Below, one piece after another: positions 1 to 64,000 of a stretch of DNA of 64,000 nt. The notes under the pieces were generated by a model. That model saw only the letters and a program-made list of their open reading frames with translations, was not told where the DNA came from and made no database searches. Each line of letters begins with the position of its first letter. The first letter of the stretch is position 1. The position numbers and the translations under genes were made by a program. The stretch comes from Pacificibacter marinus (GTDB lineage: Bacteria; Pseudomonadota; Alphaproteobacteria; Rhodobacterales; Rhodobacteraceae): NCBI RefSeq assembly GCF_018860665.1, contig NZ_JAHKPK010000018.1, positions 1-64,000 on the forward strand, given 5' to 3'.

Positions 1-190
1 CTCATCGCCCGCTACGGCGACAGCGACGCCCTCCCGCTGCAGGAACCGGTTGCGCTGGCCATGCTCAACAAGGCGGTCGCGTTAGGTCAGACTGGCGATT
101 CTGCTGCAGAGATCGAGGTCTACGACGCGCTCATCGCCCGCTACGGCGACAGCGACGCCCTCCCGCTGCAGAAACCGGTCGTGCGGGCGA
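1..190 (+). repeat. 129-bp in-frame tandem repeat within the TPR gene
   Basis: Bases 1-42 recur without change at 130-171, giving a period of 129 bp (43 codons). After that the second copy diverges. Near-identity at the nucleotide level means recent duplication or gene conversion rather than ancient TPR divergence. The array probably continues to the left of the window. Confidence 0.85.
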
Positions 191-729
191 AGGTCTCTCT
201 AGCCAATCGCTTGATCGACACTGGCGTCGAGGGGGGGCGCACTGAAGCGCTCTTGAAAAGTGTGACGGAGAGCCACAAAGCCTTGGCTTACGGGAACTTG
301 TTTTGGCTGTATGTTGCATCGAGAGAGCTTTCCAAGGCGAGAGAGACATTGCCCCATCTCAAAGACATGCCGACCGAGGGGCGTGCGTTGATGGATGCAG
401 CGTTCGCCGTTCAGGCAGGAAATTTTGGAGACGCCACGGAGCATCTGAACAAGGCCTTGCAAGGAGGCTTGGTGCAAGAGGGCTGGAATTTCGCCGATGA
501 CTTGGAACGTTTGCTGCGTCTCTCCATCACGGCTGGACTTGGCGAGCGTTTGGTCGACTGGTTCGAAGAGACTCGTCTGGCTAATCGTTATGCCCCGATC
601 CATGCCGCGCTGAAGGCTGCCGTTAATGGGGAGGCAACATTGCTCGACGTGAATCCGGAAACCCGTCACGCCGCAGGCCTCATCCTGCCACGCTTGCTCC
701 CTGCTTCAAAGTCTCGGAAAGGCAAGTGA
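1..729 (+). CDS. TPR-repeat protein, 5'-truncated by window edge
   Basis: The frame is open from base 1, so the true start lies outside the window; the visible part is 242 codons plus stop. It opens with two copies of a roughly 43-residue helical repeat (AEIEVYDALIARYGD type) typical of tetratricopeptide proteins, probably a protein-interaction scaffold. A less repetitive helical C-terminal region of about 170 residues follows, ending in a basic KSRKGK tail. The gene lies inside the tRNA-Asn-integrated element and looks like cargo. TPR arrays of this kind are often the sensor half of larger multidomain proteins, such as STAND ATPases or CHAT proteases, but no catalytic domain is visible here, so that is only a possibility. 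TPR assignment is fairly secure; biological role unknown. Confidence 0.7.
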   Translation, partial: LIARYGDSDALPLQEPVALAMLNKAVALGQTGDSAAEIEVYDALIARYGDSDALPLQKPVVRAKVSLANRLIDTGVEGGRTEALLKSVTESHKALAYGNLFWLYVASRELSKARETLPHLKDMPTEGRALMDAAFAVQAGNFGDATEHLNKALQGGLVQEGWNFADDLERLLRLSITAGLGERLVDWFEETRLANRYAPIHAALKAAVNGEATLLDVNPETRHAAGLILPRLLPASKSRKGK

Positions 730-1248
730 CACCACTTTGACTTGGGCCACTTTTCTGTAGAATTTTTGGCTCACTTTGGTGGAGATATGGACGGGAATTT
801 TGAACAGCTCGGGTAGGCAAAGCAAGCCGAACTGCGGGGGCGCTTCGGGCTGGGAGCGGCCATAGGCTGCGCCGGACTTGAATGACGGCTGCGGGCCGTT
901 CGTGACGTGAGATGCGACGGCTCAACGCGGATAGCATGGGTGCGCCGTCTACCATTAGTGAAAAACAGTTTCGCATAACGCCACGGGTCCAGCAGGCTGC
1001 TGGTCGCAGGAAGATCAGGAAGGGCTTGGCCCGGACGGATCTGACGAGAAGGGGTCTTGGGGGTATCCCCTGAGCGAACGTCATGTTGTGGGGAGGGCTT
1101 GCCCGGACCGCAACATGGCTAGTGAGTAGCGTAGCGGCAATCATCACGGGTTTGTGATCCAAAACACAAAGAAAACTTCCGAAACCTGTGCCGGAATTTT
1201 CAGGGCTATCCTGCATTCTTGAGGAAAGCAGATAACCTGAGGTTCACT
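730..1248. other. Non-coding, hairpin-rich region upstream of the relaxase (candidate oriT)
   Basis: About 520 bp without a convincing gene; the minus-strand open frame across it has no family resemblance or start context. It contains several dyads: 1082-1117 (10-bp arms with one G-T pair, CATGTTGTGG / CCGCAACATG, and an inner GGGC-tt-GCCC stem) and 1171-1201 (GAAAAcTTCCG / CGGAATTTTC with one bulged base), plus short GGGC/GCCC stems near 1021-1040 and 1053-1073. MobV relaxases usually nick an inverted-repeat oriT just upstream of their own gene, so one of these is a reasonable oriT candidate. The nick site cannot be fixed by eye. Confidence 0.45.
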
Positions 1249-3084
1249 ATGTCCGTGCATTCCAAATTTGACAATCCCCAACTTGTCACCATCCCCAAGC
1301 CGCCGATCGTCCTTCGATTTAACGGGCTGCATCCCGATAACCTTGGCCGCTTTGATATGCATGATCATCGAAAAGGCGGTGATCTCTCTCATGTTGATCT
1401 GGATGCGTCGGGGCTGAATGAGGTTCTTCATTGCGAGCCAAATTGGCAAGCGACGATCAAGGCAGAAGTTGCCGAAGCAAAGCGCAACAACTTTTGTGAA
1501 CGCATGGAGGGTTTGCGCAAGAGGGGTCGTAAAGCTGAGCGTAAAGCTTTGATTGCTGATGGTGAAAGTGATCCTTGGCGGAGGTGTTCAGGCGACGGTC
1601 CTTTGCGCGAGGGGATTTTAACGGTCAACAAAGAGTGGTTCGGTGGGACAGGGCAAGCCGAATGGGATGCGGAGAAGGTCGCCGCGTTCAAGCAAACAGC
1701 AATGGATTTTCTGCTCGAACATTTACCCAATGGTCAGTTGCGTTATGCCTCTGCACATCATGACGATGAGGCATATCATATTCATTTCGTAGGTGCTGTT
1801 TGGGCAGAAAAGGTCACCGCAAATCGTGGACGGCAGTTGTTGTTGCAGGCCTCGATGAATCCGCTTTTGAAGAATTACGAACGCGCGCAGGATTTGGCTG
1901 GAGAAGCCTTTGCGCCTCTCGGCATTGCCCGCGGTGAACGGCGTGCTGAGGCACGGCGGGTTGCGAAAGAGGCTGGAGAAGACGTGCCGAAAAAGCGCCG
2001 CCATATCCCGCCTTCAGAGTGGCGGGCTAATCAGCAGGCTGCGGGTCATGAGAAATCTAACGAGATTATGGAGGCTGCACAGAGCAAAGCCAAAGAGATG
2101 GTCGAAGATGGGCGGACCGTCGGCAAGGCCGGGATCCGGAAATCGCGCAAACGCGCGGTCAAAGAGGCGCGTCAAAGAAAAGAGGCGGCGACGCGGGAGG
2201 TGGTGAAGGCAGAGCGCCGCCGTGAGGAAGAGGAACGTGCAGCGGATGCCGCGCGCAAAGAGAGGGCTGATGCCGAGGCTGCGCTCGTCACCATAGAAGA
2301 AAAGTCAGCAATGAGTGTTCAGGCAGCGGAAGAGGCAGAGAAAACACTTCAACAGGTGAAGACAGATACAGATGTTGAGGTTGGGAAATTGCAGGCGGCA
2401 AAGGCGGATTTGGAAGAGGCAAAGGCGGGGCAGGGTGATGCGCTGGAGGAGATCAAGGAGGTCTCCAATCACAAGGATCAAATTGCTGATGAGGTGACAG
2501 AGCAGAGCCAAGAGCTTGATCGGCTGAAGTCGTTGGCACAAAAGGAAAGTGAAGATTTGAGCCTGATTTCAAAACAGGTTCAGTCGCTTAAGGTGGCGCG
2601 GCAAGATGAGGACAAGGCGCTGAGTGAAGGCAAAAACAAGCGGGCAATCGTTGAGACTGAACTGGCTGATGTTGAATCAAAAATTGTGACCGCCAAGGCG
2701 GAGCTTTCACGGACAGAGGCCTTGGTTGACGCGCTTGTGGAGGGCATTGATATGCTTGGCTGCGCCGTATTGCGGTGGATATCAGCCTCAAAGCCAAGCG
2801 AAGAAAAGCTGACTTGGGGGCCAAATGCACCAAGGGCCAAGGAGGAACGCAAGCGGATTGCGACCCGCATGAAGCCTGTGATTGCGAAACTGGTCCCGAT
2901 TGCGCAATCAATCAGCCGTGCAGTTGAAGGCGTTTTGACCAAGGAACGCGAAGATATTGCAGCGGATGCAGCCTACGTTCTTGATCTGAGCGAGAATTTG
3001 GAGGCGGATCAGCGGGCCGAGTTGACCCGCATCCTGAATGCCAATTCAGAAACCGATCCGACCTTTGAGGACCCAAGTTCCTGA
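1249..3084 (+). CDS. MobV-family relaxase (Mob/Pre plasmid mobilization protein)
   Basis: A 611-residue protein. Residues about 38-60 (HDHRKGGDLSHVDLD) resemble the MobV motif I region with its histidine and following aspartates. Residues 170-180 (HHDDEAYHIHF) match the metal-binding motif III, H-x-D-E-x-x-x-H-x-H-F. In this family the N-terminal half nicks one strand at oriT to start conjugative transfer. The region from about 290 to 520 is a long, charged, Ala/Glu/Lys-rich coiled coil, as in other Mob/Pre proteins. I chose ATG 1249, preceded by TGAGG 7 bases upstream; a TTG at 1219 would add 10 residues. The stop codon abuts that of the convergent integrase (TGATCA), leaving no room for a terminator. 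Confidence 0.85.
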   Translation: MSVHSKFDNPQLVTIPKPPIVLRFNGLHPDNLGRFDMHDHRKGGDLSHVDLDASGLNEVLHCEPNWQATIKAEVAEAKRNNFCERMEGLRKRGRKAERKALIADGESDPWRRCSGDGPLREGILTVNKEWFGGTGQAEWDAEKVAAFKQTAMDFLLEHLPNGQLRYASAHHDDEAYHIHFVGAVWAEKVTANRGRQLLLQASMNPLLKNYERAQDLAGEAFAPLGIARGERRAEARRVAKEAGEDVPKKRRHIPPSEWRANQQAAGHEKSNEIMEAAQSKAKEMVEDGRTVGKAGIRKSRKRAVKEARQRKEAATREVVKAERRREEEERAADAARKERADAEAALVTIEEKSAMSVQAAEEAEKTLQQVKTDTDVEVGKLQAAKADLEEAKAGQGDALEEIKEVSNHKDQIADEVTEQSQELDRLKSLAQKESEDLSLISKQVQSLKVARQDEDKALSEGKNKRAIVETELADVESKIVTAKAELSRTEALVDALVEGIDMLGCAVLRWISASKPSEEKLTWGPNAPRAKEERKRIATRMKPVIAKLVPIAQSISRAVEGVLTKEREDIAADAAYVLDLSENLEADQRAELTRILNANSETDPTFEDPSS

Positions 3085-4884
3085 TCAAATCACGCGCGGT
3101 AAACGTTCAATCGCCGCTTGCAAGACAGCGGGTGGCGTGGATTTGCTATAGACGCGCTCATGTGTGTCTTTGCCTTCATGGCCGACAACATCTCGCAGCA
3201 CCTTGTCGATCACCTCGGGCACATGTTCCAGTATGCTTTGAACGTAGTGGCGCAGGCTGTGAAAGGACAACCCCGCGCCCTCGACGCCAAAATCGTCGTC
3301 GATGATCTGACGCATACGGCGGCCCAGTTTGCGGCCATGCTTACCTGTTGCGGGCTCTCTCAAGTCGGGAAATAGGTCGATTTGACCTTTGGCGCGGGCC
3401 TTTGCAACAAAGTCCAGAAAACCCAACTCGATCAAACGACTGTGGATCGGCACGACACGCTTTGAGGAGATATTCATAATCCGCCGCAGCTCGGAATCTT
3501 CGATGTTAAAGCAAGGGATGCCATCGCGTTCGACAATGTCGGTCGGGGCCAGCCCTGCGATTTCTTCCCGGCGTGCGCCTGTGAAAGCGCCAATTAAAGG
3601 CGACCAATAGATGCCGTTGCGGAAGATTTCTGAACCGTGTTCGGTTTGATGATGTTCTGACTTCGAGCCAACCCAAACCGGCGTTTTGAACAGACGGCGC
3701 AGCTCTGCCTCAGAGAACGCTTGCTTTTTATCGCAGTCGCGCACCGTGTCTTTGCGACGCAGTTTGCTTGGCTTGAGGTTCGGATTGACGGAAATGCCCT
3801 CATCAGAGGCCCACTCAACAATCTGCCCCAGATGCTCAAGGTGACGATTGATCGTACCGACAGACAATCCGACCTTTTCCGGTGGCAGTTTCTCCGCGCG
3901 GGCCATGATCTCTTCACGGGTGGCATTGCGGTCAGCAGGGCTTTTGCCCCAGCTTTTTGGCAGCTTGTAAAGTGCAGCGCGGAACGCTGTTGCATCTGTC
4001 TGCCGGATCAAGCGCACATCGCTGATGCCCGTCAGCGTGGAGAAGAGGCCAACAAAGCTCTCATATTGGCGCAGGGTCTTTTCCTCGATGCCTTCGCTGC
4101 GCTTCATCTCGTTCATGCGGGACACAACGGCCATCATGTCGGGGTCGAGAGTGTCAGTGTCTACCTCGGGGGCAGGGGCAAGCTGCAGGGGAGCAGCAGG
4201 CGGCTCTGTCTCTGATGCGAGCAAGTGAGAGGCCTCGTCCCAAAGGTCATCTGCCGCCGTGTCGATATCTGCCAAGGCATCTTTGTGCCGGTTCCACGCT
4301 GCGGATTTCCCAGCGATCAGCAGGGATATCAGCTTCGCACGATCAAACGCCGAGAGCCGCGGGTGCCCCGTTAACGCCTTAAAATCGCGCTGAATGATGT
4401 TCTGGCGCGCTTCGCTTGACAGGTCATCGCGGATGATGTCCAGATTCAAAGATACCAATGGCTGATCAGACGTCGCGCCGTGCAGGCCGTCCGCATTCAC
4501 CTGTGCCCAAGCGTCAGCTGTCGCTTGATCGTGGCGCAGATCATCGGCGGAATCACTGGAATCAAAACGGTGCAGCAGTTTCAGCTTCTCGATCTTTGCC
4601 CGCTCTTTGGTGATGACACTGGCAAGCCAGCGCCGCGCCATCTCAGGCGTGATCTGTTGGTGGGTGAGTTGTTCCATAACGATATCGCTTTCCGCACTGA
4701 TCCTGCGGGACAATATATGTGCGCAGCGCAGGTCTGTCGTCCCCAGCGAGAGCTTGATATCGACGATTCCTGTGGAAAACCGGCGAAAACGACGCCGCCA
4801 TTGATAGATATAGCCGCGTTTTGAGAGATGAGGTTGGTTGAACATTCGTGTCAGGTCCTGTTGGGACGGATACGAAGAGGTCAT
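3085..4884 (-). CDS. Tyrosine recombinase / site-specific integrase
   Basis: A protein of about 599 residues. The N-terminal stretch (LSKRGYIYQWRRRFRR) resembles the DUF6538-type domain found in many alphaproteobacterial island integrases. A central core-binding region precedes the C-terminal catalytic domain. Visible catalytic residues are Arg in GARREE (about residue 438), His-x-x-Arg in HSLRHY (about 541), His in GHEG and the nucleophile Tyr in ERVYSK (about 579). Expected role: integration and excision of the element at the adjacent tRNA-Asn. The frame extends upstream to a TTG at 4965, but ATG 4884 (MTSSYPS) is more plausible, with ATG 4845 as an alternative. The gene is transcribed away from the tRNA and meets the relaxase gene tail to tail with no gap. 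Confidence 0.88.
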   Translation of the reverse strand: MTSSYPSQQDLTRMFNQPHLSKRGYIYQWRRRFRRFSTGIVDIKLSLGTTDLRCAHILSRRISAESDIVMEQLTHQQITPEMARRWLASVITKERAKIEKLKLLHRFDSSDSADDLRHDQATADAWAQVNADGLHGATSDQPLVSLNLDIIRDDLSSEARQNIIQRDFKALTGHPRLSAFDRAKLISLLIAGKSAAWNRHKDALADIDTAADDLWDEASHLLASETEPPAAPLQLAPAPEVDTDTLDPDMMAVVSRMNEMKRSEGIEEKTLRQYESFVGLFSTLTGISDVRLIRQTDATAFRAALYKLPKSWGKSPADRNATREEIMARAEKLPPEKVGLSVGTINRHLEHLGQIVEWASDEGISVNPNLKPSKLRRKDTVRDCDKKQAFSEAELRRLFKTPVWVGSKSEHHQTEHGSEIFRNGIYWSPLIGAFTGARREEIAGLAPTDIVERDGIPCFNIEDSELRRIMNISSKRVVPIHSRLIELGFLDFVAKARAKGQIDLFPDLREPATGKHGRKLGRRMRQIIDDDFGVEGAGLSFHSLRHYVQSILEHVPEVIDKVLRDVVGHEGKDTHERVYSKSTPPAVLQAAIERLPRVI

Positions 4885-4961
4885 GTCTTGTGGGGGTAGG
4901 GTGATGTAACACCCTGATGCCACACCCGCGAAGCCACGCTGTGACTTCGCTAGGTATTTCA

Positions 4962-4975
4962 ACAACTTAAGTTGT
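4962..4975. promoter_or_regulatory. 14-bp perfect palindrome between integrase and tRNA-Asn
   Basis: ACAACTTAAGTTGT is a perfect 14-bp dyad located between the tRNA 3' end (4979) and the integrase start. It could be an operator for the integrase promoter or an arm-type site of the att region. Sequence symmetry is certain; function is inferred from position only. Confidence 0.4.
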
Positions 4976-4978
4976 AAA

Positions 4979-5053
4979 TGGCTCCGGCGGTAGGGATCGA
5001 ACCTACGGCCAATTGATTAACAGTCAACTGCTCTACCGCTGAGCTACGCCGGA
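4979..5053 (-). tRNA. tRNA-Asn (anticodon GTT)
   Basis: On the minus strand the 5' acceptor TCCGGCG pairs with CGCCGGA, followed by G and an encoded CCA. The D-arm (GCTCAGC-GGTAGAGC), the anticodon loop CTGTTAA (anticodon GTT) and the T-arm GTTCGATCC are all present. Its 3' end forms the boundary with the integrase-bearing element and is therefore the likely attachment site. Confidence 0.96.
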
Positions 5054-5121
5054 ATATGTGGGGTGTATAGCTATGAGAAATGGAGGCTGCAAGAGGGATT
5101 TATGACAAAATCCTACTTTTT

Positions 5122-6027
5122 TTAAACTTTGTTCTCTGCCAGTGAAAAAACAGCTGATTCATGCAGGTTTGGCGTGGCTTCAATCTTTGATTGTTCTTTG
5201 AGATCAATAAGATGTGCCAGCGTATTGCGTGCTGCGGCTTTCAACGTAAAGGACTCAAGGTTTCCATAGACCGCTTTGGTTAAAGTTTTCAGGTCCATGG
5301 ATTTATATTCGAGTGCTTGCAGGATTTGCTGCTCTCGTTTGGCGCGATGAACGAGCAAAGCGTTGATACGGGCATGTCCTGATTCAACAGGCGCGCCATG
5401 TCCTGCGAAGAGCGGCGTATCTGGACGCATCAGCAGTTTGTGGCAACTGTCGCGAAAGGCTGCGGCATCCCCATCGGGTGGGGAAATGAGAGAACTGGAC
5501 CACCCCATAATCAGATCTCCACTGAACAGGCAGTTATTCCACGCAAAGCACAAATGATTGCCCATATGACCCGGAGTGTGCAGCGCAGTGATTGGACCCG
5601 CAGGAGTCTCTATCTGTTGACCATCTTTGAGCAATACGTCCGGTTCAAATGTCATATCCACTCCTTCACCGCCGCCCATTTGTGTGGTGGCGGCAAGCTG
5701 GGTCATCACTTCGGACCGCCCCGATCGGGCATCACCAAAAGCCAAGACCTTTGCGCCTGTCGCCTGTGCCAAATCTTGCGCGCCGCCACTGTGGTCTTTA
5801 TGGGCATGGGTCACCAAGATATGAGAGATCACTGTGCCATGGGGCAGGGCGTTTAACATCGCCTGTTGGTGCTGAGAATCCTTTGGCCCCGGATCAATAA
5901 GCACGCGCGCCGCGCCAGTGCCCAAAATATAACTGTTGGTGCCCCAATAGGTCATCGGCGATGGATTGGGCGCGATCACCCGTATCAGGCCAGTCGTGAG
6001 CATACTCACTGTTTCGGGGCGTTCCAT
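5122..6027 (-). CDS. Metallo-beta-lactamase-fold hydrolase (LACTB2-like)
   Basis: A 301-residue cytoplasmic protein with the MBL metal-binding signature THAHKDHSGG (HxHxDH), a second histidine in TPGHMGNH and the aspartate in FSGDLIMG. GTNSYILG near the N-terminus and the C-terminal winged-helix-like tail are typical of the glyoxalase II/LACTB2-like branch. The exact substrate cannot be told from sequence; related proteins include thioester hydrolases and a mitochondrial RNase. ATG 6027 has an AGAGGAAA ribosome-binding site. The gene is divergent from the kinase at 6076 with only 48 bp between the starts. Confidence 0.85.
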   Translation of the reverse strand: MERPETVSMLTTGLIRVIAPNPSPMTYWGTNSYILGTGAARVLIDPGPKDSQHQQAMLNALPHGTVISHILVTHAHKDHSGGAQDLAQATGAKVLAFGDARSGRSEVMTQLAATTQMGGGEGVDMTFEPDVLLKDGQQIETPAGPITALHTPGHMGNHLCFAWNNCLFSGDLIMGWSSSLISPPDGDAAAFRDSCHKLLMRPDTPLFAGHGAPVESGHARINALLVHRAKREQQILQALEYKSMDLKTLTKAVYGNLESFTLKAAARNTLAHLIDLKEQSKIEATPNLHESAVFSLAENKV

Positions 6028-6075
6028 TTCGCGTTTCCTCTATGCAAGCATGATCTGCGCAGCTACCAATAGCTT

Positions 6076-7422
6076 ATGTTATTCGCATGGTTAAAAAAAT
6101 ACATGCCACGTGGTCTTTATGGCCGTGCTGTGCTTATCTTGCTGGTGCCAATCATTGTTTTGCAGCTTGTGGTTTTGGTCGCCTTTTCGCAACGTTATTT
6201 TAGCGATGTCACCGATCAATTGATGCGCGGCGTACGTGCGGATGTTTCGTTCTATGTCGATGCGTTGCAAAATGTTCCCGGCCAAGAGCTGCCAGAAGTT
6301 ATGCATGACTTGGATGAGCGTCTTGGATTTTTGACGCGTGCAATTGATGACGAGACATCCGTAGTTGATCAGCGGGCATGGTATGATTTTTCAGGTATTT
6401 TGATTTCCAGAATCCTGTATGAGCGTGTGCAAGGAATAGAAGGTGTAGATCTAAAGTCAAACACGCGTCGCGTTATCATTGGGGTGCGCCTCAACGATCA
6501 ACACATTGAAATCCAAGTGCCACGTGAGCGGGCCTCTGCCAAAAATCCGCATCAATTGATACTTGTGACTCTTGTAACCAGTGTCATCATGGCGATTGTC
6601 GCTGCAACGTTTTTGCGCAATCAGTTGCGTCCTATCCGCAGGTTAGCGCGTGCGGCTGAGGCTTTCGGACGAGGACGCAATGAGCCCTATAAATTAGCAG
6701 GTGCATTAGAAGTGCGTGCGGCAGGTGCCGCCTTTGTCGATATGCGCGCAAGGATTGAACGACATATCGAGCAGCGTACCTTGATCCTGTCTGGCGTATC
6801 ACATGATCTGCGCACGCCCCTGACCCGTATGCGGCTTAGCCTATCGCTTTTGGACACAGATCCCCATCAGGCAGAAGACATTGACGCGTTGCATGAGGAT
6901 TTGTCCGAAATGGAGCGGCTTTTGGATGAATTCTTAGCCTTTACTCGTGCGGACGCTTTGGATGAGCCTCAAAAGGTCGATCCTGTGTCGATTTTGATGG
7001 GCGCTTTTGAGCGGTCCAAACGGGCGGGGGGCGCGATCACCTGTGATCCAAGTGAGCTTGGGAAATATGTGATTTCTGCGCGCCCTGATGCTTTGGCCCG
7101 CGCTTTGGATAACCTGATTTCAAATGCTTTGAGATACGGAACCTCTGCTCATGTGTCCTTGACCATTCATGAGCGATCTGTGGTGTTTTGTGTCGAAGAC
7201 GATGGTCCGGGCATCGAAGAGGCGGATCGTGGAAAAGTCTTGCAACCTTTTGTGCGCTTGGACGCGGCACGCAATCAAAACCGTGGGTCTGGCGTTGGGC
7301 TTGGCTTGGCCATCGCAACAGATATAGCGCGCAAACATGGCGGTAGCCTGCGGCTTGGTCACAGTGCTGAACTTGGCGGCTTGAAAGCTGAAATTGTCAT
7401 TGCACGCGCGTCGCAGTCTTGA
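6076..7422 (+). CDS. EnvZ-like sensor histidine kinase
   Basis: A 448-residue membrane kinase. The first transmembrane helix is at about 15-36, a periplasmic sensor region follows to about 155, and a second helix (LILVTLVTSVIMAIVAATFL) ends near 176. A HAMP domain then leads to the HisKA helix with phospho-acceptor His243 in GVSHDLRTPLTRM, and the C-terminal ATPase shows the N box (LDNLISNALRYG), G1 (DDGPGI) and G2 (GVGLGLAIA). The N-terminal KKYMPRGLYGRA stretch is what I expect of roseobacter EnvZ proteins. No OmpR-type regulator lies beside it, so it is an orphan within this window. ATG 6076 lacks a strong ribosome-binding site. Confidence 0.85.
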   Translation: MLFAWLKKYMPRGLYGRAVLILLVPIIVLQLVVLVAFSQRYFSDVTDQLMRGVRADVSFYVDALQNVPGQELPEVMHDLDERLGFLTRAIDDETSVVDQRAWYDFSGILISRILYERVQGIEGVDLKSNTRRVIIGVRLNDQHIEIQVPRERASAKNPHQLILVTLVTSVIMAIVAATFLRNQLRPIRRLARAAEAFGRGRNEPYKLAGALEVRAAGAAFVDMRARIERHIEQRTLILSGVSHDLRTPLTRMRLSLSLLDTDPHQAEDIDALHEDLSEMERLLDEFLAFTRADALDEPQKVDPVSILMGAFERSKRAGGAITCDPSELGKYVISARPDALARALDNLISNALRYGTSAHVSLTIHERSVVFCVEDDGPGIEEADRGKVLQPFVRLDAARNQNRGSGVGLGLAIATDIARKHGGSLRLGHSAELGGLKAEIVIARASQS

Positions 7423-7710
7423 GCCAATCCAGACTGACGTCGATCATATGCCTATCGATCAAAAAAGCGGCCGAGGTTGCCCCTAACAAATCTAAACCCG
7501 GAGCGCCTCACATTACATGACGTCGAAATATCACGTTTTATAATTGAACTGTCGAACTGATGTGACGGTCCTTACTGCAGGTCGGGATCAACGCATTCTG
7601 CAACATCCCAAACGGGCTTTTAAATCGAGAGGTTTGGGTCAGTCGTGATCAATTGTTCGCATAGATTCAGGTCTGTGTTTCCCATCACACCACAAAGATG
7701 TGGCGTAGAT

Positions 7711-9774
7711 TTATCGCCGCCGACGTCTGCCTGTGCCGCGACCACCTTCGCCGCCGCCCGCATTGAACGATACCTCTGGTAAAGATACCAAAGCGCGCAG
7801 ACCCGTAAATGGCGCAGTCGCATGAGGGATGGCATTGGCCTCGACAAAGTGTTCTTGGAACCGCGGCTCGATTGCGGTTTCGACTTTGGTGATTTGATGC
7901 ACCAAGGCCTCGACTTCGCGCCGTGCGGCGACGTTCAACAGAGCGATTTGCGCGCCTGTGCCTGCGGCGTTGCCAGCAGAGACGACTTGATCAAGCGCAC
8001 AATCGGGGATCATGCCCAACACCATCGCGTGCTTGGGGGAAATATGCGCCCCAAAAGCGCCGGCCAGCACAACACGATCAACTGTGTCCGTGCCAAATTC
8101 ATCCATAAGCAGGCGCGCACCAGCGTAAAGCGCTGATTTTGCAAGTTGAATGGCGCGGATATCGCCTTGCGTGACCTCAATCACCGGCCCTCCATCGGCA
8201 GAGCCATCCATCAGCAAATAGGCGTGGGTGCGCCCTGTTGGACGACAGCGCTCAGTGCCGGTTTGCGCCGCAGACCCGATCAGACCACCCGCATCCACCA
8301 GCCCAGCCATGCGCATTTCTGCGACGGCCTCGATAATGCCCGACCCACAAATACCCGTGACACCTGTGGTGGCGGTTTGCACGGCGAATTCAGGATCAGT
8401 GGACCACAGATCACAGCCAATAACTTTGAAGCGCGGTTCTTTGGTGGTGGGATCAATCTCGACACGTTCAATCGCACCGGGTGCGGCCCGTTGACCGCTG
8501 GAAATTTGCGCGCCTTCAAAGGCGGGGCCTGTGGGCGATGAACAAGCCAAGACGCGGGTTTTATTGCCTAAAATGATCTCGGCATTGGTGCCGACATCGA
8601 CGATCAATGTCATCGGATCAACGTTTTGTGGGGCCTCTGACAAGGCCACAGCGGCCGCATCAGCCCCGACATGCCCCGCGATCAGCGGCAAAATATAGAT
8701 CTGTGATTGGGGGGCGAAATTCAGACCTATGTCACTGGCTGACAGATCCATAGCAGACGAGGTCGCCAGCGCAAAAGGCGCTTGGCCCAGTGGGATCGGA
8801 TCAAGCCCCAAAAGCAGGTGATGCATCACAGGGTTCATCACAAATACGGTCTCGTAGATATCGGTGACGGCCAAGCCGGCTTCGGTGGTCAGGTCTTGCG
8901 CCAGCGTGTTCATCGCATCACGCACGGCAATGGTCATATCGGTAGACCCACCCTCGTTCATCATTGTATAAGACACGCGCGACATCAGGTCTTCGCCAAA
9001 GCGGATTTGCGGGTTCATCACACCGCCAGAGGCTTTCACTTCTCCGGTCACCAGATTGGTCAAATGCGCCGCAATCGTGGTGGACCCCAGATCAACCGCG
9101 AGGCCATAAAGATTGGGTTCTGCAAATTCAGGCCAAATGCCAACAACTTTCGCAGCCCCAGCGCGGGCAGTATGAACGGCCAAAGTGACGGCGTTTTTAC
9201 CGTCGATCAGCGCTTTTTGCAAAGGGGCTAGCAGGGCAAAGGGCAGGGAGATTTCGTCCAGATCAAACTGGGTTTTCAAAGCCAATTCAGTGCGTTCCCA
9301 ATCGCCCGAGGGATCATGCATATCGGCCTGTGCCACTTCGACATAGTAAAGCCGCGTCGCAGGGTCCATTTCGATATGACGCGTGGTGGCCGCTTTGCGC
9401 ACCACTTGTTTGTGCACTTGGCTTTCAGGCGGCACATCCAAAACGACATCGCCAGTCACGCAGGCCTGACAGCCCAAACGACGACCCGTTTTGAGGCCTC
9501 GCACACGATCATAGCGTTCTTCGACGGCGTTGAATTCGGTCAGCGCATCTTCGCCTGCGGTGATACCATGTTTGGAGTGGTCACCAAACGAGGGCTGCAC
9601 CTGACATTTCGAACAGACGCCACGTCCGCCACACACAGAATCCAAATCCACGCCAAGCTGACGCGCTGCCGCCAAGACGGATGTGCCACTTGGCACGCGG
9701 CCACGTTTTCCGGATGGGGTGAAAATCACCAACGGGTCTTGGGCAGGGCTTGTGTCTTGGGACGCGTCGCTCAT
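7711..9774 (-). CDS. 2Fe-2S ferredoxin-ASKHA corrinoid-activating protein (RACo/RamA-like)
   Basis: A protein of about 687 residues. The N-terminal 2Fe-2S ferredoxin domain has C48, C54, C57 and C102 as likely cluster ligands. The following ASKHA-fold ATPase shows the phosphate loops AVDLGSTTIAAH and IVDVGTNAEIIL and the adenosine motif LAGAFGAHI. Proteins of this type (DUF4445, RACo, RamA) use ATP and a low-potential electron to return oxidised Co(II) corrinoid to Co(I). A MeTHF:corrinoid methyltransferase is encoded two genes upstream, which fits that role. Fitness studies in Phaeobacter and Dinoroseobacter, as I recall, tied a RamA-like protein to a split B12-dependent methionine synthase. 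I use ATG 9774 (MSDASQ), since the longer frame overlaps the upstream gene. The protein ends in a Gly/Arg-rich tail, GEGGRGTGRRRRR. Confidence 0.85.
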   Translation of the reverse strand: MSDASQDTSPAQDPLVIFTPSGKRGRVPSGTSVLAAARQLGVDLDSVCGGRGVCSKCQVQPSFGDHSKHGITAGEDALTEFNAVEERYDRVRGLKTGRRLGCQACVTGDVVLDVPPESQVHKQVVRKAATTRHIEMDPATRLYYVEVAQADMHDPSGDWERTELALKTQFDLDEISLPFALLAPLQKALIDGKNAVTLAVHTARAGAAKVVGIWPEFAEPNLYGLAVDLGSTTIAAHLTNLVTGEVKASGGVMNPQIRFGEDLMSRVSYTMMNEGGSTDMTIAVRDAMNTLAQDLTTEAGLAVTDIYETVFVMNPVMHHLLLGLDPIPLGQAPFALATSSAMDLSASDIGLNFAPQSQIYILPLIAGHVGADAAAVALSEAPQNVDPMTLIVDVGTNAEIILGNKTRVLACSSPTGPAFEGAQISSGQRAAPGAIERVEIDPTTKEPRFKVIGCDLWSTDPEFAVQTATTGVTGICGSGIIEAVAEMRMAGLVDAGGLIGSAAQTGTERCRPTGRTHAYLLMDGSADGGPVIEVTQGDIRAIQLAKSALYAGARLLMDEFGTDTVDRVVLAGAFGAHISPKHAMVLGMIPDCALDQVVSAGNAAGTGAQIALLNVAARREVEALVHQITKVETAIEPRFQEHFVEANAIPHATAPFTGLRALVSLPEVSFNAGGGEGGRGTGRRRRR

Positions 9775-9793
9775 TTGGGTCTCTTTTCGGAGG

Positions 9794-10360
9794 TTATTTA
9801 AAATCAGTCGGGTCGAGGTCGCGCCACTCGCCATTTTTCAGGCCCGCAATGGTCCAGGGGCCGATGGCAACACGGATCAGACGCAGGGTCGGAAAGCCAA
9901 CATGGGCGGTCATGCGGCGCACTTGGCGGTTTTTGCCTTCTGAAATCGTCAATTCAAGCCAACTGTCTGGCACAGATTTTCGGTAGCGCACAGGCGGGGT
10001 GCGCTCCCATAGCATCTTTGGTTCCGCCACCCGCCGCGCTTTGGCGGGACGGGTCAAACCGTCTTTCAACTCAACTCCGCGGCGCAGATGATCGATGGCC
10101 TCATCCGAGATTTCGCCCTCGACTTGTGCCAAATAGGTTTTGGCCATTTTGTTTTTCGGGTTCGAAATTTTCGCCTGAAGCTGTCCGTCATCAGTGAGCA
10201 GCAAAAGCCCTTCAGAGTCGCGATCAAGCCGCCCTGCGGGATAAACCGCGGGCACTTTGACGAAATCAGATAGGGTGGCGCGCTTGGTGCCCTCGGTGCC
10301 TTTGTCGGTGAACTGCGAGAGCACATCGAAAGGTTTGTTCAGTGCGATCAAGCGCGCCAT
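9794..10360 (-). CDS. rluE: 23S rRNA pseudouridine synthase, RluE type
   Basis: A 188-residue member of the RsuA/RluB/E/F family without an S4 domain. It shows the N-terminal LIALNKPFDVLSQF, the catalytic-aspartate motif GRLDRDSEGLLLLTDDG and the C-terminal NRQVRRMTAHVG. RluE converts U2457 (E. coli numbering) in 23S rRNA to pseudouridine. It lies 21 bp after the methyltransferase gene and 19 bp before the corrinoid activator, so it is co-transcribed with them although functionally unrelated. Assignment to RluE rather than RluB/F rests on length and lack of the S4 domain. Confidence 0.85.
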   Translation of the reverse strand: MARLIALNKPFDVLSQFTDKGTEGTKRATLSDFVKVPAVYPAGRLDRDSEGLLLLTDDGQLQAKISNPKNKMAKTYLAQVEGEISDEAIDHLRRGVELKDGLTRPAKARRVAEPKMLWERTPPVRYRKSVPDSWLELTISEGKNRQVRRMTAHVGFPTLRLIRVAIGPWTIAGLKNGEWRDLDPTDFK

Positions 10361-10381
10361 ATCAATATCCTTTTAGGTCAA

Positions 10382-11371
10382 TTAACGGCGACGTCGTCCG
10401 CCACCGCGACGTCCACCGCCAGAGCCGCCACCCGTTGCGGCGTCTTTGGCGGCATCAGCAAAGGACGCACCGGCTGCCACAGCATCCATGATGCGGCTAA
10501 AGCCGATCCATTGACTGCCATCAGGGTCGTGGTTCATCAACAAATTGGCCGCGCGGATGGCTTCCATTTCTTGCAAACGCACAGGGTTCATGATCGCAGA
10601 TGTCATGCCTGCGCCGATGGCCATTGGCAAAAACGCTGCGTTGATACCGTGACGTTGTGGCAAGCCAAAGGACACATTGGACGCGCCACAAGTGGTGTTG
10701 ACGCCTAATTCTTCGCGCAAGCGGCGTACCAAAGTGAAAACTTGCTGACCAGCCGTGCGCATCGCGCCGATGGGCATCACCAGTGGATCAACCACAATGT
10801 CATGGGCCGGAATGCCAAAGTCAGCGGCACGCTCGACAATCTTTTTGGCCACAGCAAAACGCACATCGGGGTCTTCGGAAATGCCAGTGTCGTCGTTTGA
10901 AATCGCCACAACTGGCACGTTGTATTTTTTCACCAAAGGCAAAACCAGCTCAAGGCGTTCTTCTTCACCGGTGACAGAGTTCAAAAGCGGACGGCCTTCT
11001 GAGGCCTCAAGCCCCGCTTCCAAAGCCGCCGGCACTGAGCTGTCGATGCACAAAGGCACATCCACAACCGCCTGAACCCGCGCAATCAATTCGCGCATCA
11101 AGGGCGGCTCAACAAAGTTGTTGTCCGCATAACGGGGATCTTCGGCCATTTTGTTGGAAAACACAGCGCCTGAGTTGATGTCCAAAATGTTCGCGCCACA
11201 CAAAACCTGTTCCAGCGCGTCACGTTCCACAGTGGAAAAATCGCCAACCTCTAATTCAGCGGCCAGTTTTTTGCGCCCCGTTGGGTTGATACGTTCACCG
11301 ATCACGCAAAACGGCTCGTCAAAGCCGATCACGACGGTTTTTGTTTTGCTCTCAATCACAGTGCGGGTCAT
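10382..11371 (-). CDS. Methyltetrahydrofolate:corrinoid methyltransferase (pterin-binding TIM barrel)
   Basis: A 329-residue DHPS-like pterin-binding enzyme. Visible family features are GERINPTGRKKLAAEL at the N-terminus, LDINSGAV, LCIDSS, LNSVTGEEERL and CGASNVSFGLP. It corresponds to the folate module of MetH but stands alone, so the methyl group is presumably passed to a separate corrinoid protein encoded elsewhere. With the corrinoid activator two genes downstream this suggests a split B12-dependent methionine synthase or a related methyl-transfer system. An unusual C-terminal extension (GGGSGGGRRGGGRRRR) follows the barrel and resembles the tail of that activator. The gene heads toward rluE with a 21-bp gap. 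Confidence 0.88.
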   Translation of the reverse strand: MTRTVIESKTKTVVIGFDEPFCVIGERINPTGRKKLAAELEVGDFSTVERDALEQVLCGANILDINSGAVFSNKMAEDPRYADNNFVEPPLMRELIARVQAVVDVPLCIDSSVPAALEAGLEASEGRPLLNSVTGEEERLELVLPLVKKYNVPVVAISNDDTGISEDPDVRFAVAKKIVERAADFGIPAHDIVVDPLVMPIGAMRTAGQQVFTLVRRLREELGVNTTCGASNVSFGLPQRHGINAAFLPMAIGAGMTSAIMNPVRLQEMEAIRAANLLMNHDPDGSQWIGFSRIMDAVAAGASFADAAKDAATGGGSGGGRRGGGRRRR

Positions 11372-11432
11372 GTGGGTCGTCCTTTTAGGGGGCTGCTGGC
11401 CTCAGGTCTGGGCCAAATCTATTTACAGGCGA

Positions 11433-11738
11433 TTACGCAGTTGGCGCAACGCCGTCATTGTCTATGAGGGTTTTCAGCGCCTCTTTGTCAAAGATTGTAT
11501 CAAGCTCGGCGGCTTTGGCATCCGCAGCGGCTTGCAGATCGCCCTCGACGGTTCCGCCAGATACATCTCGCCATTCGGCCATATATGCATCGCCATCCGT
11601 GGCACCGATACGCATGGCAACACGGTCTATGGCTTGTTCGAACCGTTCAGGCAAAACTGCGCGGGCGGCTTTGCGGCCACGGCCCACACGGACCTGTGCG
11701 GGGATGTCGCGCCAATAGATAATTGTAAGCTCAGACAT
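11433..11738 (-). CDS. 'Virulence factor' family small protein
   Basis: A 101-residue soluble protein beginning MSELTIIYWRDIPAQV, with GRGRKAARAVLPERFEQAID and YMAEWRD motifs. It matches the small family annotated as 'virulence factor' (PF13769), whose function is unknown. As I recall, these genes commonly sit beside MeTHF:corrinoid methyltransferase and methylenetetrahydrofolate reductase genes in Rhodobacterales and Rhizobiales, so a role in one-carbon/corrinoid metabolism is more likely than in virulence. ATG 11738 has a GAGG sequence 6 bases upstream and is preferred over the upstream in-frame start at 11750. First gene of the four-gene operon. Confidence 0.72.
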   Translation of the reverse strand: MSELTIIYWRDIPAQVRVGRGRKAARAVLPERFEQAIDRVAMRIGATDGDAYMAEWRDVSGGTVEGDLQAAADAKAAELDTIFDKEALKTLIDNDGVAPTA

Positions 11739-11973
11739 AGGGGGCCTCAAACATAGGATTACGTTGGCGCCAAGGCTTAAAGAAAAGGGCGGGGTTGCGC
11801 CAGACCTGTGAAGGCTTGTCTGGCTGGAAAAATTCTCAAGAAGGTTATGAGTGAAAGCGGGGTCAATCAGAGCAGATCACGAAAAAGGTGAAGACTTGAA
11901 CGGTTTACTAGGCTTGCAGCGCGCCCGATTTTGCGCGTAAGATCAAATCAACTCAGAATGGAGGGCGTGTGAT

Positions 11974-13086
11974 ATGACGCCCAAGCGTCCCAATGGTGCG
12001 GGCGTGTTCCCCAAAGCGGTCGAGCCTCTCGCACCTGCAATAGTCGACCCGGCGCAGCTCTATGCCGCGCTGGATCTTGGCACAAATTCGTGCCGCATGT
12101 TGATTGCCCAACCCAAAGGCAGTCAGTTTCATGTGGTGGACAGTTTTTCGAAATCTGTCCAGCTTGGCGCTGGATTGGAACAGACAGGGCGTTTGTCACG
12201 GTCTTCCATTTCACGCACCTTGCAAGCCTTGAAGGTCTGCAAGAAAAAGCTTGAAAAACATGACGTTAAGCGGATGCGCCTTGTGGCCACAGAAGCCTGC
12301 CGTCGTGCTCGAAATTCTCGCGACTTTTTGCGCGCTGTGCGCCGCGAAGTTGGGATAGATCTGGAAATTATCAAACCTGAAGAAGAAGCGCGCCTTGCGG
12401 TGATTTCATGCGCGCCTTTGGTGTCGACCAAGACGGATCAACTTTTGGTCGTGGATATTGGTGGCGGCTCGACCGAATTGGTTTGGATTGATCTCTCCTC
12501 TGTGCCGCGTATCGAGCGCCCGCGCGCGATCATGCGTTTACACCGTGGATTTCAGAATGCGGACAGCCCTTTCCCACACGCCAAGGTCGTCGATTGGATT
12601 TCTGTGCCATTGGGCGTGGCGACGCTGAAAGATCAGTTCCGTGATGTCGAAGACGATTCCGCGCGTTTCGCGTTGATGTCATGGCTGTTTGAGGAAAAAC
12701 TGGCCAATTTTGCGCCCTATGCCAATGACGCCTGCCGCGAGGGATTTCAGATCATCGGGACTTCTGGGACGGTCACCACCGTTGCTGCCTCACATTTAGG
12801 CTTGCGGCGTTATGATCGCAATAAGGTCGATGGCCTGCGTATGACGTCAGAACAGATCGATCGCGTGATCCGTGATTATCTTGATCTTGGACCAGAAGGG
12901 CGCCGCCGTGACCCGCGTATTGGGCGAGATCGGCAAGAGTTGATCATGTCAGGCTCTGCTATCTTGCAGGCGCTGTTGCGGATTTGGCCGACAGATCGTT
13001 TGTCTGTCGCGGATCGTGGGCTGCGCGAAGGATTGCTTTATGCGCAAATGAGCATGGATGGCGTTTTGGAAGAAACAGTTCCATAG
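11974..13086 (+). CDS. ppx: Exopolyphosphatase / pppGpp phosphohydrolase (Ppx/GppA)
   Basis: A 370-residue ASKHA-fold phosphatase. The phosphate-1 motif ALDLGTNSCRML, the catalytic region around EEEARLAV, the phosphate-2 motif VDIGGGSTELVW and GTSGTVTTVAA are visible. Family enzymes hydrolyse polyphosphate from its end and/or convert pppGpp to ppGpp; which activity dominates cannot be read from the sequence. ATG 11974 follows a GGAGGG box 10 bases upstream. The gene stands alone and ends at a hairpin terminator shared with the convergent lipoprotein gene. Confidence 0.88.
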   Translation: MTPKRPNGAGVFPKAVEPLAPAIVDPAQLYAALDLGTNSCRMLIAQPKGSQFHVVDSFSKSVQLGAGLEQTGRLSRSSISRTLQALKVCKKKLEKHDVKRMRLVATEACRRARNSRDFLRAVRREVGIDLEIIKPEEEARLAVISCAPLVSTKTDQLLVVDIGGGSTELVWIDLSSVPRIERPRAIMRLHRGFQNADSPFPHAKVVDWISVPLGVATLKDQFRDVEDDSARFALMSWLFEEKLANFAPYANDACREGFQIIGTSGTVTTVAASHLGLRRYDRNKVDGLRMTSEQIDRVIRDYLDLGPEGRRRDPRIGRDRQELIMSGSAILQALLRIWPTDRLSVADRGLREGLLYAQMSMDGVLEETVP

Positions 13087-13112
13087 TCTGATTTTCTCTG
13101 AATGTATCACAT

Positions 13113-13140
13113 AAAAAACGCCCCGTAAGTGGAGCGTTTT
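13113..13140. terminator. Bidirectional intrinsic terminator
   Basis: AAAACGC and GCGTTTT form the main arms with extra C-C/G-G pairs toward the loop, flanked by A and T tracts on both sides. It lies between the convergent ppx and SYLF-domain genes and suits both. Confidence 0.75.
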
Positions 13141-13162
13141 AAAGTAAAATATAGAAATAATC

Positions 13163-13756
13163 CTATGGAATGATGCGCGTGTATTTGGTGCCTTCCACTG
13201 TGGCACCTGCAATCAGTCCGGCTTGACCGAAGACCACAGCAATCACAGGAGACAGCGAGGTCGTTGTCTCTGCCGACAGGTTTTCACCACGATTGTTCAG
13301 CGCATATTCGATGTCTGCTCCCGCAGCCCAACCCGGTGATCCGCGGAAGGTTTGCAAGGCATCATTGGTCATGAAAAACAGCACATGCGCATATTGCTGA
13401 GCGCCGATTTGCAGGCCGATTGAGGCTTGTGTGGATGAATAATAATCAACTGTCACGTCATTGACGCGCAAAACACCGCGCCCGTAAGACCCACCAAGGC
13501 CAAAGCCCGCTTCAGTGACCAGCGGCATCACCAGCATGCCAACAGATTTATCACGCAAATCACTGGTATTGGGGTAGGTGCTGTAAAGATATTGCAAGGA
13601 CGCATCTGCACGCGCGTCAATACGGGGCCCGCCATTCCCACTCAGCCCATTGTTACAAGCGGTTAGAAGGCTTGTTGCGCCTAAGCCGATCATAAATGTG
13701 CGGCGGTTGGCCTTTGATGGTGTTGATGTATCTGTCTGCGCCAATGGTTTGATCAT
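13163..13756 (-). CDS. SYLF/YSC84-domain lipoprotein
   Basis: A 197-residue protein whose N-terminus combines a twin-arginine-like motif (NRRTFMIGLG) with a lipobox (LLTAC), so it is probably an exported lipoprotein. The mature part carries the SYLF/YSC84 pattern: a region beginning SVGMLVMP, a GFGLGGSYGRG glycine-rich segment and a C-terminal beta-rich part. SYLF domains bind phosphoinositides or other lipids in eukaryotes; the bacterial role is not established. ATG 13756 is used; the upstream extension has no signal-like character. Single-gene unit, convergent with ppx. Confidence 0.78.
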   Translation of the reverse strand: MIKPLAQTDTSTPSKANRRTFMIGLGATSLLTACNNGLSGNGGPRIDARADASLQYLYSTYPNTSDLRDKSVGMLVMPLVTEAGFGLGGSYGRGVLRVNDVTVDYYSSTQASIGLQIGAQQYAHVLFFMTNDALQTFRGSPGWAAGADIEYALNNRGENLSAETTTSLSPVIAVVFGQAGLIAGATVEGTKYTRIIP

Positions 13757-13937
13757 GGAGCTGCCCTTTATAATTTTAATGTCTTGGAGACACCATATCC
13801 TCATGAATAAGGCTCTTTGGCCTCTTTGCTTGTAGATTACAGTGACTACACGTGCCTTGTCATCGCCCAATCGTCATTTGGGTGATATTCGGCAGATATT
13901 CCCCTGTTTTCAGAGCGGTTTGCCCTAAGATAAGAGT

Positions 13938-14993
<1,056 letters not shown>

Positions 14994-15087
14994 TTACCTC
15001 TCATCAAGGGTAGGAATCGCCGCAACCGCAGCATAAAGTCGCCCAAGCTGCCATAAATACGCTTAACGATCAGAAAGAATTACCACT

Positions 15088-15615
15088 TTGAACCTCTATC
15101 AAACCATTTTTGAAGTGATCGATATGCGGTCCTTTTCGAACCTGTGGTACTGGATCGCTTTGGCGGTTCTATGGTCCACCGCCTCTCATTACGTGTTGGG
15201 AGTACCTTTCGACCTTGCGCAACGCGCTGCGAAAGACGGTGATGAGAAAATGCAGGACATAGAAGTTTTGGTGCGTATCAACGTGGGGCGCATTTTGAAT
15301 ATCGCCGAAGTCTCGGGTTTATTTATCGTCGGTTTTGCCACTGCATCTTTAACCATATTATTTGCCTTAGGGCTTTTCTACGACGTTGAGTTTGCACAGG
15401 CGATTTTTTTGATGGCCTTGCCCATGAGCCTCGTCGGACTGATGAGCATCAACACCGCTCGGAAAATCAGAGCTGAGCAGCCCATGGGTAAAGCGCTATT
15501 TTCAGTTCTGCGACGCCATAGGTTTTTTACACAACTGATTGGTATGGTTTCTATTTTCATCACGGCGATGTGGGGTATGTACCAAAATCTCGTGACAGGC
15601 CCTTTGGGCGGATAA
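15088..15615 (+). CDS. Small membrane protein upstream of mfd
   Basis: A 175-residue protein with about four hydrophobic segments: WYWIALAVLWSTASHYVLG near residue 20, ISGL-like helices around 73-95 and 100-120, and one near 150-170. A polar loop (QRAAKDGDEKMQDIEVLVRI) follows the first helix. I recall homologues in Rhodobacterales sitting in front of mfd and sometimes labelled 'component of SufBCD complex', a name nothing in the sequence supports. The start is TTG 15088, or ATG 15124, which would shorten it by 12 residues. It ends 16 bp before mfd and is probably co-transcribed. Confidence 0.65.
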   Translation: MNLYQTIFEVIDMRSFSNLWYWIALAVLWSTASHYVLGVPFDLAQRAAKDGDEKMQDIEVLVRINVGRILNIAEVSGLFIVGFATASLTILFALGLFYDVEFAQAIFLMALPMSLVGLMSINTARKIRAEQPMGKALFSVLRRHRFFTQLIGMVSIFITAMWGMYQNLVTGPLGG

Positions 15616-15631
15616 CACGCGGAAAGCACTC

Positions 15632-18600
15632 ATGAGCAACAGCACCCATATTCAAGTTGGCGGCGCGCCTGAAGGTTTTGACGCCTATCTTCTGGCCCGT
15701 GAAGTTGCCAAATCTGATGGCCCGGTCATCCATATCGCGCGCGATGACAAACGTCTTGCGGCGATGCGCATGGCCTTGCGGTTTTTCGCACCTGATATGC
15801 CGGTTCTGGATTTTCCTGCTTGGGATTGCTTGCCATTTGATCGCATGTCTCCCAATTCTGACATCTCGGCGCATCGGATGGCAACCTTGGCCGCTCTTGC
15901 GCATGGTGCCGCCCCCAAACGATTTATATTGCTGACAACTTTGGCGGCCGCAACCCAGCGGGTACCGGCGCGCGCCACCTTGGCAGAAGCGGCGTTTACA
16001 GCGCGTGTTGGCGAACGGATCAACGAGGCCAATCTGCGGGCGTTTTTGGTGCGTATGGGCTTTACGCAAGCGCCGACGGTGGTGGAGCCAGGCGATTATG
16101 CAATCCGTGGCGGTATCATCGATGTGTTTGCGCCGGGGCAAGATTTGCCAGTCCGGCTCGATTTCTTTGGTGACGAACTTGACGGTTTACGCCGGTTTGA
16201 TCCAAGCAATCAGCGCACAACGACAAGTCTGAAAGAAATCACCTTTACGCCTGTATCTGAAGTGATTTTGGATGAAGCCTCGATCACACGCTTTCGTCAG
16301 AATTACCGTATTGAATTTGGCGCCGCTGGATCGGATGATCCTGTGTATGAAGCGGTTTCTGCCGGCAAAAAACATGCAGGGCTAGAGCATTGGTTGCCAT
16401 ACTTTCACGCGCAGCTTGAGACCCTATTGGATTACGTGCCCAACGCGACAATTTCTCTTGATGATCAATCGACTGCCGCACGTCTTTCACGTTGGGAAGG
16501 CATTCAGGATCAGTATGAAAACCGTGCAGAAGCGCTGAAAGCCAAAGGCCGTATGGACAGTGTGTACAAACCCTGTCCGCCTGAACTTTTGTATCTCAAT
16601 GATGCTGCTTGGGAGGCCGAGATACAAGGCCGCCGCGTGCTCTCTTTCCATGCATTGCCGCAACCAACCGGATTGGGAGTCATAGATGCTGGCGGCTTTA
16701 TCGGGCGAAGTTTTTCGCCCGAAAGGCAGCTTGATAATGTGAACCTTTTCGATAGCTTAGCGCAGCATATTAATGTGAAACGCAAAGAGGGGCAGGTGAT
16801 AATTGCGTCTTGGTCAGAGGGCGCGCGAGATCGCATCTCGACGCTTTTGCAGGATCAAGATCTCAACGGTGCCGTTGAAATTGGCGATTGGCGCGATGTG
16901 CCTGAGGGAGTCGGTGGTGTCTATTTGGCCATTTGGCCATTGGACGAAGGGTTCGAGGCCAAAGTCGACGCAGGGCGCATCACGGTTATTTCCGAGCAAG
17001 ACGTGCTTGGTGATCGCCTTATCCGCCGTCCAAATCGTAAAAAGCGTGCTGAAAATTTTCTGACAGAGCATTCAAGCATGTCTGTTGGCGATTTGATCGT
17101 TCATGTTGAACATGGCGTTGGGATTTATAAAGGGCTTGAAGTTGTCTCGGCACTTGGGGCTGCGCATGAATGTTTGTTGCTAGAATATGCAGGCGGGGAC
17201 CGTCTGTATCTTCCCGTTGAAAATATTGAACTTTTAAGCCGTTATGGCCATGACGAAGGCATGTTGGATCGTCTTGGTGGCGGGGCTTGGCAGGCCAAGA
17301 AATCACGCATGAAAGAGCGCATCCGCGAAGTTGCCGAAAAGCTCATTCGTATTGCTGCCGAACGCCATCTGCGCAAAGCGCCGATCATGTTACCGCCTGA
17401 TGAAATGTGGGAAGCCTTTTGTGCGCGTTTCCCCTATACTGAGACAGAAGATCAGCTGCGCGCCATTGAAGATGTGCTTGATGATTTCGAAGCGGGGCGC
17501 CCCATGGATCGCCTGATTTGTGGCGATGTGGGCTTTGGCAAAACCGAAGTTGCGATGCGCGCGGCCTTTATTGCGGCGATGTGCGGCGTTCAGGTGGCTA
17601 TGATTGCGCCGACGACATTGCTAGCGCGCCAGCATTATAGGTCCTTTGCCGAACGGTTCCGTGGTTTTCCGATCAACGTACGCCCCATGTCGCGCTTTGT
17701 ATCGGCAAAAGACATGGCACAGACGCGGGCGGGCATTGCCTCGGGTGAGGTTGATATCGTTGTTGGCACCCATGCGATTTTGGCCAAGAATGTGAAATTC
17801 CACAATATTGGTTTGACGATTGTCGACGAAGAGCAACGCTTTGGTGTCACGCATAAAGAACGCCTCAAATCATTGAAAACAAACATTCATGTTTTGACTC
17901 TGTCTGCGACGCCGATCCCGCGCACTTTGCAAATGTCGCTCACTGGTGTACGCGATTTGTCGATCATTGGCACGCCGCCAGTCGATCGTTTGTCGATCCG
18001 CACTTATGTGTCTGAATTTGACACGGTGACGCTGCGCGAAGCCTTGCTGCGTGAACATTATCGCGGGGGGCAGTCGTTCTTTGTGGTGCCGCGCATCAAA
18101 GATATCCCCGAAATTGAGGAGTTTTTGCGTCGCGAAGTGCCAGAAGTCAGCTTTGTTATTGGCCATGGCCAATTGGCGGCGGGCGAGCTCGATGATCGGA
18201 TGAATGCCTTTTACGATGGCAAATATGATGTGCTGTTGGCGACGACCATTGTGGAAAGTGGCATTGATATTCCGACCGCCAACACGATGATTATTCACCG
18301 CGCCGACATGTTTGGCTTGGCGCAGCTCTATCAAATTCGTGGTCGTGTTGGTCGTGCGAAAACCCGCGCCTATGCCTATTTGACCACCAAACCTCGCGCG
18401 CCTTTGACGGCTACGGCGGAAAAACGTCTGCGGGTTTTGGGCAGTTTGGATACATTGGGCGCTGGATTTACTCTGGCCTCTCAAGATCTTGATATCCGCG
18501 GCGCGGGCAATTTGGTCGGCGAAGAGCAGTCTGGCCAAGTGAAAGAGGTCGGGTTTGAGCTGTATCAAAACCTGCTGGAAGAGGCGATTGCCAAGATCAA

Positions 18601-19096
18601 ATCGGGTGACGAGGCGGTTGATTTTGATGATGACGGCCAATGGGCACCGCAGATCAATTTGGGCGTGCCAGTCTTGATCCCCGATACTTATGTGCCAGAT
18701 TTGGATGTGCGTCTCGGATTGTACCGCAGGCTTTCTGGTTTGCGTACCAAGGTTGAACTGGAAGGTTTCGCCGCAGAATTGATCGATAGATTTGGTAAAT
18801 TACCCAAAGAGGTCAACACTTTGCTGGTGATTGTTCGGATCAAAGAAAAATGCCGCGACGCTGGCATAGCCCGTCTTGACGGGGGGCCAAAGGGCGTGAC
18901 CATTCAGTTCCACAACGACAAATACGCAAGTCCTGTTGGTCTGGTGAGCTTTATTCAGGCGCAAAAAGGTCTGGCTAAGGTCAAGGACAACAAGATTATT
19001 GTGCGTCGTGACTGGAAACGTGACAGCGATAAGATCAAGGGCGCTTATTCAATTGCACAAGATTTGGCAAAATATGCCAAAGAGGCGTCCAAATAG
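15632..19096 (+). CDS. mfd: Transcription-repair coupling factor
   Basis: A full-length 1154-residue Mfd. It has an N-terminal UvrB-like region, an RNA polymerase-interacting CarD/RID domain (GDLIVHVEHGVGIYKGLE) and a superfamily 2 translocase with Walker A GDVGFGKTEVAMRAAF, DEEQRFG box and QIRGRVGR motif VI, followed by the C-terminal TRCF domain. Mfd removes stalled RNA polymerase from DNA lesions and recruits UvrA for strand-specific nucleotide excision repair. No obvious gap or frameshift. No clear hairpin terminator follows in the 118 bp before the convergent frnE-like gene. Confidence 0.97.
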   Translation: MSNSTHIQVGGAPEGFDAYLLAREVAKSDGPVIHIARDDKRLAAMRMALRFFAPDMPVLDFPAWDCLPFDRMSPNSDISAHRMATLAALAHGAAPKRFILLTTLAAATQRVPARATLAEAAFTARVGERINEANLRAFLVRMGFTQAPTVVEPGDYAIRGGIIDVFAPGQDLPVRLDFFGDELDGLRRFDPSNQRTTTSLKEITFTPVSEVILDEASITRFRQNYRIEFGAAGSDDPVYEAVSAGKKHAGLEHWLPYFHAQLETLLDYVPNATISLDDQSTAARLSRWEGIQDQYENRAEALKAKGRMDSVYKPCPPELLYLNDAAWEAEIQGRRVLSFHALPQPTGLGVIDAGGFIGRSFSPERQLDNVNLFDSLAQHINVKRKEGQVIIASWSEGARDRISTLLQDQDLNGAVEIGDWRDVPEGVGGVYLAIWPLDEGFEAKVDAGRITVISEQDVLGDRLIRRPNRKKRAENFLTEHSSMSVGDLIVHVEHGVGIYKGLEVVSALGAAHECLLLEYAGGDRLYLPVENIELLSRYGHDEGMLDRLGGGAWQAKKSRMKERIREVAEKLIRIAAERHLRKAPIMLPPDEMWEAFCARFPYTETEDQLRAIEDVLDDFEAGRPMDRLICGDVGFGKTEVAMRAAFIAAMCGVQVAMIAPTTLLARQHYRSFAERFRGFPINVRPMSRFVSAKDMAQTRAGIASGEVDIVVGTHAILAKNVKFHNIGLTIVDEEQRFGVTHKERLKSLKTNIHVLTLSATPIPRTLQMSLTGVRDLSIIGTPPVDRLSIRTYVSEFDTVTLREALLREHYRGGQSFFVVPRIKDIPEIEEFLRREVPEVSFVIGHGQLAAGELDDRMNAFYDGKYDVLLATTIVESGIDIPTANTMIIHRADMFGLAQLYQIRGRVGRAKTRAYAYLTTKPRAPLTATAEKRLRVLGSLDTLGAGFTLASQDLDIRGAGNLVGEEQSGQVKEVGFELYQNLLEEAIAKIKSGDEAVDFDDDGQWAPQINLGVPVLIPDTYVPDLDVRLGLYRRLSGLRTKVELEGFAAELIDRFGKLPKEVNTLLVIVRIKEKCRDAGIARLDGGPKGVTIQFHNDKYASPVGLVSFIQAQKGLAKVKDNKIIVRRDWKRDSDKIKGAYSIAQDLAKYAKEASK

Positions 19097-19214
19097 TCAG
19101 TCCAAAGTTTGTGGATAAAATTTTGACGGGTGTTGATGTTTTATCAAGCGGTCAACCCGCCAAGACCCAACATCGGTGACCCATGTTTTGTGCCTTGGCG
19201 AGAAAAAGTCACAT

Positions 19215-19865
19215 TCACTGAACTGTGGAGTCGCCGACTTGCTCCATCAATTCGTCAATAACATTCAGCCAGAGTTCGCTGTTTTGTGCGCCAGACACGG
19301 CATGCTGTTGCGCCACGACAAACAATGGCACGCCGGTGATGCCACGTTCACGCCCGTGGATATCGCGTGATTTGATCATGTCGACGTCTTCTTGCGTGTT
19401 CAGCAATCGGGTCACGACAGAGGCATCCATGCCAATGGAATCCGCAATATCCGCGAGCGTTTCCGTATCGCCAATGTCGCGGCCATCGACAAAATATGCC
19501 TCGAACAGGGCGTCGACCATCAGCGTTTGCTTCGCCTCAAGGCCGGCCCAGTGAATCAAGCGGTGCGCGTTCAATGTGTTCGGCGTCTTCTGGATTTTGC
19601 CTAAATCTGCGGCGGGCAATTCGGCTGCCAATGTTTCGACGATGGGGCGATAGGCGGATGTCGCGCCAGCTGTGCCACCAAACTTGCCTTCAAGATATGC
19701 ACGGCGATCCATGCCATCTTGGGGCATGTCGGGGTTCAATTGAAACGGGTGCCATTCCACAACAAAGGGATGGTCTGGACGTTGTTCTAAGGCGGCCTCA
19801 AGGCGGGCTTTGCCGATGTAGCACCACGGACAAATGGGGTCTGAAAAGATGTCGAGTTTGATCAT
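19215..19865 (-). CDS. DsbA-family oxidoreductase, FrnE-like
   Basis: A 216-residue thioredoxin-fold protein with active site DPICPWCYIGKARLE (CPWC) and an all-helical insertion, as in the FrnE/HCCA-isomerase branch. No signal peptide, so it acts in the cytoplasm. A cis-proline-like region occurs at TGVPLFVV. Family members are dithiol oxidoreductases or glutathione-dependent isomerases; substrate not predictable. Start chosen at ATG 19865 (MIKLDIFSD); an upstream in-frame start at 19913 adds 16 residues lacking homology. Confidence 0.84.
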   Translation of the reverse strand: MIKLDIFSDPICPWCYIGKARLEAALEQRPDHPFVVEWHPFQLNPDMPQDGMDRRAYLEGKFGGTAGATSAYRPIVETLAAELPAADLGKIQKTPNTLNAHRLIHWAGLEAKQTLMVDALFEAYFVDGRDIGDTETLADIADSIGMDASVVTRLLNTQEDVDMIKSRDIHGRERGITGVPLFVVAQQHAVSGAQNSELWLNVIDELMEQVGDSTVQ

Positions 19866-20029
19866 GTGCGGGTGTCCTGTGCGGCTAATTTTGCTTCGAT
19901 TGTCGTTGCTCATAGCTAACGCATTTCAACAAAAATGAAAGCCGAATCCATAAAAGGAAAATATTCCTCCACCTCACGATTTGGCTCGGATCAGATGTTC
20001 TCATTGACCTATATCTAGATATTCAAGGA

Positions 20030-20047
20030 GTTTGCAACTTTGCAAAC
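20030..20047. promoter_or_regulatory. TTTGCAA-type 18-bp dyad, possible ScfR-family operator
   Basis: GTTTGCA-ACTT-TGCAAAC is a perfect inverted repeat with 7-bp arms in the intergenic region between the frnE-like gene and the small membrane-protein gene. From memory, TTTGCAAA-type repeats are recognised by short-chain fatty acyl-CoA regulators (RamB, PccR, MccR). No such regulator is encoded nearby, so this is a motif-level suggestion only. Confidence 0.35.
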
Positions 20048-20202
20048 TTGCCCATATTCCCCTTATGTACTGTTATTGTTCTAATTTTGATGGTGCAAAA
20101 AACTCCAAATACCGCTGAAAATGTTACAGTGCGCCACGCGTGACGCACCGCCCGTATTGTGGTTAACTCATTGCAATCAAAGAGTTCATCAAGGTTACGA
20201 TC

Positions 20203-20439
20203 ATGGCATTTTATTCTGACCGCTCATTTTCTTCCTTCCAAGGTCGCGCTCACGGGCGTTCTAGTTCGCCCATTCTATCGCCACGCTTTCGTTTGCCGGT
20301 TGTGACGCTGGTCTTGGGTGCTATTGCGTCTCTGGTGATCGCAGCAGGGGCGTTGGATTGGATGCCGACCGGATCGTCTTTGTCTAACGAGCTGAGCAGT
20401 ATTGAATATCTTACAGGCACGACCGCCCCCAAAGAGTAG
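20203..20439 (+). CDS. Hypothetical small single-pass membrane protein
   Basis: A 78-residue protein with a basic, serine-rich N-terminus (about 1-30), one hydrophobic helix (VVTLVLGAIASLVIAAGA, about 33-50) and a short polar C-terminus. I do not recognise the family. It is supported by ATG context, the membrane segment and an intrinsic terminator about 85 bp downstream on the same strand. It stands alone between divergent and convergent neighbours. Confidence 0.55.
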   Translation: MAFYSDRSFSSFQGRAHGRSSSPILSPRFRLPVVTLVLGAIASLVIAAGALDWMPTGSSLSNELSSIEYLTGTTAPKE

Positions 20440-20522
20440 TCGTCGCGCTTCACAGAATAGGGCCAAGCAAGATACCCCCATCGAGCAGTGTTTCCCCAAG
20501 ACGACTGGCGTTTGGTCCCAAG

Positions 20523-20565
20523 AACCCCCGAAGATGCGAGAAACAGCATCCGGGGGTTTTCTTTT
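20523..20565 (+). terminator. Intrinsic terminator
   Basis: CCCCCG-aa-GATGC pairs with GCATCCGGGGG (two bulged A's), followed by TTTTCTTTTG. Terminates the small membrane-protein gene at 20203-20439. Confidence 0.8.
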
Positions 20566-20823
20566 GTTTTGATTTTGAAAAGCGGCTTAAATCTGGGCGT
20601 CAAAGCGCGTGAAAATGGCTTGGCGCTTGAGCCGTTCGTTTGCGATGAAACGCATCACCAAAGTCGCGATATTTTCGCACTTACGGCGTGATTATTTGAC
20701 GACCGCGACAGTGGTTTTGACTGCGGTTTTTGTTACCTTTGCTGTCGTCTTGACGCCAAGACGCGCTGCGCCGCAACCAGAGATCGCGACGCATAGGGTG
20801 AAACACCAGAAAATTTTGATCAC

Positions 20824-20937
20824 TCAGAGCCAGCCTTGGACGGTGCGCGATGCACCGGTAATGTCTTCGCCAACCCCTGCGACGGTGCCACAGGACGCCA
20901 AGGTGGTCAGTAGTATCAAAGCAAGTATCGTTTTCAT
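20824..20937 (-). CDS. Entericidin-family small lipoprotein
   Basis: A 37-residue protein, MKTILALILLTTLASCGTVA followed by GVGEDITGASRTVQGWL. A hydrophobic signal segment ends in the lipobox LASC, and the mature part GTVxGxGxDI is the signature of entericidin A/B-type peptides, small lipoproteins of bacterial envelopes linked to stationary-phase lysis in E. coli. Its ATG overlaps the TGA of the yejA-like gene (TGATG on the minus strand), so its translation is probably coupled to that of the peptide-binding protein. Entericidin genes are usually free-standing, so this arrangement is notable. Easily missed because of its size. Confidence 0.82.
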   Translation of the reverse strand: MKTILALILLTTLASCGTVAGVGEDITGASRTVQGWL

Positions 20938-22751
20938 CAGTCTTTCCAGTACCAAACATCAGGTTGCCAACCGGGCCAATCGCCATAGATCGGCAAGGTT
21001 TCGGGGAATTTTAACTCTTTTGCATGGGCAAGACGAGAGGTTTTCCATTGATAAAATGGGATAACATAGCGCCCAGAGGTCAAGACGCGATCCAAGGCGC
21101 GTGCTGAGGCGACAAAGACCTCATTGTCGGTTGATGACAGCATCGTATCAACCAATGAATCAATCGCCTCTGATTGGATGCCGATGATATTGCGTGAGCC
21201 TACGATGTCTGCCGATTCCGACCCCCAATAGGATTTTTGCTCATTACCAGGCGATAGACTCATACCACGCCGTATATTGGTCATGCCGAAATCAAAGGAG
21301 GATACCCGCTCAAGGTATTGAGGGCTATCGACCACTGAGACAGTCGGTGTGATGCCAATTTGCTTGAGGGCTGTAACGTAAGTATCTGTGATGGATTGGT
21401 TTTCGTCATCACCCACTTTAAGTAAAATCTCAAACGTAAAAGGCTCACCTGCGGCGTTCTTCATCACACCGTCTTGCACCGTCCATCCAGCTTCTTCAAA
21501 CAAACCCATCGTGCGGCGCAGTGTTTTGCGATCATTTTGCGTGCCATTGGTTTGTGAAAAGCTGTAACCCTCCATAGCGCCCGGCAATAAGTCGTCCGTA
21601 AAAGGCGCGAGAAGGTCAGCCACTTTGCCCGTTGCCGGACCGTCTTGCATGCCCAGAACCGAATTCGAGAAATACGATGTAATGCGGTCTTGTTTGGATC
21701 CGGTCTGGACTTCATTGATATATTCGAAATTGAACGCCTCGATCAAAGCCTGTCGCACACGCCAATCTTGGAACTGGGGCAGGCGGATGTTCATCGCAAG
21801 CCCTGTCATGCCAGAGGGACGTTGATGCGGGATGATGGATTTGATCACATCGCCGCGCTCAACAGCAGGGAAATTGTATTGATCCTCCCATGTTTGCACG
21901 TTGAATTCGCGGTGCGCATTCAATTCACCGGCTTTAAAAGCTTCGATAACAAGGCTGGAATCTGTGAAAAATTCCCAACGAATGGTGTCAAGATTGGCCT
22001 GACCACGCATGAAAGGCAGGTCTTTGCCCCAATAGTCAGGGTTGCGGGTTAATTCGACAAAATTGCCAGCTTTGAAATCGGAAATCACATAGGGTGCTGA
22101 CCCAATCGGGATAGTGTCAAAGCCGGATTTGGTGAAATCCTTGCCCTGCCATTGCGCTTTTTTCAAAATAGGGCGCATACCCACAAGTAAGGCCAATTCG
22201 CGGTTGTCGGTGTTGAAGGTGAACTTGACCGAATGTGGACCGGTTTGTTCCATCGTTTCAATCTGGCCCCACAAGGAGGCATAACGACCATGGCCTTCGG
22301 TCCCCAATTTTTCATATGACCACATGACATCTTCGACAGTCACAGGGCTGCCATCCGAAAACTTAGCTTCGGGGCGCAGGGTAAATTCGGCCCACTCGCG
22401 ATGAGGTCCGACATCAATCGATTCGGCTAAAACACCGTAGAGCGCGAAAGGTTCGCCATAAGATCGCCCCATCAAGCTTTCTGCCATCATAAATCTAAGC
22501 TGCCACGGCGTCGTCCCTTTTTGGATGAAAGGGTTCAAGCTGTCGAAGGTGCCGCCTTCGCCGGTGACGATTTTTCCACCCTTGGGCGCCTCAGGGTCGG
22601 CGTAGGGTAGGGACACGAAATCTTGTGGTAGGGCGGGCTCGCCATACATAGCGATGCCATGTTTTGGCTCGGCCAAAACCATCGACCCCGCGAAACACAT
22701 CGCCAAAGCGGTCGTCGAAGTTAGAATTTTACCGAAAAATTGCGTCGCCAT
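20937..22751 (-). CDS. Peptide ABC transporter substrate-binding protein (YejA/family 5)
   Basis: A 604-residue periplasmic protein with a signal peptide (cleavage likely after SMVLA). The SBP_bac_5 architecture of oligopeptide and microcin-C binding proteins is clear: AMYGEPALPQDFVSLPYADP near the N-terminus, GGTFDSLNPFIQKG, FTLRPEAKFSDGSPVTVEDV and YINEVQTG. The YejA branch imports peptides, including microcin C-like compounds and murein-derived oligopeptides. No permease or ATPase genes (yejBEF) adjoin, so it must work with a transporter encoded elsewhere. Its stop codon overlaps the start of the entericidin gene. Confidence 0.88.
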   Translation of the reverse strand: MATQFFGKILTSTTALAMCFAGSMVLAEPKHGIAMYGEPALPQDFVSLPYADPEAPKGGKIVTGEGGTFDSLNPFIQKGTTPWQLRFMMAESLMGRSYGEPFALYGVLAESIDVGPHREWAEFTLRPEAKFSDGSPVTVEDVMWSYEKLGTEGHGRYASLWGQIETMEQTGPHSVKFTFNTDNRELALLVGMRPILKKAQWQGKDFTKSGFDTIPIGSAPYVISDFKAGNFVELTRNPDYWGKDLPFMRGQANLDTIRWEFFTDSSLVIEAFKAGELNAHREFNVQTWEDQYNFPAVERGDVIKSIIPHQRPSGMTGLAMNIRLPQFQDWRVRQALIEAFNFEYINEVQTGSKQDRITSYFSNSVLGMQDGPATGKVADLLAPFTDDLLPGAMEGYSFSQTNGTQNDRKTLRRTMGLFEEAGWTVQDGVMKNAAGEPFTFEILLKVGDDENQSITDTYVTALKQIGITPTVSVVDSPQYLERVSSFDFGMTNIRRGMSLSPGNEQKSYWGSESADIVGSRNIIGIQSEAIDSLVDTMLSSTDNEVFVASARALDRVLTSGRYVIPFYQWKTSRLAHAKELKFPETLPIYGDWPGWQPDVWYWKD

Positions 22752-22805
22752 TATTGAAACAATGCCTCCATCCCTGTGGTTTTATTATATCTTAGCTTAG
22801 GCCTC

Positions 22806-22833
22806 TTGGACGGGGGTATCAAACTTTTAGCTT
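22806..22833 (+). promoter_or_regulatory. Candidate sigma-70 promoter of an orphan transcript
   Basis: TTGGAC (22806-22811), 16-bp spacer, TAGCTT (22828-22833), about 110 bp upstream of a strong terminator with no gene in between. The same hexamers precede the small-RNA candidate at 28.9 kb. Confidence 0.35.
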
Positions 22834-22839
22834 GGATGG

Positions 22840-22943
22840 CAGCAAAGTTACGCGTATAAAGAGATCACTGCTCGATAGGTTTCTTGCCTGTATGAAACCT
22901 GCCTCAATAACTTTGCGCCCGCCTTGTGCGGGCGTTTTTTTTT
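22840..22943 (+). ncRNA. Candidate small RNA ending at an orphan terminator
   Basis: A plus-strand intrinsic terminator (CGCCCGC / GCGGGCG with a T9 tract, 22916-22943) stands in the gap between yejA (minus) and bdhA (plus), with no plus-strand gene before it to terminate. A second perfect hairpin, AGGTTTC / GAAACCT with a 10-base loop, lies just upstream at 22877-22900. A plausible promoter begins at 22806. Together these describe a transcript of about 100 nt with no credible ORF. Alternatives are a remnant terminator or a bdhA leader attenuator. The start is inferred. Confidence 0.45.
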
Positions 22944-23152
22944 GCCCGTTTTTGACGAATCCCCAAGCTGGCTTGAGGCATTTGCATCTGCAGCACAGCT
23001 TTCTTTGCCCATGTTGGCCACTCACAGACGCCATCCATTTGATCACAAAACCGATTCTTCTGCTTCGCTTTCGATTCCCCTTTGATTTGCGGGTGCAGCA
23101 TCTATTCTGGTCCTGACGCATGAAAATGATGCACGACAGGAGGAGTAAAAGG

Positions 23153-23926
23153 ATGACTTTAAGCGGTAAAACAGCGGTGATCACGGGATCAAATTCTGGG
23201 ATCGGCCTTGGGGTGGCGATTGAACTGGCAAAGGCTGGCGCAGATATCGTGCTCAATTCATTCACAGATCGCCCAGAAGATCACGCAATCGCAACCGATA
23301 TCGCAGCCCAATACGGTGTCAAAGCACGCTACATTGCGGCGGATATGTCAAAAGGGGCCGAGTGCCGTTCTTTGATCGAACAGGCAGGCGTTTGCGATAT
23401 TTTGGTAAACAACGCGGGCATTCAACATGTCGCCGCGATTGACGAATTTCCAAGCGACAAATGGGATGCTGTCATCGCCATCAATATGAGCTCCGCTTTT
23501 CACACCACGGCGGCCGCTTTGCCCATTATGCGCGCTGCTGGATGGGGACGGGTGATCAACATCGCCTCGGCGCATGGTTTGACGGCGTCACCGTATAAAT
23601 CGGCTTATGTCGCGGCCAAGCATGGCGTTGTGGGGCTGACCAAAGTGACAGCGCTTGAGACAGCCGAGGAAAACATCACCGCCAATGCGATTTGCCCTGG
23701 CTATGTATTGACGCCACTGGTCGAAGCGCAAATTCCGAATACGATGGAAAAATACGGTATGGACCGCGAAACGGTCATTCGTGAAGTTCTGCTGGAACGT
23801 CAGCCGTCAAAAGCCTTCGCAACGGTGGAACAGCTTGGTGGGACATGTGTGTTCTTGGCTTCTGACGCAGCCGCACAGATGACGGGAACGACACTGTCCA
23901 TAGATGGCGGCTGGACTGCATTATAG
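23153..23926 (+). CDS. bdhA: 3-hydroxybutyrate dehydrogenase (SDR family)
   Basis: A 257-residue short-chain dehydrogenase. NAD-binding GSNSGIGLG, the structural NNAG motif, the catalytic serine in IASAHG and the YVAAK catalytic pair are visible, together with the bdhA-type segments LTASPYKSAYVAAKHG and ICPGYVLTPLV. It oxidises D-3-hydroxybutyrate to acetoacetate with NAD+, a step in polyhydroxybutyrate turnover. ATG 23153 has a near-perfect AGGAGG upstream and is preferred to in-frame ATGs at 23120-23130. Monocistronic. Confidence 0.9.
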   Translation: MTLSGKTAVITGSNSGIGLGVAIELAKAGADIVLNSFTDRPEDHAIATDIAAQYGVKARYIAADMSKGAECRSLIEQAGVCDILVNNAGIQHVAAIDEFPSDKWDAVIAINMSSAFHTTAAALPIMRAAGWGRVINIASAHGLTASPYKSAYVAAKHGVVGLTKVTALETAEENITANAICPGYVLTPLVEAQIPNTMEKYGMDRETVIREVLLERQPSKAFATVEQLGGTCVFLASDAAAQMTGTTLSIDGGWTAL

Positions 23927-23961
23927 TCGTCGGGTTTATCTGACGGGTGTTGTGCCGCGCC

Positions 23962-24690
23962 TTAATTTTTGGGCGGCGCAATACCATCTTTGCCGTTTGG
24001 ATAGACAAGCCCTGCTGAAATTACCAATTTTGCGGCATCCTCAACTGTCATATCAAGAATTTTGACCTCTGACTTTGGGAAAAACAATAAGAATCCCGAA
24101 GTCGGATTAGGTGTTGTTGGCACGAAGATTGAGATCAGCGGATCATCGTCATCCGCGATGGCTGCAACTTCGCCCTTGGCCGTCGTCGATACAAAGCCAA
24201 TTGCCCATGTACCTTTGCGTGGATATTCAACCATACACGCTTGATCAAAGGATGATTCGGATTGCGCGAATACCGTTTCTGCGATTTGTTTCAATCCGTT
24301 ATAGATCGAGCTTACCACAGGCGTGCGATCAACAACTGACTCGGCCCATTTGATGAAAGAGCGGCCCAAAAGTCCTTTGGCCAGCCAACCAACGACCACA
24401 GTGAAAATTAAAAAAATAACAACACCAATGCCGCGTACGTTGACGGGCAATTGGTTGGCCGGGTCATGGTAGCCTAAAAGTCGATTTATAACCTCACCGG
24501 GATGATAGGCGCGGGGCACAAAATTGAGCACCCAGCCATCGAACCAACCCGTTACAGTCCAAATCAAATAGGCGGTTAGGCCAATGGGAGCGACGACAAC
24601 CAATCCGGTAAAAAATGATGCTCGCAAAGCAGCAAACATTGTACGGCGCGGAGCAGGCGTTGGAGTCGGGTCGTCGAACGGGTTGGTCAT
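23962..24690 (-). CDS. DUF502-family membrane protein
   Basis: A 242-residue inner-membrane protein with two hydrophobic segments (about 24-48, FFTGLVVVAPIGLTAYLIWT, and about 86-106, IGVVIFLIFTVVVGWLAKGL). The diagnostic DUF502 stretch VVSSIYNGLKQIAET and a beta-rich C-terminal region ending in FVPTTPNPTSGFLLFFP follow. Function unknown; the family is widespread in proteobacteria and plants. Convergent with bdhA with only 35 bp between stops. Confidence 0.86.
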   Translation of the reverse strand: MTNPFDDPTPTPAPRRTMFAALRASFFTGLVVVAPIGLTAYLIWTVTGWFDGWVLNFVPRAYHPGEVINRLLGYHDPANQLPVNVRGIGVVIFLIFTVVVGWLAKGLLGRSFIKWAESVVDRTPVVSSIYNGLKQIAETVFAQSESSFDQACMVEYPRKGTWAIGFVSTTAKGEVAAIADDDDPLISIFVPTTPNPTSGFLLFFPKSEVKILDMTVEDAAKLVISAGLVYPNGKDGIAPPKN

Positions 24691-24808
24691 AATCTCAAAG
24701 CATACCTAAAGGGGCGTGATCGCCAGTTAATTGGAACCTAGGCACACAACATGACAGACACAATGACAGCTGCGGCCTAAATATCCATTTAGGGACGAAA
24801 AATTGAGC

Positions 24809-25720
24809 TTATGCACATAAAGCGCGCGCAATCTGTGATGCCAAGCGCGCATTGTTGCGTACAAGGGCGATATTCGCAGTCAGCGAACGTCCCTCGGTCA
24901 GCTCAAACATGCGTTGTAACAAAAACGGTGTGACCTGTTTGGCGGCGATGCCTTGGGTTTCTGCTTCTGATAGGGCTTGCTCAATATACGGTGTAATCTC
25001 ATCAACCGAAATCTCGTCAGCAGCGGGAATCGGGTTGGCAATAAGTTGCCCGCCCGGGAGGCCCAAAAGGCCACGCATCACGGCAGATTTTGCGATGTCA
25101 GCAGCCGTATCCAAACGCAAGGGCGCTGTGAAATCAGAGGCGCGCGACCAAAAAGCGGGCAGGGTGTCTTGACCGTAAGCGATGACAGGAACACCTTGGG
25201 TTTCAAGCACTTCCATGGTCTTAGGAATGTCCAAAATCGCCTTGGGACCTGCGGCCACAACCGTTACAGGCGTTTGCGCCAATTCCAAAAGATCGGCGGA
25301 TATGTCAAATGTCGTCTCAGCACCGCGATGTACGCCACCAATGCCGCCGGTGGCAAAGACTTTGATGCCAGCCAGATGCGCTGCAATCATCGTCGCTGCC
25401 ACTGTGGTCGCACCGGTGCCGCCGGTGGCAATGCAGACGGCCATGTCTGCGCGCGACAGTTTGGCGACGTTTTTGGCTTGGCCAAGGCTTTCCAATTCTG
25501 CGTCCGTCAGGCCCACATGAATAACGCCATCCAGCACTGCAATGGTCGCAGGTGTGGCACCTTGTTCGCGCACATCAGATTCCACGATACGCGCGGTTTC
25601 AACGTTTTGCGGATAGGGCATACCGTGGGTAATGATGGTGCTTTCCAGCGCCACAATGGCTGTGCCTGCATCTTTTGCGGCTTGGACGTCTGGCGATAGA
25701 ACGAGAGGAAGAGAGGTCAT
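24809..25720 (-). CDS. psuG: Pseudouridine-5'-phosphate glycosidase
   Basis: A 303-residue PsuG. The N-terminal ALESTIITHGMPYP, the TGGTGATTVAATM stretch and VFATGGIGGVHRGAE are highly characteristic. PsuG splits pseudouridine 5'-phosphate to uracil and ribose 5-phosphate, the second step of pseudouridine salvage after PsuK. Its ATG overlaps the stop of psuK (4 bp, ATGA), so the two are translationally coupled. Confidence 0.93.
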   Translation of the reverse strand: MTSLPLVLSPDVQAAKDAGTAIVALESTIITHGMPYPQNVETARIVESDVREQGATPATIAVLDGVIHVGLTDAELESLGQAKNVAKLSRADMAVCIATGGTGATTVAATMIAAHLAGIKVFATGGIGGVHRGAETTFDISADLLELAQTPVTVVAAGPKAILDIPKTMEVLETQGVPVIAYGQDTLPAFWSRASDFTAPLRLDTAADIAKSAVMRGLLGLPGGQLIANPIPAADEISVDEITPYIEQALSEAETQGIAAKQVTPFLLQRMFELTEGRSLTANIALVRNNARLASQIARALCA

Positions 25721-26610
25721 ATGTCGGTGTCTCCTGAGACATAGAGTGCAGCCGCATCAATGGCTTGATTGAGGGCGTTGATGTGGCTTGCGCCCGCCAG
25801 TTCAGCCGCAATATGCGCGGCCATAAAGGTATCGCCCGCGCCAGTGACGCGAGCCACCATAACGGGGGGCGGTGTTTGGGTGATAATTGTATCGCCTGTG
25901 GCCATGGTCGCATCTTTGCTGCCATTGGTGACCAACACACGGTGCGCACCTTTGGCGATCAAAGCGCAGGCGCCGTCACGTGAGCTGTCGAAACTTTGAT
26001 GGCACAACAGGCCGGCCTCTTCCAAGTTGACGTAAAGCGTCGCTTTGGGGTGTTTGAGCAATGGCAATAGGCGCTCGGCTTTGCCGGGGCTGGCTGGCGC
26101 CACGCGCAGATCGGCTTGGCTAAACAAGGGCGAGCTGGCGATATCGCGCAGCAAAGCGGTTGTGAGATTGCCGTCCAGCGCTACAGGCCCGCTATAAGGC
26201 GTGCTCTGGGAACCTAATCGCCCATCTGATAAGGGGCGCAGGATCTTATCACCTGCAGCTTCCAAAGAATGCGCATCCGCAATCGCGGCAATCAGCCCAT
26301 TCGCGCCCTCAACGGCCATATAGATGTCTGTCGGCAAGTCGTCCGAACGATATATATAGTCTGTACCGATGTTACGCACCTGTGCGGCTTTGATCAGCTC
26401 GTCGCCCTGTGCGTCGCGGCCAACCGCCGTCAACAAATCAGGCGTCAACCCAAAGCGCGATAGAGCCATAGCGATATTCATCGCAACGCCGCCTGGCACG
26501 CGAATAATCCGCCCCGGCACGTCAGATCCGACGCGCATAGAGCGGTCAGAACGACCTATAACGTCCCAAAGGACCGACCCGATGCAAAGGATATGTGTTG
26601 TCTGTGTCAT
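25717..26610 (-). CDS. psuK: Pseudouridine kinase (PfkB family)
   Basis: A 297-residue PfkB-type sugar kinase. The N-terminal CIGSVLWDVIGRSD, the glycine-rich RVPGGVAMNIA and the C-terminal PfkB signature ARVTGAGDTFMAAH with catalytic Asp are visible. Coupling to psuG identifies the substrate as pseudouridine. ATG 26610 (MTQTTHIL) is preferred; the longer frame from 26682 adds 24 residues without family similarity. Together the genes recycle pseudouridine from RNA turnover. Confidence 0.88.
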   Translation of the reverse strand: MTQTTHILCIGSVLWDVIGRSDRSMRVGSDVPGRIIRVPGGVAMNIAMALSRFGLTPDLLTAVGRDAQGDELIKAAQVRNIGTDYIYRSDDLPTDIYMAVEGANGLIAAIADAHSLEAAGDKILRPLSDGRLGSQSTPYSGPVALDGNLTTALLRDIASSPLFSQADLRVAPASPGKAERLLPLLKHPKATLYVNLEEAGLLCHQSFDSSRDGACALIAKGAHRVLVTNGSKDATMATGDTIITQTPPPVMVARVTGAGDTFMAAHIAAELAGASHINALNQAIDAAALYVSGDTDI

Positions 26611-26747
26611 ACGGCGTATTGCAGCAATTTTTGACCAAATGGCAAGGGTTTCGCCACGGCGCGCGATGGAAAATCCGATCACAGGTCTTTTATTTGCCGT
26701 TGAGCGCTAAAAAACATCTAAAATCACGCGAATTACGGCTTATTCTC

Positions 26748-26776
26748 TTGCGCAAACGGGAAAGCCACCCTATTAG
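26748..26776 (+). promoter_or_regulatory. Candidate sigma-70 promoter of rpsB-tsf
   Basis: TTGCGC (26748-26753), 17-bp spacer, TATTAG (26771-26776). Placed about 115 bp before the rpsB start, it predicts a leader of roughly 110 nt. Confidence 0.5.
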
Positions 26777-26792
26777 CTGCGTCACTTCACAG

Positions 26793-26866
26793 GCGGAGGC
26801 GGGCCCTCAAGGGAGAAATCCTTGAACGGTCCACCGGTTGGGGCATCAGCTCTGAAGACCCTCCGC
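26793..26866 (+). promoter_or_regulatory. Structured rpsB 5' leader, possible S2 autoregulatory element
   Basis: GCGGAGG (26793-26799) can pair perfectly with CCTCCGC (26860-26866), enclosing a hairpin TCAAGG / CCTTGA (26807-26825) with a 7-base loop. This branched fold ends about 30 bases before the rpsB start. S2 represses its own mRNA in other proteobacteria through a leader structure, so a similar element here is plausible. The fold was found by eye, without covariation support. Confidence 0.45.
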
Positions 26867-26896
26867 TCAGGTATAAACCGGAAAAGGAACATGAAT

Positions 26897-27655
26897 ATGG
26901 CTCTTCCAGAATTCACAATCCGTCAGCTGCTTGAAGCTGGCGTTCACTATGGTCACCAAACTCAGCGTTGGAACCCGCGTATGCAGGAGTTCATCTACGG
27001 TGAGCGGAACGGCATCCACATCTTCGATCTGACACAAACTGTTCCAATGCTTGACCAAGCGTTGAAAGTTGTGCGCGACACTGCTGCCAAAGGCGGCCGT
27101 ATTCTTTTCGTTGGTACCAAACGCCAAGCTGCTGGTCCTGTTGCTGAAGCTGCTGAAAAATGCGCACAGTACTACATGAACCACCGTTGGTTGGGTGGCA
27201 CGCTGACAAACTGGAAAACTGTTTCCCAGTCCATCTCGCGCCTCAAAATGATCGACGAAAAACTTGAGTCTGGCGCCGAAGGCTTGACCAAGAAAGAGCG
27301 TCTTGGCATGGAACGTGATCAAGCGAAATTGCAAGCCTCTTTGGGCGGTATCCGCGACATGGGCGGCGTGCCTGATTTGATCTTCGTGATCGACGTCAAC
27401 AAAGAAGACCTCGCAATCCTTGAAGCAAACAAGCTCGGCATTCCTGTTGTTGCTGTTGTCGACTCTAACTGCCCACCAGCAGGCGTTGACTACGTGATCC
27501 CAGGCAACGATGACGCGTCACGCGCGATCACATTGTACTGTGACCTCGTTGCGCGTGCGGCTCTTGACGGTATGACAGAGCAAATGGGCGCTGCTGGCGT
27601 TGATTTCGGTGCCTTCGAAGAAGCACCAGTTGAAGAAGTTGTAGCTGAAGCGTAA
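26897..27655 (+). CDS. rpsB: 30S ribosomal protein S2
   Basis: A 252-residue S2 beginning [21 protein letters not shown]. Hallmarks include [44 protein letters not shown] and [14 protein letters not shown]. Start at ATG 26897, about 8 bases after AAAAGGA; another in-frame ATG at 26891 sits too close to that box. S2 joins the 30S subunit late and helps anchor S1. Co-oriented with tsf, as in most bacteria. Confidence 0.97.
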
Positions 27656-27736
27656 TCGCTTCAAAAACGTTACACACATGTTACGGGGGCAGGGTACACC
27701 CGCCCCCGATCCCATTTCAATTCTAGGAGAACCGGC

Positions 27737-28612
27737 ATGGCAATCACTGCTGCAATGGTTAAAGAACTGCGCGAAGCAACAGCTGCAGGCATGATGGACG
27801 CGAAAAAAGCACTCGTTGAGTGTGATGGTGACATGGAGGCCGCTGTTGACTGGCTTCGCACCAAAGGCTTGGCAAAAGCCGCTAAAAAATCTGGCCGTAC
27901 AGCAGCTGAAGGCCTTGTGGCTGTTGCTGTGTCCGGTGGCAAAGGTGTTGCGGTTGAAGTGAACTCTGAAACTGACTTCGTTGGTAAAAACGCTGAATTC
28001 CAAGCCATGGTAGGGTCCATCGCAGGTGCGGCTTTGGCTGTGAATACAGTTGAAGAGCTTTCTGCGGCTGACATCGGTGGTAAATCCGTTGCTGAAACGA
28101 TCACTGATAAAGTTGCGACAATCGGCGAAAACATGGCTTTGCGCCGCATGGCTGCGCTCGAAGGTGACGTGGTTGTGTCCTACGTGCACAACGCGGCGAC
28201 TGACGGCATGGGCAAAATCGGTGTTCTTGTGGCACTTAAAGGTGGCGATGAAGCCTTCGGTAAACAGGTTGCGATGCACATCGCGGCTGTGAACCCTGCG
28301 TCCTTGTCCGAAGCTGATCTTGACGCGGCTGTTGTTGAAAAAGAAAAGCAAGTTCAGATCGATATTGCACGTGAATCTGGCAAGCCAGAAGCTGTAATCG
28401 AAAAAATGATCGTGGGCCGTATGAAGAAATTCATCGCGGAATCCACATTGCTTGGTCAAGCTTTCGTTGTGAACCCTGACCTGACTGTTGCACAAGCGGC
28501 AACTGAAGCAGGCGCAGAAATCACTGGCTTTGTACGTCTTGAAGTTGGCGAAGGCATTGAAAAAGTTGCTGAAGACTTTGCCGCAGAAGTTGCGAAAACA
28601 ATGAACAGCTAA
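27737..28612 (+). CDS. tsf: Translation elongation factor Ts
   Basis: A 291-residue EF-Ts that recycles EF-Tu-GDP to EF-Tu-GTP. The N-terminal UBA-like domain ([21 protein letters not shown]) and the core motif [16 protein letters not shown] carrying the TDFV loop are clear. GGAGA precedes the ATG. It follows rpsB by 81 bp and ends before a strong terminator. The 325-codon open frame on the opposite strand is a shadow. Confidence 0.97.
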
Positions 28613-28646
28613 GGCATTACGCTTTAACGTTTATGATTGCATAGGG

Positions 28647-28674
28647 AAGGGGGCGCAGATTTGCGTCCCCTTTT
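28647..28674 (+). terminator. Intrinsic terminator of rpsB-tsf
   Basis: AAGGGGGCGCA pairs with TGCGTCCCCTT (one G-U), tetraloop GATT, followed by TTTT. Lies 35 bp after the tsf stop. Confidence 0.88.
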
Positions 28675-28744
28675 CGTTATGAAAAGCGGGAACAGTGGCG
28701 ATGTTTACGTTACTAAGTCCTATCATCATCGATGGTCACAAAAT

Positions 28745-28893
28745 GAAAAACGCAGTCCCCCGAAAGGAACTGCGCTCAAATCAACCTGCTGCATAAACTG
28801 TCGGGATGAGGGTTGTATGCAGCTTCACGATCTTAAAGGATCACTTTGTCCAAATAAACAAGTGACCCAAATGTGCTGGCGAACCAGCAAGAC
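28745..28893 (-). ncRNA. Candidate small RNA with three hairpins and own promoter/terminator
   Basis: On the minus strand a promoter-like TTGGAC-N17-TAGCTT (28927 to 28899) is followed by: a hairpin TGCTGG-TTCG-CCAGCA (28889-28874) with the very stable UUCG loop; a perfect 8-bp stem GCTGCATA / TATGCAGC (28823-28788) with a 20-base loop rich in C (CCCTCATCCC); and a terminator CGCAGT / ACTGCG (28774-28751) followed by TTTTTCATTTTG. The predicted RNA is about 145-150 nt. No plausible ORF exists. The C-rich exposed loop could pair with ribosome-binding sites. It lies 120 bp beyond the 3' end of luxR. I cannot match it to a known RNA family. Confidence 0.6.
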
Positions 28894-28898
28894 TGGAT

Positions 28899-28927
28899 AA
28901 GCTAAATATAGGCGATCTCCAGTCCAA
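28899..28927 (-). promoter_or_regulatory. Candidate promoter of the small RNA
   Basis: Minus strand: TTGGAC (28927-28922), 17-bp spacer, TAGCTT (28904-28899). Same hexamers as the orphan promoter at 22806-22833. Confidence 0.45.
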
Positions 28928-29049
28928 AATACCTTAGAGGGTAAACCTCTTTGTTAAGGTGATTAATAATGCAACATTGACGCTAGGTAACGAAAGTGGG
29001 GAAAACCATACCTTGAGCTTAAAGAAAACCTAACGGTCGCGATAGAAAT

Positions 29050-29802
29050 CTAAAGCCTGTAGAACTGGTTTAACAGTGACGCTTTTAATATGGCCTGAGC
29101 TGTCGTCTCGACGTCCAAAGCATCACGCGCGAGCTTTAAGTGCTTTTCGACTGTGGCTGTCGTAAGACCCATAATCTGCGCCACGTCTGCAGACGTTTTC
29201 CCATCGCCGACCCATTCCAAAACTTCACGCTGGCGTGCTGTTAGCCTCCTTAAATCAAAGGGGAGCGAAATTATTTTTAGGTGAGAAACCTCACATAATA
29301 TTTTGATTTCCGGTCCATATTTCGTCCAGATGGCATCAGCTTGTTCTTGAGTGCCAACAAATGGTGACATCGATAACCCGATCGCGCCTTTGGACCGCGT
29401 CGTCGCGTTGCTAAAGCCAATCGTATATCCATTGACCACGCCAAACGAGCGATTGAATTCAACGGTTTCACGCGCTTTTTCATCCAATGTGTCATAAACC
29501 TCATCGATATAGGCCCATGAACAGACACCAGCGTTCTGCGCAGCCCAAGTCACTAAGGGGCCATGTTTGTAACGCCCGTCGTAGAAGTACCCTTTGACAT
29601 AATCTGGCCCAAGGTTGGTTAACACAAGATGATCGGTGGTGTCACCAAACCCGTTTTCGGTGTGAAATCGAGTGAAGCCATATAAGACGTTTTGAAATCC
29701 CAAGGATTGAAGTTTCAAAAGTAAGACTTCCCAAACACCTTCAATCGTTGTTGCGGTCAAGATTCCATTGAGTGTTATGGTCATATGTGCCTTTAAACTC
29801 AT
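29050..29802 (-). CDS. LuxR-type quorum-sensing regulator (no LuxI in window)
   Basis: A 250-residue regulator. The N-terminal autoinducer-binding domain shows YVKGYFYDGRYKHGPLVTWA and CSWAYIDE, matching conserved Tyr/Asp/Trp positions of acyl-homoserine-lactone receptors. The C-terminal HTH is LTARQREVLEWVGDGKTSADVAQ with GLTTATVEKHLKLARDAL. No acyl-homoserine-lactone synthase gene lies in the window, so it may be a LuxR 'solo' or pair with a distant synthase. ATG 29802 has AGAGG 6 bases upstream; ATG 29784 is an alternative. A candidate small RNA follows downstream on the same strand. Confidence 0.88.
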   Translation of the reverse strand: MSLKAHMTITLNGILTATTIEGVWEVLLLKLQSLGFQNVLYGFTRFHTENGFGDTTDHLVLTNLGPDYVKGYFYDGRYKHGPLVTWAAQNAGVCSWAYIDEVYDTLDEKARETVEFNRSFGVVNGYTIGFSNATTRSKGAIGLSMSPFVGTQEQADAIWTKYGPEIKILCEVSHLKIISLPFDLRRLTARQREVLEWVGDGKTSADVAQIMGLTTATVEKHLKLARDALDVETTAQAILKASLLNQFYRL

Positions 29803-29991
29803 TACAAACCTCTAATACTGTTTACTTGGCCAAACTACGCATGCGATGCGTTTAGCGCAATAATCGTTAACGGTTTTGCTACAAGAATGCGTTTGGTGTG
29901 AGGCGTTATAAAAAGCGCCATTTTTGTTATTTTGGAAATCAAATTAAATTACATAATACCAATTATAAGAATAACGCTAATAGGAGGACAA

Positions 29992-30075
29992 GTGCCACCC
30001 TCAACTACAATACTTGTAAGAAACCGATCGCCTATTCAACGAATAGCGAACAATTGGCCTCAGATATGGAAATAG
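29992..30075 (+). CDS. Candidate 27-residue peptide with strong Shine-Dalgarno
   Basis: AGGAGG sits 4 bases before GTG 29992, opening a 27-codon frame (starts MPPSTTILVRNRSPIQ, ends NNWPQIWK) in the 336-bp gap between phoB and luxR, both on the other strand. Upstream sequence is very AT-rich, as for a promoter. The stop codon lies within the 5' arm of a perfect hairpin, GAAATAGCG / CGCTATTTC. A basic, tryptophan-containing peptide of unknown family. It may be chance; the ribosome-binding site and hairpin are the only support. Confidence 0.28.
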   Translation: MPPSTTILVRNRSPIQRIANNWPQIWK

Positions 30076-30110
30076 CGCCAAGATCTAAATCCCCGCGCTA
30101 TTTCTTTATG
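30069..30110. terminator. Hairpin terminator downstream of phoB / end of small plus-strand unit
   Basis: GAAATAGCG (30069-30077) pairs perfectly with CGCTATTTC (30097-30105), followed on the plus strand by TTTATG. On the minus strand it is 34 bp past the phoB stop and could end the pho operon, although the minus-strand U tract is poor. Confidence 0.5.
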
Positions 30111-30138
30111 ATGGTGCTGTCTCAACCTAAGAAATAGA

Positions 30139-30828
30139 TTAGCCGAGTGCGTAGCCTGCGCCGCGGACTGTTCGTACTGGGTCTTCGCCGCCATGTTGAC
30201 ACAGAGCTTTGCGCAGACGTCCGATATGGACATCGACTGTACGCGTATCGACATAGATATCACGCCCCCAAACCCGATCCAGCAACTGTTCACGCGACCA
30301 GACACGGCCTGGTTTTTCCATGAAGGTGGTCAACAGACGAAACTCGGTCGGACCAAGTTTCAAGGCACTGTCAGAACGCGTCACTTTGTGAGTTTCTGCA
30401 TCCAAGCGGATGTCATCAAACGACAACACCTGCCCCACCGCTGATGGACGCACGCGACGCAATTGCGTGCGCACGCGGGCCATCAATTCGATGACAGAAT
30501 AGGGTTTGACCACATAGTCATCCGCACCCGTTTCCAAGCCCCGCACGCGGTCGACGTCTTCGGACCGTGCGGACAACATGATGATCGGGATTTGGCGGGT
30601 CTCTGCGCGCGATTTCAACCGACGGCAGATTTCGATGCCAGACACACCGGGCAACATCCAATCGAGAACGATGATGTCCGGCGCCTCCTCATTTACAAAC
30701 ATCAAAGCATCATCGCCGTTTTCGGCTTTGGTGACCTGAAACCCTTCGGATTCAAAATTATAGCCCAAGACTTCACGTTGCGCTGGTTCATCTTCGACAA
30801 GCAAAACATGAGGACGATCGACAGACAT
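30139..30828 (-). CDS. phoB: Phosphate-response regulator PhoB
   Basis: A 229-residue OmpR-family regulator. The receiver domain has the phosphorylated Asp in IIVLDWMLPGVSG and Lys in VVKPYSVIEL; the C-terminal winged helix shows GPTEFRLLTTFMEKPGRVWSREQLLD and RTVDVHIGRLRKAL. PhoB is phosphorylated by PhoR under phosphate starvation and binds PHO boxes. Its ATG overlaps the phoU stop (TGATG). Last gene of the operon, opposite to many gamma-proteobacteria where phoBR form a separate unit. Confidence 0.95.
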   Translation of the reverse strand: MSVDRPHVLLVEDEPAQREVLGYNFESEGFQVTKAENGDDALMFVNEEAPDIIVLDWMLPGVSGIEICRRLKSRAETRQIPIIMLSARSEDVDRVRGLETGADDYVVKPYSVIELMARVRTQLRRVRPSAVGQVLSFDDIRLDAETHKVTRSDSALKLGPTEFRLLTTFMEKPGRVWSREQLLDRVWGRDIYVDTRTVDVHIGRLRKALCQHGGEDPVRTVRGAGYALG

Positions 30829-31550
30829 CAGAGCGTCTCCATATCCATATCAGTGTGAGAGGTCAGATCGCCCTTTGGACGGCTTTCCTCAGGCAATTCG
30901 CCCGTCACAAGATAGATCACTTGCTCGGCAATCGAGGTGGCATGATCGCCCATGCGTTCGATGTTTTTAGCGATGAAATGCAGGTGCATACAGGCTGAGA
31001 TATTGCGTGGGTCTTCCATCATATAGGTCAGGAATTCGCGAAACAAAGCGTTGTACATTTGGTCAACGTCAAGGTCACGTTGGCGCACTTGCTCGGCAAC
31101 TTCTGCGTCGCGCTGGATGTAGGCATCAAGCGCAAGTTTGAGCATTTCTTCAACTTCGCGCGCCATGCGGCGGATAGAGGCACCTGCCCCTGTGATCGGC
31201 TGCATATCGGCCAAAACACCTGTACGCTTAGCCAAGTTTTTCGCGTAATCACCGCAACGTTCCAAATTGCCTGCGATTTTCATCACAGTCAAAACAGTGC
31301 GCAAGTCGCCCGCCGCAGGGGATCGCAATGCGATAACGCGGGCCGCTTCTTCGTTGATTTTCTCTTCCAAAGCATCGATGGCTTTGTCAGAGGCGCGCAC
31401 TTTTGCGGCCAGCTCGACATCACGTTCTTCCAAGGCTTGCGCCGCAGAGGTGATGTTTGCTTCGACCATGCCGCCCATTTTCATGATCAGGGCTTGGATG
31501 GCTTCTAGGTCGCGATCAAAAACGGACGCGATGTGTTTTTCATTTGTCAT
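30828..31550 (-). CDS. phoU: Phosphate signalling complex accessory protein PhoU
   Basis: A 240-residue, all-helical protein with two PhoU repeats; the metal-binding E/D-x-x-x-D signatures appear in NLERCGDYAKNLAKR and NIERMGDHATSIAEQ. PhoU links the Pst transporter to PhoR and holds the kinase in its inhibitory state when phosphate is plentiful. It follows pstB by 12 bp and overlaps phoB by one base. Confidence 0.95.
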   Translation of the reverse strand: MTNEKHIASVFDRDLEAIQALIMKMGGMVEANITSAAQALEERDVELAAKVRASDKAIDALEEKINEEAARVIALRSPAAGDLRTVLTVMKIAGNLERCGDYAKNLAKRTGVLADMQPITGAGASIRRMAREVEEMLKLALDAYIQRDAEVAEQVRQRDLDVDQMYNALFREFLTYMMEDPRNISACMHLHFIAKNIERMGDHATSIAEQVIYLVTGELPEESRPKGDLTSHTDMDMETL

Positions 31551-31562
31551 AGAAGTTACTCC

Positions 31563-32360
31563 TTAACCGATCCGGCCAGTGATGTAGGACTCTGTACGCG
31601 GGTCCTGGGGATTGGTAAAAATTTGGCCTGTTTCGCCGTATTCAACAAGGTTTCCGAGGTGGAAGAAGGCTGTTTTTTGGCTCACACGCGCAGCTTGTTG
31701 CATAGAGTGCGTGACGATCACCACAGAGAAGTTTTCGCGCAACTCGTCGATCAGCTCTTCGACCTGAGCGGTGGCAATTGGGTCGAGCGCAGAACATGGC
31801 TCATCCATCAACAGAACCTCTGGTTCCGTAGCCACAGCGCGGGCAATACACAAACGCTGTTGCTGACCACCTGAAAGGCCTGTGCCCGGTGCGTGCAGAC
31901 GATCTTTCACCTCGTTCCAAATCGCACCACGACGTAGGGATTTTTCAACGATTTCGTCAAGATCCGCCTTGGTGCGCGCCAATCCGTGAATACGTGGGCC
32001 ATAAGCCACGTTGTCGTAGATTGATTTCGGGAACGGGTTCGGTTTTTGGAACACCATGCCAACTTTGGCACGCAATTGAACAGGATCAACACGCTTGTCG
32101 TAGATGTCTTCACCTTCGATTTGGATAGACCCTTCAACGCGACAAATATCGATCGTGTCATTCATCCGGTTCAGGCAACGCAAGAATGTAGATTTGCCGC
32201 AACCAGACGGACCAATAAAGGCGGTCACAGTCTTATCTTTGATCTCGACATTCACGTCTTTGATCGCATGGGTGTCGCCGTAGTAGACTTGCACACCTTT
32301 GGCGGAAATTTTAATGTCGTTCATGTCAACGTCTCTTTTCACAATTCGCATATCGTTCAT
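31563..32360 (-). CDS. pstB: Phosphate ABC transporter ATP-binding protein
   Basis: A 265-residue ABC ATPase: Walker [20 protein letters not shown] (the PstB-specific continuation), Q-loop [18 protein letters not shown], signature [14 protein letters not shown] and Walker [13 protein letters not shown]. It powers high-affinity phosphate import through PstCA and takes part in signalling with PhoU. ATG 32360 has AAAGGG; a second in-frame ATG 36 bases on is possible. Confidence 0.96.
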
Positions 32361-32374
32361 TTTGTTACCCTTTC

Positions 32375-33700
32375 CTACCAGCGACGCTCAAAGCGGCGGC
32401 GTAGAATAATTGCGATGATGTTCATTGTCAGAAGGAAAGCCAGCAAGACGATGATACCGCCCCATGCTTTTTCATAAAAACCAGCATCAGCGCGTGCGGC
32501 CCAAGTGTAGATCTGTGCAGGCATTGCAGAGTTCGGGTCAAGGAAGCCACTAACGACTCCATCAGGGAATTCGCGAGCCACAAAGCCGACCATCCCGATG
32601 AGCAATAGTGGTGCAGATTCACCCAAGGCCTGCGCCAAGCCAATGATTGTCCCCGTCAGAATGCCAGGCATAGCGAGTGGCAACACATGGTGGAACACGG
32701 ATTGCATCTTAGACGCGCCAATCCCCAAAGCCGCATCACGAATGGATGGCGGTACAGCTTTTAGCGATGCGCGTGTCGAGATGATAATCGTTGGCAGTGT
32801 CATCAGGGTCAAAACCAAACCACCAACAAGGGGGGCTGATTGTGGCATGTGCATAAACTGAATGAATACGGACAGGCCCAGAATACCAAACACGATGGAC
32901 GGCACAGCAGCGAGGTTTGAGATGTTCACTTCCACAATATCTGTGAACTTGTTTTGCGGTGCGAACTCTTCGAGGTAGATGGACGCGGCAACACCGATCG
33001 GCAAACTGAGAAGCAAAACAACCAGCATCATAAAGAATGACCCAATAGCCGCAGCACCAATGCCAGCGCCACCGGGGTTATCAACACCCGCATCTGTGCC
33101 CTTGATAAAGGCCCAGTTGAAACGGCTCGTCAAAATATCTGCTTCAGTCAATGCATCAATGATATCAAGGTCGGTTTTGACCAAGAAACGGCTGTCCACC
33201 AGGCTTTCACGATCTACACGGCCTTTGAAATACCCTTCAACGCGCGACGATGTTTGCAATTGGAATGTAACGGGGCGTCCAATATCGTCAAGGTTCTCAC
33301 GGTAATGCCCGCGAATGTCGCCGCCGACCTTGCCCAAGATGCGTTCAATCGCATCAGAGTCGTAAGCCACCTCTACACCGCGTTCATCCAAAGCGTCACT
33401 GAAGTTTTGGATGAAAATATCAGTATATGCAGCTGTTTTAAGCATTTTGCTTTCAGCGGCATCATAATCTTCTTGCGACAAGGTCACTTCGAGCTCGGCC
33501 ACATATTGTGTGAAGGCCGGCAGGCCTGAACGCAGGATAGAAAACGCAAGAGAGGCAAGAAAAAGAACACCGATTGAGATTGCAATAATACCGTAGGCGC
33601 GAAACCGTGCCTCTGAGGCGTTTCTTTTTTTGGTGCGCGGATCCGCGACCATAAGTGAGCCGTGTGAAATACGGCCGTTTGAGGCTGATTGATCAGACAT
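32375..33700 (-). CDS. pstA: Phosphate ABC transporter permease PstA
   Basis: A 441-residue permease, longer than the E. coli protein (about 296) because of an extended N-terminus: a cytoplasmic part, a first helix near 35-55, and a periplasmic domain of roughly 140 residues (residues 60-200) before the five-helix permease core. The EAA loop is visible at [23 protein letters not shown]. The enlarged periplasmic insert appears to be common in alphaproteobacterial PstA. The start overlaps the pstC stop by one base (TAATG). Confidence 0.93.
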
Positions 33701-35187
33701 TAGTCGTATTGCTCCCGGTATTTACGAACAATGATAAGGGCAACAACGTTCAGCGCGAGTGTGATAACAAAAAGTGTCATCCCCAGCGCAAAGGCCACCA
33801 TCGTTTCAGGACTGTTAAATTCACCGTCACCCGTAAGCTGGCTGACGATTTTAGCGGTGACTGTGGTCATAGCTTCGAGTGGGTTAAGTGACAGGCTGGC
33901 CGCGGCCCCTGCCCCAAGCACCACGATCATGGTCTCACCAATGGCGCGTGACGCAGCCAAAAGAACCGCTCCAACGATGCCCGGCAAGGCCGCCGGCAAA
34001 ATCACTTGGCGAATGGTTTCAGACTGGGTTGCGCCCAGACCATAAGATCCATCACGCATCGCCTGTGGCACGGCGTTGATGATGTCATCAGACAAAGACG
34101 ACACGAATGGGATCAGCATGATGCCCATCACCAAACCCGCGGTCATCGCGGCCGTTCCACCTGACATCCAATTCACACCCAATAGCCCATCAGCGCCAAA
34201 GATATTGACCAAAAGTGGGCCTACGGTAAGCAAAGCAAAGAGACCGTAAACAATGGTCGGAATGCCCGCGAGAACTTCGAGGACAGGTTTTGCGATAGAG
34301 CGTACAGAATTAGAAGCGTACTCAGACAGGTAAATCGCAGCAAAAAGACCAAGTGGGACAGCGACAACCAATGCGATGATGGAAATGTAGAGTGTCCCCC
34401 AGATCAGTGGCAAAAAGCCCAGATCAGATGCGCCACCGCGACCAGAAAAGCTTGGTTCCCAACGTGTGCCAAAGAAAAAGTCAGCACCCGGAAAGGATTC
34501 AAAAAAGTCGATTGTGTTAAAGATCAAGCTGAAGACAATGCCCAAAGTGGTCAAAACCGCGATGGAAGCTGCAGCAATTAACAAGACAAGAATACCACGC
34601 TCAACAACATTGCGGGCGCGGAAATCTTTGTCGGTTTGTTTCAAGGCATATCCGAACCCCGCCGCTGCAATCAGCAACACAACGATGCCGCGGACCATAT
34701 TGCCTGTACCAGACAAGGCACGGAATTTTTGCGCCGCTTCCAATGTTGTTTGCGTTACAGTCGATCCGACAGCAACACCAACGCTGGCAAGGCGCTCGCG
34801 CACGTTGGTAAAGTCTACACGAACATCACTCGCAGCCTCGCGGCTCATTGCCCCTTGGGCGACAGCGACATCAAGACCATCCGCAACGCGGCGGACATCT
34901 GCCATCATAAGGGAACGGGACGATCCTTCTGCAACATCTGTGTTGCTGATCATTCCCAGAACAGATTGTTCAATAAGCAACGGTTGAACGGTCATCCAAA
35001 TGACCAAAACCAAAAGCGATGGAACCAAAACCAATAGGGCAACATTTTGCCCGTAGTAGCTCTTTAATGAATGCAAAAGACGCAGATCGCCATCTGCTGA
35101 GGCCATCGCTCTGCGAACCCCCAACACGTAGCCAACCACGGCAAGTGCGCCAACGAGAGCGACAATTAAAAGCGTAGACATGTGCAT
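33700..35187 (-). CDS. pstC: Phosphate ABC transporter permease PstC
   Basis: A 495-residue permease. Like PstA it is enlarged at its N-terminus with extra helices (residues about 5-25, 48-70) and a loop domain before the core. The C-terminal half has the permease signature, with the EAA loop at YGLGATQSETIRQVILPAALPGIVG. With PstA it forms the membrane channel for phosphate. A stable hairpin separates it from pstS. Confidence 0.93.
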   Translation of the reverse strand: MHMSTLLIVALVGALAVVGYVLGVRRAMASADGDLRLLHSLKSYYGQNVALLVLVPSLLVLVIWMTVQPLLIEQSVLGMISNTDVAEGSSRSLMMADVRRVADGLDVAVAQGAMSREAASDVRVDFTNVRERLASVGVAVGSTVTQTTLEAAQKFRALSGTGNMVRGIVVLLIAAAGFGYALKQTDKDFRARNVVERGILVLLIAAASIAVLTTLGIVFSLIFNTIDFFESFPGADFFFGTRWEPSFSGRGGASDLGFLPLIWGTLYISIIALVVAVPLGLFAAIYLSEYASNSVRSIAKPVLEVLAGIPTIVYGLFALLTVGPLLVNIFGADGLLGVNWMSGGTAAMTAGLVMGIMLIPFVSSLSDDIINAVPQAMRDGSYGLGATQSETIRQVILPAALPGIVGAVLLAASRAIGETMIVVLGAGAAASLSLNPLEAMTTVTAKIVSQLTGDGEFNSPETMVAFALGMTLFVITLALNVVALIIVRKYREQYD

Positions 35188-35257
35188 GGGCCCCCCAGCA
35201 CCAGAGATATCAAATCCAACGACTAGTGCCTGAATATTGGCGCCGTTGGGGTGGTTC

Positions 35258-35282
35258 GGGTGGCCCTATAACAAGGCCACCC
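35258..35282 (-). terminator. Stable intercistronic hairpin between pstS and pstC
   Basis: GGGTGGCC / GGCCACCC, perfect 8-bp stem, 9-base loop, no U tract on the minus strand. In ABC operons such hairpins commonly protect the upstream binding-protein message or attenuate read-through, giving more PstS than permease. Confidence 0.6.
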
Positions 35283-35299
35283 AAGTCGAAAAGGCTAGA

Positions 35300-36337
35300 T
35301 TATTTTACAGCCAATGTCTCTTCAGCAGCGACAGACGCTTGTGTTGCTGCAAGCTCAGGGTCAGATACGAGACCGTATTGAGCCAATGGGCCGTCTGGGC
35401 CAGCAACTTCGTTAGAGATAAAGAATTGTGCGAATTCTTTAACGCCTGGGATAACGCCGATGTGTGCTTTTTTCACGAAGAAGTACAATGGACGAGACAC
35501 TGGGTAGTCACCAGATGCGATTGTTTCTGTTTTAGGAACAACGCCGCCCATTGTTGCAACTTTAAGTGAGTCTGTGTTGTTCTCGTAGAATGCGAGACCA
35601 AATACGCCAACACCGTTCGGGTTTGCTTCGATACGTGCGAGTGTTTCTGTGTAGTCGCCGTCGATGTCGACAGTGATACCGTTGCCGCGTACTGCAAGAC
35701 AGGCGCTTTCTGCGTCATCTTCGGACATGCCACCAGCAACCATTGCGTCAAACGCGCCAGTTTCTTCACAGCCAACCAACAGTACTTTTTCTTCAAACAC
35801 TTCGCGTGTGCCGTGCTTGGTGCCCGGAATGAATGCGTTGATGTCAACGGCTGGCAGTTCAGCGTTGAAGTCAGCCCATTGTGTGTGCGGGTTGGCAATA
35901 ACTTCGCCGTCAACCAGAACATTTGCGCCAAGAGCGTTGAAGATGTCAGTTGGTTCAAACGTTGTGAATGCTGGGCCGTCGATTTGGGATGCAAATACGA
36001 TGCCGTCGTAACCGATTTTAACTTCGATGATGTCAGTCACACCGTTTTCGAGGCAAAGCGCGATGTCGCTGTCACGGATTGGACGTGAAGAGTTTGCGAT
36101 GTCGATTGTGTTTTCGCCAACGCCTTCACAGAAGCGCTTAAGACCAGCAGATGAGCCACCGGATTCAACAACGGGTGTCGGGAAGTCAAAGTTGTCGCCA
36201 AACGCTTCAGCGACGATAGAAGCGTATGGGAGAACTGTGGAAGAACCAGCAACTTGAACGTTATCACGTGCGGCTGCGGCAGTTACAGACATAGCGGAGA
36301 TCGCCAGCGCTGAGGCGGAAAGTTTAACAAAGGACAT
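35300..36337 (-). CDS. pstS: Phosphate-binding periplasmic protein
   Basis: A 345-residue binding protein with a signal peptide ending near VTAAAARDN. The phosphate-binding loops are visible in VAGSSTVLPYA, ESGGSSAGLKRFCEG, IANSSRPI and PGTKHGTREVFEEK, the last the conserved TRE-type segment. It captures phosphate in the periplasm for PstCAB. First gene of the transport operon; a PHO-box-like repeat lies about 80-110 bp upstream of its start. Confidence 0.95.
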   Translation of the reverse strand: MSFVKLSASALAISAMSVTAAAARDNVQVAGSSTVLPYASIVAEAFGDNFDFPTPVVESGGSSAGLKRFCEGVGENTIDIANSSRPIRDSDIALCLENGVTDIIEVKIGYDGIVFASQIDGPAFTTFEPTDIFNALGANVLVDGEVIANPHTQWADFNAELPAVDINAFIPGTKHGTREVFEEKVLLVGCEETGAFDAMVAGGMSEDDAESACLAVRGNGITVDIDGDYTETLARIEANPNGVGVFGLAFYENNTDSLKVATMGGVVPKTETIASGDYPVSRPLYFFVKKAHIGVIPGVKEFAQFFISNEVAGPDGPLAQYGLVSDPELAATQASVAAEETLAVK

Positions 36338-36418
36338 ATGTAGCTCCTGAAATTCATATCATGAGAGGCGTTTCGTTTCTCTCTCAGTGGCGGTCTAAAC
36401 TCACTTAGCTATGCTTTT

Positions 36419-36447
36419 GTGAAAGTAATGTAACAAATACATGACAA
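36419..36447 (-). promoter_or_regulatory. Candidate PHO box upstream of pstS
   Basis: Minus strand: TTGTCAT-GTAT-TTGTTAC-ATTA-CTTTCAC, three 7-base repeats spaced exactly 11 bases apart and resembling the PhoB consensus CTGTCAT. The spacing places them on one face of the helix, 82-110 bp before the pstS start. Confidence 0.72.
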
Positions 36448-36494
36448 AGACCAAATTTCAGGCAAATAATATGAAGCCAAATTTAGGACAGTGA

Positions 36495-36509
36495 AGGGGC
36501 TGCGCCCCT
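36495..36509 (-). terminator. Hairpin after phoR
   Basis: AGGGGC-TGC-GCCCCT directly downstream of the phoR stop; short loop and only a weak U run, so probably an inefficient terminator. Confidence 0.4.
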
Positions 36510-36515
36510 AACCCC

Positions 36516-37583
36516 TTAATCATAAGGTAAAATAACCGAAAAACAGCTGCCGTTGCCGGAATGGCTTTCCACACGTAATCTGCCGCGGTGACGGTTTAAT
36601 ATGTGTTTCACGATGGCCAATCCAAGCCCCGTGCCGCCCATTTCACGCGATCTATGGGTGTCGACGCGGTAAAAACGTTCGGTCAGGCGCGGAATGTGAT
36701 GTGCAGGAATGCCCTCGCCTTGATCTGCGATATCAACACGCACAGCAGGGCCGCGCATTGTGGGCTCAATGGCATGAGACGTTATACAAATTGACACTTC
36801 ACCGCCATCAGGTCCGTATTTGATCGCGTTTTCAACAAGGTTGGTGAACACTTGGGTCAGTTGGTCTTGATCCCCCATCACCAAATCCTGCGCATCGCCG
36901 CCCTCTAGGCGCAACGACACTCCGCGCGCTTCGGCCAAAGGGTGCAAGGTCTGCACAACTGAGCGCACCACAGCAGGAACATTCACCTCATTCGTCGGGC
37001 GCACACGGCGGTCTGCCTCAACGCGGCTGAGCGACAAAAGATCGCCAACGATTCGATTCATGCGCTTGGCCTCTGCGTCCATAATCGACAAAAACCGTGT
37101 CCGAGCATCCACATCATTGGCCGCAGGGCCAAGCAGGGTTTCGATGAATCCAAGCACAGCCGTCAGAGGCGTGCGCAATTCATGCGATACATTCGCAACG
37201 AAATCCCGACGCATTTGCCCTGCTTCTTGCAGCTCTGTTTTGTCTTCGAACGCGATGACGACATAGCCGACATCTTGTGTCACTGCTGCGCGGATTTGAA
37301 CTTCAAAGTGCAGATCGCGCGATGATTCCGATACACGATAGATGGCAGTCGCATCCTCGCCCAAGCGCAATACGTTCTCAATGGCATCCAACAACATAGG
37401 CTGGCGCAATACCGTTATATAGTGCCGCCCTTGTGTGCCAGAGCCAAAAAGGTCTTCCGCTTTTTGATTGGCGATAACCACCCGTTCATCACGGCCAATG
37501 ACGATCAATGGTAGCGGCATCGCTTTGGCCATTTCTATTACAAGGTCATTTGCAGACGTATTGGTGTATTGTGTCGAATTCAT
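36516..37583 (-). CDS. phoR: Phosphate regulon sensor histidine kinase
   Basis: A 355-residue kinase: an N-terminal PAS domain (about 20-115, PLPLIVIGRDERVVIANQKA), a HisKA domain with phospho-acceptor His134 in NVSHELRTPLTAVLGF, and an ATPase with LVENAIKYGPDG, DQGEGI and GGTGLGLAIVKH. Strong similarity of the catalytic core and its place beside pstS identify PhoR. From the start at ATG 37583 (MNSTQYTN) no transmembrane segment is seen. Extending the open frame to 37901 adds basic, implausible sequence. It may be recruited to the membrane by PhoU/PstB. A PHO-box-like repeat lies just upstream, suggesting autoregulation. Confidence 0.9.
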   Translation of the reverse strand: MNSTQYTNTSANDLVIEMAKAMPLPLIVIGRDERVVIANQKAEDLFGSGTQGRHYITVLRQPMLLDAIENVLRLGEDATAIYRVSESSRDLHFEVQIRAAVTQDVGYVVIAFEDKTELQEAGQMRRDFVANVSHELRTPLTAVLGFIETLLGPAANDVDARTRFLSIMDAEAKRMNRIVGDLLSLSRVEADRRVRPTNEVNVPAVVRSVVQTLHPLAEARGVSLRLEGGDAQDLVMGDQDQLTQVFTNLVENAIKYGPDGGEVSICITSHAIEPTMRGPAVRVDIADQGEGIPAHHIPRLTERFYRVDTHRSREMGGTGLGLAIVKHILNRHRGRLRVESHSGNGSCFSVILPYD

Positions 37584-37614
37584 CTCGAGATCTTTCTTAA
37601 GGTGTTGCCTTGAG

Positions 37615-37643
37615 TACTGACAGAGTATGACGCGCATGTGACC
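37615..37643 (-). promoter_or_regulatory. Candidate PHO box upstream of phoR
   Basis: Minus strand GTCAC (in GGGTCAC), GTCAT and GTCAG cores follow each other at 11 and 10 bases, 30-60 bp before the phoR start. Weaker match than the pstS site but in the right place for PhoB autoregulation. The gene at 37825 is divergent and could share it. Confidence 0.45.
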
Positions 37644-37824
37644 CTTTTGCATGCGCTTTCGCTTTAAGGTTGTTGGATACGGCTTTGTATTGATTTTGCA
37701 GTTGCTTGGATTCGCAAAATGGTAATTTTTCCGATATTGCCAAAAACAAATGTTGCATTTAGGCGGGTTTCCGCTTCTCTTACAAATAAGCAGAAAAAAT
37801 TCACAATAGGCTGTGCGACGAACA

Positions 37825-38238
37825 ATGGGCAATATCTCAACTTCTAAGTTCTTTGATGTGATTGCGCTGTCCCGCAAGGATCGACAGAACAACACCAACA
37901 TGACACTGCTTGTTGGTGAATTTGCTCATGTGCAAGGCGCAGAAACCCTGATGCCCTCGTCCTCAGCTGTCTTCTACTTGGACTTTAAGGACTTATCCGC
38001 TGACGTTTTTCGTGCAGTCAATCCCGATGTGGTGATTTCGCCCGCGATCGGCACGACATTCGATTGTTTGGAATTGGCCGAGTTCTTGGAAAAAGCCGCA
38101 TTTTCTGGTCGGTATCGTGTGGTATTGGATAATATCCCGCGCCCCGATATCATCTGTCGTGAAGTGCGCCACACGCATCCGCTGCTGAATTTCGATGTCA
38201 TCAGCGGCAAACCAGCGCTTACGAAACGTATGAACTAG
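37825..38238 (+). CDS. Hypothetical protein divergent from phoR
   Basis: A 137-residue soluble protein (MGNISTSKFFDVIALSRK at the N-terminus) with alternating strands and helices: FYLDFKDLSADVF, NPDVVISPAIGTTFDCLELAEFL, YRVVLDNIPRPDIICREVR. The 'DVVISP' and 'YRVVLDN' strands suggest a Rossmann-like alpha/beta fold related to receiver-like domains, but no catalytic motif is evident. A GTG four codons upstream (37813) is an alternative start. I do not recognise the family. Divergent from phoR across a shared 240-bp promoter region. Confidence 0.58.
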   Translation: MGNISTSKFFDVIALSRKDRQNNTNMTLLVGEFAHVQGAETLMPSSSAVFYLDFKDLSADVFRAVNPDVVISPAIGTTFDCLELAEFLEKAAFSGRYRVVLDNIPRPDIICREVRHTHPLLNFDVISGKPALTKRMN

Positions 38239-38293
38239 GCGGCGGTTCGATCACGACCGCCTCGTTCTATTGTGCGCCCTGTAAAAAAACAGC

Positions 38294-38824
38294 TCACCCA
38301 ATCGGTTTGAGACCAGCTTGAAACCGACGTCCGTTTTGTTGATAGCGCAGAGCTTGCTGTTTTAGCGCCTCGATTTGATCTTGTGTCAATTCACGCACAA
38401 CTTTCCCAGGGGCCCCCATCACAACGGATCCGTCAGGGATTTCTTTATTCTCGGTGATCAAAGCCCCTGCCCCGATCAGACAATTTTTGCCGATCTTGGC
38501 ACCGTTCAACACGATTGCCCCCATGCCAATCAATGTGTTCTCGCCCAAGGTGCAGCCGTGCAGCATGGCTTTATGCCCAATCGTACAGCCCGCGCCGATG
38601 GTCAAAGGTGACCCCATATCCGTATGCAGGACCGCGTTTTCTTGCACGTTGCTGCCGACACCGACATCAATCATTTCATTGTCGCCGCGCAATGTCGCAC
38701 CAAACCAGATGTTCGCGCCCTTCCCCAAACGGACCTTGCCGATGACATTGGCATCATGCGCGACCCAGTAATCGCCATCCTCTGGTAAAATAGGCGCGTG
38801 ATCGTCAAGACTATAGAGTGTCAT
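38294..38824 (-). CDS. Gamma-carbonic-anhydrase-like hexapeptide protein (YrdA type)
   Basis: A 176-residue left-handed beta-helix protein with repeated hexapeptides ([34 protein letters not shown]). Histidines in VLHTD, IGHKA and MLHG occupy the trimer-interface metal sites of gamma carbonic anhydrases. Family members include YrdA, PaaY and CaiE; most have weak or undetermined activity. It overlaps the gmk stop by 4 bases (ATGA) and so is translationally coupled to it. Confidence 0.88.
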
Positions 38825-39468
38825 GTTTCAATCTCCTCAAATTCCGCTTGCAAGCCACGCACCACATCCAACAACCCCGGTTGCTGCCTACGGTGCAGCC
38901 GCTCTGCCGAAACGATGGTTTTTAAACGTTCAAATGATGTATCAAGATCGTCATTCACCAGAACATAATCATAGCCATCCCAGTGACTGATCTCGTCCCA
39001 ACTTTGGCGCATCCGCTTTTCAATCACATCCGAACTGTCTTGGCCGCGGGTCTCAAGCCGTCTACGCAACTCGGTGATGGAGGGCGGTAAAACAAAGATC
39101 GACAAGACGTGATCGCGTAGGGCTGAATTGGCGATTTGCTGCGCCCCTTGCCAATCAACATCGAACAACACATCCTTGCCCGCTTCAATCGCTTTACGCA
39201 CAGGCCCCGCGGGCGAGCCATAATAGTTGCCAAACACCAAAGCATGCTCAAGCATATCGCCGCTGGTGACCATCGATTTAAAGTCATCCTCGGCTGTGAA
39301 ATGGTAATCAACGCCATTTTGCTCGCCGAGGCGCGGTGCGCGAGTGGTGGCAGAGACGGAAAAGCTCAACGTCTCGTCCCACTGCATCAAACGTTTGGCA
39401 AGCGTGGATTTACCCGCACCAGAGGGCGACGATAAAATGATAAGAAGTCCGCGGCGTTCGGCTGACAT
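38821..39468 (-). CDS. gmk: Guanylate kinase
   Basis: A 215-residue enzyme that phosphorylates GMP to GDP. P-loop [16 protein letters not shown], the GMP-binding [21 protein letters not shown] and the [10 protein letters not shown] motif are visible. ATG 39468 follows AAGGAGG by 5 bases, clearly the start; the open frame continues upstream to 39627 without homology. Co-transcribed with the hexapeptide protein. Confidence 0.95.
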
Positions 39469-40047
39469 ATGTCCCTCCTTATAATGGACCATATTTCTAT
39501 AATGCGCGCTGATAGGCTTGACCACCGTTTCGAATGACCTTTCGCAGGTGATTTTCGCGGCAGTGCAGCAATAAGGCAAGTGGAGCCTGCAATTTGATAT
39601 GACGCCACTCAAATGAGGCAAAAACATGTCCTGCCCTACGGGAACGTCAGAAAGGCAGTCCTTTTAAAACGCCAGAATTAACGTTTGAGTCGCCCCTATA
39701 ATCGTTGATTTTGCGGCTGCACCCAACTCATTTGACGATTGGAAGTCACATATGAGCGCATCACGGCAGCTTTTTCTGATCCGAACTCCAGCGATCGAAT
39801 AATAATTATATGTATCTGTTTTCATGATGTATTTGAGAAATTCAGTATCGTAACTTTACAAAAACATGCCCTGAAATGGCTATTTCAGCGACCAAAACAG
39901 CGTTCGATATTAACCATTCATTAGGAATTTCCACCAATTTAGGCAAACTCGTGGCATAAAAGGGTCAAGCAAGCACAGAGACAAAGTGCGCAGTCAGAAC
40001 AATGCAGCAAAGGCACATAACACCGCTGCAAACGATTAGGTGATGAA
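39469..40047. other. 579-bp intergenic region
   Basis: No convincing gene. It separates gmk (minus) and the PAS-protein gene (plus) and should hold both promoters. One CtrA-like element, TTAA-N7-TTAG at 39910-39924, lies about 125 bp before the PAS gene and differs by one base from the CtrA consensus TTAA-N7-TTAA. The short open frame at 39739-39924 has no coding character. Confidence 0.4.
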
Positions 40048-40782
40048 ATGAAAATTGATTATGACAGCGGGTCTAACGTCGTATCCCTTATGCCTCGTCG
40101 CAACGAAATGATCTTTCCTGCTTTGCGCGAAGTCGAAGCCTACTGGGACGGCCTGCGCAACGGTCGCCCTGTGCCAGCCCGCAGCGACATTGATCCTCGC
40201 GGTATGCAATCTTCATTGGAATTCGCATTTATACTTGAGCGCATCGCCCCTGGTGTGGCCCGCTTTCGTCTTGCCGGTATGCACTTGACCGATTTGATGG
40301 GCATGGAGGTGCGCGGTATGCCACTTACCGCAATATTCGTGCCTGAAAGCCGCGCGAAAGTTTCTGCGGTGATCGAATCTGTATGTGACAGCCCGCAGAT
40401 CGCAACACTGACCCTGAAAGGTGAGCGCGGCATCGGTCGCGGTTCATTGGACGCGCAGCTTTTGCTTTGCCCGCTGAAATCCGATCTTGGGGATGTGAAT
40501 CGTATTCTTGGCTGCTTGCAATCCAAAGGCGACATCGGCCGTCAGCCCCGCCGCTTTGAAGCTGTTGAAACTGTGTCACGCGCTCTTATGAATGGTGGCG
40601 TTCAAGACAGACCAATGCCAGAGGGCATCACTGAAAAAGGCACCCCAATCCCACAAGGCTTCGCAGAAGCGCGCAAAGCCTACCTTGAGCAAAAAGACAG
40701 TATGACACCTGCTCAAGACACTCCACAGCCTCCGCGCCCGACAGGCAAACCCGCTTTGCGCCTTGTGTCGACCGATGACTGA
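40048..40782 (+). CDS. PAS_5-domain protein
   Basis: A 244-residue soluble protein. Residues about 22-160 carry the PAS_5 pattern of alphaproteobacteria: LREVEAYWDGLRNGRPVPAR, SDIDPRGMQ, AFILERIAPGVARFRLAG and GMEVRGMPLTAIF. The rest is a flexible, proline-rich tail. PAS_5 proteins may sense small molecules, but none of this type has an established role that I can name. No output domain is attached. AGGTGATGAA precedes the ATG. Ends before a strong bidirectional terminator. Confidence 0.82.
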   Translation: MKIDYDSGSNVVSLMPRRNEMIFPALREVEAYWDGLRNGRPVPARSDIDPRGMQSSLEFAFILERIAPGVARFRLAGMHLTDLMGMEVRGMPLTAIFVPESRAKVSAVIESVCDSPQIATLTLKGERGIGRGSLDAQLLLCPLKSDLGDVNRILGCLQSKGDIGRQPRRFEAVETVSRALMNGGVQDRPMPEGITEKGTPIPQGFAEARKAYLEQKDSMTPAQDTPQPPRPTGKPALRLVSTDD

Positions 40783-40859
40783 CCGCATGAACCTGAGCGC
40801 GTTGCGGTAAGAACTGTCACCTAGCGCACACCGCAATGTGACCTAACGACCAGACATAA

Positions 40860-40888
40860 AAAAGGCCGGACATGACGTCCGGCCTTTT
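40860..40888. terminator. Bidirectional intrinsic terminator
   Basis: AAAAGGCCGGAC / GTCCGGCCTTTT, perfect 12-bp arms, loop ATGAC. Serves the convergent PAS-protein and DAHP synthase genes. Confidence 0.92.
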
Positions 40889-40908
40889 CATATTCTATAT
40901 CTTATCGC

Positions 40909-42255
40909 TTAGCGTGCGTTTTTAGACAGTTCTTCAGCCACCAAAAACGCCAGTTCCAAAGCTTGTGACGCGTTCAAGCGCGGATCACAGGCTGTGTGGT
41001 AACGATCAGCCAGATTTTCGTCGGTCACTTCAATCGCGCCGCCGGTGCATTCTGTCACATCCGCGCCCGTCATCTCGAAATGTACACCGCCCGGAATGGT
41101 CCCGTGTTCGCGGTGAACTTCAAAGAATTCCTGCACTTCGCCCAAAACGCTTTCAAACGGACGGGTTTTGTAACCGCTGTCTGATTTGATCGTATTGCCG
41201 TGCATCGGATCGCAAGACCACACAACGTTTGCGCCCTCTTCTTTCACCGCTTGAATCAAACGTGGCAGATGCTCTTTGACATTGCCGGCCCCGAAGCGCG
41301 CGATCAGCGTCAAGCGCCCTGCCTCATTCGCTGGGTTCAGCTTTTTCATCAAGATTTTCAGGTCTTCTGCAGTCGTTGTCGGACCACATTTCAAACCGAT
41401 GGGGTTGGACACGCCAGAACAGAATTCAACATGTGCCCCGTCAGGTTGACGTGTGCGGTCGCCGATCCAAATCATGTGACCCGATCCTGCGACGGTATCG
41501 CCCAAAGTGCTGTCCACGCGGGTCAGCGCCTCTTCGTATTCCAACAACAACGCTTCGTGCGAGGTGTAGAAATCAACGGTTTTCAGATCGTTATTATTGT
41601 CAGACGTCATGCCTGCGGCGCGCATGAAATCCAGCGCGTCTTGGATGCGATTGGCCATATCGCGGTATTTCTCGGCTTCGTCGGCCTCCGTGAAGCCCAG
41701 AGTCCATCCATGCACGCGGTGCACATCGGCAAAACCACCCTTTGAGTATGCGCGCAACAAGTTCAAGCTTGCCGCCGCTTGGGTGTAGGCTTGCAACATG
41801 CGGTCTGGGTCGGGGATACGCGCTTCAGGTGTGAAATCGAACCCGTTGATGATGTCGCCGCGGTAGCTTGGCAACTCGACACCATTTGATGTCTCAGTGG
41901 GCGCTGAGCGTGGCTTGGCGAATTGCCCCGCCATACGGCCAACTTTCACCACAGGCACTTTCGCACCAAAGGTCAAAACCATCGCCATTTGCAGCATCAC
42001 TTTGAACGTGTCGCGAATTTGATCTGCACCAAACTCAGCAAAGCTTTCCGCACAATCGCCACCTTGCAGCAAGAACGCTTCACCGCGTGAGGCAGCCGCC
42101 AGTTGTGATTTCAATGTTTTGATCTCGCCCGCAAAGACAAGAGGAGGATACTTGGAGAGTTGTGCCTCAACCGCGTTGAGTTTTGCCTCGTCCGTATACT
42201 CGGGCATTTGCACACGCGGTTTGTTACGCCATGCTGATTTTACCCAATCCGTCAT
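40909..42255 (-). CDS. Class II 3-deoxy-7-phosphoheptulonate (DAHP) synthase
   Basis: A 448-residue plant/actinobacterial-type DAHP synthase that joins phosphoenolpyruvate and erythrose 4-phosphate at the entry to aromatic amino acid synthesis. Conserved elements include [53 protein letters not shown] and [12 protein letters not shown]. The metal-binding Cys in GGDCAESF and His in DPMHG are present. Single-gene unit, about 500 bp from the next gene upstream. Confidence 0.93.
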
Positions 42256-42776
42256 TGTCTCTACTCCGGGAAATTAATTCATTTATGCCGCACCACGCAG
42301 AGTGTTAGCGCGAGCAGCCTAAGCGTTATAGGCGCAGGTCTTGGGTTGGAAAACCCGAAATGGTAAAAAAAGTTGCGCAATTTAGGGGCAATCGCACAAT
42401 CAACATGCGCATTGGTCGCAACACCCCCCAGAAACCGTCATATCTTTTGGATGAATTGCCTTACAAGGAACCTATGTCACAGGCCAAAGCAGCCCGAAAT
42501 AGGTGCCGTGACGTTACGTGATGTTTGAGCGATTCTTAGGTGTCTTGCTGCTTCCAGCACCTTTTCACACAATTTCCATGGACCAACTGAGATCATATTT
42601 CTGCTGTTTGGTATAGAAAAAGGGTGTTTTTTGTACAATTGGATAAAAAATACACAATATATGGGACACTGTTTCTAATTCCACTATGCCAACCGCCATC
42701 TCCGTCTAGTTGCTTTTCATTTGGAAACTGTCGATCTACGCTTCCCGCAGGACAATGATTCAACTGGGAGATAACA
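42256..42776. other. 521-bp intergenic region between divergent DAHP synthase and livJ-like genes
   Basis: No gene or clear RNA structure. The part nearest the binding-protein gene is AT-rich (42600-42680) and probably holds its promoter; GGGAG lies 6-7 bases before ATG 42777. A small GGGTT / AACCC hairpin occurs near 42341-42354. I see no riboswitch fold. Confidence 0.35.
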
Positions 42777-43961
42777 ATGAAAAAACTTCTATTGGCCACA
42801 GCGGCCACAACACTTATGGCAGGCGCATCATACGCTGATGAAATCAAGCTGGGCCTTATGCTCGGTTTTTCTGGTCCTGCTGAATCTTTGGCACCAGACA
42901 TGGCTGGCGGCGTGCGCGCTGCGGCAAAAGAAATCTCTGACAGCGGCAAATTCTTGGGTGGCACAACGGTTGCCATCGTTGAAGGCGATTCCACATGTAC
43001 GGACGCAGCAGTTGCGTCGTCTGTTGCAGAACGCATGATCACATCTGACGGCATTGTTGGCCTTGTTGGCGCTTTGTGTTCTGGTGCGACAGGTGCAGCT
43101 TTGACAAATGTTGCGGTGCCAAACGGCATGGTCATGTTCTCGCCATCCGCAACATCGCCCTCTTTGACAACCATCGAAGACAACGGCTTGTTCTTCCGCG
43201 CGTCCCCATCTGACGCGCGCCAAGGCCAAGTTATGGCTGAATCGCTGCTCGAAAAAGGTGTGATGACAGCGGCTGTCACCTACACAAATAATGACTACGG
43301 CAAAGGCTTGGCCGATGCGTTTGAATCCTCCTACACAGCTTTGGGCGGTAAAGTCACAATCAACACATCCCATGAAGATGGCAAAGCGGATTACTCTGCT
43401 GAAGTGGGTGCATTGGCCTCTGCTGGCGGTGATATTCTTGTTGTTGTCGGATACCTTGATCAAGGTGGTCCAGGCATCATTCGTGCGGCTCTCGACACAG
43501 GTGCCTTTGATCGTTTCCACCTACCTGATGCGATGATCGGCGACACAATCGAAGAGCGCTTTGGCACTGAAATCGAAGGGGCTACTGGTCAAGTTCCAGG
43601 ATCAGATTCCCCAGGTGGCGAGCTGCTCGTCGCGATTGGCGAAGCAAACGGTTACAATGGCACAGCGCCCTACGCCCCTGAATCCTATGACGCAGGTGCT
43701 ATGATCTTGCTGGCGATGCAGGCAGCTGGGTCATCCGATCCACAGGTTTACAAAGACTTTGTGATGGGTGTTGCAAATGCTCCGGGTGAAAAAATCTTCC
43801 CCGGTGAATTGGCCAAAGCGCTCGATATCCTCGCCTCTGGCGGTGAGATTGACTATGTGGGCGGCACCGCTGCCGAGTTGATCGAACCCGGTGAAGCGGC
43901 TGGATCTTACCGTGAGATTCTTGTCAAAGACGGTAAAATCACCACTGTTGGCTACCGCTAA
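42777..43961 (+). CDS. livJ: Branched-chain amino acid-type ABC transporter substrate-binding protein
   Basis: A 394-residue periplasmic binding protein with signal peptide ending near GASYA. It is a type I fold (LivJ/LivK-like): LGLMLGFSGPAESLAPDMAGGVRAA, VGLVGALCSGATGAAL, YTNNDYGKGLADAF and PYAPESYDAGAMILLA. It captures an amino acid or related compound for the downstream LivGFHM; ligand not predictable. Followed by a stable hairpin that may balance its high expression against the membrane subunits. The symbol is by family analogy. Confidence 0.85.
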   Translation: MKKLLLATAATTLMAGASYADEIKLGLMLGFSGPAESLAPDMAGGVRAAAKEISDSGKFLGGTTVAIVEGDSTCTDAAVASSVAERMITSDGIVGLVGALCSGATGAALTNVAVPNGMVMFSPSATSPSLTTIEDNGLFFRASPSDARQGQVMAESLLEKGVMTAAVTYTNNDYGKGLADAFESSYTALGGKVTINTSHEDGKADYSAEVGALASAGGDILVVVGYLDQGGPGIIRAALDTGAFDRFHLPDAMIGDTIEERFGTEIEGATGQVPGSDSPGGELLVAIGEANGYNGTAPYAPESYDAGAMILLAMQAAGSSDPQVYKDFVMGVANAPGEKIFPGELAKALDILASGGEIDYVGGTAAELIEPGEAAGSYREILVKDGKITTVGYR

Positions 43962-43980
43962 TCGGTTAGACATTTTGCGC

Positions 43981-44003
43981 AGCCCGAGATTCTGTCTCGG
44001 GCT
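43981..44003 (+). terminator. Hairpin after the binding-protein gene
   Basis: AGCCCGAGA / TCTCGGGCT, perfect 9-bp stem, 5-base loop, followed by only a short GTTC, so more likely a partial terminator or message stabiliser than a full stop before livG. Confidence 0.6.
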
Positions 44004-44053
44004 GTTCGCATAGTCGACCCACAAAAAGACGGTAAACCCAAGGGGATAGTTAT

Positions 44054-44878
44054 ATGATCGAAGTGCGTGATCTACACATGCATTTCGGCGGTTTTCGCGC
44101 GGTGGACGGGGCATCGCTTTCCATCAAGGAAGGTTCCATTACGGGTCTGATTGGCCCAAATGGCGCGGGGAAAACGTCGCTTTTCAATTGCATCGCAGGC
44201 GTTTTGACGCCCACCAGCGGACAAATCTTGTTTGATGGCGAAGACGTCACAGGTTTGAAACCGCATCAATTGTTCCACAAAGGCATCTTGCGCACCTTTC
44301 AAATCGCGCATGAGTTTTCCACCATGACGGTGCGTGAAAACCTGATGATGGTGCCCGCCAATCAATCTGGTGAAACGCTGTGGAACGCTTGGTTCAAACG
44401 CGGTCAGATTGCTGTTGAAGAAGCAGCTTTGCGTAAAAAAGCCGACGAAGTTCTAGAATTTTTGACCATTTCTCATATCGCGGATGAAAAAGCTGGCAAC
44501 ATCTCTGGCGGGCAAAAAAAGCTTGTCGAACTGGGCCGCACCATGATGGTCGACGCCAAAATCGTCTTTCTGGACGAAGTGGGCGCAGGCGTGAACCGTA
44601 CCCTGCTGTACACTATTGCCGATGCGATTAAGCGTTTGAACACGGAACGAGGCTACACGTTTTGCATGATCGAACATGATATGGAGTTCATCAAAATGCT
44701 CTGTGATCCGGTGATTGTTATGGCCTCGGGCCAAGTGATGGCAACGGGATCAGCGGACGAGATTATGCAAAATGAACAGGTGATCGAGGCCTATCTAGGC
44801 ACTGGCATCAAGAACAAAGAAGCCACCGAAGGGCTAACCAAGAACGCCATTCCAGCAGCATCGGAGGGCACAGCATGA
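44054..44878 (+). CDS. livG: Branched-chain amino acid ABC transporter ATPase LivG
   Basis: A 274-residue ABC ATPase: Walker A GPNGAGKTSLFNCIAG, signature NISGGQKKLVELGR, Walker B IVFLDEVGAGVN with the catalytic Glu kept, and H-loop MIEHDMEFI. The residues after the Walker B Glu (VGAGVN) depart from the usual PAAGLN but occur in some HAAT transporters. The GLKPHQLFHKGILRTFQI stretch is typical of LivG. It overlaps livF by 4 bases (ATGA). Confidence 0.92.
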   Translation: MIEVRDLHMHFGGFRAVDGASLSIKEGSITGLIGPNGAGKTSLFNCIAGVLTPTSGQILFDGEDVTGLKPHQLFHKGILRTFQIAHEFSTMTVRENLMMVPANQSGETLWNAWFKRGQIAVEEAALRKKADEVLEFLTISHIADEKAGNISGGQKKLVELGRTMMVDAKIVFLDEVGAGVNRTLLYTIADAIKRLNTERGYTFCMIEHDMEFIKMLCDPVIVMASGQVMATGSADEIMQNEQVIEAYLGTGIKNKEATEGLTKNAIPAASEGTA

Positions 44879-45579
44879 GCTATTTGAGTGCCACTCATAT
44901 GACTGGCGGCTACGGCGGCGCGGATATTTTGCATAATTGTGAACTGTCGGTCGAACAGGGCGAAATTGCCGTGATTGTTGGCCCGAACGGTGCTGGCAAA
45001 TCGACTGCGATGAAAGCCGTGTTTGGGATGCTGAACATCCATACAGGATCAGTTGTGCTGGACGGCGAGGACATTACCAAATTGTCGCCGCAAGAACGTG
45101 TGTATAAAGGCATGGGCTTTGTGCCGCAGACTTCAAACATCTTTCCGACCATGACGGTTGAGGAAAATTTGGAAATGGGCGCGTTCATTCGCACTGATGA
45201 TTATCAACAGACCTTGGAACAGGTCTATGAAATTTTTCCCGCAGTCTATGAAAAACGCTATCAGAATGCAGGCGAATTGTCCGGCGGACAACGACAACAG
45301 GTCGCCGTCAGTCGCGCTTTGATGACAAAACCCAAGTTACTGATGCTGGATGAGCCAACTGCAGGCGTTTCTCCCATCGTTATGGATGAATTGTTTGATC
45401 GTATTATCGAGGTGGCGAAAACAGGTATCGCTGTGCTTATGGTGGAACAAAATGCCCGACAAGCGCTTGATATTGCAGATAAAGGCTATGTTTTGGTGCA
45501 AGGTGCAAATGCCTATACCGACACAGGTGCCGCCTTGCTCGCAAACCCTGAAGTGCGCCGCACATTCTTGGGGGGTTAG
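44875..45579 (+). CDS. livF: Branched-chain amino acid ABC transporter ATPase LivF
   Basis: A 234-residue ABC ATPase with Walker A GPNGAGKSTAMKAVFG, signature LSGGQRQQVAVSRAL, Walker B LLMLDEPTAGVSP and H-loop MVEQNARQAL. The LivF hallmark GMGFVPQTSNIFPTMTVEENL is present. Pairs with LivG as the second nucleotide-binding subunit. It is followed 3 bp later by an unusual extra gene rather than livH. Confidence 0.93.
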   Translation: MSYLSATHMTGGYGGADILHNCELSVEQGEIAVIVGPNGAGKSTAMKAVFGMLNIHTGSVVLDGEDITKLSPQERVYKGMGFVPQTSNIFPTMTVEENLEMGAFIRTDDYQQTLEQVYEIFPAVYEKRYQNAGELSGGQRQQVAVSRALMTKPKLLMLDEPTAGVSPIVMDELFDRIIEVAKTGIAVLMVEQNARQALDIADKGYVLVQGANAYTDTGAALLANPEVRRTFLGG

Positions 45580-45582
45580 GGC

Positions 45583-45999
45583 ATGCATAGATTGGTCGTG
45601 CCGACCCTCGTTTTTACGCCGATTGTGATTGGAGTGCCGATTTACGTCTACACGTCCTATGTGGAAAATCAAAAAAACAACCTGCCTGCCGAACTGTTCT
45701 GTGTCTCAGAAACAATTTGCGAAGGCAGCGCCGCCAATTGCCGTAGCGGGTCTGCACCCTTGCGCTTCAAACGCGGTGACGATTTTGACGGCGAGATGCA
45801 ATTCGACAACGGGCGTAAATTGACAGGCGATGTGACGGCTGTTGCAGGGCAGATGTCTGGGCGATTTGATGAGCCAGGGGGCGGAACATATGAGATTGAA
45901 ATCTCAACCGAAAACTTCACGCTGATGCACCGCGTTCCAAATGTGCGAGGCACACAAAAAGAAACCTATTTTCAGGGCACATGTGAGAGGGTGAATTGA
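45583..45999 (+). CDS. Membrane-anchored periplasmic protein inserted in the liv operon
   Basis: A 138-residue protein with one N-terminal hydrophobic segment (LVVPTLVFTPIVIGVPIYVY, residues 4-23) acting as signal or anchor, then a compact beta-rich domain with four cysteines (FCVSETICEG, NCRSG, TCERVN) suited to two disulfides. Not a known ABC transporter component, and I do not recognise the family. It begins 3 bp after livF, and its TGA overlaps the livH ATG (TGATG), so it is made in step with the transporter. It could be an accessory subunit or chaperone of the LivH/M or binding protein; that is inferred from position. Confidence 0.72.
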   Translation: MHRLVVPTLVFTPIVIGVPIYVYTSYVENQKNNLPAELFCVSETICEGSAANCRSGSAPLRFKRGDDFDGEMQFDNGRKLTGDVTAVAGQMSGRFDEPGGGTYEIEISTENFTLMHRVPNVRGTQKETYFQGTCERVN

Positions 46000-47009
46000 T
46001 GGATATTCTCAACGCCTTAGTGGCATTTGCGAACTTTGTTCTTGTCCCGGGCACAGCTTATGGCGCGCAACTTGCGCTTGGGGCCCTTGGGGTCACGCTA
46101 ATTTACGGAATTTTGCGGTTCTCGAACTTTGCCCACGGCGACACCATGGCGTTCGGCACGATGTTTACTGTGTTGATCACCGCTGCGATGCAATCGGCTG
46201 GGATCAGCTTTGGCCCCTTGCCCACCGCCCTGCTCGCTTTACCGTTTGCGATCTTGTGCACAATGGCTTTGGTGCTTGCCACCGATCGCGCAGTGTATCG
46301 CTTTTATCGCAAGGTCAAAGCGGCGCCAGTGATGTTGGTGATTGTGTCTATGGGCGTCATGTTTGTGATGAACGGCGCGGTGCGGATGATTGTTGGTACC
46401 GATGATCGGCGCTTTGCCGACGGGGAACGTTTCATCATCACCGCGCGTGATTTCAAATCCATGACAGGCCTATCCGAGGGCCTTGCCATTCGAACGACGC
46501 AAGCCATCACCGTGCTGGTGGCAGTTATCGTTGTGGCGGCCTTGTTCTGGTTTTTGAACAGAACCCGCACCGGAAAATCGATGCGCGCCTATGCAGATAA
46601 CGAAGATTTGGCGCTTCTCTCAGGCATCAACCCTGAGCGTGTCGTGACGATTACATGGTTGATTGTGGCAGCTTTGGCCACCATCGCAGGCACGCTTTAT
46701 GGATTAGATAAGTCCTTTAAGCCTTTCATTTATATGCAACTTTTGCTGCCTATATTTGCCTCTGCCATTGTTGGGGGGCTTGGGTCGCCGCTGGGGGCCA
46801 TCGCAGGTGGCTTTGTGATCGCCTTTTCCGAGGTGACGCTGACTTATGCATTCAAAAAGGTCGTCACCTATCTGGTGCCAGAGACTTGGGCCCCAGACGG
46901 ATTGGTGCAGCTTTTGTCCACCGACTATAAATTTGCGGTATCTTTCGCGATCCTGATCATCGTTTTACTGTTCAAACCTACAGGTCTGTTTAAGGGGAAA
47001 TCGGTATGA
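45999..47009 (+). CDS. livH: Branched-chain amino acid ABC transporter permease LivH
   Basis: A 336-residue permease with about eight hydrophobic helices. LGALGVTLIYGILRFSNFAHGD is the family hallmark, and the coupling loop is in ALLSGINPERVVTITWLIVAALATIAG. ATG 45999 overlaps the previous stop; a TTG just upstream would add one residue. It overlaps livM by 4 bases (ATGA). Confidence 0.92.
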   Translation: MDILNALVAFANFVLVPGTAYGAQLALGALGVTLIYGILRFSNFAHGDTMAFGTMFTVLITAAMQSAGISFGPLPTALLALPFAILCTMALVLATDRAVYRFYRKVKAAPVMLVIVSMGVMFVMNGAVRMIVGTDDRRFADGERFIITARDFKSMTGLSEGLAIRTTQAITVLVAVIVVAALFWFLNRTRTGKSMRAYADNEDLALLSGINPERVVTITWLIVAALATIAGTLYGLDKSFKPFIYMQLLLPIFASAIVGGLGSPLGAIAGGFVIAFSEVTLTYAFKKVVTYLVPETWAPDGLVQLLSTDYKFAVSFAILIIVLLFKPTGLFKGKSV

Positions 47010-48334
47010 GCCAATCTCACAATCACAGCCCATCGTCTGCCTACCGCGCGCCTTTGTACTTTGGGGCCATGGCAGCCCTGATCATTGGCGTTGGGTTTAT
47101 CCAGTCTTGGAATTCGGCTTTGTTCATTTTGAACATGGGGCTGATTTCTGCGATCATGGCGCTTGGTGTGAACCTGCAATGGGGTTTCGCGGGCCTGTTT
47201 AACGTCGGCGTTATGGGCTTTGTCGCTCTGGGTGGTTTGGCTGTTGTGCTTGTTTCGACCTCTCCTGTTGGTGAGGCTTGGCAAGCGGGTGGACCACGGG
47301 TGATCTTTGCGCTTATGCTGGGCGTCGGAACTATTATTGGCGCGATTTTGTTGTGGAAAAAGCTTGCCAAGGGGCGTGTCCGCGCGCTTTTCGTAACCGC
47401 ATGGATCGTCGTTGGGTTCTTTCTCTTCCGCGCGGTGTTTGATCCGGCAGTGGCCGCGATTGAAGCAATAAATCCCGCGATTTCCGGCAACCTTGGCGGT
47501 CTTGGGCTGCCTGTTTTGATCGCTTGGCCCATCGGTGGCTTGTTTGCGGCGGGCGCTGCATGGCTTGTGGCCAAAACCGCTTTGGGGCTGCGCTCTGATT
47601 ACTTGGCAATTGCGACACTTGGCATTGCTGAAATCATTATTGCTGTGATGAAAAACGAAGACTGGATGGCCCGCGGCGTGAAAAACGTCATCGGCCTGCC
47701 CCGCCCTGTGCCTTATGAAATCGATTTGCAGCAAAGCGAATGGTTCATTGGTATGATGCAATCTATCGGCGCAGATCCCGTCACCGCGTCGAGCATTTTC
47801 GTCAAACTTTGCTATGCGGGTTTGTTTTTGGCAGTCATTCTTTTGTTGATCACGGCCATGCAACTGGCGCTCAATTCACCTTGGGGGCGAATGATGCGCG
47901 CGATCCGTGACAACGAAGTGTCATCTGAGGCCATGGGCAAGGATGTCACCGGACGCCATTTGCAAATCTTTGTGCTTGGGGCTGCCATTTGTGGCTTGGC
48001 AGGTGCAATGATGACCACGCTAGACGGTCAATTGACGCCAGCATCCTATCAGCCGCTGCGCTTTACCTTTCTGGTTTGGGTGATGGTGATTGTTGGTGGA
48101 TCAGGCAACAACTGGGGCGCAGTTTTGGGTGGCCTGTTCATTTGGTTCCTCTGGGTCGAAGTCGAACCGATTGGCCGCTTTGTGGCCCAAGTTCTGACCT
48201 CAGGCTTGGCTGATGACAGTGGACTCAAAGAGGTCATCATGGATCGCATGGTCTATATTCGCCCGCTCACGATGGGGCTGGTGCTGCTCTTTGTGCTTCG
48301 GTTCAATCCGCGCGGATTGCTGCCTGAACGATAG
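47006..48334 (+). CDS. livM: Branched-chain amino acid ABC transporter permease LivM
   Basis: A 442-residue permease, longer than many LivM proteins, partly from an insert between helices near residues 85-190. The core motif LGVNLQWGFAGLFNVGVMGF and the coupling region MRAIRDNEVSSEAMGKDVTGRHLQIFVLGAAICGLAGAM-type segment (about 290-330) are clear. Last gene of the operon, followed by a strong terminator. Confidence 0.92.
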   Translation: MSQSHNHSPSSAYRAPLYFGAMAALIIGVGFIQSWNSALFILNMGLISAIMALGVNLQWGFAGLFNVGVMGFVALGGLAVVLVSTSPVGEAWQAGGPRVIFALMLGVGTIIGAILLWKKLAKGRVRALFVTAWIVVGFFLFRAVFDPAVAAIEAINPAISGNLGGLGLPVLIAWPIGGLFAAGAAWLVAKTALGLRSDYLAIATLGIAEIIIAVMKNEDWMARGVKNVIGLPRPVPYEIDLQQSEWFIGMMQSIGADPVTASSIFVKLCYAGLFLAVILLLITAMQLALNSPWGRMMRAIRDNEVSSEAMGKDVTGRHLQIFVLGAAICGLAGAMMTTLDGQLTPASYQPLRFTFLVWVMVIVGGSGNNWGAVLGGLFIWFLWVEVEPIGRFVAQVLTSGLADDSGLKEVIMDRMVYIRPLTMGLVLLFVLRFNPRGLLPER

Positions 48335-48359
48335 AGTTTTTCACAGACGACAACAATTT

Positions 48360-48390
48360 GGGCGTGCCGTTTTAGGCGCGCCCTTCTTGT
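48360..48390 (+). terminator. Intrinsic terminator of the liv operon
   Basis: GGGCGTGCC / GGCGCGCCC, 9-bp stem with one G-U, then TTCTTGTTTT, 26 bp past the livM stop. Confidence 0.85.
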
Positions 48391-48434
48391 TTTCATGCGG
48401 CGGGCATTGGTGTGCCTTACATCCTCTGAAACGC

Positions 48435-48460
48435 AAAAAGGCGACCTTCAGGCCGCCTTT
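48435..48460 (-). terminator. Intrinsic terminator of the 48.5-kb RTX gene
   Basis: Minus strand AAAGGCGGCC-TGAA-GGTCGCCTTT (one mismatch) followed by TTGCG, 25 bp beyond the RTX-Hint stop. Confidence 0.78.
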
Positions 48461-48484
48461 ATACTCTTACTTTTGCACCTGAGT

Positions 48485-50275
48485 TTAGCTGGCGAGCAAA
48501 AGACGTGTTTCGTGTTTTTTCAAAGATTTGCGTGCGGATTCGTAATTGGTCAAACCGGCTTGTGTTGTAAGCTCTGGGAAGAGAGACAGCACTTCGTCAC
48601 GTTGCGCGGATTGCAGGCCACCAAGCGATGCTTCACCAGGTTGGAACGTTTCGGTCCAAGCCCCGTTCGACAGCACAACTTCGTGGTTGTCACACAAGAA
48701 GTGAATGTAAGACGTTTGCGCAGGACGCGCTTGAGAAATGCCCGGCATGCCAACCAAATGGATCGCAGGTGATAGAACTTCACGTTCCTCAAAGTAGAGC
48801 TGCGCCCGGTCAGACGTGAGCAACACACGGTGCTGTGGCGAAACCATTAGGTCGCGTTCTGGCAAACCGTTGCCCAAAGCGCCTTTTTGGATCAACACGG
48901 GCGCCAAAGACGCTTGGCGGGCAAAATCGACCGCAGTGACATCTTTTTGACCGACCCAGCGAATTTCCTGCACGCCGTTGTCGCGTGTGAAAACTTTATC
49001 GCCCTCTTTCAACATTTCAGCAGCCACTTCGCCCTGCGGTGTCGCAATGGCAGTGCCAGGGGTGAAGCAAATCACGAATTCTTCGATGTCAAAGTAATTG
49101 ATATTGGCGGATTGACCCGTGTCAGAATTGTAGAACGTCATCTGACCTGTAAAGCCGTTGCCGTCATCATCTGGATTTTGCACGTTGTTGGTCAGCTCAT
49201 AGCCGTTAGCGATGAACCAGCTGACATCAAGGGTATCTTGATCTGTCGCATCGCCATCACCATCACCGTAAACGGTGGTGTTGTTCGGGTTCGACGTGGT
49301 GCCGATAGAGTTAACCACAATAGTGTCCGCGCCGTTGCCGCCGTGAAGCTCATCATTTTCGCCACCACCATACAGCGTGTCGTCGCCTTCGCCGCCGTAA
49401 AGTTTGTCAAAACCATCGCCTGCCGTCAGCGTGTCATTGCCATCTTCGCCGTAGATCACATCATTGCCGTCACCACCGTCGATGGTGTCATTGCCAGGGA
49501 TGAGCGGTGTCACAACGACGTCATCGATCAAATCACCATTCATTGAAAACCCGGACTGTGTGGTCCGTGTGGTCAAAGTGAAAGTGATGGAGGTTTGGTT
49601 TTCGAATTCTGCTGAGAACCAAGCGTCTTGATCTGACGGATTGTTGGTTTCTGTGCCTGAAGCGATGACTTCAGAGCCTGTGTTGGTGACCTCTAAAGAC
49701 GTGTCAGAGCTGGTTCCAAACCCTGTAAAGGAGCTAGAATCAACAGAAACAGATTCGACGTCGCCTACCGAATTGCGGTCAAGATCGTTGAAAGTCGCTG
49801 TCGAATTGATGGAAACCGCTTCCCCGGTGGTTGGGTTAAAGAACTCCAAACGGAAAGTCGCCGTTTCGCCACCATCATGAGACGATGAACCTTTGCCGCC
49901 GTTCAACAGGATTTCAGATCCGTTGCCCCCGCTCAAATCGACGTTCAAAGATCTGTCAGATGTTTCAACAAGAATCAAACGGCCTGAAATCCAAGTGCCA
50001 TCATCCAATTGCGCAACTTTTGCGTAGATGGCTGAGTCACCCGGATCGGCATTATTGTTACCTGAGGAGCTGTCTGACACGAGGTTTGAACTGGAAAGTG
50101 ACAGCGCACTTGCATCCAAGCCGGCGCTGTCAGAACTGTTGCCCGCATCGCCATACAGGGTGTCGTTGCCGTCACCACCGTTGATGATGTCATCACCGCC
50201 AAGGCCATTAATTGTATCATCGGCACTGGTGCCGTTTAGCGTATTGTTGCCGCTGTCGCCATTAATATCGGCCAT
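48485..50275 (-). CDS. RTX calcium-binding protein with C-terminal Hint domain
   Basis: A 596-residue secreted-type protein. N-terminal RTX nonapeptides (GLGGDDIINGGDGNDTLYG, residues 20-45), then a Ser/Asp-rich beta domain, a second RTX block (GGDGNDVIYGEDGNDTL and onward, about 270-340) and a Hint_2 domain from Cys403 (CFTPGTAIATPQGE) to the end. RTX repeats bind calcium outside the cell, and such proteins leave by type I secretion; no TolC/HlyBD-like genes are in the window. Hint domains are self-splicing or self-cleaving folds; the B-block VSPQHR is present. Start at ATG 50275 (MADINGDSG). Paralogue of the gene at 50785-54663. Confidence 0.85.
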   Translation of the reverse strand: MADINGDSGNNTLNGTSADDTINGLGGDDIINGGDGNDTLYGDAGNSSDSAGLDASALSLSSSNLVSDSSSGNNNADPGDSAIYAKVAQLDDGTWISGRLILVETSDRSLNVDLSGGNGSEILLNGGKGSSSHDGGETATFRLEFFNPTTGEAVSINSTATFNDLDRNSVGDVESVSVDSSSFTGFGTSSDTSLEVTNTGSEVIASGTETNNPSDQDAWFSAEFENQTSITFTLTTRTTQSGFSMNGDLIDDVVVTPLIPGNDTIDGGDGNDVIYGEDGNDTLTAGDGFDKLYGGEGDDTLYGGGENDELHGGNGADTIVVNSIGTTSNPNNTTVYGDGDGDATDQDTLDVSWFIANGYELTNNVQNPDDDGNGFTGQMTFYNSDTGQSANINYFDIEEFVICFTPGTAIATPQGEVAAEMLKEGDKVFTRDNGVQEIRWVGQKDVTAVDFARQASLAPVLIQKGALGNGLPERDLMVSPQHRVLLTSDRAQLYFEEREVLSPAIHLVGMPGISQARPAQTSYIHFLCDNHEVVLSNGAWTETFQPGEASLGGLQSAQRDEVLSLFPELTTQAGLTNYESARKSLKKHETRLLLAS

Positions 50276-50784
50276 CGTACATCCCCATTCGGTGTAGGGC
50301 GTCAACATCGCCCAAAATCAAAACGTCTATAGACGACTGGCAGGTCGCCTTTAATCAGAACCGCAAATGCAGTCTTAACACTCATTTACCACTAAATTGA
50401 TAACTAGACAGAGGGAGATTGTATGAATATTCCCCCCGATGGTATGTTTTGATAGGTGAGACGTAGGAGGTGCCGTGCTTGCCCTCATGTAACCATCTGA
50501 AAAAATTACATATAAATAAGAATTTGGAAGATTTGGTGAAATTTTCAACCCCATAAGAACTGTGCGTCACAAAAATGTGCAGACGTTTCTTAAACGGAAA
50601 CGGCTGCACAGATACTTGATTTTTCGATCAAATGTGGAAACGACCATATGATGTATGAGCGAAAACCCTAAACGGATCTTAGAATCATATGGTTGTTCGA
50701 CAGTCTCAACCATGGGTAGGTTAGGACCCCGAATGCCATGCCCCCAAGGCTGACATTCGGGTGAAGGCTTGGATGTCGGCGTGC
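50276..50784. other. 509-bp region between the two RTX-Hint genes
   Basis: Contains no gene. It holds the 3' untranslated part of the larger RTX gene, with hairpins at 50726-50762 (CCCGAATG / CATTCGGG) and 50576-50610, followed by the promoter region of the smaller RTX gene. The minus strand reads GGGGATGTAC just before the ATG of the latter. Confidence 0.5.
50571..50610 (-). terminator. Intrinsic terminator of the 1292-residue RTX gene
   Basis: Minus strand TGTGCAG-c-CGTTTC / GAAACG-t-CTGCACA, 13 paired bases with one mismatch, followed by TTTTTG. It lies about 175 bp beyond the stop codon. Confidence 0.8.
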
Positions 50785-53700
50785 TTAAGACACCAACAGT
50801 TCAGCTTCATGTTTGCGCAGCACGCGACGTGCTGTTTCATAGTGGCCACGACCAGACTTTTCGCGCAATTCAGGGAAGATCGAGAAGATTTCTTCGCGTT
50901 GTTCTTCACCGATACCGGCCAAGGTGAAATCACCAGGCTGGAAGCTTTCAGACCAAGTGCCATTCCCAAGGATCACTTCGTGATGGTCGAACATCACGTG
51001 GACGTAAGTGACACCTTCAGCGCCCATAAGCTCAACACCGTCCATCTTGGTCAGGTGTTTTGCAGCGACAAGAACTTCGTGATCGTCAAAGTAGAGCGCA
51101 GCTTTTTCAGATGCGACGAGCATGCGGTGGTTTGGAGACACCATCATATCGCGCTCTGGCAAATCATTGCCCAAAGCCCCTTTGCGGATCATCACTGGGC
51201 AAAGCTCCGTGCGAAGCATCAAGTCAACAGAAGACAGAGTTTTGTGGCCAACCCAGCGGATGGTTTGAAGCCCATTGTCGCGGGTGATGACCTTATCACC
51301 CACTTTAAGGGTCTCAACAGCCACTTCACCCTTCGGTGTCGCGATCATCGTACCAGGCGTGAAACATGGGATCACATTCTCGATGTTCTCGAATGTCATC
51401 GATCCAGTTACATTGCCTTCGCCATCAAGGAAATCGACAGTACCGTTTTCAGAGTTGCTCGGATCGTAGATGATATTGAGCGGACCGGCGCCTGTCAGAT
51501 CAAGCGTATCGTTGTCATCGCCAGCTTCGCCGCCGTCGACCACATCGCCAGCGTTACCGCCGATGATTGTATCCGCATCCGCACCACCAAAGATTTCATC
51601 CGCGCCTGTGCCGCCTGTGATGGTATCATTGCCGTCACCACCATCGATGATGTCATCGCCGCGGTTGCCGTAGATGGTATCATCGCCCGCGCCACCATTC
51701 AGGATATCGCTACCATCGTTGCTGGTTAGAGATATGTTGTCGAGCAAAGGACCATAGGTAGAGTTTTCATCGCTGAGTTCACGGAACTCAAGACGATCAT
51801 CGCCAGAGCCTGTGACTTCGAACTCATAGGTTTCCCACTCATCGCCCGGCTCAATCGTATCGATCAAAACACCGCCAAAGTAAACTTCGACTTGATCTTC
51901 AGACCCTTCAACACGCTGCATCACATCAACGCTGATGGTGTAGCTTTCACCATCGGTTGTATCCACGTCTTGGTAGATGCTGTCGAGGCCACGTTCGGCG
52001 TCAAGTTCGATAAACGTGCCGCCGTCTTTCGAGAACTCACCCTCGAACCCGTTGCCCCAAGTCTCGATAAGACCGGAGTTGGACTGCCATCCTGTGATCG
52101 AAGACACTTGCGAGAAGGTGCCATCCGCTTGACCGCTTTCCAAAGCGCCGTTGACCAGCAGGTTTTCGGACAGATCGCTGTCATCGCCAACGATCAAGTC
52201 ATCGCCGTCACCGCCGTCAATCGTGTCGTTGCCCGCGTTACCGTAAAGCATGTCGTTGTCGATACCGCCATCGATGGTATCGTCGCCGTCACCGCCCAAA
52301 AGCGTATCCGTGTCGTCGCCACCGATGATCGTATCATCGCCCGCGCCGCCATCAACATAATCCCTGTCGTTTTCTGGAGCGGGATCAGTGTCGTCGCTTT
52401 CATCTGTGTGGTTCATGACGCCATCGACATCAGAGGCATCAATGTAATCATCGCCGTCGCCGCCGTAGATTTCATCAGACCCATGGCCGCCGATAATCGT
52501 ATCGTTGCCAGTGCCACCATAGACAACGTCGTCGTCGATGCCTGCGTTGATGGTATCGTCGCCAGAACCGCCATCGATGTAATCCGCGTCGTCACCCGTC
52601 AGGATCGTATCGTTGCCAGCGCCACCGTAAACGGTGTCTTTACCGTCTTCTGTGTTCTGGTCTGATCCGTATGGGTACAAAGCGTTTGGCAAGGCAGGGT
52701 CGTCACCAACGTAGTCAGAGAAGGTGTCATTGCCCACGTCGATGTAATCATCGCCGTCGCCGCCATCGACGTAGTCAGCCCCTTGAACGTCGATGATCGT
52801 GTCATTGCCTGAGCCACCGTAAACGGTATCGTTATCGATGCCCGAATAGATGGTGTCATCGCCGTCGCCGCCGAGAACGGTATCCGCATCGTCACCTGTG
52901 TAAATGGTGTCATTGCCAGCACCGCCGTCAACATAGTCGATGTCATCGGTTGGGTTTGCGTCATCGTAGATGTCTGTTGGGTACGGCGTGTCATCAAGCG
53001 CTGCGTCAAGCAAGAGCGATGGATCTGCGGCGAGCTCGTCAAAAGTGTTCGGGCCAGAATTTGCACCGGACACATCGATAAAGTCGTCGCCAGACCCGCC
53101 TTCAACAGTTTCAGAGCCGCTGGTATCGATGATCGTATCGTTGCCTGCGCCGCCCAGAAGCGTATCGTCGCCAGCATTGCCGTTGATGTAATCATCGCCA
53201 GAGCCACCATCGATGTAATCGGCTTCGTCGCCTGCATCTGCGTCAACGGAATATGACAGGTTGTCGATCGCGCCAGAGCCCGGCAATGAAACCGTCATAC
53301 TTGCAACACCAGCCGTATCAATGTCGAGCGTCGCCACTCCACCGTTGGCCGTTGTCGGTGTCGGGATCGTTGCGATAACAGCGCCGTCGACATCGAACAA
53401 CGTCACGGTGCCTACGCCATTGTCCATATCGAGGAATGTCAGGCTGTTGACGGTTGAAACATCAGCAAAATCAAAAACAAACGTGCCGCCGGATGCGTCA
53501 TCATCAGGGTCAGTGCTGTCGCCATCTTCAGACAGGATCAGAACATTGCCGAGTGTGCTGCTTGCAAGGTCACTGTCACCGCCAGTTGGGTTGGCAGTAT
53601 CAAAGACCATAACGGGATTGCTTGCACTGGCGCTTGAAATGGTTACGCCGTCGCTGATGAACTGATTGCCAACAACTTCGCCTGTGGTCAGGTCGTTGAA

Positions 53701-54663
53701 ATCAAGTGTGACGTCTTTTGCAAGCGCGCCACCGTATAGTTCATCATCACCGGATCCACCTGTGATCGTATCTGCGCCCGCGCCACCATAAGCAACATCG
53801 TCGCCTGCATCGCCAGCAACAGTGTCGTCACCGATTTCACCAAAGAGCAAATCGTTGTCGTTCATGCCTTCCAAGAAATCGTCGCCAGTGCCGCCGTGCA
53901 GCTCGTCGTCGCCATCAACGCCACATAGGGTATCATCGCCAGATTCGCCGAAGACTTCATCATCTCCGTCACCTGAAATCACAAGATCGTCGCCCGCGCC
54001 AGCGTGAACGATGTCGTCGTCGCCAACTTCACCGTCCAACAATGCGTCATCATTGTCGATCATATCGCCGTCGGGATCACCTTCGTAATCAACCGTGATT
54101 GTATCATCGCCGTCAGTGCCTGAAACGATACCGTCCAAATTCGAGGCTTCGTCAAAGGAAATGTCAGCAATTTTTACGGTACCAGATGTAGAAGAATCGC
54201 TGCCGTTGTCGTGAATGACAGAAAAGCTCACGATTGGACCAGGGATCGTAACGGTTACTGTATCAAGCGCACCAGAGCCTTCGACGGCTGAGGTATCATT
54301 GCCGTCACCTTCGATCGAATTCCCATTAACTTCATGCTTGTACAGGTTCGAAAATGTAACTTCGACCTCTTCGCCCGCAGCGTTAAGCGCAACGATGGTG
54401 ACTTTATCGTCCCAACCACGGCCAGAATCGACGTCAAACACTTCAAAAGTGACATTTGAGACTTCTTCGGTGAAGGTAAACTCTGCAGTTGTCGGTTTAT
54501 CGACGCATGAGCTTTCCAGCTCTCCCCCAGACATTTTGAAGGAGTGACCATCTGATTTTGGTGTCGATACTGTGACACCAACTGTGCCGTCACCTGTGGA
54601 CGATGAGACTGTTGTTGAACCGTCAGCGCCGGTCGAGTTGAGGTCGAGTGTGTAATCGGACAT
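50785..54663 (-). CDS. Large RTX calcium-binding protein with C-terminal Hint domain
   Basis: A 1292-residue, very acidic protein. Residues 1-170: a beta-rich domain. About 175-320: RTX repeats. About 335-490: a beta-sandwich with the fold pattern of carbohydrate-binding modules. About 495-850: long RTX arrays in four higher-order units. About 880-1030: a DUF642/galactose-binding-like module (NLLVNGALESGQADG, SYTISVDVMQ). About 1035-1085: more RTX. From Cys1100 (CFTPGTMIATPKGE) to the end: a 193-residue Hint_2 domain with VSPNHR. Probably secreted by a type I system encoded elsewhere. Its C-terminal Hint is clearly homologous to that of the neighbour. The long plus-strand open frames over it are artefacts of its GGxGxD coding. 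Confidence 0.87.
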   Translation of the reverse strand: MSDYTLDLNSTGADGSTTVSSSTGDGTVGVTVSTPKSDGHSFKMSGGELESSCVDKPTTAEFTFTEEVSNVTFEVFDVDSGRGWDDKVTIVALNAAGEEVEVTFSNLYKHEVNGNSIEGDGNDTSAVEGSGALDTVTVTIPGPIVSFSVIHDNGSDSSTSGTVKIADISFDEASNLDGIVSGTDGDDTITVDYEGDPDGDMIDNDDALLDGEVGDDDIVHAGAGDDLVISGDGDDEVFGESGDDTLCGVDGDDELHGGTGDDFLEGMNDNDLLFGEIGDDTVAGDAGDDVAYGGAGADTITGGSGDDELYGGALAKDVTLDFNDLTTGEVVGNQFISDGVTISSASASNPVMVFDTANPTGGDSDLASSTLGNVLILSEDGDSTDPDDDASGGTFVFDFADVSTVNSLTFLDMDNGVGTVTLFDVDGAVIATIPTPTTANGGVATLDIDTAGVASMTVSLPGSGAIDNLSYSVDADAGDEADYIDGGSGDDYINGNAGDDTLLGGAGNDTIIDTSGSETVEGGSGDDFIDVSGANSGPNTFDELAADPSLLLDAALDDTPYPTDIYDDANPTDDIDYVDGGAGNDTIYTGDDADTVLGGDGDDTIYSGIDNDTVYGGSGNDTIIDVQGADYVDGGDGDDYIDVGNDTFSDYVGDDPALPNALYPYGSDQNTEDGKDTVYGGAGNDTILTGDDADYIDGGSGDDTINAGIDDDVVYGGTGNDTIIGGHGSDEIYGGDGDDYIDASDVDGVMNHTDESDDTDPAPENDRDYVDGGAGDDTIIGGDDTDTLLGGDGDDTIDGGIDNDMLYGNAGNDTIDGGDGDDLIVGDDSDLSENLLVNGALESGQADGTFSQVSSITGWQSNSGLIETWGNGFEGEFSKDGGTFIELDAERGLDSIYQDVDTTDGESYTISVDVMQRVEGSEDQVEVYFGGVLIDTIEPGDEWETYEFEVTGSGDDRLEFRELSDENSTYGPLLDNISLTSNDGSDILNGGAGDDTIYGNRGDDIIDGGDGNDTITGGTGADEIFGGADADTIIGGNAGDVVDGGEAGDDNDTLDLTGAGPLNIIYDPSNSENGTVDFLDGEGNVTGSMTFENIENVIPCFTPGTMIATPKGEVAVETLKVGDKVITRDNGLQTIRWVGHKTLSSVDLMLRTELCPVMIRKGALGNDLPERDMMVSPNHRMLVASEKAALYFDDHEVLVAAKHLTKMDGVELMGAEGVTYVHVMFDHHEVILGNGTWSESFQPGDFTLAGIGEEQREEIFSIFPELREKSGRGHYETARRVLRKHEAELLVS
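52190..53240 (-). repeat. Four higher-order RTX units of about 95 residues
   Basis: Each unit starts with a D-Y/T-x-D/Y-G-G-A/S-G segment (at about 53225, 52945, 52640 and 52365), runs through four to six nonapeptides (GGDGDDTIYSGIDNDTV type) and closes with a non-RTX linker containing D/E- and P-rich sequence. Spacing is 280-300 bp. Nonapeptide motifs are certain; the unit borders are approximate. Confidence 0.65.
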
Positions 54664-54977
54664 GTTTAAAGCTCCTGGTTGCCGCCGCGCTCATCGCTGT
54701 TCACGACGACGACGCAAGTGTAATGGTTATGAGATTTTGCCAAAGCAAAGCAGACGGGATTGACGCCATTTAAGGTGGAGAATGCGCGGTGGGCGCTCGG
54801 ACGATATGATCGACATTTTGTCATACTAGACACTTTGCCATACTCTCTCTCCTACACACGTAAGGACACCCAAACGCGATTACCCGAAGGCGTTACTGGC
54901 CACCAAAAGCCACGTAAACGGAGAACTCGAAACATCCAGCAAGGCAAAACTTACCTCATCCCGCAAGCGGGTTACAC
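54664..54977. other. Upstream region of the large RTX gene
   Basis: About 310 bp with no clear gene. It should contain the promoter of the minus-strand RTX gene. A plus-strand open frame starts at 54760, but its composition is poor. Confidence 0.3.
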
Positions 54978-55202
54978 ATGTCTACAGCAGCAGCGGAACG
55001 AGCAACCATTCCAAATACCACACGGACACGTATGCCAGATGATCAAACGATCACCCTTCTACGCGGCCGCCCCCGTGGCCGAAAAATTATGCCCCCCAGT
55101 GGGCATGTCGAGTCATACGATCAAATGGTCCAACTGCAAAATACGTTTTCACTCATCGCAGGTCGAAAAAGACGAAAAAGACAAGTTGATGCAGTTGGTT
55201 AA
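54978..55202 (+). CDS. Possible small basic protein
   Basis: An uncertain 74-residue frame (starts MSTAAAERATIPNTT) with an AT-hook-like RGRPRGRK stretch and a basic GRKRRKRQ segment near the C-terminus. No strong ribosome-binding site. An overlapping, longer frame (54760-55236) competes with it and looks less protein-like. I do not recognise either. Confidence 0.22.
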   Translation: MSTAAAERATIPNTTRTRMPDDQTITLLRGRPRGRKIMPPSGHVESYDQMVQLQNTFSLIAGRKRRKRQVDAVG

Positions 55203-55654
55203 CGGCCGAGTCATCGCGTGTGATTGGGTTGAGTAACACAACCTTGAGGTAAGTTGGAATCAGAGCAAAGGCCTTTAGGCTTATGTTTTTCAAACACTTA
55301 CAGAACAGCGATGAATGCCCTAAGTTGCCCTTAGGTCATTAATCTTCTGAACGCTGCGTCAAAGTCTCTCATTACGTAGGGTGATCCATTTTTTTGCCAC
55401 CATTCTGACGGCATCCCATCGTGCTGCTCAACAATGCGATCCACGTGATTAAATTTACGCTATTCTGGAAACAGTATGGGCGTTCAAATGGCGAATCAGA
55501 GCGAGAATCTGTCTCATATAAGGCAAATGATTCGCGATCCCAAAGCCCCGTAAGCGATCAATTATGGTTAAAAATTTGAAGACAAAGCGCCACAAATTGA
55601 TCTTGTGTTCAGCGGTGCATCCTGAAGAATATGGCATTTTAGAAGCCAAAAATA
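55203..55654. other. Intergenic region without clear gene
   Basis: About 450 bp. One dyad, CCTAAG-TTGCC-CTTAGG at 55318-55334 within flanking ATG/CAT, could be a weak terminator or operator. Nothing else is evident. Confidence 0.3.
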
Positions 55655-55687
55655 GAAAAACCCCAAAAGCCCATATGCTTTGGGGTC
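55655..55687 (-). terminator. Intrinsic terminator after tRNA-Leu
   Basis: Minus strand ACCCCAAA / TTTGGGGT stem followed by TTTTTC; 36 bp beyond the tRNA 3' end. Confidence 0.85.
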
Positions 55688-55721
55688 TGTCAGACATTCT
55701 CGAAGGAATGCAATTTTGGAA

Positions 55722-55808
55722 TGGTACCCGCGGGCGGACTCGAACCGCCAAGCCTGTTACAGCGGGGGATTTTGAATCCCCTGTGTCTACCAATTCCACC
55801 ACGCGGGC
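55722..55808 (-). tRNA. tRNA-Leu (anticodon CAA)
   Basis: On the minus strand the acceptor GCCCGCG pairs with CGCGGGT, with A discriminator and encoded CCA. The anticodon arm is GGGGA-TTCAAAA-TCCCC, anticodon CAA (reads UUG). The long variable arm and T-arm GGTTCGAGTCC identify a class II tRNA of 87 nt. Confidence 0.96.
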
Positions 55809-56404
55809 AGATCGAAGTTTTGGGTCGCTTAAAACCGTTTGCTTCGTCGTGTGAGGGATTTAGCGAAGCGCGCCGCCGTCCACAAGAGGGATATGACAGT
55901 TCTTGATAAAAAAATGTCATTTTCTTTTGGGGTGAACGGAAACGCCCTTATTTTTAAGGCCATTCGCCAAAGTCGCGCAGCGCCAAAAACATCGCAGACC
56001 ACGATGAGACCGCAATCATAGCCTGTTTTCATCAAAATTGGCTTTGTTGAGAGCTGATATGGGAACATCCACAGGATTGAGAAGCCCGGCCAGCAGTGCG
56101 CACCCAAATGAGAAAAGCCATCTGCCCGATTTTCGAACAGGCTTAGAGCAAAGAAAACCGCCCTGCCCCAATTGGCTGACACACACATATAGTTCTGGAT
56201 ATCTACAATTTAGACCAAAGTGATTGAAGCAAACGGCACGCCCCAGCCCGACCGTGTCACGGCAGTTTCCGCGGGCACCAATAGATACATGCACAGATTA
56301 GCGTCAGAGCGTGGTCTCAAAGGGTAAAATGCGGTGATCTGACCTTGACCCACAGGCAGCAATACGGCCTAAAGAGGCAAAACAGGTTTTGAGGATTTGG
56401 GCAT
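55809..56404. other. 596-bp intergenic region
   Basis: Lies between tRNA-Leu (minus) and the yqaA-like gene (plus). Open frames on both strands (for example 55829-56188 minus) lack ribosome-binding sites and known motifs. It must include the tRNA promoter and probably that of yqaA. I see no RNA structure with a terminator. Confidence 0.3.
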
Positions 56405-56983
56405 ATGTTGAAACGGCTTTATGATTGGACTCTGTCCATGGCGCAACACCCGCGCGCGTTATGGGCTTTGGCTTTGGTCGCGTTCGTTGAAAGCTCGGTC
56501 TTTCCGATCCCGCCTGATATTTTAATGATCCCATTGATCGTTGCGCGCCCCAAAGATGCGTTTAAGATCGCGTTTGTTGCCACTCTGGCCTCGGTCGCTG
56601 GCGGGATGCTTGGCTATTTCATCGGTTATGGTGCCTTCGAGACCATTGGTCGTCCGGTGCTCGAATTCTACGGCAAAGACGCGTATTTCGATGAATTCAA
56701 AGAGACATACAACCAATATGGCGCTTGGGCTGTGTTGATCGCAGGCGTCACACCCTTTCCTTATAAAGTCATCACCATCTTGTCGGGGGCAACGGCTTTG
56801 TCCCTGCCCGTCTTTATCGCGGCCTCTGTTGCCGCGCGCGCTTTGCGGTTCTTTATTGTTGCCGCCTTGTTGTGGAAATTCGGCGAACCTATTCGCGATT
56901 TCATTGAAAAGCGTTTGGGGCTGATGTTCACGCTTTTTGTCATCTTACTTGTGGGCGGCTTTGCCGTGGTGAAATTCCTATGA
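56405..56983 (+). CDS. YqaA/DedA-type membrane protein
   Basis: A 192-residue membrane protein of the SNARE-associated/DedA superfamily, YqaA branch. The N-terminal ALVAFVESSVFPIPPDILMIPL, the glycine-rich re-entrant region (SVAGGMLGYFIGYGAFE) and the Arg-containing GVTPFPYKVITILSGAT are characteristic. DedA proteins are thought to act in phospholipid or undecaprenyl phosphate recycling. It overlaps dsbB by 4 bases (ATGA). Confidence 0.85.
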   Translation: MLKRLYDWTLSMAQHPRALWALALVAFVESSVFPIPPDILMIPLIVARPKDAFKIAFVATLASVAGGMLGYFIGYGAFETIGRPVLEFYGKDAYFDEFKETYNQYGAWAVLIAGVTPFPYKVITILSGATALSLPVFIAASVAARALRFFIVAALLWKFGEPIRDFIEKRLGLMFTLFVILLVGGFAVVKFL

Positions 56984-57453
56984 AAAAATTGACACGTACA
57001 CATTTGGTGATCTTGGCGGCGGGTGGATCGCTTGCGCTTTTGCTTGGTGCTTTCTTATTCCAAGTTTTGGGGTATCCGCCCTGTAAAATGTGTTTTTGGC
57101 AACGTTGGCCCCACGCGGCTGCTATCTTGATCGGGGCAGCCTATATGGGCCTGCGCGCCCGTGTCTTAATATGGCTGGGCGCGCTTGCCGCAGCAGTGAC
57201 CTCGGGCATTGGCGCCTATCATGCTGGTGTTGAATACAAATGGTGGGAAGGCCCAACCTCTTGCACAGGCGGCAGCAACGCGCTGTCTGGCCTCACCGGA
57301 AGCGATCTTTTGCCCGGATCGGCCACCAAAGCGATCGTCATGTGTGACGAGGTGTCATGGCAGCTGTTGGGCCTGTCTATGGCCAGCTATAATTTCATCT
57401 TTTCAGCGCTTCTGGTCGTCGTTTGGGTCATGGCGGCACGCAAAGACGCTTAA
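56980..57453 (+). CDS. dsbB: Disulfide bond formation protein B
   Basis: A 157-residue protein with four transmembrane helices. The first cysteine pair is in YPPCKMCFWQRWPH (CxxC, with the quinone-site Arg close by), the second in the second periplasmic loop (TSCTGG and IVMCDEVSW). DsbB reoxidises DsbA and passes electrons to quinone. Translationally coupled with the YqaA protein; no dsbA is present in the window. Confidence 0.92.
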   Translation: MKKLTRTHLVILAAGGSLALLLGAFLFQVLGYPPCKMCFWQRWPHAAAILIGAAYMGLRARVLIWLGALAAAVTSGIGAYHAGVEYKWWEGPTSCTGGSNALSGLTGSDLLPGSATKAIVMCDEVSWQLLGLSMASYNFIFSALLVVVWVMAARKDA

Positions 57454-57576
57454 AGCGCATCACAAGGTTACTGAGGGCCCTCTAAGGGCCCAATGAGCCA
57501 TTGCACCCTATATACTGTCTGGGGTAGACTACAGGTCAACGATATATAGACCTCAAAACAACCACAGGCGGACATC

Positions 57577-60351
57577 GTGAGCGACACTCCTCAAACTCCT
57601 GACTCCGAAGACGAAACACCACGCGAACCTATGTTCCATGATGGGCCGAACATCTCGATCACGTCCGAGATGAAAAGCTCTTATTTGGACTACGCGATGA
57701 GCGTAATCGTCAGCCGCGCTATTCCGGATTTGCGCGATGGTTTGAAACCTGTGCACCGTCGCATCATCTATTCGATGTACGAAAAAGGCATCACCCACGA
57801 CAAAACCTACCGTAAATCGGCAAAATCTGTCGGCGATGTGATGGGCTCTTACCACCCGCATGGCGATAGCGCGATCTACGACGCTTTGGTGCGTATGGCG
57901 CAAGATTTTTCGATGTCTTTACCGCTTGTCGATGGTCAAGGTAACTTTGGCTCTATGGACGGTGATAGTGCGGCGGCGATGCGTTACACGGAATCGCGTC
58001 TGCAAAAAGTCACCTCTTACATGACGGGCGATTTGGACAAAGACACTGTCGATTTCACCGACAACTACGACGGCAAAGAGCGCGAACCCACCGTCTTGCC
58101 TGCACGTTTCCCGAATATGTTGGTCAACGGTGCTGGCGGTATCGCGGTCGGCATGGCGACGAACATCCCGCCGCATAATTTGGGCGAAGTGATCGATGCC
58201 ACGCTTGAGCTGATCGACAATCCTGACTTGTCGATGGAGCGGTTGATGGAAATCATCCCTGGTCCTGACTTCCCGACTGGCGCGATCATGTTGGGCCGCT
58301 CTGGTGCGCGTAAAGCCTATCTTGAGGGCCGTGGATCTGTGATCATTCGCGCCAAAACCCATGTCGAGGAACTGCGCAAGGACCGTTATGCGATTGTTGT
58401 GGACGAGATTCCCTATCAGGTGAATAAATCCACGATGATCGAAAAAATCGCCGAACTTGTGCGCGATAAAAAGGTCGAAGGCATCGCCCACGTCCAAGAT
58501 GAATCTGATCGCGTTGGCGTGCGGGTTGTGGTCGAATTGAAACGCGATGCCACGCCCGAAGTCGTGTTGAACCAATTGTTCCGCTTCACGCCATTGCAAA
58601 CATACTTTGGTTGTAACATGTTGGCGCTGAACTCTGGTCGTCCTGAGCAGCTGACCTTGCGTGATTTCTTGACCTACTTCATCTCGTTCCGTGAAGAAGT
58701 TGTGGCGCGCCGCACCGCGTTTGAACTGCGCAAAGCCCGTGATCGCGCGCATATCTTGTGTGGTTTGGCTGTGGCTGTGACCAATGTCGACGAAATCGTC
58801 GCCACCATCCGCGCCTCTGCCGATGCGGCCGAAGCGCGTGCCAAATTGATGACGCGTCGCTGGCCTGCTCATGACATCGCGCCCTATATCAAACTGGTTG
58901 ATGATCCGTCGCACACGATCAATGAAGATGGCACCTATAACCTGTCAGAAGTTCAAACCCGCGCGATTTTGGAACTGCGTTTGCAGCGCCTGACACAGAT
59001 CGGTGTCAAAGAAGTCACCGACGAGTTGCAAGAACTTGCTGGTAAAATCAAAGACTACCTTGAAATTCTGGCCTCACGCGAACGCATCATGGAGATCATT
59101 TCGAACGAATTGATCGAAGTGAAAACCCAGTTCGCTGTGCCGCGTCGGACCGAGATTGTCGATTGGTCTGGAGATTCCTCTGACGAAGATCTGATCGAAA
59201 AAGAAGACATGGTCGTGACCATTACTTCGTCCGGTTGGGCCAAACGCACGCCATTGGCCGATTACCGCGCACAAAAACGTGGTGGTAAAGGTCTGTCTGG
59301 CATGGCGACCAAAGACGAAGATGTGATCACCACGCTCTTTGTGGCCAACACCCATACGCAGCTGCTGTTCTTTACTGACGATGGCATGGCCTACAAGTTG
59401 AAAACATGGCGTTTGCCGCTTGGGGGACGTACCGCTAAGGGCAAACCGATTGTCAATATTCTGCCTATCCCAACAGGTGTTGGCATTGCGGCGATCATGC
59501 CGGTGGACCGTGACGAAGTGGAATGGGACGACCTGCAAATCGTCTTTGCAACATCCAAAGGCTCTGTGCGTCGTAACCGCCTGTCTGACTTCACCAATGT
59601 GAAATCAAACGGCAAGATTGCGATGAAATTCGAGGGCGAAGATGAGGGCACGCGCCTGATCAATGCGCGCATTTGCGATGAAAATGATGACGTTATGCTT
59701 GTGACGTCTTCTGGTCGCGCCATCCGGTTCCCTGTCACTGACGTGCGTGTGTTCAATTCGCGTGCTTCATTGGGGGTTCGTGGTATCAAGATGACCGACG
59801 ATGAAGTTGTGTCGATGTCTGTGATCCGTCACTTTGAAGCGGAGGCCTCTGAACGCGCTGCTTACCTTAAAATGCGTCGTGCGCAAGCTGGTGCGGATGA
59901 GGCTGAGGGAACCGATGATGACGAAGAAGCCGTCGAGGGCTCCATCAGCCAAGAGCGTTTCGAGGAAATGAAAGCCGCAGAAGAACTGCTGGTGACCATT
60001 TCTGAAAGCGGCACTGGCAAGCTGTCGTCCAGCCATGACTATCCCGTTCGGGGCCGTGGTGGTATGGGCGTCACGGCGATGGATAAAGCGATGCGTGGCG
60101 GGCCTCTTGTTGCGTCCTTCCCTGTCTCGCTGGATGACCAGATCATGCTTGCGACCTCTAAAGGCCAATCTATCCGCTGCCCTGTGCAAGGCATCTCCTT
60201 CCGCTCGCGCTCAGCTGGTGGTGTGAAGGTGTTCAATACAGGAAAAGGCGAAGTGGTTGTGTCCGTGGCCTATATTGCGGAAAGCGATGAAGATGAGGCC
60301 GATGTGGTTGATGGCACAGCGGCTGAGACGCCGGATGCGCCCACAAGCTAA
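57577..60351 (+). CDS. gyrA: DNA gyrase subunit A
   Basis: A 924-residue GyrA. The catalytic tyrosine is Tyr137 in AMRYTESRL, and the quinolone-resistance region GDSAIYDA has the wild-type Ser98 and Asp102. The C-terminal beta-pinwheel carries a GyrA box ([11 protein letters not shown]). An acidic insert of about 35 residues around 775-810 ([17 protein letters not shown]) is typical of alphaproteobacterial GyrA. It cuts and passes DNA with GyrB to introduce negative supercoils. Start is GTG 57577. Confidence 0.97.
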
Positions 60352-60384
60352 ACTCCACTCACGATAAATTGATTAAACTTTACA

Positions 60385-60408
60385 TTTGAGGGCCTTAGGG
60401 CCCTCAAA
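60385..60408 (+). terminator. Hairpin terminator after gyrA
   Basis: TTTGAGGGCC / GGCCCTCAAA, perfect 10-bp arms with a 4-base loop, 34 bp past the gyrA stop; no long U tract. Confidence 0.65.
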
Positions 60409-60546
60409 TCATGTTGAGCATAAGACTAATCTGACCCATTTGTTGCCGCATTGCAACTGCGCCATTCATTGCCAATTTAGGCGCTGGTCTTTCTCCTGCA
60501 ATACGCCGTAGAGGTCGGCCTGTATTTATAATGGAGATCCCAAACA

Positions 60547-61425
60547 ATGAAAAATATCGCTCTTGCACTTACAGGCTTGGCCGCAATTTCCGCAGCGCCA
60601 GCTTTTGCAGAAACAACATACCTGTCGTTCGACTTGGGCTACTCCGAATTGTCTGAAGGCGGTGATACACTTGAAAATTTGTCAGGTGCAGCAGCGTTTG
60701 AGGGTAAATCAGGTAAGTTTACTTACGGCGCTGAATTGTCAGGCGCAAAGTTCTCAATTGGTGGCGGCGATCTGAATATTTCAGAAATTTCAGCAATTCT
60801 TGGCTATGATATTACCTCGGCAATCACAGTTTTTGCAGGCGCCAGCGTTTTTGAAATTGAAGACGAAGAATTCACATCTTTAACCGCAGGTGCAGAATAT
60901 GCCTTGGGTGATCTGACTTTTGGTGCGGCTTACACCAACACTGAAGTCGACGGTTTCGAATCCGATGGCGGCCAAGCTTACGTTGACTATGACACAGCCG
61001 CACTCGACGCTTACTTCGGCGTTGCTTTCGGTGACGACATGGATGACATCTACTTTGCAGGCCTGTCACGTGACGTTGCCGCATACGAAGTTGAATTCGA
61101 CGCAATCGTTGTTGACGAACTCAACGTTTACACATTGTCCGGTTCTTACAACATCCGTGACAACATCCGTCTGAACGCTTCTGTTGATTACTTCGACGCA
61201 TATGGCGACGACTTGACACAAGCGAGCATCGGCGCTGGCTACATGGTTGCAGACAACATCTGGGTTGATGCATCATACAACTCACTCGAAATCGACGGCG
61301 ATAGCGTTGACGGCTTTGGTTTGGCTGTTTCCTTTGAAACTGGCGACCGTGGTTTGCGTGCCTCTGAGCGCGTGATGACAGCATACGACTACTTGTCAAC
61401 TCTGCCAGTACTCGGCGGCATCTAA
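60547..61425 (+). CDS. Outer-membrane beta-barrel (porin-like) protein
   Basis: A 292-residue protein with a signal peptide (cleavage likely after APAFA) and alternating amphipathic strands: TTYLSFDLGYSEL, FTYGAELSGAKFSI, ITVFAGASVFEI, LTFGAAYTNTEVDG, IWVDASYNSLEID. This is the pattern of Rhodobacterales porin-type barrels, perhaps 12-14 strands. Unusually acidic. The protein ends in GGI rather than the typical terminal Phe, and an extra 30-residue tail follows the last strand, so outer-membrane insertion is likely but not certain. Own terminator downstream. Confidence 0.75.
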   Translation: MKNIALALTGLAAISAAPAFAETTYLSFDLGYSELSEGGDTLENLSGAAAFEGKSGKFTYGAELSGAKFSIGGGDLNISEISAILGYDITSAITVFAGASVFEIEDEEFTSLTAGAEYALGDLTFGAAYTNTEVDGFESDGGQAYVDYDTAALDAYFGVAFGDDMDDIYFAGLSRDVAAYEVEFDAIVVDELNVYTLSGSYNIRDNIRLNASVDYFDAYGDDLTQASIGAGYMVADNIWVDASYNSLEIDGDSVDGFGLAVSFETGDRGLRASERVMTAYDYLSTLPVLGGI

Positions 61426-61450
61426 GCTCTACGCTTTCTTAACACATCGA

Positions 61451-61477
61451 AAAGGGCTGCCACGTGCGGCCCTTTTT
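61451..61477 (+). terminator. Intrinsic terminator
   Basis: AAAGGGCTGC / GCGGCCCTTT, 10-bp stem with one G-U, then TT; ends the beta-barrel gene. Confidence 0.85.
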
Positions 61478-61514
61478 GCTTTTCTAAGCCCCTCAATCGG
61501 GCTACATCCCCCTT

Positions 61515-62861
61515 ATGACAGATAAAACACTCCACATCGTTGGCGGCGGCATGGCCGGATCAGAGGCTGCTTGGCAAGCGGCCAATTTGGGTATTCAAGT
61601 GGTGATCCACGAGATGCGGCCCAAGGTAGAAACCTTTGCACATCAGACGGGCAATTTGGCCGAAATGGTCTGTTCCAACTCGTTTCGTTCTGACGACTCT
61701 GAACAAAACGCTGTTGGGCTGTTGCATTGGGAAATGCGCGCCGCAAATGGCCTGATCATGGCCGCAGCAGAGCAGCACCGCCTGCCCGCTGGTGGCGCTT
61801 TGGCAGTGGACCGCGATGCCTTTGCTGAATTTGTGACTGAGAAAATCAACGCCCATCCGAATATCACTGTTGAGTTCGGCGAAGTGAATGAGATTCCATC
61901 AACGGGCACTTGGATTTTCGCCACAGGCCCCCTGACCTCGCCCGCACTCGGGCAAGCAATTGCGAAAGAGACCGGTGCAGATCGTTTGGCCTTTTTCGAT
62001 GCCATCGCGCCGATCATCTATCATGACAGCATCAACATGGATGTGGCATGGATGCAGTCACGCTATGACAAAGGCGAGACCGAGGAAGAGCAAAAAGCCT
62101 ATCTCAATTGCCCAATGACCAAAGACCAATACGAGGCCTTCATCGACGCGCTTTTGGAGGCGGATAAGACCGAATTCCACGAGGGCGAAACCGCTGGCTA
62201 TTTTGACGGCTGCTTGCCCATCGAAGTGATGGCCGAACGGGGGCGTGAAACCTTGCGCTTTGGTCCGATGAAACCCGTGGGCCTGACCAATGCCAATGAT
62301 CCTGAAAACAAACCCTACGCCGTGGTGCAACTGCGCCGCGACAACAAACTTGGCACGCTGTATAATATTGTCGGGTTTCAAACCAAAATGAAATACGGCG
62401 CGCAGGCGGATGTATTTAAGATGATCCCAGGTTTGGAAGATGCCAAATTTGCCCGTCTTGGCGGTATCCATCGCAATACATTTTTGAATTCACCAACATT
62501 GCTTGATGATCAGATGCGATTGAAATCAAAGCCAAATATACGTTTCGCCGGTCAAGTCACAGGCGTCGAAGGCTATGTTGAATCTGCTGCGATGGGATTG
62601 CTGGCAGGGCGTTTGGCGGCGCATGAAATTCTGGGCAAGCCCATCACATCGCCCCCCGGCACAACCGCAACGGGCGCATTGATCCATCACATCACCGGCG
62701 GCGCTGAGGCGAAAACCTTTCAGCCGATGAATGTGAACTTTGGATTATTCCCGCCTGTCGAAGGTCTAAAATCCGGCAGACGTGGACGCAAAGACCGCTA
62801 CAAAGCCTATACAGATCGCGCAAAATCACAATTTAATGAATGGCTTGAAGGTCAGTCTTAA
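61515..62861 (+). CDS. trmFO: Methylenetetrahydrofolate-tRNA-(uracil-5-)-methyltransferase
   Basis: A 448-residue flavoprotein that forms ribothymidine at tRNA position 54 using methylene-THF. FAD-binding [14 protein letters not shown], the family motif [30 protein letters not shown] and [16 protein letters not shown] are visible. Its stop overlaps the gluQ start (TAATG), coupling two tRNA-modification enzymes. Confidence 0.95.
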
Positions 62862-63703
62862 TGTCTTTTGTGACACGATTTGCACCCAGCCCTACAGGGC
62901 CTTTGCATCTCGGGCACGCCTATTCGGCTTGGATCGCCCACGACATGGCTCGCACCCATGGTGGGCGATTTTTGCTACGCTTTGAAGACACAGACCTAGA
63001 GCGCTCCAAACCTGAATACATCGCTCAAATTATTGAAGATCTCACATGGTTAGGTGTGACGTGGGATGAAGACCCTACGTTCCAATCTCAGTCTTTAGAT
63101 GTTTATAATCAGAGCCTTGAATCCCTAATTTCGCGCGATCTAACCTATCCGTGTCGGTGCAGCCGCAAAGAGATCGCAGCCGCCTTATCCGCCCCACAAG
63201 AAGGTGTGCCGCACCATCTTTATCCCCAAATCTGCAAACACCGTTCGATGTCAGATCGCCAAAACGGTGACGCGATACGCCTTCATATGGATCGGGCTTG
63301 CAAGGCTTTAGGGGATTTCAATCTGAATTTTCATGAAATGGGTGACATTAACTGTGGCATATACTCTATTGATAAAAATACACTTATGCGCGACGTTGGT
63401 GATATTGTTATCGGGCGCAAAGATATTCAAACCGCCGCCTATTTCATGGCCTCTGCTGTGGATGATATACGCCAAGGCATCACGCATGTCGTGCGCGGTG
63501 TCGACCTGTTCGAATTCACTCAAGTACAAGTTCTATTACTGCACCTTCTGGGGCATAGAGCGCCGCTTTATCATCACCACAAGCTGATCCGCGATGACGC
63601 GGGCAAACGATTGGCCAAGCGTGACGATGCCCGCGCGATATCGAAATATCGCGCAGATGGTTATTCACCCTCAGATATCAAGATGTTGGTCGGGCTTGTT
63701 TAA
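62861..63703 (+). CDS. gluQ: Glutamyl-Q tRNA(Asp) synthetase
   Basis: A 280-residue paralogue of the GluRS catalytic domain lacking the anticodon-binding domain. HIGH motif TGPLHLGHAYSAW, KRLAKRDDARAI as KMSKS-like motif, and zinc-site cysteines in YPCRCSRKE and PQICKH are present. It attaches glutamate to queuosine in tRNA-Asp. Overlaps trmFO. Convergent with hisI, 6 bp between stops. Confidence 0.92.
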   Translation: MSFVTRFAPSPTGPLHLGHAYSAWIAHDMARTHGGRFLLRFEDTDLERSKPEYIAQIIEDLTWLGVTWDEDPTFQSQSLDVYNQSLESLISRDLTYPCRCSRKEIAAALSAPQEGVPHHLYPQICKHRSMSDRQNGDAIRLHMDRACKALGDFNLNFHEMGDINCGIYSIDKNTLMRDVGDIVIGRKDIQTAAYFMASAVDDIRQGITHVVRGVDLFEFTQVQVLLLHLLGHRAPLYHHHKLIRDDAGKRLAKRDDARAISKYRADGYSPSDIKMLVGLV

Positions 63704-63709
63704 GCTCTA

Positions 63710-64000
63710 TCAGGCCTCTGGTTGCATCAATTCAACCGTCTCGCCGTCGCGCACGGCGGTGTAGAAACACGAGCGACGATTGGTGTGACAGGCAGGGCCA
63801 GCTTGATTGACGGTGACCAAAATGCAGTCCTTGTCGCAATCAAAGCGAAAATCAACCAGTTCTTGCACGTGACCAGAACTTTCGCCCTTGATCCAAAACG
63901 ACTGACGTGACCGCGACCAGTAGGTCACTTTGCCAGTGTCCAAAGTCATGGCGACGGATTTGGCATTCATCCAGGCCAGCATCAAAATCTCGCCCGTTTG
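63710..64000 (-). CDS. hisI: Phosphoribosyl-AMP cyclohydrolase (5' part outside window)
   Basis: The C-terminal 96 residues of HisI, beginning in frame at the window edge with QTGEILMLAWMN. Metal ligands are in DCDKDC and QAGPACHT, and SCFYTAV completes the active site. HisI opens the adenine ring of phosphoribosyl-AMP, step three of histidine synthesis. The stop is near the gluQ stop on the other strand. The start lies beyond 64000. Confidence 0.92.
   Translation of the reverse strand, partial: QTGEILMLAWMNAKSVAMTLDTGKVTYWSRSRQSFWIKGESSGHVQELVDFRFDCDKDCILVTVNQAGPACHTNRRSCFYTAVRDGETVELMQPEA

Follow-up and report, generated by a model that had tools for sequence, protein, structure and literature searches.

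The window, by which we mean the whole 64-kb stretch of DNA that was analyzed, almost certainly carries a free-standing gene for a small regulatory RNA on its minus strand, between tsf and luxR, and the adjacent LuxR very probably activates this gene, judging from a promoter dyad, its distribution and the conserved gene order. The RNA is widespread among relatives, while the window's own copy is unusually divergent. An earlier reading of the window from its letters alone (the sequence-only reading) had recognized the RNA and missed both its spread and divergence and its link to luxR (dyad, co-occurrence, synteny).

The RNA locus in the window

The RNA is on the same strand as luxR and starts 90 nt past its stop codon, tsf converges on the RNA, and the stretch between RNA and tsf contains the terminator and no further same-strand gene (Table 1). 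By these features the locus looks like that of a bacterial small regulatory RNA, with its own promoter, its own terminator and no coding region. The stretch 28744-28900 has a predicted folding energy of -59.4 kcal/mol compared with -38.9 (sd 3.8) in 200 dinucleotide shuffles (z -5.43), and the full extent, 28745-28960, reaches -81.1 (z -5.94 against dinucleotide shuffles). With ATG, GTG and TTG starts allowed, open frames on the RNA strand across 28745-28960 reach at most 28 codons, and the RNA does not look coding, in line with the sequence-only reading. At the gathering score, Rfam finds two tRNAs in the whole window and nothing at the RNA locus, and Rfam 15 (4227 families, including 6S and SRP RNA) gives no match above the gathering cut-off at ten relatives' loci, in agreement with the earlier failure to place the RNA in a known family. 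Upstream of luxR on the same strand (30139-33700) there is a pho/pst-type cluster that includes a response regulator (by Pfam) and frames resembling phoU, pstB and pstA (recognized by eye).

Table 1. Features of the luxR-RNA-tsf locus, with positions in the window
Feature	Position	Strand	Remarks
small RNA gene	28745..28960	-	~216 nt, from inferred start near 28960 to terminator; start placed by alignment with relatives
stem-loop P1	28931..28960	-	outer stem ACCTT/AAGGT, inner stem AGAGG/CCTCT; from genus-model match and fold
stem-loop P2	28890..28925	-	GGACTGGA / TCCAGTCT; GATCGCC..TATTTAGCTTA kept in the genus
P3, short UUCG-capped hairpin	28874..28889	-	from fold; family counterpart CCGGGAAACCGG
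P4, long stem-loop	28839..28868	-	from fold; family counterpart has 15 covarying pairs
stem-loop P5 with 20-nt C-rich loop (28815-28796)	28779..28834	-	proposed seed CTCATCCC at 28810-28803
intrinsic terminator hairpin	28748..28777	-	followed by U tract
-10 element CATTAT	28966..28971	-	family consensus CAnnnT; window's one base closer to start
lux-box-like dyad GGTATGGTTTTCCCCACT	28995..29012	-	centre ~43 nt before start; proposed LuxR site; conserved in relatives' promoters
luxR	29050..29802	-	autoinducer-binding domain PF03472 (7.1e-19) and GerE HTH PF00196 (5.7e-10); proposed activator
tsf (elongation factor Ts)	27737..28612	+	convergent neighbor; landmark of the conserved locus

Much of the architecture described in the sequence-only reading is borne out. 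The UUCG-capped hairpin and the terminator hairpin with its U tract are in place, and a perfect 8-bp stem (28823-28816 / 28795-28788) encloses the 20-nt loop containing CCCTCATCCC (28812-28803). Its promoter, TTGGAC-N17-TAGCTT, fares differently: the letters are present (28927-28922 and 28904-28899), yet they lie inside the transcript, in stem P2, share 6 of 12 letters with TTGACA/TATAAT when compared by eye, and are not supported by a promoter scan of 28300-29400, which returned no minus-strand site and a single site on the other strand, with 1.2 expected. Comparison with relatives places the start 33 nt upstream of that promoter. Because the promoter found by comparison spans 29012-28966 and the hexamers fall within P2, the extent given earlier omits P1; a free-standing, terminated and apparently non-coding RNA between tsf and luxR stands, and its proposed 5' end does not.

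A family of structured RNAs with a C-rich loop

A search by DNA similarity matched 2 of 60 other genomes, both of the window's genus (copies 94% and 69% identical), and among 19 genus relatives it gave no further copy at a meaningful E-value. Since DNA similarity alone finds only same-genus copies, the family stayed hidden until luxR was used as an anchor. Among 295 sampled Rhodobacteraceae genomes (one per genus, but two for the genus of the window), 245 contain a match to the LuxR protein at E <= 0.001 and 212 at E <= 1e-30; viral contigs yielded no luxR relatives. tsf is convergent behind luxR in 26 of 30 fetched luxR loci, the window's included, and the gaps share a series of elements. A 5' motif derived from these luxR-tsf gaps was scanned over named genomes and found in at least 120 stretches. 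Among the 80 listed, all but two bear names of Rhodobacteraceae, Paracoccaceae or Rhodobacterales, the exceptions being an 'Alphaproteobacteria bacterium' and a record labelled Nocardioides; luxR is upstream on the same strand in 75 of these 80 loci and tsf convergent downstream in 74, with 3 of the 5 luxR misses and 4 of the 6 tsf misses near the locus end. The record labelled Nocardioides marinus, an actinobacterium, holds luxR, the RNA and a Ts gene whose protein is 83% identical to that of the window, and is probably mislabelled or contaminated.

For structural comparison, we used a covariance model of P1-P4 (R1; 13 sequences, 130 positions, 40 pairs) seeded from a clean alignment; a plain MAFFT alignment of 31 sequences, given to RNAalifold, had yielded 15 pairs only and was replaced by this approach. 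R1 matches 183 of the 295 Rhodobacteraceae genomes (E <= 0.001), in a run with stricter filters that may miss some copies, and two of those genomes have a second match, one of them a mere 29-base fragment. On 289 genomes drawn class-wide it has two matches, both within the Rhodobacteraceae, and the RNA family thus far appears in one bacterial family, the Rhodobacteraceae in the broad sense. For the 98 matches (94 of them distinct) in 100 loci, 91.0% of the cells pair, compared with 71.0% when shuffled and at most 47.1% when slid, 34 of the 40 pairs are changed on both sides (26.2 shuffled), the covariation score is 0.472 (0.153 shuffled), and none of 500 shuffles reaches any observed measure, although the alignment was fitted to R1, which leans these figures towards the model, and kinship among the sequences inflates such tests. 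These two-sided changes are the compensatory substitutions at homologous loci downstream of tsf that the sequence-only reading had proposed as its check, and inspection by eye finds them in the two relatives closest to the window as well. Conservation is highest in the P1 hairpin, with GTTCCGTGAGTGG kept in 21 of 26 luxR-selected loci. A terminator finder applied to 98 sampled loci reported no clean terminator, or one outside 155-206 nt, in 50. At the level of sequence, comparison establishes the locus, the promoter architecture, covarying hairpins, the C-rich loop, a terminator in many members and a non-coding character.

R1 does not find the window's copy, and its best score in that genus (E 0.01) is no convincing match. 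Seventeen further loci of the genus have luxR with tsf convergent behind it, and most of their gaps contain the dyad, a P1 of approximately GTTCCNGCTTTC..GGCTTGGCC..GGGAC, and GGGATCGCC..ATTCGGCTTACC. A genus model (R2) was built from 13 sequences, with the window, G009, G010, L217 and L227 held out. Its sole match in the 64 kb is the window's RNA (28960-28835, E 7e-4), and it matches the other four held-out loci at their RNA (E 2.6e-19 for L217, 6e-4 for L227). In the family member L043, R2 hits the same place as R1 (E 1e-4), and in five further family loci it scores weakly (E 0.02 to 0.4) at R1's place; at whole-genome scale it lists 15 of 20 genus genomes, the window's own not among them. 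On these comparisons, the window's RNA is a divergent member of the family. The outer stem of its P1 differs from the family's GTTCC/GGAAC at all five pairs, on both sides. Inspection by eye shows CTCATCCCGAC around the C-rich loop to be identical in the window, G009 and G010, and the 8-bp stem of G009 to pair still, through two double changes. The unpaired P1 stretch GTGAGTGG, kept in 21 of 26 luxR-selected loci, is replaced by ~GGCTTTC in the window's genus; the window (28936-28956) has lost this unpaired stretch while the stem is kept. One genus genome (G017; loci L227, L229) has a luxR split over two overlapping frames (query 10-184 and 173-248), either a decaying gene or an assembly error, while a divergent RNA and a dyad-like site remain.

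The exposed C-rich loop to which the sequence-only reading drew attention is conserved: of 105 nonredundant RNAs, 78 carry CATCCC near position 148 (mononucleotide shuffles: mean 3.8, maximum 10), with a mean unpaired probability of 0.76 and stems of free sequence beneath it. A conserved unpaired motif on stems of free sequence is the pattern of a pairing seed, and it is fairly likely that the RNA acts by base pairing through this loop. CAUCCC would then pair with G-rich translation-start regions of mRNAs made elsewhere and change their translation. The motif is missing from 27 of the 105 RNAs, and several genus relatives are without such a loop. In six genomes, the exact 11-nt complement of the family loop has 15 sites, 6 of which are the RNA genes themselves; the other 9 lie mostly within reading frames (reversed pattern: 2), and no gene is seen twice. 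In the 80 listed motif loci the loop complement has 84 matches (18.6 expected), of which 47 are the RNA gene's own other strand and the rest are scattered.

The conservation of P1, together with the lack of recurrent pairing targets in those six genomes, would also suit a real, LuxR-activated RNA that titrates a protein through its 5' hairpin or loops, in the manner of CsrB-type RNAs or 6S RNA. We regard this as unlikely: outside P1, the loop with the highest conservation is C-rich, unpaired and borne on free-sequence stems, as pairing seeds are, neither 6S nor any other Rfam family gives a match at the window's locus or at ten relatives' loci, and repeats of a protein-site motif were not noticed in an unsystematic look.

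The promoter dyad and its association with luxR

In 111 nonredundant promoters, GGTAaGGAatnCcnnACT at -52..-35 forms an imperfect palindrome centred between -44 and -43, and CAnnnT stands at -12..-7 ahead of the start (A in 110 of 111, T in 107 of 111); P1 is invariant in this set by construction, most of the loci having been chosen by that motif. The classical position of the lux box in LuxR-activated promoters is near -42.5. The RNA promoters have the layout of such lux-box promoters, with a palindrome of ~18-20 bp near -42.5, a -10 element and no proper -35. Given the dyad and CATTAT in the window, transcription is expected to start near 28960. LuxR would bind the dyad ~43 nt before the start and activate transcription as at a classical lux-box promoter; the sequence comparisons strongly suggest both the binding and the activation.

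The RNA promoter would also be the main local target of LuxR. The dyad is the top-scoring site in the window (17.6; next 13.3), and a degenerate dyad pattern has two matches in the window's own genome, including the dyad itself (reversed pattern: 1 and 4). Elsewhere in the 600 kb of 79 motif loci, a score of at least 15 is reached in five further rows, four of which (three places) are 101-114 nt before the same RNA start; no site scoring 15 stands in front of luxR itself in any of these loci. The three places, in L069, L130 and L074, are second strong dyads upstream of the first, and some promoters may bind two LuxR dimers.

The distribution of the dyad largely follows that of luxR. Across the 295 genomes, strong luxR (E 1e-30, a cut-off picked after the list was seen) and the RNA occur together in 178, luxR only in 34, the RNA only in 5 and neither in 78. 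When shifts of up to 8 bases are allowed, the dyad is found in 75 of the 79 motif loci; two of the four without it have no luxR in view (L083, L138) and two have luxR (L089, L112). Among 57 loci that have luxR, 55 also have the dyad, and none of 7 loci that lack luxR does (agreement 62 of 64), a count made with a matrix trained on such luxR loci and not left one out. At the fixed place, 0 of 6 luxR-less loci reach the score attained by 110 of 128 other loci, a leave-one-out count in which the 128 are all loci not classed as luxR-less, some having luxR past the locus end (L104, L124). For L083 and L138, the absence of luxR was judged from the locus alone. L138 shares its promoter with L255, and their Ts proteins are identical; both are among the 7 luxR-less loci, L255 alone among the 6. 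Where luxR is on another contig (G248, G099, G156; loci L258, L260, L268), the dyad is kept in 3 of 3. The five RNA-only genomes and the luxR-less locus L083 keep the RNA and tsf together in one locus but have lost the dyad; retention of the RNA in these five genomes indicates that it can run without luxR. On a tree of Ts proteins, luxR presence changes five times and there are two independent pairs on starred branches (sign test p 0.5), and with so few pairs the coupling of luxR and dyad is consistent, not statistically proved.

Promoters without the dyad (L083, L138, L255 and, in part, L089 and L112) have in common an element near CCTTCCCCTACG, ~26-37 nt ahead of the start; dyad promoters carry ACTTTC..TACG at that place. 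The element is perhaps a -35 element or another regulator's site. One genome (G283; loci L263 and L281, contig C31) has a second RNA copy and a luxR paralogue (39% identity to the window's) arranged tail to tail, away from tsf and with their own dyad, AGTATGGAAACCCATACT; the luxR-RNA unit seems to have been duplicated as a pair.

Alternatively, the dyad could belong to promoters in general or be bound by a regulator other than LuxR, with luxR a mere neighbor. The two loci with luxR and no dyad, the element near CCTTCCCCTACG shared by dyad-less promoters and the small number of independent events on the Ts tree are consistent with such an arrangement, but the agreement of dyad and luxR in 62 of 64 loci, also with luxR on another contig, the luxR paralogue near the second, dyad-bearing RNA copy in G283, and a palindrome at the classical lux-box place argue against it, and we consider it even less probable than protein titration. 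It is very improbable that the RNA is not a separate gene at all, being instead a luxR 3'-UTR product, a gene's leader or an antisense regulator of tsf. Its place close behind luxR on the same strand, with tsf converging, would permit this, but the RNA has conserved promoter elements of its own, a terminator before tsf and no same-strand gene following; it also stays where luxR is elsewhere or absent, and its start is ~1.1-1.8 kb from tsf in some genomes (e.g., L063, L067, L085, L130). Least probable of all, and rejected as a candidate, is a small protein encoded by the conserved stretch: although 44 of 78 RNAs have a GTG at +6 that opens a frame of at least 30 codons, and the longest ORF (62.5 codons) exceeds that of mononucleotide shuffles (43), the P1 loop in 28 of the 78 has a length that breaks frame with the commonest one, stops per frame (2.43, 1.51, 1.20) are near those of a resampled control (~1.7), the 12 peptides compared diverge past their first residues, and the window is without that GTG.

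The LuxR pocket and known systems

Residues of the AHL pocket include W57, Y61, D70, P71, W85 and G113, according to PMC11655674. We assigned these positions by spacing in 119 LuxRs of the loci studied, leaving G113 unassigned. The position of D70, the AHL-binding aspartate, is A or G in 115, that of W57 is Y in 114, and that of Y61 is F in 90 and Y in 26, while P71 is kept in 116 and W85 in 118. The LuxRs, with D70 and two more pocket residues changed, do not have the pocket of an AHL-responsive receptor, and the altered D70, W57 and Y61 positions make an ordinary AHL unlikely as the ligand. The activity of LuxR would be set by a signal that is probably no ordinary AHL, or it may be set without ligand; a ligand-free mode is possible. 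The window's own genome has three luxI homologues over the cut-off, all on other contigs.

No description of the RNA family was found in Rfam 15 or in searches of the open-licence literature. The family transcript may nonetheless have been seen earlier and not recognized. In Ruegeria pomeroyi DSS-3, riboswitch82 (188 nt) is listed with SPO1974 (PMC4809877), the only orphan LuxR listed for that strain (PMC3824088 Table A2), and trans56 (146 nt) lies between SPO1929 and SPO2024 if the identifiers follow genome order, as do the surrounding cis entries (PMC4809877). Either of these may be such a sighting; the same paper counts a cobalamin riboswitch homologue among its known RNAs, and riboswitch82 may be that homologue (PMC4809877).

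Orphan LuxR genes are common in marine Rhodobacteraceae, and their targets and ligands are for the most part not known (PMC3824088). For one widespread LuxR, the present analysis gives a definite output that is open to test: one RNA promoter with a clearly marked site, suited to a reporter fusion for ligand screening. The genomes that keep the RNA and have lost luxR provide a natural control, and the joint retention of the pair in many relatives allows both the signal and the target genes to be sought. A structured RNA family missing from Rfam 15 and present in 183 of 295 sampled genomes is added.

Among small RNAs of the Alphaproteobacteria, GsrN of Caulobacter has a C-rich loop that is exposed and serves as the pairing element. 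The likeness to the RNA described here is one of description, the exposed C-rich loop, and we know of no relation between the two in sequence or locus.

GtaR and CerM of Cereibacter sphaeroides are LuxR-type regulators with palindromic or degenerate sites, according to PMC11655674, and so resemble the present LuxR in protein class, bacterial family and the nature of the site. The GtaR site, RACMTGTCYWWWWRGACAKGTY, and the CerM motif, TNT(N5)AAGACA(N2)T, differ from GGTAAGGAATCCCTTACT here, and in the same source their AHL pockets are conserved except for W57F in CerM, whereas D70 and two more positions are changed here. An RNA target of GtaR or CerM is not mentioned in the text of PMC11655674, from which the words 'sRNA' and 'noncoding' are absent.

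The closest counterpart in way of working is the VqmA-VqmR system of Vibrio cholerae, in which a quorum-sensing transcription factor whose ligand is DPO, not an AHL, switches on a post-transcriptional small RNA (PMC13251380). We compare the two in way of working, in that a regulator would switch on a small RNA here as well, and claim no common membership; the bacteria are different, and the RNA described here shares a strand with luxR and lies behind it. The sensor domain of VqmA is a PAS domain, whereas the LuxR here has an autoinducer-binding domain. Weighing all of the comparisons, we think it likely that this LuxR, its AHL pocket altered, switches on a small RNA that works by base pairing, as VqmA does with VqmR. 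A broader proposal, which we see as evenly balanced between right and wrong, is that the two form a family-wide two-part unit in which the altered-pocket LuxR would work almost only through one adjacent RNA, an alphaproteobacterial counterpart of VqmA-VqmR that senses a non-AHL signal, and that the otherwise invariant 5' loop has been swapped wholesale on preserved stems in the genus of the window, as though its partner were now a different one.
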